Virus record (IMG/VR): IMGVR_UViG_3300020405_000029
Span: 1 to 21,894 of that record
Direction: 5' to 3' (one strand)
Source: a virus
DNA: 21,894 bases
Notes under the pieces: generated by a model
The model's database searches: none
The model's input: only the letters and a program-made list of their open reading frames with translations
What the model was told of the DNA's origin: nothing
Position numbers and translations under genes: made by a program
In this document: in pieces, positions 1-21,894 of the stretch
How positions within the stretch are numbered: position 1 is the first letter of the stretch
How the letters are laid out: each line of letters begins with the position of its first letter

Positions 1-2
1 AA

Positions 3-500
3 GATGGTACTCCATCAATGAATATGGAAATTAATAATCGTAAAGGTTTATATACTGGCCATGCACCATTTAAAAAAGTTGAATTTATGATAGATAAATC
101 TTGGTGGATTTTTACTATTGAGAGAAATCCATGGGATAAAGTTGTAAGTCAATATTTTTTCATAGAAAAATATGGTGAGCCTAGAAAGATAGCAAAATAC
201 AAAGAACACTTTCATAAATTTACAGCATATCCAGCTGACTACATGAAATATGAACCAGCTTTTGACTATGATTTTAATTTGTTTAAGTATGAAGAAATGA
301 ATGAAATGTATAGAATGTTATACAAGAAAACTGGTATAGATGTAAAAAAAGAACTTGTAGAAAAAACTAAGACAAAAGGGCATTTTAGACTTGTCAAAGA
401 CTATAAAGAAATGTATAATGAGAATCAGAAAAAAATAGATGAAGTTGGTAAAGTATTTTTACCAGAAATACAATTGTTAGGATACAAATATGGCGAATGA
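3..500 (+). CDS. Sulfotransferase family protein, 5'-partial
   Basis: The reading frame is open to the left edge of the window, so the N-terminus is missing; the first visible ATG at 18 is probably internal. The segment FTIERNPWDKVVSQY matches the sulfotransferase 3'-phosphate (PAPS-binding) motif, in which an Arg-Asn-Pro is followed by a helix carrying the conserved Ser. The upstream 5'-PSB loop would lie outside the window. The enzyme family transfers sulfate from PAPS to a hydroxyl, commonly of a glycan. It overlaps the next glycosyltransferase by 11 bases and heads a run of glycan genes, so modification of a surface or virion polysaccharide is a reasonable inference. The substrate cannot be read from the sequence. 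Confidence 0.75.
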   Translation, partial: DGTPSMNMEINNRKGLYTGHAPFKKVEFMIDKSWWIFTIERNPWDKVVSQYFFIEKYGEPRKIAKYKEHFHKFTAYPADYMKYEPAFDYDFNLFKYEEMNEMYRMLYKKTGIDVKKELVEKTKTKGHFRLVKDYKEMYNENQKKIDEVGKVFLPEIQLLGYKYGE

Positions 501-1218
501 TGCAGTAAAATTATTTATAGGAACTTCTGCAAATGGAGAAGATGCTAAAATAGAAATGGCTTACGAATACTCAATACGTAAGAATTGTAGTAGACAAGTA
601 GACATAACTTGGATGAGGCAAACAAATGATGAGTCATCTTTTTGGCATGGTTGGGCTGATAAGAATTGGAGTACACCATTCTCTGGTTTTAGATGGGGAA
701 TCCCTGAAGCTTGTAACTTTGAGGGTAAAGCAATCTATACTGATTGTGATATGATTAACTTGAAAGATATGGCAGAACTAATAGATTTGCCAATACCAGA
801 AAAACAGTTGTGTATTGCTAGAGATGGTGAAAGATTTGGTGGTAAAGAGTTCTGTGTAATAGTATTCGATAATGCTAAATGGAAAAATGTAGTACCACTA
901 GTAAAAGATTGGAAATCTGATCCAACTGCACATCACCAATTTATTCAATTGTTTATACAGAATAATCTAGTTGGTAGTTTAGATAAAAGATGGAACTCTC
1001 ACGATGGTGATACAGATGAGATATGGCAATTGCATTATACACATATGGCAACACAGCCATGGAAACCAGCTTGGTTTACAGGTGAAGCAAAAGATCACCC
1101 AAGGCCAGATTTAGTTGAAATATTTGAAAGACATTATGATGAAGCTATTCTTGAAGGTTACAAACTTGAAGATTATACAATTGATCGTGGTGTCAAGTAC
1201 GGGATTATTGGCAGATGA
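490..1218 (+). CDS. GT8-like (GT-A fold) glycosyltransferase
   Basis: A 242-residue protein with an N-terminal Rossmann-like strand (VKLFIGTSA) and, around residues 83-89, the metal-binding DxD motif in the form YTDCDMI (D85, D87), preceded by a hydrophobic strand as in GT-A enzymes. FSGFRWGIPEA before it resembles the region before DxD in GT8 and related families. Family members transfer a sugar from a nucleotide-sugar donor using Mn2+ held by DxD. It overlaps the sulfotransferase upstream and a micro-ORF downstream, which suggests a single operon. Acceptor and donor are unknown. A second enzyme of the same general type lies at 2271. Confidence 0.7.
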   Translation: MANDAVKLFIGTSANGEDAKIEMAYEYSIRKNCSRQVDITWMRQTNDESSFWHGWADKNWSTPFSGFRWGIPEACNFEGKAIYTDCDMINLKDMAELIDLPIPEKQLCIARDGERFGGKEFCVIVFDNAKWKNVVPLVKDWKSDPTAHHQFIQLFIQNNLVGSLDKRWNSHDGDTDEIWQLHYTHMATQPWKPAWFTGEAKDHPRPDLVEIFERHYDEAILEGYKLEDYTIDRGVKYGIIGR

Positions 1219-1316
1219 AGTTTAAAATAACTGAAGGAACATCTCTGCTTTTAACACTTATCATCATGATAGGTGGCACACTTTTTATCAATGTAATAGT
1301 GGGAGCAATACTATGA
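1215..1316 (+). CDS. 33-residue single-pass membrane micro-protein
   Basis: The ATG overlaps the stop of the glycosyltransferase in an ATGA arrangement and the stop overlaps the next ATG the same way. The product begins MKFKITEGTS and then has one hydrophobic stretch of about 22 residues (LLLTLIIMIGG... to GAIL), enough for a single membrane span. No family is recognised. Translational coupling on both sides is the main reason to call it. The function is unknown. Confidence 0.55.
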   Translation: MKFKITEGTSLLLTLIIMIGGTLFINVIVGAIL

Positions 1317-1432
1317 AAAAACTTAGAGAGCAATGGGAAGAAATGTACGGTGAAGGTACAAAATTTGATTTAGATTATGGTAAGTTAGCCATACTATTTT
1401 TGTGTATATACATAGCAATAAAAGTGAGTTGA
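1313..1432 (+). CDS. 39-residue membrane micro-protein
   Basis: It starts in ATGA overlap with the previous stop. A charged N-terminal half (MKKLREQWEEMYGEGTKFD) is followed by a hydrophobic C-terminal half (LAILFLCIYIAIKV) that could span the membrane. No homology is recognised. It belongs to a string of four tiny putative membrane proteins between 1215 and 1837, all overlapping or nearly touching, which suggests coordinated translation. Confidence 0.5.
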   Translation: MKKLREQWEEMYGEGTKFDLDYGKLAILFLCIYIAIKVS

Positions 1433-1434
1433 AT

Positions 1435-1587
1435 ATGAAACATTTTGGTAAAATAATTTGGGTAATGATATTCGTTGCCGCTCTTTTAGGTGGAACATTG
1501 AGTTACATGATAGGTGATAGATTGCAACAGATGGAAACTAATATCAATGAAATCAATGCAATGTTGAAAGATATGACTAATGAGTAA
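1435..1587 (+). CDS. 50-residue membrane protein with short helical tail
   Basis: I take the ATG at 1435, just after the upstream stop; the GTG at 1402 would add eleven residues lying inside the previous gene. MKHFGKIIWVMIFVAALLGG forms an N-terminal membrane span. The remainder, rich in Met, Asn, Glu and Ile, looks like a short amphipathic or coiled-coil helix. The layout of one span plus a short helix is spanin- or holin-like only in the loosest sense, and I do not assign that role. Confidence 0.5.
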   Translation: MKHFGKIIWVMIFVAALLGGTLSYMIGDRLQQMETNINEINAMLKDMTNE

Positions 1588-1837
1588 TCAAGCATATCAT
1601 AATAAAGGTTTTGGTTCTGCATTTTTGTGGATTATATTTTTAACAATAATATTACCTCTTGCAGGGTTAATGACAATTGATGATACATGGGATAGATTTG
1701 TAAAAAAATATACTGATCCATGGAAGTCAGAGTGTTGGCAAAATAGTAAGCATGAAAGAGTGTGTAGAGATGATAACACTTGTAAGTTTGGTAGAAACTT
1801 CTGTACACCAAATGTTTTTAGATGGAGAGAACCGTGA
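1580..1837 (+). CDS. Small membrane protein with cysteine-rich C-terminal domain
   Basis: An 85-residue product overlapping the previous gene by 8 bases. Residues about 12-32 (SAFLWIIFLTIILPLAGLM) form a membrane span. The C-terminal 40 residues carry four cysteines (ECWQ, RVCRD, NTCKF, NFCTP) and many basic residues. Cysteines clustered after a signal anchor are compatible with a periplasmic disulfide-bonded domain. No named family is recognised. It overlaps the DoxX-like gene by 16 bases. Confidence 0.6.
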   Translation: MSNQAYHNKGFGSAFLWIIFLTIILPLAGLMTIDDTWDRFVKKYTDPWKSECWQNSKHERVCRDDNTCKFGRNFCTPNVFRWREP

Positions 1838-2274
1838 GAAGTATAATATCAAAATTACCAGAATTTTGTCAGAGTCATTGGTTAATAAGATTACCTTTGA
1901 TAGTTGTTTTTCTTCAGCAAGGTTTTATGAAATTACCAGTTAGTGCTGAAGAAGCCGCATCATATGATTTATCATATCTTGTTTGGTGGTTTGTCACATA
2001 TGGTGAAATATTAGGTGGTATAGGATTAATTGTAGGTGGACTTCTATGGAAGACACCAGCTTTTATGCATTATGCAATGGGACATGATATCATAGAACCT
2101 TATGGTGATTTCTTTACTCGTTTTAGTGGTATTGTATTATGTTGCATCATGACAGGTGTAATATGGATTGGTGAACCAGAAAGCTTTTTAGATGTTATAT
2201 TGTATGATAATCTACATGTATTTCTATGGGTTGGTGCATTGTTCTTTGCATTGAGAGGTAATAGATCATCATGA
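1822..2274 (+). CDS. DoxX-like integral membrane protein
   Basis: A 150-residue protein with about four membrane segments, near residues 20-36, 56-73, 97-117 and 126-145. The pattern RLPLIVVFLQQGFMKLP, followed by YGEILGGIGLIVGGLLW, resembles the DoxX family, in which the first helix ends in G-x-x-K and the second carries a GE...GG signature. DoxX-family proteins are small bacterial membrane proteins linked to quinol or thiol redox and sulfur metabolism in some hosts. A role here is not established. The ATG at 1822 lies inside the preceding gene; a GTG at 1834 is an alternative start. It is followed in ATGA overlap by a glycosyltransferase. Confidence 0.6.
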   Translation: MERTVRSIISKLPEFCQSHWLIRLPLIVVFLQQGFMKLPVSAEEAASYDLSYLVWWFVTYGEILGGIGLIVGGLLWKTPAFMHYAMGHDIIEPYGDFFTRFSGIVLCCIMTGVIWIGEPESFLDVILYDNLHVFLWVGALFFALRGNRSS

Positions 2275-3002
2275 TATATGGAGAACTTCCAAATAAAAGA
2301 GTAGTATATGCCGCTTGTGATAAAGAGTATTTTAAGTCACATGCACCATCTTTAATATATTCACTCAATGATATTGGTAAAGACGTACATATTCACATTT
2401 GTGATCCAGATCCAACTGTATTAAACATAGAAGCAGTAATTAAAAAAGATATTGATGTTACATTGACATGTTCATACAATGATTTGGGTGCTACACCAAT
2501 AGATGCTAAATCATATTATTCTTGTCTACGATTTATGATGCTCCCTCAAATATTACCAATCGCTGGTGCTATGATGATTGTAGATGTTGATTGTATATTC
2601 ATGAATGACTTTGAATGGCCAAGCACACCAACAGGATATTTTCCAAGAGAACCTTTAGCTGGTACTATGGGTTGGGAAGCAGAAGGTACTAGAGTTGCCG
2701 CTGGTTGTGTATACTTAACTGCACAAGCTATAAATGTTGCTTTTGCTATTAATGAAAGAATCAAACAAGGTCCAATGAGATGGTTTATTGATCAGATTGC
2801 ATTATCAGAAACATTTTCTAGATTAGATGAGAAAAATATTACAAAGTTTGATGGTAACTTTATGGACTGGGAGTTTGTTGAAGATACTGTGATTTGGACT
2901 GGCAAGGGGCCACGTAAATATGAAAATCAAAGATATTTAAAAGCAAAGAATGATTTTAATAGACTTCCATCAGCACCATCAAACATATGGAATAAATCAT
3001 GA
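2271..3002 (+). CDS. GT8-like (GT-A fold) glycosyltransferase, second copy type
   Basis: A 243-residue protein starting with a KRVVYAACDKEYF strand and loop typical of GT-A nucleotide-sugar enzymes. The DxD motif is seen as MMIVDVDCIFMNDF (D105, D107). A later FIDQIALSE segment corresponds to the conserved region with a catalytic-side Asp/Gln in GT8-type enzymes. The upstream gene at 490 shares fold and motif but not obvious close identity, so the two may add different sugars. It overlaps neighbours on both sides by 4 bases, consistent with one transcript leading into the capsule-type gene. Donor and acceptor are unknown. Confidence 0.72.
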   Translation: MIYGELPNKRVVYAACDKEYFKSHAPSLIYSLNDIGKDVHIHICDPDPTVLNIEAVIKKDIDVTLTCSYNDLGATPIDAKSYYSCLRFMMLPQILPIAGAMMIVDVDCIFMNDFEWPSTPTGYFPREPLAGTMGWEAEGTRVAAGCVYLTAQAINVAFAINERIKQGPMRWFIDQIALSETFSRLDEKNITKFDGNFMDWEFVEDTVIWTGKGPRKYENQRYLKAKNDFNRLPSAPSNIWNKS

Positions 3003-3979
3003 ACAGAAAAATTCTAATTCTAAAACCAAGACTTGATTTACCATTTAAGAAATTTGGTTTAGAACAAAGAAACGATAATCCGTTGCCACCAATTCGTGTG
3101 CATTGGAAAAACTTTGTTGATAAACTTACGGAACATCATAAACGACAGAATGATAAAGTTGTTGTGATTGAAGAGCAGAGATGGAAGTTTGATCAACACA
3201 TTGTAGAGTTATTTAATCCAGACATAACGTATGTGCCACATGTAGAAAAGCATAATTTTAAAGGTAATGATACTTGTAGATATTATATGCAAACAGTATT
3301 ACCATGGCTCTTTACAATTGATAAACAAGGCTGGGGTGGTGGTGCATCTTTTTCAAATGATAGCTATGATGTACCAGATGATGATGGTGCAACATTCAAA
3401 AAGTTTCAAGATAGAGCAAAAGCTGGTGGTACTAAGTTTGATCAACCAGAAAAAGAGTTTGTAAATAAAGTTGGTGATTTTATTTTCTGTCCATTACAAC
3501 TCCCTCATGATGAAACAATATTATGGCATAGTAATGTATCAGTTGAAGTTCTAGCTGAATCACTAGCTAAGTGGGCTCAAAGAACTGGTGTACCAGTCGT
3601 ATTTAAAAATCACCCAATAAATCCAGGCAGTTTACAACATATCAAAGCTATGATACAACAATATCCAAATTGTGTATGGCTAGAACATGAAGTTCATATA
3701 CATTCTGTAATTAAACAAGCAAAAGCAGTATATGTTGTAAACTCTGGTACTGGTATGGAATCAATGCTACATGAAGTACCAGTAGTTCGTTTTGGTTTAG
3801 CAGAATATAATCATGCAGTTATTAAAGGTAATATTAAGAGTTTAAAAGAAACTTACTATAAAGTATGTAATGTTGATAAAGATATTATGTTGAATAACTA
3901 CAAAGTATTTTACAATTGGTTTGTAAATAAGATTTGCTACGATTCTACAAATATTGGAACTTTTATGAAATTAAAATAA
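2999..3979 (+). CDS. Capsule polysaccharide synthesis (KpsS/KpsC-like) protein
   Basis: A 326-residue protein. The C-terminal half shows the signature of the capsule-synthesis family (PF05159 type): VVFKNHPINPG (H205-P206), then HSVIKQAKAVYVVNSGTGMES (residues about 235-255), then HEVPVVRFG. In that family (KpsC, KpsS) such motifs belong to GT-B-like Kdo transferases that build the linker of group 2 capsules. The N-terminal half carries no motif I can name. Placement after two glycosyltransferases and a sulfotransferase supports a glycan-building module. Whether the target is the host surface, the virion or modified DNA cannot be decided from the sequence. Confidence 0.65.
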   Translation: MNRKILILKPRLDLPFKKFGLEQRNDNPLPPIRVHWKNFVDKLTEHHKRQNDKVVVIEEQRWKFDQHIVELFNPDITYVPHVEKHNFKGNDTCRYYMQTVLPWLFTIDKQGWGGGASFSNDSYDVPDDDGATFKKFQDRAKAGGTKFDQPEKEFVNKVGDFIFCPLQLPHDETILWHSNVSVEVLAESLAKWAQRTGVPVVFKNHPINPGSLQHIKAMIQQYPNCVWLEHEVHIHSVIKQAKAVYVVNSGTGMESMLHEVPVVRFGLAEYNHAVIKGNIKSLKETYYKVCNVDKDIMLNNYKVFYNWFVNKICYDSTNIGTFMKLK

Positions 3980-4077
3980 TGCAATACGGGTATGCACTTG
4001 GTTCAATGATAAACTATCTAAATAGAAACGGGTACTTCACGTATCCAAATTCACATAACATTTTAGAAAAGAGGTAA
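3979..4077 (+). CDS. 32-residue micro-ORF
   Basis: It starts on the last base of the preceding TAA (TAATG) and ends six bases before the next start. The product is hydrophilic and aromatic-rich (MQYGYALGSMINYLNRNGYF...). Its tail contains the AGAGGT-like ribosome site of the next gene. No family is recognised. A CTAAATA box at 4018-4024 inside it resembles late promoters of T4-like marine phages, so the stretch may instead be mainly regulatory. Confidence 0.4.
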   Translation: MQYGYALGSMINYLNRNGYFTYPNSHNILEKR

Positions 4078-4082
4078 AGAAA

Positions 4083-4352
4083 ATGGCAGTTGTAACAACT
4101 GTATACGATAGCACATGTAAAGTGTGTGATGTCGTAAGGTATCAATTATATAAAGCATTCATATATGTACAAAGATCCAGACAACTTAGTGCGAATGAAA
4201 AAATTTTTCAAGACATTAAAGGTTTCGACAGAGAAGCTGGTTATCACTTAGCAAACATGAATGATGCAACAAATAAAAAGTATGACAATAAGTTGAAAAA
4301 CTTTAGAAGTAACTTGAGTGCTTGGGGTTGGGAAGATCCCATTGACGATTGA
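4083..4352 (+). CDS. Hypothetical protein, 89 residues
   Basis: It is preceded by a good ribosome site (GAAAAGAGGTAAAG) 5-10 bases before the ATG. The soluble, basic product has a CKVC pair at residues 12-15 and a C-terminus rich in Lys, Asn and Trp. The single CxxC is not enough for a zinc site or a thioredoxin fold. No family is recognised. The gene ends just before a promoter-like element, which suggests that it closes the upstream transcription unit. Confidence 0.6.
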   Translation: MAVVTTVYDSTCKVCDVVRYQLYKAFIYVQRSRQLSANEKIFQDIKGFDREAGYHLANMNDATNKKYDNKLKNFRSNLSAWGWEDPIDD

Positions 4353-4355
4353 GTC

Positions 4356-4385
4356 TTGACAAATAAGTATAGATGATGTTATATT
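4356..4385 (+). promoter_or_regulatory. Sigma70-like promoter before the 4410 gene
   Basis: TTGACA (4356-4361) and TATATT (4380-4385) are separated by 18 bases. The predicted start of transcription lies near 4392, leaving a short leader with GGAG before the ATG at 4410. It belongs to the recurring TTGACA/T family seen throughout the window. Confidence 0.6.
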
Positions 4386-4409
4386 AATTCTAATAAAATG
4401 GAGAATATT

Positions 4410-4646
4410 ATGAAAGCACAATTAATTAAAGCGGCACGTATGCATGCCCAAGGTGAATTAGAAAGAGCAAAAACTAATATTATGGTTTATATGGATAAAT
4501 CTGTAGGTATTGGTGAACATTCTGATATCGTTGAAGCCATTCAAAAAGAGTTAGATACTATGGCTGTTGCGAATGATCGAATTGAAATGCTTGATAAATT
4601 TTTTGGAGATGCATCATCATCAATGCCATTGTTTGAAAATCAATGA
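4410..4646 (+). CDS. Conserved T4-like phage protein of unknown function
   Basis: I choose ATG 4410 because GGAG at 4400-4403 is well spaced for it; the ATG at 4398 lies before this site. The product begins MKAQLIKAARMHAQGELERA and continues with helical, acidic sequence (EHSDIVEAIQKELDTMAVAND). This pattern resembles, from memory, a short conserved protein in T4-like cyanophages and pelagiphages. No function is known to me. It overlaps the glutaredoxin gene by 4 bases and follows its own promoter. Confidence 0.7.
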   Translation: MKAQLIKAARMHAQGELERAKTNIMVYMDKSVGIGEHSDIVEAIQKELDTMAVANDRIEMLDKFFGDASSSMPLFENQ

Positions 4647-4876
4647 TAGTTGTGTATGGGCGCCCTGGCTGTAACTACTGCGAAGATTCAAAACTCGTAT
4701 TAGATGAAGCTAAGATCCCATACAACTACATAGATGTATGGAAAGATGATGAGGCTAAAGCTAAAATTAAAAATGCAGGATTAAAAACTGTACCACAAAT
4801 ATATGATGATACAAAACATATTGGTGGTTTTAATGAATTAATGATTTGGTTGAATGAGAAAGGACATTGTGTATGA
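4643..4876 (+). CDS. Glutaredoxin
   Basis: A 77-residue protein of typical size for a small dithiol glutaredoxin. The N-terminal strand MIVVYGRPGC leads into the CNYC active site (C10, C13). The cis-proline loop is TVP (P51), and HIGGFNEL (G61-G62) forms the glutathione-binding GG motif. These are all hallmarks of the family. T4-like phages use glutaredoxin/thioredoxin (NrdC) to reduce ribonucleotide reductase. No reductase gene lies in this window, so the partner is an inference; Fe-S handling with the IscA-like protein at 12993 is another possibility. Confidence 0.9.
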   Translation: MIVVYGRPGCNYCEDSKLVLDEAKIPYNYIDVWKDDEAKAKIKNAGLKTVPQIYDDTKHIGGFNELMIWLNEKGHCV

Positions 4877-5145
4877 TAGATGATAAAGCCAAAAAAGATA
4901 TTATAGAAGACTTGCAAGAAAAAGTCATGAATATCGATTTCACGAAGAAAGATGGTACTCTACGTAAGATGAAAGCCACTCTTCAAAAAAAGATGCTACC
5001 AAAAGCAACTAAAAAAAATCCCCTTTCACAAAAAAAAGTCAGAGAAACAGACTCTGATAAAGTTCTAGCAGTATGGGACGTTGATAAGAAAGCTTGGCGT
5101 TCTTTTCGTTGGGACACAGTAATCGGAGTAAGTGATGTCGCTTGA
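4873..5145 (+). CDS. SH3-beta-barrel-type phage protein (DUF2693-like)
   Basis: I take the ATG at 4873, in ATGA overlap with the glutaredoxin stop; the TTG at 4867 is less likely. The 90-residue product has the pattern I-D-F-x-K-x-DGT-x-R-x-M-x-x-TL and later VWDVDKKAWRSFRWDTV. This resembles the small beta-barrel proteins (DUF2693 type) common in T4-like phages, where they are of unknown function. A lysine-rich loop (about residues 37-60) interrupts the two halves. The call rests on remembered motifs, not a search. Confidence 0.6.
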   Translation: MIDDKAKKDIIEDLQEKVMNIDFTKKDGTLRKMKATLQKKMLPKATKKNPLSQKKVRETDSDKVLAVWDVDKKAWRSFRWDTVIGVSDVA

Positions 5146-6160
5146 AGTTAAAGATTCGAATCCTGATGAATTTAAATTAAAGAGTGAAGAACCGGCAGGA
5201 CCGACAAAAGATGGGACTTATAAAGAGTCTTTTGGTGGTACTGAACTGATGAACAAAGCTTTACTTGAGAGAGTAGATAAAGATTTACTCGAACAATTTA
5301 ATATCATTAAATCTAGAGTTAGAGAAGTTTCAGAAGACAAGCCAAATATTCTTTGGTTACATGACTTATGGAATGATCCAGAAAATCAACATCTAGCAGA
5401 TAAAGAAAAGCGAAAAAGATTTGATAGATTGGTATTTGTATCTAACTATCAAATGCAAACTTATATGTTAGCATATGGTATACCATATAGTGAAACTTTT
5501 GTATTGAGAAATGCAATTGATCCTATTATATTACCAGAAAAGTGTAAAGATGGTGAACAGATACGAATAATTTATCATACAACACCACATAGGGGTTTAA
5601 ATATCGCAGTAGCCGCTGTTCAAAAGTTAGCTGAGAAGTTAAAAGATAAAATACATTTTGATGTGTATTCTTCTTTTAATGCTTATGGTTGGGGACACAG
5701 AGATGAGCCATATAAAGAAATCTTCAAAGTTATTGAAGAACACCCTAATATGACTTATCATGGTTTTCAACCAAATGATGTAGTAAGAAAAGCTTTAGAG
5801 TCTGCACATATATTTGCATATCCAAGTATATGGACAGAAACATCTTGTATAGCCGCTATTGAAGCTATGTCTGCTGGTTGTCAAATTGTTTGTCCTAATT
5901 ATGGGGCATTACCAGAAACAACTGGTGGTTTTGCTACAATGTATCATTGGCATGAAGACTTACAAACACATGCAAATATATTTGTTAATTTTCTAAACAA
6001 TGCTATAAATATTCATAGAAGTGAAGATATGAATAGAAAACTAATCATTCAAAAGAACTGGGTTGATAATTTCTTTAACTGGGAAATGAGAGCAAACGAA
6101 TGGACTGGTATGTTACAGGGTGTTCTTCAGTTAAGAGAGCAGAATGCAAAATCAGAATGA
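5135..6160 (+). CDS. GT4-type (GT-B fold) glycosyltransferase
   Basis: I choose ATG 5135 because GGAG at 5125-5128 is six bases upstream, rather than the adjoining GTG at 5132. The 341-residue protein has the GT4 core: FVSNYQMQ (about 101-108), the strand IRIIYHTTPHRGLNIAV (donor domain start), then FAYPSIWTETSCIAAIEAMSAG, which contains the E-x7-E motif (E235, E243), followed by PNYGALPETTGG. These residues bind the nucleotide sugar. The N-terminal domain is short. It may act with the glycan genes at 3-3979, although small unrelated genes lie between them. Confidence 0.85.
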   Translation: MSLEVKDSNPDEFKLKSEEPAGPTKDGTYKESFGGTELMNKALLERVDKDLLEQFNIIKSRVREVSEDKPNILWLHDLWNDPENQHLADKEKRKRFDRLVFVSNYQMQTYMLAYGIPYSETFVLRNAIDPIILPEKCKDGEQIRIIYHTTPHRGLNIAVAAVQKLAEKLKDKIHFDVYSSFNAYGWGHRDEPYKEIFKVIEEHPNMTYHGFQPNDVVRKALESAHIFAYPSIWTETSCIAAIEAMSAGCQIVCPNYGALPETTGGFATMYHWHEDLQTHANIFVNFLNNAINIHRSEDMNRKLIIQKNWVDNFFNWEMRANEWTGMLQGVLQLREQNAKSE

Positions 6161-6377
6161 TCCAGAACCACTTAGGTATTATGATTGGATAGGTTGGAAA
6201 TTGAGACAATTATCAAAAGAAGAAAAAAAATCTGAGAAAGAATCAGGTTGGAATAAAAATGCTATGTCGTATGGACAACCATTAATAAAGCCATGGGACG
6301 AATTTCATAGATCCCTCAACAGAATAGAAGAAAAACTAGATTTAATTCTAATAAAGCTTGATGGCAAATTAAAGTGA
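6144..6377 (+). CDS. Hypothetical protein, 77 residues
   Basis: It starts inside the end of the glycosyltransferase gene (17-base overlap) and ends before a large hairpin. The product is hydrophilic, with a central lysine/glutamate-rich part and a C-terminal heptad-like helix (FHRSLNRIEEKLDLILIKL) suited to a short coiled coil. The N-terminus DPEPLRYYDWIGWKLRQ is aromatic-rich. No family is recognised. It is probably co-translated with the glycosyltransferase. Confidence 0.6.
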   Translation: MQNQNDPEPLRYYDWIGWKLRQLSKEEKKSEKESGWNKNAMSYGQPLIKPWDEFHRSLNRIEEKLDLILIKLDGKLK

Positions 6378-6394
6378 TTCGCTACGATTCGCTA
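6376..6394. repeat. Tandem 9-bp direct repeat
   Basis: GATTCGCTA occurs at 6376-6384 and again at 6386-6394, separated by one base, directly after the stop of the preceding gene and before the hairpin-promoter element. GTGATTCGTA occurs again at 6794-6803 after the second promoter. It could be a binding site; the function is unknown. Confidence 0.5.
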
Positions 6395-6404
6395 AAACTA
6401 TTTA

Positions 6405-6466
6405 AAAGTCAACTCTCATAACTCATTGATTTTATTGAGTTATTCCATGAGGGTTGACTTTCTCTT
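6405..6466 (+). terminator. Long hairpin, probable terminator, overlapping a promoter
   Basis: AAAGTCAAC (6405-6413) pairs with GTTGACTTT (6453-6461). Inside it CTCAT pairs with ATGAG and AACTCA pairs with TGAGTT, giving a three-part stem of about 20 pairs. A pyrimidine run (TCTCTTTTTT, 6461-6470) follows. The distal arm contains the -35 hexamer of the next promoter, so terminator and promoter share bases. Confidence 0.65.
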
Positions 6467-6484
6467 TTTTCCTGTTATTATAAT
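6454..6484 (+). promoter_or_regulatory. Promoter with conserved CCTGTTATTATAAT box, copy 1
   Basis: TTGACT (6454-6459) and TATAAT (6479-6484) are 19 bases apart. The block starting CCTGTTATTATAATAGT (6471-6491) recurs with 20 of 21 identical bases at 6773-6793, also 19 bases below a TTGACT. Transcription would start near 6491, before the ATG at 6510. Confidence 0.65.
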
Positions 6485-6509
6485 AGTATAACAAAGAGAG
6501 AGAGAAAAT

Positions 6510-6752
6510 ATGAAATTACTCAAAAAATTAAAAGATATCAAATTTACCAGAGATTTTACTGGCCAACTAAATCACTTCAAAGGTGTTGTAAGTGAACCAT
6601 TAGTTATGGCGAGTGCCGCTGGTTGGTATATTGGTACTATCTGTAAAGAAGATGATATGCCTGATTTAGTTCAGCCATATGATCGTTATACTGGTTATAT
6701 GACTAAAGAACAAGCGATAGAAATGCTAAAAGAAGAATGGTTCATATATTAA
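6510..6752 (+). CDS. Hypothetical small phage protein, 80 residues
   Basis: It has its own promoter and a purine-rich ribosome site (AAAGAGAGAGAGAAAAT). The product is soluble and mixed, with a basic N-terminus (MKLLKKLKDIKFTRDF), a small hydrophobic patch (MASAAGWYIGTI) and a C-terminal DRYTGYMTKEQAIEML segment resembling a short helix-turn motif of phage proteins with unknown function. It is the only gene before a second, almost identical promoter, so it may be an early monocistronic product. Confidence 0.65.
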   Translation: MKLLKKLKDIKFTRDFTGQLNHFKGVVSEPLVMASAAGWYIGTICKEDDMPDLVQPYDRYTGYMTKEQAIEMLKEEWFIY

Positions 6753-6755
6753 TGG

Positions 6756-6786
6756 TTGACTTATCCGTAGAACCTGTTATTATAAT
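6756..6786 (+). promoter_or_regulatory. Promoter with conserved CCTGTTATTATAAT box, copy 2
   Basis: TTGACT (6756-6761) and TATAAT (6781-6786) are 19 bases apart, embedded in the same block as copy 1 at 6471. The predicted transcription start near 6793 leaves a short leader carrying AGAGAGG before the ATG at 6815. No hairpin accompanies this copy. Confidence 0.65.
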
Positions 6787-6814
6787 AGTGTAAGTGATTC
6801 GTAGAGAGGTTATT

Positions 6815-7060
6815 ATGATTCAAGACAAAAAATATAAAGAAAAATCTCTAACAATTGATCTAGATGGTAGTGAGGGAAACTCTTTCTACCTACTTGGCTT
6901 TGTTCATAAAGCAATCAAAGACAAAGTTGTTAGAGATCATGTAATTGAACAGATGAAATCTGGTGATTATATAAACTTAGTCAAGACTTTCGACAAATAT
7001 CTCGGACATGTCGTGACATTAGAAACTAGTCAAGAAGATTTGTTAAAGGAGTTATTATGA
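6815..7060 (+). CDS. Conserved small T4-like phage protein
   Basis: I choose ATG 6815, which has AGAGG five bases upstream, over the GTG at 6794, which lies at the predicted transcription start. The product of 81 residues has LTIDLDGSEGNSFYLLGFVHK, then GDYINLVKTFDKYLGHVVTLE. This pattern recalls a small conserved protein of marine T4-like phages. No function is known to me. It ends in ATGA overlap with the next gene. Confidence 0.7.
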   Translation: MIQDKKYKEKSLTIDLDGSEGNSFYLLGFVHKAIKDKVVRDHVIEQMKSGDYINLVKTFDKYLGHVVTLETSQEDLLKELL

Positions 7061-7290
7061 ATATCGGTGATAAAATAATTGGCAATTGGGGAGCTTTACA
7101 CCCCTGGACTTATGGTGTGATTAAAGAAATCACAAAAGATTATAAAGCATGTTTAGATACAATAGTTGTTGACTGGGACAAAGATAGTGAATTAAGTTTC
7201 TCAGAGTATAAGATAAACACAGTAACAAGTGTCCCTGATGATTTGTTTATTGATAAAATTGGTGTTTACCATTTACAAGGGAGTGTATAA
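7057..7290 (+). CDS. Hypothetical protein, 77 residues
   Basis: It overlaps the upstream gene by 4 bases and shares its last base with the next ATG (TAATG). The composition suggests a small beta-rich domain: GDKIIGNWGALHPWTYGVIKEI at the start is reminiscent of a KOW- or SH3-like barrel, followed by a strand-rich middle (ACLDTIVVDWDKDSELSFSEY is split by charged turns). No family can be named with confidence. Confidence 0.6.
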   Translation: MNIGDKIIGNWGALHPWTYGVIKEITKDYKACLDTIVVDWDKDSELSFSEYKINTVTSVPDDLFIDKIGVYHLQGSV

Positions 7291-7451
7291 TGAAATTACA
7301 AGCGGCTTTGAAAGTTCTTAAAAAAGATGCAAAGTTCTTAGGTATGACGTTTGAAGAATTATTAATTTTTATAGTTCGTAATCCGTATGCTCAAAAATTA
7401 AGTACACTTGAAGCATACAAAGTATATAAAAGAGAGGGCAGTTGGCGATGA
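7290..7451 (+). CDS. 53-residue hypothetical protein
   Basis: The start shares a base with the previous stop (TAATG) and the stop overlaps the next ATG (ATGA). The product is basic and helical (MKLQAALKVLKKDAKFLG), with FEELLIFIVRNPYAQKLSTLEAY following. No known motif is seen. The overlaps on both sides and the intact frame support it as a gene. Confidence 0.55.
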   Translation: MKLQAALKVLKKDAKFLGMTFEELLIFIVRNPYAQKLSTLEAYKVYKREGSWR

Positions 7452-7588
7452 TAAAAAGTATAAGAAATTGGCTTATAAAAAGTGATGAATGGTTTGAAGA
7501 ACATTATATCATAGCAAGTTTAGTAGAAGGCTTTTGTCTTCTAGGTATTGCAACAATATTTTATTTAGCATTAATAATATGGAGTTAA
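7448..7588 (+). CDS. 46-residue membrane micro-protein
   Basis: It begins in ATGA overlap with the gene before and ends just before the next ATG. The N-terminal half is charged (MIKSIRNWLIKSDEWFEEHY). The second half, IIASLVEGFCLLGIATIFYLALIIW, is one clear membrane span. No family is recognised. A membrane-targeted host-interaction role is possible but not shown. Confidence 0.55.
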   Translation: MIKSIRNWLIKSDEWFEEHYIIASLVEGFCLLGIATIFYLALIIWS

Positions 7589-7589
7589 T

Positions 7590-7991
7590 ATGGTTCTAAA
7601 AAAGAAACGTAAAATGTCAGAAGAGGCTCGTAGAGCCGCGGCTGAAAGATTGGCAAAAGCTAGAGAGCAACGCCAATTAAATAATCCACCAAAGTTATCA
7701 CATGTACACCCAGATGTGTTAGCAAAACCCGATGATCACCCATTATCTTACAAAAATGTTATGTCTTGGATAAAGTATAACAGAGAGCAATTACCGGGCT
7801 TACGAAAGAATGTTCGTGCAAATGCAAAAGGCTCAATTGCTAAATTGGCTGATGTTGAAGGTTACATACGTAATCTACAAACTTACATTCGTATTGGCAC
7901 TTATGTCGATATGTTCTATGGTGCCGATCAAGAGAAAAAAATTACTCTCAGAACCATAGTTCCCGCTGGTAATAAATACGAAGATGAGTAA
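7590..7991 (+). CDS. Hypothetical phage protein with basic helical N-terminus
   Basis: A 133-residue soluble protein. Residues 1-35 are a strongly basic, alanine-rich helix (KKKRKMSEEARRAAAERLAK) that could bind nucleic acid or be disordered. The middle (HPLSYKNVMSWIKYNREQLP) and the C-terminal half look folded. A GGAG ribosome site lies six bases before the ATG. The pattern seems conserved in T4-like marine phages from memory, but I know no function. It overlaps the next gene by 8 bases. Confidence 0.65.
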   Translation: MVLKKKRKMSEEARRAAAERLAKAREQRQLNNPPKLSHVHPDVLAKPDDHPLSYKNVMSWIKYNREQLPGLRKNVRANAKGSIAKLADVEGYIRNLQTYIRIGTYVDMFYGADQEKKITLRTIVPAGNKYEDE

Positions 7992-8331
7992 AATTATCAA
8001 ATTTCCCAAAGAGTCTATTCGTCAAAACGACTCTTTGGATATGCTTAAAAAGATACGCCGACAAAAAGAACATTATATTAATAATATAGTTGATCAACAT
8101 TGTAGTAGTTTATTGGCGAATATTGGATTGTCAGGTTTTAAGATTGACAATGAAGAGTTTATGAAAGATTTTGCTTTCACAGTAGAATCAGTAAGATCAG
8201 CTTTATATCGAAACATGGGAATACATCATGAATTTCATACTACGTTAGATGAAATGTCTGAAATATTAGATACTGAAGAATTATCTGAGGAAGAACAAAT
8301 GTCAATGAATTTTGAAAACGAAGATGAGTAG
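7984..8331 (+). CDS. Hypothetical protein, 115 residues, acidic tail
   Basis: A soluble, mostly helical product. The N-terminus is basic (KKIRRQKEHYINNIVDQH) and the C-terminus is highly acidic (EELSEEEQMSMNFENEDE). The final residues NEDE resemble those of the preceding protein (KYEDE), because both genes end in a GAAGATGAGTA sequence in which the next start codon is embedded. No family is recognised. Confidence 0.6.
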   Translation: MSKIIKFPKESIRQNDSLDMLKKIRRQKEHYINNIVDQHCSSLLANIGLSGFKIDNEEFMKDFAFTVESVRSALYRNMGIHHEFHTTLDEMSEILDTEELSEEEQMSMNFENEDE

Positions 8332-8452
8332 TGTAGATAGACAGATTTGGTATGTTTTGACTAGCGAATTAAAAGATGAGTCTTTACCAAAAGATGTACA
8401 GATTTGGTTGAAAGCTAGAATTAAAGAAATTGAGGACCGATATAGAACTTGA
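8324..8452 (+). CDS. 42-residue hypothetical protein
   Basis: The ATG lies inside the end of the previous gene in the same GATGAGTAG context used by its neighbour. The product is MSSVDRQIWYVLTSELKDES... ending in KARIKEIEDRYRT, soluble and helical. Its stop codon overlaps the -35 hexamer of the rnh promoter. No family is recognised; the call rests on the overlap pattern and intact frame. Confidence 0.5.
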   Translation: MSSVDRQIWYVLTSELKDESLPKDVQIWLKARIKEIEDRYRT

Positions 8453-8478
8453 CAAAACACTCTATAGTGTGATATAAA
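8449..8478 (+). promoter_or_regulatory. rnh promoter with palindromic spacer and TATAAATA box
   Basis: TTGACA (8449-8454) and TATAAA (8473-8478) are 18 bases apart. The -10 is also part of TATAAATA (8473-8480), the T4 late-promoter consensus. The spacer holds an interrupted palindrome, ACACT-CTAT-AGTGT (8457-8470), placed where an operator could act. Confidence 0.6.
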
Positions 8479-8510
8479 TATTATTAGATAATTAAAATAG
8501 AGAGTATATA

Positions 8511-9374
8511 ATGATACTACTTGACTTGAATCAAGTTATGATTAGTAACTTGATGATGCAACTGCAACGTAATAATGATGAGATTGAGGAAAATATGATA
8601 CGTCATATGATTCTCAATTCAATTCGTTTGTATAACGTAAAGTTTGGATCAAAGTATGGAAAAATGATAATTGCTTGTGATGATAAGAATTACTGGCGTA
8701 AAGATATATTTCCCTACTACAAAGCACATAGAAAAGATGATAGAGAAAAATCTACACTAGATTGGAATCATATCTTTAGTATCTTAAACAAGATACGAGA
8801 TGAACTCAAAGAAACATTTCCCTGGAAAGTATTACAAGTAGATAGAGCAGAAGCAGATGATATTATCGGCACACTCTGTCACAGATTTGGTAAAATACTT
8901 AAAGCAGAAGATGATGAAGATATATTAATAGTATCTGGCGATAAAGATTTTGCACAACTACAGAAATATGCAAACGTAGAACAGTATTCACCAATGCTCA
9001 AGAAGTGGATACGTATCAATAACCCAGAGGCTTTTCTACGTGAACATATTATGAGAGGTGATAGAGGTGATGGTGTACCAAACTTTCTATCAGCAGATAA
9101 TTGTATTGTTGTTGGTTCTAGACAAAAACCACTAGCATCTAAAAAGATAGAAAAGTGGATGGGTTTAGATCCCAGAGATTTTTGTAATGAGATAATGTTA
9201 CGAAATTATAAGCGAAATGAAACTCTGGTAAACTTGGAGTTAGTACCAGACAACATAAAGAATCAAATTAATGAGAAGTTCGATAACTATAAAATACCAT
9301 CTAGAAGTGGACTACTAAATTATTTTATAAAGAATAGATTAAAGTTATTGATAGATAAGATTGGAGAATTTTAA
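8511..9374 (+). CDS. rnh: RNase H / 5'-3' exonuclease (T4 Rnh type)
   Basis: A 287-residue FEN/RAD2-like nuclease. The acidic active-site residues appear in order: D5 in MILLDLNQ, D57-D58 in IACDDKNYWRKDIFP, E114-x-D116-D117 in RAEADDIIGTL, D144 and D146 in VSGDKDFAQLQ, and D184/D187 in RGDRGDGVPNFLS, which is the helix-3-turn-helix region. In T4 this enzyme removes RNA primers from lagging-strand fragments with the help of gp32. It is somewhat shorter than T4 Rnh. In T4 the gene lies just before dsbA-33-59-32; here those partners resume about 7.8 kb downstream. Confidence 0.9.
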   Translation: MILLDLNQVMISNLMMQLQRNNDEIEENMIRHMILNSIRLYNVKFGSKYGKMIIACDDKNYWRKDIFPYYKAHRKDDREKSTLDWNHIFSILNKIRDELKETFPWKVLQVDRAEADDIIGTLCHRFGKILKAEDDEDILIVSGDKDFAQLQKYANVEQYSPMLKKWIRINNPEAFLREHIMRGDRGDGVPNFLSADNCIVVGSRQKPLASKKIEKWMGLDPRDFCNEIMLRNYKRNETLVNLELVPDNIKNQINEKFDNYKIPSRSGLLNYFIKNRLKLLIDKIGEF

Positions 9375-9802
9375 TGAGAAAGACATTTCATCAGATGTTC
9401 TCAGATAATGAGAAATTAAAATCTCGCAAAGATAAAGTAGAGCATCTACGTAGTTGTAGTAGTCCTGGTTTAAAAGCGATTTTAGGATTCACTTATGATC
9501 CAAATGTAAAATGGTTATTACCTGAAGGTACACCACCATTTACACCAAATACTATTTCTGATAATGAAGGACAGTTAGAGTATGAGAGTCGTAAGTTTTA
9601 TTTGTTTGTAGAAGGACCGAGTGAGCAACAACAAAATTTAAAGAAACATAAAAGAGAAGAGTTGTTTATCAACATGCTAGAAACTGTAAGTCATGTAGAA
9701 GCCAAAATTTTATTGGGCATGAAAGAAAGAAAACTACCTTACAAAGGTATAACTAAAAAATTAGTAGCAGAAGCTTTTCCAAACTTAGCGAGTAATTGGT
9801 AA
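9374..9802 (+). CDS. DUF6433-type conserved T4-like phage protein
   Basis: It starts on the last base of the rnh stop (TAATG). The 142-residue soluble protein has LRSCSSPGLKAILGFTYDPNVKWLLPEG, then KFYLFVEG and a C-terminal helical part ending in LVAEAFPNLA. From memory, this sequence pattern matches a family widespread in T4-like marine phages and listed as DUF6433; its function is unknown. Its position directly after rnh suggests a role in DNA metabolism, but that is inference only. Confidence 0.7.
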   Translation: MRKTFHQMFSDNEKLKSRKDKVEHLRSCSSPGLKAILGFTYDPNVKWLLPEGTPPFTPNTISDNEGQLEYESRKFYLFVEGPSEQQQNLKKHKREELFINMLETVSHVEAKILLGMKERKLPYKGITKKLVAEAFPNLASNW

Positions 9803-9957
9803 TGGAACTAGATTTTACTTCTAAGAAGAGAGAGGGTTTTACATCTACAACTGATCATGTTATACGACATGAGATGCAGAGAATGGTTGATAAAATTAAT
9901 GAACTTGAAAAAAGAATAATTGAGTTAGAAAAACCAATAGAGGATTATTTAAAATGA
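9802..9957 (+). CDS. 51-residue coiled-coil micro-protein
   Basis: It is joined to both neighbours by overlaps (TAATG upstream, ATGA downstream). The first 20 residues are polar (MELDFTSKKREGFTSTTDHV). The rest (HEMQRMVDKINELEKRIIEL) has leucine and isoleucine in heptad spacing, typical of a short coiled coil. No family is recognised. It may serve as an oligomerising partner for a neighbour. Confidence 0.55.
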   Translation: MELDFTSKKREGFTSTTDHVIRHEMQRMVDKINELEKRIIELEKPIEDYLK

Positions 9958-10520
9958 GTACTGCTTTTATTATAGGAAATGGACCTAGTAGAAAAAGTAT
10001 CAACTTAGATAAATTAATTGGTAAAGGTACAATATATGGGTGTAATGCTCTATATAGAGACTTTGATAAATATGATTACCTAGTTAGTATTGATAAAACT
10101 TTTCAAAAGATACTAACCGATTTATATGATAAATTACCAGAAAATATTATATTTCCACCAGAGAAAGAATGTTTTGAAGAAACTACTGGTAGAAGAAATA
10201 ATGCTGGTATGGTTGCAATGAAAGAGGCGATTAAATCTGGACATAAGAAATTGTTTTGTTTAGGTTTTGATTTTTTAATGGTTGATAAAAATCGTTCTAC
10301 AGATAATATTTACAAAGATAGTGAAGGTTATGGTATTGAAACTCATGCAAATGCAGAAGACAATATTCATAGAGTATCTTATCTAAATTGGTTTATGAAT
10401 GAACACAAAGATGTAAGATTTACTTTTGTTTTTCCTACTGTAGAAATGTATCAACTGGATACTGACAATGCTTATGGTATACTAATAGATAAATTTATAG
10501 AAAATTATGCTGGAGAATAA
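9954..10520 (+). CDS. MptE/DUF115- or sialyltransferase-like Rossmann protein
   Basis: A 188-residue protein starting with a Rossmann-type strand and loop, AFIIGNGPSRKSINLDKL, followed by IYGCNALYRDFDKYDYLVSIDK. A later NNAGMVAMKEAIKSGHKKLF leads into CLGFDF. The G-x-G-P-S loop with a following N-A and the A-I-x-x-G-(6)-G-x-D-F pattern resemble DUF115/MptE-like proteins and the CMP-binding fold of GT42 sialyltransferases. A nucleotide-sugar or pyrophosphoryl transfer role is plausible. It may belong functionally to the glycan module at the left end of the window. The exact family is uncertain. Confidence 0.55.
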   Translation: MSTAFIIGNGPSRKSINLDKLIGKGTIYGCNALYRDFDKYDYLVSIDKTFQKILTDLYDKLPENIIFPPEKECFEETTGRRNNAGMVAMKEAIKSGHKKLFCLGFDFLMVDKNRSTDNIYKDSEGYGIETHANAEDNIHRVSYLNWFMNEHKDVRFTFVFPTVEMYQLDTDNAYGILIDKFIENYAGE

Positions 10521-10523
10521 TAT

Positions 10524-10712
10524 ATGTATGAGTTATTAATGCTTTTTATTTTAATAGGGTGTGGCTTTACATCTTATAGAATTGGTTATATCGAAGGAAC
10601 TAAAAAAGGCATTGATGCTGGTATAGAAGGCTGTTGGAATAGAATGAGAAAGAAAGGTTTAATACCCGCTAATTTATCTGTTGAAAAATTTGTAGCTAGG
10701 ATAACTGAATAA
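10524..10712 (+). CDS. 62-residue membrane-anchored protein
   Basis: The N-terminal segment MYELLMLFILIGCGFTSYRIGY is one membrane span with Gly and Cys that could also act as a weak lipobox, though the residues before Cys (LIG-C) are only partly lipobox-like. The remainder is a soluble basic helix (EGTKKGIDAGIEGCWNRMRKK). No family is recognised. It is followed in TAATG overlap by a very basic micro-ORF. Confidence 0.55.
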   Translation: MYELLMLFILIGCGFTSYRIGYIEGTKKGIDAGIEGCWNRMRKKGLIPANLSVEKFVARITE

Positions 10713-10819
10713 TGCCTTGGCCACATAAAAATAAACCATCTACTGGCAGGAGAAAAATCGGCTCAGCGAAAAGAAAAGCTAGAAATAAAAGAGCAAAACA
10801 GAAGAAGGGAAAGAAGTAG
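10712..10819 (+). CDS. 35-residue extremely basic micro-protein
   Basis: It starts on the last base of the preceding stop (TAATG) and ends immediately before the next start. The product is MPWPHKNKPSTGRRKIGSAK followed by an almost uninterrupted run of Lys and Arg; roughly half of all residues are basic and none is acidic. Such composition suits binding to nucleic acid. No family is recognised, and a chance A-rich frame cannot be excluded, but the tight packing on both sides favours a gene. Confidence 0.5.
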   Translation: MPWPHKNKPSTGRRKIGSAKRKARNKRAKQKKGKK

Positions 10820-11035
10820 TTGTGGCAGAGACTAAAGGATAGAGTAAAAGGGTTATGGAATGTCGATAGTATTATTGACATTATTGTTGATTTTTTATTA
10901 TTAATTCTTGATGTTATAACTTCACCAATACTTATCGCGGTTAGATTAATCAGACACTTTTTTAATAACTGGATTAAGAATACAATAAAAGGTATTCTTA
11001 AATGGTTTGCTCATAAAGTGTTAAGATTGCCCTAA
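10820..11035 (+). CDS. 71-residue amphipathic/membrane protein, TTG start
   Basis: The only suitable in-frame start is TTG at 10820, directly after the stop of the preceding ORF and with AAGGGAAAGAAG upstream as ribosome site. A basic, amphipathic N-terminus (WQRLKDRVKGLWNV) is followed by one membrane span (SIIDIIVDFLLLILDVITSP) and a basic amphipathic tail (FNNWIKNTIKGILKWFAHK). The holin-like pattern of one span between basic helices is noted, but no role is assigned. It shares one base with the next ATG. Confidence 0.5.
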   Translation: MWQRLKDRVKGLWNVDSIIDIIVDFLLLILDVITSPILIAVRLIRHFFNNWIKNTIKGILKWFAHKVLRLP

Positions 11036-11226
11036 TGGACGAAACTCATTATACTCACGAAATAAAAGAAACACATACATGGAAAAAATACACATTCAAA
11101 GTAACAATGTCGTTAGTTTTTGTATGTTATGTCTTGACAATATTGTATGAATGGTTTATATTAGGTATAGAACATGACATATGGCTTATGCAAATTTTAG
11201 ATTATGTACTAAGAGGTGAATTATGA
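11035..11226 (+). CDS. 63-residue single-span membrane protein
   Basis: A His/Thr/Glu-rich N-terminus (MDETHYTHEIKETHTW) precedes a membrane span (FKVTMSLVFVCYVLTILYEW) and a short C-terminal tail. It overlaps the upstream gene by one base and the glycosylase-like gene by 4. A good promoter lies inside its second half and serves the next gene. No family is recognised. Confidence 0.55.
   Translation: MDETHYTHEIKETHTWKKYTFKVTMSLVFVCYVLTILYEWFILGIEHDIWLMQILDYVLRGEL
11134..11162 (+). promoter_or_regulatory. Intragenic promoter for the glycosylase-like gene
   Basis: TTGACA (11134-11139) and TATATT (11157-11162) are separated by exactly 17 bases, inside the preceding membrane-protein gene. Transcription would start near 11169, about 55 bases before the ATG at 11223. 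Confidence 0.6.
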
Positions 11227-11774
11227 ATGTATTTTATTTAGATGAAGATGTAAAAGAATGTGCTAAAATGCATGTTGATAAACATGTTGTCAAAATGATT
11301 GTCGAGTATGCACAGTTACTATCAACTGCACACAGAATGCTAGATGCAGTAGAATATACTGGCTTATCAAAGAATGGCCGTAAAGTCAAAAGATATCGTT
11401 TCGAAAATGATTACTACGATAAAACTTTTTATCAAGCAGTTCATTATCATCACCCATCAGCAGTATGGACTAGAGCATCAAGAATGAATTACAGATGGCT
11501 CTATGATTTGTTTTGTGCATTGTGTGACGAGTATACACACAGATATGGTAAGAAACATTCTACAGATACAAAACTACGAGTGTTACTTGCCATGGCACCA
11601 AAAAATATTCCTGACAAACCTTTCACTCAGCCAACACCAGCTATGTCACACTTTCCACAATGTGTCGTAAAGAATGATTCGTTGGCTTCATATCGTAATT
11701 ATTACAGAGAAGCAAAAAGTGGCTTTGCAGTATGGACTAAACGTGATGTACCATACTGGTACAAAGTTGCTTAA
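11223..11774 (+). CDS. Pyrimidine-dimer DNA glycosylase-like protein
   Basis: A 183-residue protein opening with MNVFYLDEDVKECAKMHVDK followed by HVVKMIVEYAQLLSTAHR. This start is characteristic of a T4-like cyanophage and pelagiphage family usually annotated as pyrimidine-dimer DNA glycosylase (PF03013 type, related to T4 DenV). A later HYHHPSAVWTRASRMNYRWLY and the C-terminal SYRNYYREAKSGFAVWTKR also fit that family. Such enzymes would cut the glycosidic bond at UV dimers, useful to a phage in sunlit water. The catalytic details are not demonstrated. An intragenic promoter precedes it and a terminator follows. Confidence 0.65.
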   Translation: MNVFYLDEDVKECAKMHVDKHVVKMIVEYAQLLSTAHRMLDAVEYTGLSKNGRKVKRYRFENDYYDKTFYQAVHYHHPSAVWTRASRMNYRWLYDLFCALCDEYTHRYGKKHSTDTKLRVLLAMAPKNIPDKPFTQPTPAMSHFPQCVVKNDSLASYRNYYREAKSGFAVWTKRDVPYWYKVA

Positions 11775-11847
11775 TTATATATACTACGATTTGTGAAAAA
11801 AAGGAAAACAAGTGGAACATTTGAAACACAAATATTAAATTTAACCT

Positions 11848-11873
11848 GGGGTGCTGAGTCGCCCCTTTTTTTT
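11848..11873 (+). terminator. Rho-independent terminator
   Basis: GGGGTG (11848-11853) pairs with CGCCCC (11860-11865) around a six-base loop, followed by eight T residues (11866-11873). It closes the unit ending with the glycosylase-like gene. The ribosome site of the next gene (AAAGGAG) begins only a few bases later. Confidence 0.85.
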
Positions 11874-11890
11874 GTCTAAAGGAGAACTAA

Positions 11891-12895
11891 ATGAAATTAA
11901 GAATGAATAGAAGAGAGTTTGGTATAGGTACTGCTACTGCTATTGCGGCCTTATCAGCTTTCCCTACGTTTGCAGGTGGCAAATTAAAAGTTGCTGGTAT
12001 ATACACAGTACCAACACAACAAAAGTGGGTAGCAAGATTGCATCTTGCACTTGATGCCGCGGCAAAACGTGGTGAGATAGATTACGTATATTCAGAGAGT
12101 ACTGCTAATACTGATTACGTAAGAGTTATGAGAGAATACTGCGATAGTGGTGTAAACATGATTGTTGGTGAGGCTTTTGGTATTAGTAAAGAAGCTAGAA
12201 AAGTTGCTGATGATTATGAGAATATTGCATTTTTAATGGGCGATCCATTCAAGCCACATGGAAACAACTTCTCAGTATTTGATAACTATATTCACGAACC
12301 ATGCTTTCTGATGGGAATATTAGCTGGTGAAATGAGTAAGACTAAGAAACTTGGTATGGTAGGCGGTTATGCCATCGGTGAAGTCAATAGATTATTTCAT
12401 GCATTTATGGACGGAGCTAAGAGTATGAATCCTGAATGTGAGTTTAAAGTAACTTATATTGGTTCTTGGTATGATCCGCCAAAAGCAAAAGAAGCCGCTT
12501 TTGCACAGATAGAAGCTGGTTGTGATATATTATATGCTGAACGTGCAGGTGTTGTAGATGCTTGTAGAGAAAAAGGTATACTAGCTTTTGGTAATGTGAA
12601 TGATATGAACAAAGAAGAAAACGGTACAGATGTTGTTGTTACTTCTGCTTTATGGCATATGGAAGGTGCAATTGATCATGCGATTGCTAAAGTAAAAGCT
12701 GGTAACTGGAGTGCTGAAGAGTATCATGATTGGACTATGATGGCAAAAGGTGGTGCATCTCTAGCACCTTACTATGAGTTTGATAGTAAAATATCAGCAG
12801 ACATGAAAGCAAAGATTGCAGGTTTATCTGAAAGAATAATCTCTGGTGACTTTGTTGTAAAAATTACTGATGATGAACCAAAGTCTACATTTTAA
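11891..12895 (+). CDS. BMP/PnrA-family ABC transporter solute-binding protein, Tat signal
   Basis: A 334-residue protein of the length usual for periplasmic solute-binding proteins. The N-terminus has a twin-arginine signal (NRREFGIG, then a hydrophobic AIAALSAFP) with a likely cut after TFA. The mature part, KLKVAGIYTVPTQQKWVARL, followed by VRVMREYCDSGVNMIVGEAFG, ENIAFLMGD and EPCFLMGILAGEMSKTKKLGMVGG, matches the BMP (Med/PnrA) family, which binds purine nucleosides or related small molecules for ABC import. No permease or ATPase lies nearby, so it would have to serve a host transporter. The ribosome site AAGGAG is strong. Acquisition from the host is likely. Confidence 0.85.
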   Translation: MKLRMNRREFGIGTATAIAALSAFPTFAGGKLKVAGIYTVPTQQKWVARLHLALDAAAKRGEIDYVYSESTANTDYVRVMREYCDSGVNMIVGEAFGISKEARKVADDYENIAFLMGDPFKPHGNNFSVFDNYIHEPCFLMGILAGEMSKTKKLGMVGGYAIGEVNRLFHAFMDGAKSMNPECEFKVTYIGSWYDPPKAKEAAFAQIEAGCDILYAERAGVVDACREKGILAFGNVNDMNKEENGTDVVVTSALWHMEGAIDHAIAKVKAGNWSAEEYHDWTMMAKGGASLAPYYEFDSKISADMKAKIAGLSERIISGDFVVKITDDEPKSTF

Positions 12896-12897
12896 TT

Positions 12898-12969
12898 ATG
12901 TCTGAATCTGAGATGAAAAAATACATAGAACTTCTCATGAGAATTTGGAACGTCAAAGATAAGTCTTGA
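12898..12969 (+). CDS. 23-residue micro-ORF
   Basis: It starts three bases after the stop of the solute-binding protein and encodes MSESEMKKYIELLMRIWNVK plus three residues, a short amphipathic helix. It may be a real micro-protein or only the leader region before the Fe-S carrier gene. No ribosome site is evident. Confidence 0.3.
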   Translation: MSESEMKKYIELLMRIWNVKDKS

Positions 12970-12977
12970 CGAGTACA

Positions 12978-12985
12978 TATAAATA
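12978..12985 (+). promoter_or_regulatory. Candidate late promoter TATAAATA
   Basis: TATAAATA is the T4 late-promoter consensus, read by the gp55/gp33/gp45 system; gp33 is encoded in this window. Transcription would begin near 12991, only a few bases before the ATG at 12993, giving a nearly leaderless message. A TTGACG at 12966 is not at a useful distance. Confidence 0.45.
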
Positions 12986-12992
12986 AAGTACT

Positions 12993-13283
12993 ATGAGTAC
13001 TATGTTAAACATAACAGAACGGGCAAAAGAATATCTTGCCCAAGTTGGAAGTCCGAATGTCTCACTATCTGTAAAAGGTGGTGGGTGTTCGGGCTTTAAA
13101 TATGAATGGGGTACAACTGATAAAGAACCAACAGTTGCGAATCTTTACTTAGATCCAATGGCTGAGATGTTCGTATTTGGTTGTACTGTAGATTATATTG
13201 AAGAGTTAGGTGGTAGCTACTTGACAGTTCTCAACCCTAATGCAAAAGCACAATGTGGGTGTGGAGAAAGTTTTGCAGTATGA
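12993..13283 (+). CDS. IscA/ErpA/HesB-type iron-sulfur carrier
   Basis: A 96-residue A-type Fe-S carrier. All three conserved cysteines are visible: C32 in GGGCSGFKYEW, and C88 and C90 in the C-terminal CGCGESF motif. These coordinate or transfer a [2Fe-2S]/[4Fe-4S] cluster to apoproteins in the cytoplasm. An alternative start, M4 at 13002, is equally possible because neither has a clear ribosome site. Similar genes are known in marine T4-like phages. A phage Fe-S client (for instance a nuclease) is possible; the PD-(D/E)XK protein downstream shows no obvious cluster cysteines. Confidence 0.9.
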   Translation: MSTMLNITERAKEYLAQVGSPNVSLSVKGGGCSGFKYEWGTTDKEPTVANLYLDPMAEMFVFGCTVDYIEELGGSYLTVLNPNAKAQCGCGESFAV

Positions 13284-13292
13284 GGAAATATT

Positions 13293-13607
13293 ATGCCGTT
13301 ATATACATTTATGAATAATGATACTGGCGAAGAAGTGACAGAGATGATGTCCATGTCAGCCAGAGAAGAATATCTTAAAAACAATCCACATATGACACAA
13401 CAAATTAAAAGTTTGAATATGGTGTCTATGGTGGGTGGCATCAAGAATGATGGTGGTTGGAATGAAAACTTATCACGTATCGCAGAAGCCCACCCTAACT
13501 CATCACTAGCCGATCAAGTTGGTGGTAGATCAAATAAAACAGTTAAAAATGTGAATGCTTTAAATAAATCTGGTATTCGTAAAGGAAAGTATAGTATGGA
13601 CTTGTGA
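13293..13607 (+). CDS. FmdB-like conserved phage protein lacking zinc cysteines
   Basis: The 104-residue protein opens MPLYTFMNNDTGEEVTEMMS, which follows the N-terminal strand pattern of FmdB/zinc-ribbon proteins (MPxYxFxCxxCG), but both Cys pairs are absent; the protein contains no cysteine. The middle carries MSMSAREEYLKNNPHM and the C-terminal third is polar and Gly/Asn-rich, ending in GIRKGKYSMDL. Similar cysteine-free versions are, from memory, common in T4-like cyanophages. A GAGGAAAT ribosome site precedes the ATG. Function is unknown; a regulatory role is only inferred from the resemblance. Confidence 0.6.
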   Translation: MPLYTFMNNDTGEEVTEMMSMSAREEYLKNNPHMTQQIKSLNMVSMVGGIKNDGGWNENLSRIAEAHPNSSLADQVGGRSNKTVKNVNALNKSGIRKGKYSMDL

Positions 13608-14260
13608 TGTTTACTCACTTAGATAATGATATTCCAGAAATTAAAACTGAAACAATAGATAGAAAAAGATACTACGTAACACCAGAAGGTAAGAAGTATC
13701 CATCTATCACAACTGTTTTAGGACATTTCAATAAGAAAGCAATATGGGAGTGGAGACAAAGAGTTGGTGAGAAAGAAGCCAATCGTATATCTACTCAAGC
13801 ATCACGTAGGGGTACTAAGGTGCACCAAATGTGTGAAGACTTTATCAACAATGAACTTGATGAAAAAAAGTTTATGCCATCTGATAAAGAAACTTTCAAT
13901 AGCATCAAAAATATATTAGCTGATAATATAAATAATATACATTGTCAAGAAGCCACTTTATATTCAGATTATCTACAAGTAGCTGGTAGAGTGGACTGTG
14001 TAGCAGAATGGGAAGGTAAACTTTCCGTAATAGATTTCAAAACATCTAGAAGACTCAAGAAACGTGAACACATTCACAATTACTTTCAACAAGGCTCTGC
14101 CTATTGTGTGATGTATGAAGAACGTACTAAAGTTCCTGTTAGTCAAGTTGTAATTGTCATGACAGTAGATGGTGAAAAACCACAAATCTTTATTGAGAAA
14201 AGAGATTCATGGATACCTTCTCTCATGGAGAAAATAAAGCTTTATGGAGAAAGCCAATGA
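13607..14260 (+). CDS. PD-(D/E)XK nuclease (RecB/Cas4-like)
   Basis: I choose ATG 13607, which shares a base with the preceding TGA; GTG 13604 is an alternative. The 217-residue protein has RRGTKVH (about 68-74), then E115 in CQEATLYS, D130 in AGRVDCVAEW, and D143-x-K145 in SVIDFKTS. The QQGSAYCVMYEE segment (about 161-172) supplies the Q-x3-Y motif of the RecB branch. Together these form the complete nuclease active site. Members of this superfamily cut DNA ends or recombination intermediates. Related proteins occur in many T4-like marine phages. No Fe-S cysteine set like that of Cas4 or AddB is seen. Confidence 0.85.
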   Translation: MFTHLDNDIPEIKTETIDRKRYYVTPEGKKYPSITTVLGHFNKKAIWEWRQRVGEKEANRISTQASRRGTKVHQMCEDFINNELDEKKFMPSDKETFNSIKNILADNINNIHCQEATLYSDYLQVAGRVDCVAEWEGKLSVIDFKTSRRLKKREHIHNYFQQGSAYCVMYEERTKVPVSQVVIVMTVDGEKPQIFIEKRDSWIPSLMEKIKLYGESQ

Positions 14261-14634
14261 AAAAACTAATAATAGCAATAATGTTAATACTTTTTAGTTG
14301 TCACCCTGCACCAGCAGGAGATCAATGGAATATGTGGTTAATGCAAAAAGCAATACGTTGTCTACCGGCATACGAAGCTATGGAAATAATGGAGTTAGGA
14401 AATACAACACCACTTCTTACAGGTGTAGCAGAAGTTTTGACAAAAGATGGTAATACTATTCCATTAATATCAGTTTACTTTGCAGATGTAGATAGTGGTA
14501 GATGGGCAGTTGTAGAGTTGAATCATGCATATAACGAAGCTTGTATTATAGATATGGGTGGTGAATTAGATTTTTCACCTAATACACAAGAAATATATAA
14601 ATGGTTTAATTATATCCCTGGAGAACTCAATTAG
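14257..14634 (+). CDS. Secreted or lipoprotein candidate, 125 residues
   Basis: I start at ATG 14257, in ATGA overlap with the nuclease stop; starting at 14209 would add 16 residues inside that gene and hide the signal peptide. MKKLIIAIMLILFSCHPAPAG has a basic n-region, a hydrophobic core and either a lipobox-like cysteine (LFSC) or an AxA-type cut (APA-G). The mature part (QWNMWLMQKAIRCLPAYEAM and onward) is small and acidic, with a third cysteine near its end. Conserved in outline with small exported proteins of marine phages, but unnamed. Its stop lies just upstream of the tmRNA promoter. Confidence 0.6.
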   Translation: MKKLIIAIMLILFSCHPAPAGDQWNMWLMQKAIRCLPAYEAMEIMELGNTTPLLTGVAEVLTKDGNTIPLISVYFADVDSGRWAVVELNHAYNEACIIDMGGELDFSPNTQEIYKWFNYIPGELN

Positions 14635-14637
14635 TTC

Positions 14638-14666
14638 TTGACTCTTAACGAATCATATGTTATAAA
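14638..14666 (+). promoter_or_regulatory. tmRNA promoter
   Basis: TTGACT (14638-14643) and TATAAA (14661-14666) are separated by 17 bases. The -10 lies within TATAAATA, so late transcription could also use it. Transcription would start near 14673, about 10 bases before the first base-paired segment of the tmRNA acceptor piece. Confidence 0.7.
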
Positions 14667-14672
14667 TAAACT

Positions 14673-14940
14673 GTTCGTTGATACTAACATGAACACTAAA
14701 CAGGACCCGAGGGCAGTACTCGGCGCCTCCACCAAATCCCAAATAGCTTCGAATGAGGGGGCGAAACAGGATCGACTGGTAGATTAGTAAGTTAGAGTAG
14801 AACATTTAAACTAAATGCAAACGATAATTTTGCACCTGTTGATTACGCCCTAGCGGCTTAATCTAACTGAGTTTTGAGAATGTACTTGGAAACAGAAACA
14901 TTCTCACCAGTTTACTAGAATACCCGACGGGGTATCCGTG
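14673..14940 (+). ncRNA. ssrA: Circularly permuted two-piece tmRNA (acceptor piece, spacer, coding piece)
   Basis: The gene runs in permuted order. The acceptor piece ends at CCTCC-ACCA (14734), a 22-base spacer follows, and the coding piece begins GGGGGCG (14757). GGGGGCG (14757-14763) pairs with CGCCTCC (14724-14730) in a seven-pair acceptor stem. The T-stem is CCGAG/CTCGG (14707-14711, 14719-14723). Helix P2 is supported by TTAGT (14784-14788) with ACTAA (14695-14699), and GTTAG (14791-14795) with CTAAC (14684-14688). AACAGGATCGACTGG resembles the tmRNA D-region. After the tag, GAGAATG/CATTCTC (14876/14899) plus TTGG/CCAG (14886/14907) form a probable pseudoknot. The RNA rescues stalled ribosomes and tags their products. 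The 3' end is uncertain and could lie between 14910 and 15120. Confidence 0.9.
14817..14861 (+). other. tmRNA tag reading frame (ANDNFAPVDYALAA)
   Basis: From the resume codon GCA (14817) to TAA (14859-14861) the RNA encodes ANDNFAPVDYALAA; with the alanine carried by the tmRNA the tag is 15 residues. The AANDNFA start is of the alphaproteobacterial type and the ALAA end is the classic ClpXP degron. Confidence 0.9.
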
Positions 14941-15134
14941 TTGTGCAAGGAAGAGAGTGTCACCAGGACATTCGAACTTGACTAGTTAGGGGTGGTACCC
15001 AGGCATGGTTGTAGAAATACGTTGTGTCACATTGTCATACCTGACGGAACTAGGTTCTGAAGATTTAAGAAATGGTATCTTGGTTCTTCAGTTGAGGGTG
15101 TACCCAAGTCCCTCCAACACATTTTATAAAGGAG
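14941..15134 (+). other. Structured stretch of about 190 bases without a recognised gene
   Basis: There is no convincing ORF, tRNA or T-tract here. Stems seen are CTGAAGA (15057-15063) with TCTTCAG (15085-15091), and GTTGAGGG (15091-15098) with CCCTCCAAC (15110-15118, one bulged C). It could be the 3' extension of the tmRNA precursor or the leader of the next gene. Confidence 0.4.
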
Positions 15135-15140
15135 ATGAGA

Positions 15141-15500
15141 GTGAAGCAATTTGTATATGATAGTTGGAATGGTGTGATGAGTCTTGAACACAATCCACTT
15201 AAAAACATTCCTAGCTTACAAGCAAGACATCTAATTTTACAATGTTTAGCATGGACATGGTGTACAACCTTTTCTCTTAGTATTGGTAGTATATACGTAT
15301 TTGGTTTTACTGCGATTGCTCACGTATTAATATTAGCGGCTATAGTGATTACAGTATCTACATTTGAAACTGCTAAGAGAAAGCCACACTTCTTTTTGAA
15401 AAGTGGATATCATAGTTATCCTAGAGCAAGACAGAACATGTACGTTAATGGTGAAAAAATTAAATTAGATAGAGATGATCCCGGTGGGGAACACGAATAA
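15141..15500 (+). CDS. Conserved phage membrane protein, about 119 residues
   Basis: I favour GTG 15141, six bases after GGAG (15131-15134); the ATG at 15135 directly touches GGAG and is badly spaced. The product begins MKQFVYDSWNGVMSLEHNPL and has two membrane spans (about 34-54 and 56-76: WTWCTTFSLSIGSIYVFGF and IAHVLILAAIVITVSTF). The C-terminus is charged and ends DRDDPGGEHE. The pattern seems conserved in T4-like marine phages from memory. The role is unknown. A terminator follows after about 100 bases. Confidence 0.6.
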   Translation: MKQFVYDSWNGVMSLEHNPLKNIPSLQARHLILQCLAWTWCTTFSLSIGSIYVFGFTAIAHVLILAAIVITVSTFETAKRKPHFFLKSGYHSYPRARQNMYVNGEKIKLDRDDPGGEHE

Positions 15501-15594
15501 TATGTCTCAGTACCAGGCCTTCGTAGCACATAAGTGACAGGAGTAGTAAGATACTTTAGAGTTTAGATGAAATGGCCTTCATCAACATATTTTT

Positions 15595-15624
15595 AGGGAA
15601 GTAGCATTAGTTACTTCCCTTTTT
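15595..15624 (+). terminator. Rho-independent terminator
   Basis: AGGGAAGTA (15595-15603) pairs perfectly with TACTTCCCT (15612-15620) around an eight-base loop, followed by TTTT. A second small hairpin, GATGAA/TTCATC (15566-15571, 15578-15583), lies just upstream. The 200-base gap between 15500 and 15700 holds these structures and no convincing ORF. Confidence 0.75.
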
Positions 15625-15625
15625 A

Positions 15626-15633
15626 CATAAATA
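15626..15633 (+). promoter_or_regulatory. Candidate late promoter CATAAATA
   Basis: CATAAATA directly follows the terminator and precedes the 15700 gene by about 65 bases. It resembles the NATAAATA late boxes of T4-like marine phages. There is no accompanying TTGACA element, consistent with late rather than early use. The evidence is a short motif only. Confidence 0.35.
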
Positions 15634-15699
15634 GATATACTGAATACTTTCAACATGCATATTTGAATTTGTAACTTTAACTTAACAAAGAGAATATGT

Positions 15700-16194
15700 A
15701 TGATAGATCCAGTATCGGCGATAGCTATAGCAGGAACTGCTTTCAATGCCATAAAGAAAGGCATTGCCATAGGAAAAGACGTGGAGTCTATGTATGGTGA
15801 TATCGGGCGTTGGATGGGTGCAGTATCAGATATTAATCAATCTGAGAAACAAGCTAAGAATCCTCCATTGTTCAAAAAGCTATTTGCTGGTTCTTCCATA
15901 GAAGAAGAAGCAATGAATGCCTTTGCCGCTAAGAAAAAAGCAGAGGAAATGGAATATGAACTCAAGCAATATATTATGTTTACTCATGGTACAGGTGCTT
16001 GGGACGAATTGATCCGTATGCAAGGTAAAATTCGTAAACAAAGACAAGAACAAATATATGCACAACAAGAAGCCAGGGCAAGACTACTTAATTATATTAT
16101 AATGACAATTGGTATTAGTCTTATTATTGCCATGGTAATTGCAGGAGGGTACTGGGTATTTCAAACGTCATATCTATTCGAGCGGTGGCGTTAA
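15700..16194 (+). CDS. Membrane-anchored helical phage protein, 164 residues
   Basis: The N-terminal 30 residues (MIDPVSAIAIAGTAFNAIKK...) are small and hydrophobic, followed by a helical region rich in Ala, Lys and Glu (IEEEAMNAFAAKKKAEEMEY). Residues about 110-128 (KIRKQRQEQIYAQQEARARL) form a basic coiled-coil-like helix. A C-terminal span (NYIIMTIGISLIIAMVIAGG) is followed by a short tail. I associate similar proteins with T4-like marine phages, where they may be virion-associated, but no function is known to me. The ATG at 15700 follows an AAAGAGA ribosome site. Confidence 0.6.
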   Translation: MIDPVSAIAIAGTAFNAIKKGIAIGKDVESMYGDIGRWMGAVSDINQSEKQAKNPPLFKKLFAGSSIEEEAMNAFAAKKKAEEMEYELKQYIMFTHGTGAWDELIRMQGKIRKQRQEQIYAQQEARARLLNYIIMTIGISLIIAMVIAGGYWVFQTSYLFERWR

Positions 16195-16571
16195 TCATAT
16201 TACTTACACTTTTATTATTTCCTACAAGTAATATTGCAGGAGGGAAAATGTGGACATCTGATCCAGGTGGCCCAAGTAATATAATTAACTTACAACCTAG
16301 AACAGGTTTTACCACAGAAACTAGAGAACAACAAATAAGAAAGGGTACGAGGGACAAACCTCCAAGAATGACTGTCTGTCGTTTGGCAGGCAGAAAGATA
16401 GTTCGTTCTAAAAAGATATGTGTTTATAAAGGGGCTCAAAATACAAATGAGACTGCCGTGGTTGAAAAGTTTGATGATTGTCCTAAGAATTATATGTGTG
16501 TTTACGAACCTAACAGTTCAGAAGTTAGCATTTATGACGTATTCGACTCGTTAGCTGACTCTATAAAATAG
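16185..16571 (+). CDS. Exported cysteine-containing protein, GTG start
   Basis: The GTG at 16185 overlaps the previous gene and gives a clean signal peptide (MALIILLTLLLFPTSNIAGG, likely cut near NIAG). An ATG at 16248 would lose it. The mature part is basic and has four cysteines in two pairs (VCRLAGRK...KKICVYKG and DDCPKNYMCVYEP), suggesting disulfides in the periplasm. No family is recognised. It precedes the cell-wall hydrolase, which has its own promoter. Confidence 0.55.
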   Translation: MALIILLTLLLFPTSNIAGGKMWTSDPGGPSNIINLQPRTGFTTETREQQIRKGTRDKPPRMTVCRLAGRKIVRSKKICVYKGAQNTNETAVVEKFDDCPKNYMCVYEPNSSEVSIYDVFDSLADSIK

Positions 16572-16572
16572 C

Positions 16573-16601
16573 TTGACAAATAGGTTTTTTCCTTGTATAG
16601 T
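16573..16601 (+). promoter_or_regulatory. Promoter of the cell-wall hydrolase gene
   Basis: TTGACA (16573-16578) and TATAGT (16596-16601) are 17 bases apart. The expected transcription start, about seven bases below the -10, coincides with the ATG at 16608, predicting a leaderless message. Confidence 0.65.
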
Positions 16602-16607
16602 TAATAC

Positions 16608-17195
16608 ATGGTTAATTTTAAATATAGATCACTCATAAGTGAGATAAGAAAATTTGTACTCTACGTACTAATTATATTTTGTTTTATTGCAGTATTTACT
16701 ATTGTTGTAAAAGCAGAAACTGTATTAGTGAAAGATAAACGAATAGAAGTTTCACAATCTGAGGTAATGTGTCTCGCTGAAAATATGTATTGGGAAGCGA
16801 GAAATCAAAGCAAAGCGGCCATGTTGGCTGTTTCGCATGTTGTTATAAACAGAGTAGCAGATAAGAGGTTTCCAAATTCCATATGTGAAGTTGTCTATCA
16901 AGGCCCTACACGTAAATCTTGGAAAGATCCTAACTTGAGATTACCTGTTAGAAATAGATGTCAATTTAGTTGGTATTGTGATGGTAAATCTGATATACCA
17001 CCCAAAATTGATTCAGAATTGTGGCATGAGACTAAGATGTTAGCAAGTCATTTTTTATTTAACTATGGTTGGTTATTAGATCCAACTGACGGTGCTACAC
17101 ATTATCATGCTTATTATGTTAAACCTGGCTGGGCAAAACAAAAGAAAAGAACTGCCCGAATTGAAAGCCACATATTTTATAGATGGAAGAAGTAA
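16608..17195 (+). CDS. SleB/CwlJ-type cell-wall hydrolase with N-terminal anchor
   Basis: A 195-residue protein. Residues about 16-35 (FVLYVLIIFCFIAVFTIVV) form a signal anchor or signal peptide. The catalytic domain from about residue 50 matches the Hydrolase_2 (SleB) family: CLAENMYWEARNQSKAAM with the predicted catalytic Glu in the YWEAR segment, then VSHVVINRVADKRFPNSICE, RCQFSWYCDGKSD and DPTDGATHYHA...RIESHIFYR. Such enzymes cut peptidoglycan glycan strands. It probably acts in the periplasm during lysis, or as a signal-anchored endolysin. No holin can be named, although several small membrane proteins are nearby. No ribosome site precedes the ATG. Confidence 0.88.
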   Translation: MVNFKYRSLISEIRKFVLYVLIIFCFIAVFTIVVKAETVLVKDKRIEVSQSEVMCLAENMYWEARNQSKAAMLAVSHVVINRVADKRFPNSICEVVYQGPTRKSWKDPNLRLPVRNRCQFSWYCDGKSDIPPKIDSELWHETKMLASHFLFNYGWLLDPTDGATHYHAYYVKPGWAKQKKRTARIESHIFYRWKK

Positions 17196-17426
17196 ATGGC
17201 ACTTGAAGTAATGAATGTTAGTAAATTCTCCACAACGATTGAACAAGTTGTTGTGGAGAAAAAAATACCATATATGGAAGCAGTTGTATGGTATTGTGAA
17301 AGAAATAATATGGAAATAGAAGTTGCGGCTAAACTATTGAATGCTATCATAAAAGCTAAGATAGAGGCTGAGGCTATAGACTTAAACTTTTTATCAACAC
17401 CTAAGGGATCAAAACTACCGATATAA
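17196..17426 (+). CDS. 33: gp33-like late transcription co-activator
   Basis: A 76-residue protein with KFSTTIEQVVVEKKIPYMEA, a helical middle (VVWYCERNNMEIEVAAKLLN) and a C-terminal LNFLSTPKGSKLPI. It matches, from memory, the short gp33 homologues of marine T4-like phages; T4 gp33 is longer (112 residues). gp33 binds the RNA polymerase beta-flap and the gp45 clamp to activate late promoters. Its position directly before gp59 and gp32 is the T4 order and strongly supports the call. It begins on the base after the hydrolase stop. An 11-bp perfect inverted repeat lies in its first 65 bases. Confidence 0.75.
   Translation: MALEVMNVSKFSTTIEQVVVEKKIPYMEAVVWYCERNNMEIEVAAKLLNAIIKAKIEAEAIDLNFLSTPKGSKLPI
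17226..17260. repeat. Perfect 11-bp inverted repeat inside gene 33
   Basis: TTCTCCACAAC (17226-17236) is the exact reverse complement of GTTGTGGAGAA (17250-17260), separated by 13 bases. In the mRNA it forms a stable hairpin 30 bases into gene 33. It is followed by A residues, so it is not a terminator on this strand. Confidence 0.7.
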
Positions 17427-17429
17427 ATC

Positions 17430-18026
17430 ATGAATGGACTTGAAGCATATTCTACATATCTAGCCGTTCGTAATCATTTCAAAACAGACTATGATTATTT
17501 TAAATACAACGGCAAAATCAAAGTAAACGAAGATAAATTTAGAACACGAAGAGATCATTATCAATTCGAAAAGATGGCTCGTATCTATAACAAAGAACAG
17601 TTTACAAAATATCTTATTGCTAATTTTATAAAAGAAGATGATTATATGTTTGGTATGTCACAAGGTAGAGCAATGGTTACTCACAAGAAGTGGCAGAAAG
17701 ATGTTGAATCATTTTCATATCAGTTTAAAGAAGATATCAAAACTATGTATGAGTATGAACCAGATTTTAATTCTCACTTTGATTGTATGAAAGATGGTAT
17801 TTTACACCCTATATTATTTAAATTATATCTAAGAGAAAAAGTACATATAAATACATGTGTAGCTTTAAATCAGTTACTTAATTATACTAAAGTTTGGGAA
17901 CAACTTGAAAATAAAATGTTAAAAGATTTTATCTTTTTACTTGACAAATACACTCCCTTTCTGTATAGTTATACTAATATCGACAAGAATAAGTCAAAGC
18001 AAATTGTTCTGGAGGAGTTTAAATGA
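17430..18026 (+). CDS. 59: gp59-like helicase loader
   Basis: A 198-residue protein close in length to T4 gp59 (217). The opening LEAYSTYLAVRNHFKTDYDYFKYN followed by RTRRDHYQFEKMARIYNK corresponds to the T4 pattern of YKLYLMIKQH...YDVIKYN and KRRDKYFFQKLSEKY. Later FKEDIKTMYEYEP and HPILFKLYLREKVHINTCVAL also align with T4 gp59. In T4 this protein loads the gp41 replicative helicase on gp32-coated DNA at forks. It lies between gp33 and gp32 as expected. Its 3' end holds a promoter for the next gene. Confidence 0.88.
   Translation: MNGLEAYSTYLAVRNHFKTDYDYFKYNGKIKVNEDKFRTRRDHYQFEKMARIYNKEQFTKYLIANFIKEDDYMFGMSQGRAMVTHKKWQKDVESFSYQFKEDIKTMYEYEPDFNSHFDCMKDGILHPILFKLYLREKVHINTCVALNQLLNYTKVWEQLENKMLKDFIFLLDKYTPFLYSYTNIDKNKSKQIVLEEFK
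17941..17969 (+). promoter_or_regulatory. Intragenic promoter near the end of gene 59
   Basis: TTGACA (17941-17946) and TATAGT (17964-17969) are 17 bases apart, within the coding sequence of gene 59. Transcription would start near 17976, before the ATG at 18023, which also has GGAGG upstream. Confidence 0.6.
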
Positions 18027-18283
18027 ACAACGAAGTTGAGAGTTATGTTGGAGAATTAAGAGAGTTGAGAGAAAAGAATAAATCTCTCAGCGAAAGAGTC
18101 AAGACTTTAGAAGAAGAAATAGCTTGGCGTACAAAGTATGGGGAATACATGAATCATCAATATATTATGCAGACTAATTTTAATCAAGAAAAAAAATCTC
18201 AAAAAGATAAAATAAAGATTGAAGAAGATTCAAATTCAGAAACGTACAGAACAAAATATTTTTCTGGTTCTCTAAATTATTGA
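18023..18283 (+). CDS. 86-residue coiled-coil protein between 59 and 32
   Basis: It overlaps the stop of gene 59 by 4 bases (ATGA), with CTGGAGGAG as ribosome site. The first 40 residues (VGELRELREKNKSLSERVKT, then LEEEIAW) form a clear coiled coil with Leu heptads. The remainder is polar and Lys/Asn-rich. No gene of this kind sits between 59 and 32 in T4. A role in scaffold or dimerisation is possible; function is unknown. Confidence 0.6.
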   Translation: MNNEVESYVGELRELREKNKSLSERVKTLEEEIAWRTKYGEYMNHQYIMQTNFNQEKKSQKDKIKIEEDSNSETYRTKYFSGSLNY

Positions 18284-18284
18284 C

Positions 18285-18313
18285 TTGACACACAGTTTAT
18301 ATAATGTTATATT
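18285..18313 (+). promoter_or_regulatory. Gene 32 promoter
   Basis: TTGACA (18285-18290) and TATATT (18308-18313) are 17 bases apart. The predicted start near 18320 leaves a 40-base leader with an AGGAGA ribosome site before the ATG at 18361, which suits strong expression. Confidence 0.7.
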
Positions 18314-18360
18314 GGACAAATTAATACAACGAAATACACATATATACAGGAGACACGACT

Positions 18361-19251
18361 ATGGCACAATCTTTCGCCGCACTTAAAAAATCTCGTTCAA
18401 GTTCTTTGAGCAAGTTAGTTACCGAAACAGCAAAAATAAATGCACCAACAGAAGGTTCAAACGAAGATAATCGTTTCTGGACACCTACTGTTGATAAAGC
18501 TGGCAACGGCTATGCAGTTATTCGATTTTTACCAGAACCAAAAGGTGAAGACTTACCTTGGGTTCGTGTATTCTCACATGGCTTTCAAGGGCCATCTGGT
18601 AAATGGTACATTGAAAACTCACTTACAACTTTCAATGAGAAAGATCCAGTAAGTGAATATAATTCTACATTATGGAACAATGGTACTGAAGCTGGTAAAG
18701 AACAGGCTCGTAAACAAAAGCGAAGACTATCTTACATTGCGAATATTTACGTAGTGAAAGATCCATCAAACCCAGAGAACGAAGGAACAGTTCGACTCTA
18801 TAAGTTTGGTAAGAAAATCTTTGACAAACTCAACGAAAAAATGAACCCTGAATTTGAAGATGAAACTGCTACTAACCCATTTGATTTCTGGGAAGGTGCA
18901 GACTTAAAATTGAAAATTCGTAATGTTGAAGGCTATCGTAACTACGATAAGTCTGAGTTTGCTGAAGTATCACCATTGCTTGATGGTGATGACGATAAAC
19001 TTGAAAAAGTTTATGAGTCAATGTTTTCTCTTCAAGAGTTTCTTGATAGAAAGCATTTTAAAACCTATAACGAACTTCAAGCAAAGCTTGATATGGTATT
19101 AGGTTTATCTGGTAGTACACCTGCACCTTCAGTAAAAACTGCTGAAGAGAATGTAGTTGAAATGCCAAAGCAGAAAGAAGTTTCTGCACCGAAGATTGAT
19201 AGTGATGATGAGAACCTCTCATTCTTTGAGAAGTTAGCAGAAGACGATTAA
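18361..19251 (+). CDS. 32: gp32 single-stranded DNA-binding protein
   Basis: A 296-residue protein. The basic, serine-rich N-terminus (ALKKSRSSSLSKL) fits the cooperative-binding domain. The OB-fold core shows YAVIRFLPEP, FSHGFQGPSGKWYIEN, RRLSYIANIYVVKDPSNPENEG, YKFGKKIFDKLNE and NPFDFWEGADLKLKI, all aligned with T4 gp32. The acidic C-terminus (DSDDENLSFFEKLAEDD) is the partner-binding tail. His73 is kept, but the cysteines that hold zinc in T4 are absent (SLTTFNEKDPVSEY in that place). It coats single-stranded DNA in replication, recombination and repair, and partners with the gp59 and Rnh encoded here. It has its own promoter and terminator. Confidence 0.95.
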   Translation: MAQSFAALKKSRSSSLSKLVTETAKINAPTEGSNEDNRFWTPTVDKAGNGYAVIRFLPEPKGEDLPWVRVFSHGFQGPSGKWYIENSLTTFNEKDPVSEYNSTLWNNGTEAGKEQARKQKRRLSYIANIYVVKDPSNPENEGTVRLYKFGKKIFDKLNEKMNPEFEDETATNPFDFWEGADLKLKIRNVEGYRNYDKSEFAEVSPLLDGDDDKLEKVYESMFSLQEFLDRKHFKTYNELQAKLDMVLGLSGSTPAPSVKTAEENVVEMPKQKEVSAPKIDSDDENLSFFEKLAEDD

Positions 19252-19273
19252 TCTTTCTTTTTCTCTCTCTACT

Positions 19274-19300
19274 AGGGCGGCTTCATGTCGCCCTTTTTTT
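19274..19300 (+). terminator. Rho-independent terminator after gene 32
   Basis: GGGCG (19275-19279) pairs with CGCCC (19289-19293), extended by a G-U pair, followed by seven T residues. It closes the + strand unit where it meets the converging - strand genes. The stop codon of the last - strand ORF lies in its T-tract. Confidence 0.85.
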
Positions 19301-19400
19301 ATTTTAACACACCCATATCTTTCAAAGCTTCAGTTTCTTCAGCGGGCTTTTTTAACACTTCTTTATTCTTTGTTTTTAGGAATGCAGTAAGTCGTGACAT
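19299..19400 (-). CDS. 33-residue micro-ORF at the end of the - strand operon
   Basis: The frame from the ATG at 19400 encodes MSRLTAFLKTKNKEVLKKPA and ends EETEALKDMGVLK. The Lys/Pro-Ala-Glu-rich sequence looks like real small phage proteins. It overlaps the preceding gene by 38 bases in another frame, which is unusually long here, and there is no clear ribosome site. The longer version of this frame, starting at 19493, is rejected because it would lie almost wholly over the 59-residue gene. Confidence 0.35.
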   Translation of the reverse strand: MSRLTAFLKTKNKEVLKKPAEETEALKDMGVLK

Positions 19401-19542
19401 AAACTTTAGAAAATGCGGTTTGCTGGTGTATGTTTTGATTTCTGATTTTTTGTGCATACTCAAGGCACGTATCCAAATCATTGAAGTAGACATCTTCTTG
19501 AATCTCCGTTCCGTGTAAAATAACTATAAGTAGCCAAAGCAT
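19363..19542 (-). CDS. 59-residue conserved-looking exported or anchored protein
   Basis: The ATG shares its first base with the TAA of the 623-residue gene (TAATG), the same coupling used elsewhere in the genome. The product begins MLWLLIVILHGTEIQEDVYF, giving a short hydrophobic N-terminus, and continues with DLDTCLEYAQKIRNQN and VYVTTYC. A hydrophobic leader, two cysteines and the C-LEYA-(n)-Y-C spacing resemble small conserved proteins of T4-like marine phages. It is just under 60 codons, so it is easily missed. Confidence 0.6.
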   Translation of the reverse strand: MLWLLIVILHGTEIQEDVYFNDLDTCLEYAQKIRNQNIHQQTAFSKVYVTTYCIPKNKE

Positions 19543-21413
19543 TACGGCAATGCAAATCTGCCTTCATAATTATAATAACCAGTTGGTGAAACTTTCTGAC
19601 TACCAACGATAGTTTCTGATTTGTTGATTGTTTTAACTGATGCATCTGTAGTTGAAGTTGTAACTGTCATACCACCAGCTACGGCTCTTTCTGCTTCTAA
19701 TGCTCTCATTGCTTCTGCGGCACCATTACCTGATGCAGTTGATACTGCATCTAATTCTTCTAATGCACTTTTCTTCATTGCTAATGCAGTTTCAATCTCA
19801 GCTAATTCTTTTTCTTTTTCTTTTACTAGTAGTTGCTGATTTAAAGCTTGTTCACTCATCTGTTGAATATTAGTATTAATGTTAGCTATTCTCTGTCTTG
19901 CTTCTTCTTCAGAATTTACACCTATTCCAAACCAACTTTCATCAAAGTTACCAGTAGATATCATTTTCTTTAAATCGTTTATCTTTTCTCTTTCAGCGGC
20001 AATGAGTGATAACTGCTCTTCTCTATTCTTCTGTAAACCACCCAACTCTTCTTTAGCATTTTCAGCTTCAACTAATAATTTTTCTTCATCTGTTTTGAAA
20101 AGTTTACCTACACCAGGTATGTTTTTTATCTTTTCTATTATATACTCTTTAACTGCATCAAGAAAACCTAGAATAGGGCGAAGTATTTGCATTACTGGAT
20201 CACGAATAAATCTTAATGGATCTTCTTCACCAGTAAATAATGCTTTGACTGTGTTGATAGCGGCTCTTACCATATTGAATGGTAGCATTAGAAAACCTTT
20301 AATCATATCTTCAAAACTAAAATCATATAATCCTTGAATGATCGATCCCATAACACCTTGATCAGCTTTGACTCTTCCGTCTTCACCAAGTTCTACGCCA
20401 AAAGCTTTTCTCAATAGCCATGCTAATGCATTCTTCATCATATCTAATGGTGCACCAAGAAAGTCACCAATCGCAGTAGTTATACCATCTACAAATTTAC
20501 CAAGAAATGATTCTTCATCTGAACTAATCGCCTGTTTAACACCCTCAAATCCAGATATCAAAATACCTAGTGGCCATAATAGTTTTGAGAATACACTTTT
20601 AAAAAACATAATACCACCGCGAACAAGTGGATTGTTGAATATTTTACTATTTGCTATAAAGTTACCAACTGATCTGATTGGACTCAGAACTCTGTTAAAT
20701 AGTCCTTTTATCATTGCAAAAGCACCACCTCTACCTTGCAGTCCACTTAGTGTAGGGAGTTTAAAATTTCTGAAGAAACCTGTAACTCTATCTGATACTA
20801 AATTTATAACTCTTGGTATCAAACCAAGTCTTTGAAATTGTCCTGTGTTTAGATTTCTAGAACCACCAAATAGATAGTTTAAAGTTCTGTTAGATAGAAA
20901 AAACTTTTTAAGTTTTTCGAAAGCTACATCTAATCTAAGAAGCTTACCAACTCTGATACCTAAATTTTTAAAGAAGTTTATCGGTGCAATATAGATTGCT
21001 CTTAAAAGTTTTATTGCAAGTTGCCCGTTTTTTATAGGATTAATAAAGCCTCTAAATCCAAGAAATGTTGCACCCAATGCACTTAGGGCACCTGCTAAAC
21101 CCAATAATGCTTTTGCTAAACCAGGTAGTTTTGCTATTTCACCTGTCTTTTGTTCATCTTTCTCAATTGTTTTATCTCTTCTACCTATCTGCTCCATTGC
21201 AAACTGTCTTTGTCTATCAAGCATATCAATGTTAAATTTTTGCTGTTGCAATTGAAACATCTTCATAAGTACATTATCTATACTTTCTAATAGAGTATTT
21301 CTTATGATAGCAAAATTAAGTTGCTGTACTTCCATTTTCTGAAACAAATCTTGTTGTACAGCTTGTCTTGCTATTTGAGCATTAGATGGATTTCCAACTT
21401 GAGGTAGGGCCAT
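19542..21413 (-). CDS. Large probable virion or tail-associated protein, 623 residues
   Basis: The N-terminus (MALPQVGNPSNAQIARQAVQ) and the next 80 residues are Gln-rich and helical. Residues about 92-125 form a hydrophobic Gly/Ala/Leu stretch (LPGLAKALLGLAGALSALGA). The middle repeats amphipathic, partly membrane-compatible helices with Phe, Leu and Lys (for example about 255-345 and 360-400). Residues about 450-590 form a long coiled coil rich in Glu, Lys and Gln. It ends TGYYNYEGRFALP. No catalytic motif is seen. The mix of hydrophobic and coiled-coil helices resembles internal or tail proteins of T4-like marine phages, but the role is inferred. It overlaps the EF-hand gene by one base. 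Confidence 0.6.
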   Translation of the reverse strand: MALPQVGNPSNAQIARQAVQQDLFQKMEVQQLNFAIIRNTLLESIDNVLMKMFQLQQQKFNIDMLDRQRQFAMEQIGRRDKTIEKDEQKTGEIAKLPGLAKALLGLAGALSALGATFLGFRGFINPIKNGQLAIKLLRAIYIAPINFFKNLGIRVGKLLRLDVAFEKLKKFFLSNRTLNYLFGGSRNLNTGQFQRLGLIPRVINLVSDRVTGFFRNFKLPTLSGLQGRGGAFAMIKGLFNRVLSPIRSVGNFIANSKIFNNPLVRGGIMFFKSVFSKLLWPLGILISGFEGVKQAISSDEESFLGKFVDGITTAIGDFLGAPLDMMKNALAWLLRKAFGVELGEDGRVKADQGVMGSIIQGLYDFSFEDMIKGFLMLPFNMVRAAINTVKALFTGEEDPLRFIRDPVMQILRPILGFLDAVKEYIIEKIKNIPGVGKLFKTDEEKLLVEAENAKEELGGLQKNREEQLSLIAAEREKINDLKKMISTGNFDESWFGIGVNSEEEARQRIANINTNIQQMSEQALNQQLLVKEKEKELAEIETALAMKKSALEELDAVSTASGNGAAEAMRALEAERAVAGGMTVTTSTTDASVKTINKSETIVGSQKVSPTGYYNYEGRFALP

Positions 21414-21745
21414 TACTTTCCTTTCATACCGCTCTTATCGAATGCGGCAAACCCCATAAAGGCGCCAACAATACCAGCTTGTGCTAGATAAAATAAGTTA
21501 GATATATCTGTAAGTAATTTAATTCTTTCATCAGGTACAAATGGTGTAAACATTATTATTGTAAACACTAACATTGAAACAAGTGCAACCCATGCCATGT
21601 TTCTCTGGTGCATTTGTTTTCTATTCAATCTCTTTACTTCTTCTGTCTGTTGCCAGTTATCAATCTCTGCATCTGAAACTACACCATCTTGATTGGTATC
21701 CATATCAGCATACTTAGATTCTTTTTCTAATCTCTTTGCTGTCAT
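21413..21745 (-). CDS. EF-hand membrane protein, 110 residues
   Basis: The N-terminal cytoplasmic part carries one canonical EF-hand loop, DTNQDGVVSDAE (D16, N18, D20, G21, S24, E27), which is the expected Ca2+-binding pattern. A basic helix (VKRLNRKQMHQRNM) follows, then two membrane spans (about 51-69 and 83-101). It begins in ATGA overlap with the partial gene upstream and ends in overlap with the 623-residue gene. A single EF-hand beside two spans suggests a Ca2+-responsive membrane or virion protein, but the role is unknown. Confidence 0.7.
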   Translation of the reverse strand: MTAKRLEKESKYADMDTNQDGVVSDAEIDNWQQTEEVKRLNRKQMHQRNMAWVALVSMLVFTIIMFTPFVPDERIKLLTDISNLFYLAQAGIVGAFMGFAAFDKSGMKGK

Positions 21746-21894
21746 CTCTCTTTATTCCTTCTCTCTTGTTCTTCTTTTAGATGCTCTTGTAGTAAATGAA
21801 CGTAAATATCCCGCTCAAATGGTATCATATTTTCTAACTCATTTAATGAGTATTTATGATGTTGCATAAGTGAAAAATTGAGATGATAGTAATT
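21742..21894 (-). CDS. Conserved T4-like phage protein, 5'-partial
   Basis: The frame is open to the right edge of the window, so the N-terminus may be missing. The visible part is NYYHLNFSLMQHHKYSLNEL, then ENMIPFERDIYVHLLQEHLK and a charged end. The string LNFSLMQHHKYSL...LENMIP(F/W)ERDIYV is, from memory, a recurring signature of a small protein near the baseplate genes of T4-like marine phages. I do not assign a gp number. An internal ATG (the Met of LMQHH) could be the true start. Confidence 0.6.
   Translation of the reverse strand, partial: NYYHLNFSLMQHHKYSLNELENMIPFERDIYVHLLQEHLKEEQERRNKER

Follow-up and report, generated by a model that had tools for sequence, protein, structure and literature searches.

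Two-piece tmRNAs encoded by phages were published in 2022, with Methylophilales phage Melnitz (MZ577095-8) as a case in which a glutamine riboswitch was also described (PMC9004378). In that study fifty-three of the phage tmRNAs were of the two-piece type, fifty of these being marine or aquatic, and roles in maintenance of the host machinery or in selective degradation of host proteins were proposed. The tmRNA was present in seventeen of forty-seven Melnitz-related contigs, so it is not universal in this phage group and is dispensable. Another study lists 79 unique tmRNA sequences from phages and presents the tmRNA_permuted model (PMC11915505), and SsrA is annotated in the records of both Melnitz and Pelagibacter phage Mosig (MT647606). 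The gene analysed here lies in a 21,894-nt stretch of DNA with 33% G+C (the window; IMG/VR virus record IMGVR_UViG_3300020405_000029). It is a variant of this already published kind of tmRNA, one that lacks pseudoknot 1 and is linked to a manA RNA, and the novelty implied in a preliminary description of the locus is lower given the 2022 report. The promoter, the tmRNA and the elements behind it up to 15620 are on the + strand.

As read from the sequence, the gene is a circularly permuted two-piece tmRNA of a T4-like marine phage. Matches were obtained to the Rfam models alpha_tmRNA (RF01849; 14634-14906, 108.9 bits, cutoff 50, E 2.8e-29) and tmRNA_permuted (RF04321; 14682-14861, 88.8 bits, cutoff 47, E 3.5e-16), and ARAGORN called a permuted tmRNA with the tag ANDNFAPVDYALAA. 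The permuted two-piece tmRNA of the preliminary description, which had proposed an alpha_tmRNA search as a check, is borne out by these three results. Given both E values and the ARAGORN call, chance is excluded; the two covariance models and the covariation among homologues likewise rule out an ARAGORN artefact.

The acceptor piece, the tRNA-like 3′ portion ending in an encoded CCA (about 14672-14734), is encoded ahead of the coding piece (14757 to about 14906), so that the whole runs in permuted order from 14672 to 14906. Between the CCA and the acceptor 5′ strand lies a 22-nt spacer (14735-14756) predicted to be excised from the precursor. The coding piece comprises the acceptor 5′ strand, a D-like region, the 3′ strands of P2, the tag and the post-tag pseudoknot. 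The tRNA-like domain is complete: the acceptor strand CGCCUCC-ACCA (14724-14734) meets its partner GGGGGCG (14757-14763) in a closed stem of 7 bp (14757-14763/14724-14730) with a G3-U70 pair, and the T arm (14707-14723) consists of a 5-bp stem (14707-14711/14719-14723), which also closes, and a 7-nt loop. The outer helix (14672-14676/14800-14804) and the P2 pairs close as well. A short frame at 14817-14861 begins with a resume Ala codon, encodes ANDNFAPVDYALAA with its AA end and is followed by a stop, beyond which lies the post-tag pseudoknot (14867-14905; S1 14876-14883/14898-14905, S2 14867-14872/14884-14889). Permuted order, tRNA-like domain, G3-U70, ANDN...AA tag and post-tag pseudoknot are all shared with the alphaproteobacterial two-piece tmRNA (RF01849). 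The processing points predicted earlier, 14734 and 14757, appear to be correctly placed. The tmRNA had been thought to extend to 14940; its real end is near 14906, 14920-15124 being a separate manA RNA, so that a coding piece closer to 150 nt is expected instead of the 180-250 bases given before, unless 3′ trimming is incomplete.

Two DNA patterns, each matching at least 120 viral stretches, were run in IMG/VR. From the matched loci 201 tmRNAs with both pieces were extracted, a few of them bacterial, and 161 were left after removal of near-duplicates. Permuted order with seven acceptor pairs was found in 207 of 214 pattern matches, and spacers among the homologues range from 7 to 499 nt. In the alignment of the 161 homologues, the pairs with the highest mutual information fall in the T-stem, acceptor stem, P2, outer helix and post-tag pseudoknot. 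Standard pairs occupy 99.8% of cells in the acceptor stem, 100% in the T-stem (with compensatory changes in four of its five pairs), 95.9% in P2a and 93.0% in the outer helix; S1 is 74.1% paired (slid versions 44-53%) and S2 77.7% (slid versions 28-55%). Compensatory changes occur in all six helices, many of them in the pseudoknot, and each pairs well above its slid versions, a control in which helices are shifted by 1-3 columns and which somewhat favours the chosen registers, these having been picked partly from the same alignment. The seven-pair acceptor stem, T-stem, P2 helices and post-tag pseudoknot seen initially in the window thus have counterparts among the homologues. For P2b, the register CUA/UAG is 88.1% paired, while homologue support for P2c is weak. 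Two further pairings that close in the window were rejected for want of support from the homologues: a helix around the tag region (14807-14812/14909-14914) and a 5-bp register for P2b. G3-U70 is found in 201 of 201 homologues; the extraction pattern demanded G3 but not U70, and a minimum of six standard pairs was set in the acceptor search. The ANDN start and AA end of the tag are mostly kept (the AA end was part of tag recognition in this set) while the codons vary, as expected under selection on the peptide.

The window tmRNA departs from the alphaproteobacterial type between P2 and the resume codon, where pseudoknot 1 is absent. Only 12 nt (UUUAAACUAAAU) separate the outer helix from the GCA resume codon, and this codon lies 60 nt from the coding start. 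In the sampled bacterial tmRNAs, taken from high-scoring or small genomes, the latter distance is mostly 81-95 nt where measurable, which leaves room for pseudoknot 1; the exceptions are one ambiguous value of 117 and three of 69-70, which belong to alternative in-frame starts. Fewer than 75 nt precede the resume codon in 46 of 197 loci of a mostly viral set. It has been described that only two tmRNAs of the set examined in PMC1168896, in addition to the mitochondrial form, are without helix 4 of pseudoknot 1, and this pseudoknot is usual in tmRNA rather than defining. The form without it may be new, and the absence of pseudoknot 1 could weaken tagging. The host's own tmRNA may lack pseudoknot 1 as well; the one bacterial pattern scan contained no SAR11 genomes by title.

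A putative sigma-70-type promoter (14638-14666) was identified ahead of the tmRNA, consisting of TTGACT (14638-14643), 17 nt and TATAAA (14661-14666), and it ends five bases before the outer helix. It was missed by a generic promoter scan, the rule of which demands T at position 6 of the -10 box. Of 158 homologues, 99 have the sequence TT[GT]AC-N16-19-TAT[AT][AT] just 5′ of the outer helix, compared with 1.3 expected from shuffled sequences and 1.7 from random windows, with the -10 box mostly ending 7-11 nt ahead of the helix; the tmRNA's own promoter, which had been proposed at the outset, is well supported by this. The T4-like nature of the carrier was also correctly recognised, homologues of gp33 (17196-17426), gp59 (17430-18026) and gp32 (18361-19251) being present in the window. 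In 62 loci a PD-(D/E)XK exonuclease homologue is located no more than 600 nt upstream of the tmRNA, and 67 loci have gp33 no more than 600 nt downstream of it. In the window the exonuclease lies a short way upstream, with gp33 some 2.3 kb downstream. Because T4-like neighbour genes are shared among the loci, the tmRNA gene is phage-borne, and host contamination is ruled out by these neighbours and the shared synteny. The window also has a possibly host-derived metabolic gene (11891-12895), whose product is a PnrA-like (Bmp) ABC-transporter substrate-binding protein that starts with an RR signal-like sequence, and, close to the tmRNA, a gene for Fe-S cluster assembly (PF01521; 12993-13283).

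Among named phages, Mosig has its tmRNA at the equivalent position, behind a PD-(D/E)XK nuclease and a short ORF, but with gp33 immediately after it; ARAGORN gives its tag as GEDNFALAA. Melnitz resembles the window in being a T4-like marine phage with an alpha-type permuted tmRNA (tag ANDNYVPVDYALAA), no SmpB and a structured RNA directly after the tmRNA. It differs in having a spacer of 142 nt rather than 22, a longer stretch ahead of the resume codon and, behind the tmRNA, a glutamine riboswitch (RF01739) instead of a manA RNA. A glutamine riboswitch also occupies this slot in contig L060.

The manA RNA of the window (RF01745; 14920-15124, 75.6 bits against a curated cutoff of 55.2, E 6.7e-18) lies in tandem with the tmRNA, 13 nt past its end. 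It occupies a 5′ UTR position, 10 nt ahead of an ORF of 121 aa (15135-15500, or from GTG at 15141) which possesses hydrophobic stretches and GGAG just ahead of its start. This ORF has no family match in PHROG or Pfam; many of the loci have a homologue of it in the vicinity of the tmRNA (30 hits with the window counted, each on the same strand as the tmRNA). In eight contigs manA directly follows the tmRNA, within about 20 nt of its end: the window, L241, L246, L177 (where manA is cut by the contig end), L179, L197, L324 and L373. Direct Rfam hits to manA exist for the window, L241, L246 and L179, and the remaining contigs were assigned by similarity to these; L324 and L373 are two further true cases obtained with wide DNA patterns, for which the other matches listed are mostly unrelated, and a manA-like match in L174 looks false. 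L177 and L179 are near-identical in this region, and so are the manA copies of the window and L241; the independent tandem lineages are therefore fewer than eight. Mosig also has a manA RNA, absent as a feature from its record, located about 3 kb downstream of the tmRNA and directly before a rubrerythrin gene (L002 5974-6181).

No terminator lies between tmRNA and manA, which suggests that they share a transcript; the likely transcription unit would end at an intrinsic terminator at 15595-15620 (an 11-pair stem, then a T run). In the window, L179 and L324, manA precedes an ORF that has a Shine-Dalgarno-like sequence, and in the window manA probably controls the next gene. In L241 and L246, whose manA copies differ in this from the usual arrangement, action in cis on a downstream gene is unlikely, as no ORF of 20 aa starts between manA and the terminator. 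No ligand of manA is given in the literature examined. The link between tmRNA and manA is undescribed in the open-access literature searched, and the tandem may be new. It is a tentative and rather doubtful suggestion that in marine T4-like phages the tmRNA gene heads an operon of structured RNAs, in which one promoter would serve a minimal two-piece tmRNA without pseudoknot 1 joined to a sensing RNA, which is manA here and the glutamine riboswitch in Melnitz and L060. Some of these operons would include one more, undescribed RNA element, and a single transcript would couple ribosome rescue to a sensed metabolite.

A candidate structured RNA element (GCCUUCRUAGC ... GACAG ... GUAAGA hairpin) at 15490-15590 recurs in over a dozen viral contigs (the window, L241, L246, L197, L106, L245, L518-L523, L526, L530, L535 and L537). 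GCCUUCRUAGC, GACAG and the hairpin loop GUAAGA are invariant, the 4-bp hairpin stem covaries (AGUA/UACU, AUUG/CAAU, AUCG/CGAU, AACG/CGUU), and GCC could pair with a downstream GGC. It occurs downstream of tmRNA-manA, within tmRNA spacers (L106, L197), immediately ahead of tRNAs (L521, L526) or alone, and has no Rfam match in the window (E up to 1) or in L245 and L246 (E up to 0.1). Directly 3′ of the tmRNA, L044, L199, L233, L212 and L206 have a long conserved non-coding stretch, apparently structured, with blocks like GGACTACCAAGAAG..AAGGTAGACTCG and GGCAGGGCGCGCTGGA and no Rfam match at the gathering cutoff. The tmRNA spacer of L241 and L246, between CCA and coding piece, contains a hydrophobic ORF of 38 aa (in L241, MKNPLVQKLSKWLFRLYVLWSISADIILIGGIAYLIFF) that has a ribosome-binding site and a stop adjoining GGGGGCG.

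The gene is likely to be a functional permuted ssrA that rescues ribosomes with host factors. Taking its sequence features together with established knowledge of trans-translation, host RNA polymerase would start at the tmRNA's own promoter, and the spacer would be removed by the host enzymes that process tRNAs, with RNase P cutting at 14757 and a 3′ nuclease acting at 14734, to leave an acceptor piece (about 63 nt) paired with the coding piece. Host alanyl-tRNA synthetase would charge the RNA via G3-U70, and host SmpB and EF-Tu would deliver it to ribosomes stuck on truncated mRNAs. There the ribosome would resume at GCA and append ANDNFAPVDYALAA, by which its product would become a target of host proteases while the ribosome itself is freed; the likeliest benefit would be that ribosomes are kept cycling while mRNAs are broken down during infection. 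The tag ends in ALAA, the usual degron, and permuted bacterial tmRNAs carry similar ANDN...AA tags, so that the phage-specific tag signal suggested at first is not supported. Nor is there support for the phage supplying ribosome rescue by itself, as had been supposed: SmpB was not found in the window or in twenty-five large, complete or related viral records (controls were positive in ten of fourteen named genomes), and the phage tmRNA would therefore have to use host SmpB.

The same lack of SmpB in related phages would suit a decoy, whose tRNA-like part would compete for host SmpB and so shut down host trans-translation, the role suggested for the mycobacteriophage DS6A tmRNA, which has no tag. 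An RNA like that of DS6A, limited to the tRNA-like domain, strongly inhibits tmRNA (PMC4131195, PMC11915505), and the absence of pseudoknot 1 also fits. A decoy, however, has no need of the tag frame, resume codon, AA end, stop and post-tag pseudoknot that are kept across about 200 homologues; since the tag is kept, a decoy is less likely than ribosome rescue, and it is considered improbable here. Directed proteolysis, in which the phage tag would send host or incomplete proteins to proteases for amino-acid recycling, has been proposed for Melnitz (PMC9004378) and agrees with the ALAA end and the host-type promoter upstream. Tagging is set by stalling, however, and not by protein identity, bacteria have similar tags, and no sign of selectivity was seen in this analysis, so that directed proteolysis is given slightly less weight still. 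Host ssrA is a common integration site (PMC11915505), from which a captured, non-functional relic could arise, for example by imprecise excision; this origin is very improbable, given pairing that is conserved with compensatory changes and the conserved promoter and phage synteny.

No functional test of a phage two-piece tmRNA was found in the literature searched. The conservation of promoter, tag and structure in about two hundred copies suggests that infection by marine T4-like phages regularly involves ribosome rescue. The form lacking pseudoknot 1 offers a natural test of the minimal requirements of a tmRNA. Furthermore, the repeated presence of manA or a glutamine riboswitch behind the tmRNA provides a new context in which to seek the ligand and role of the orphan manA RNA.
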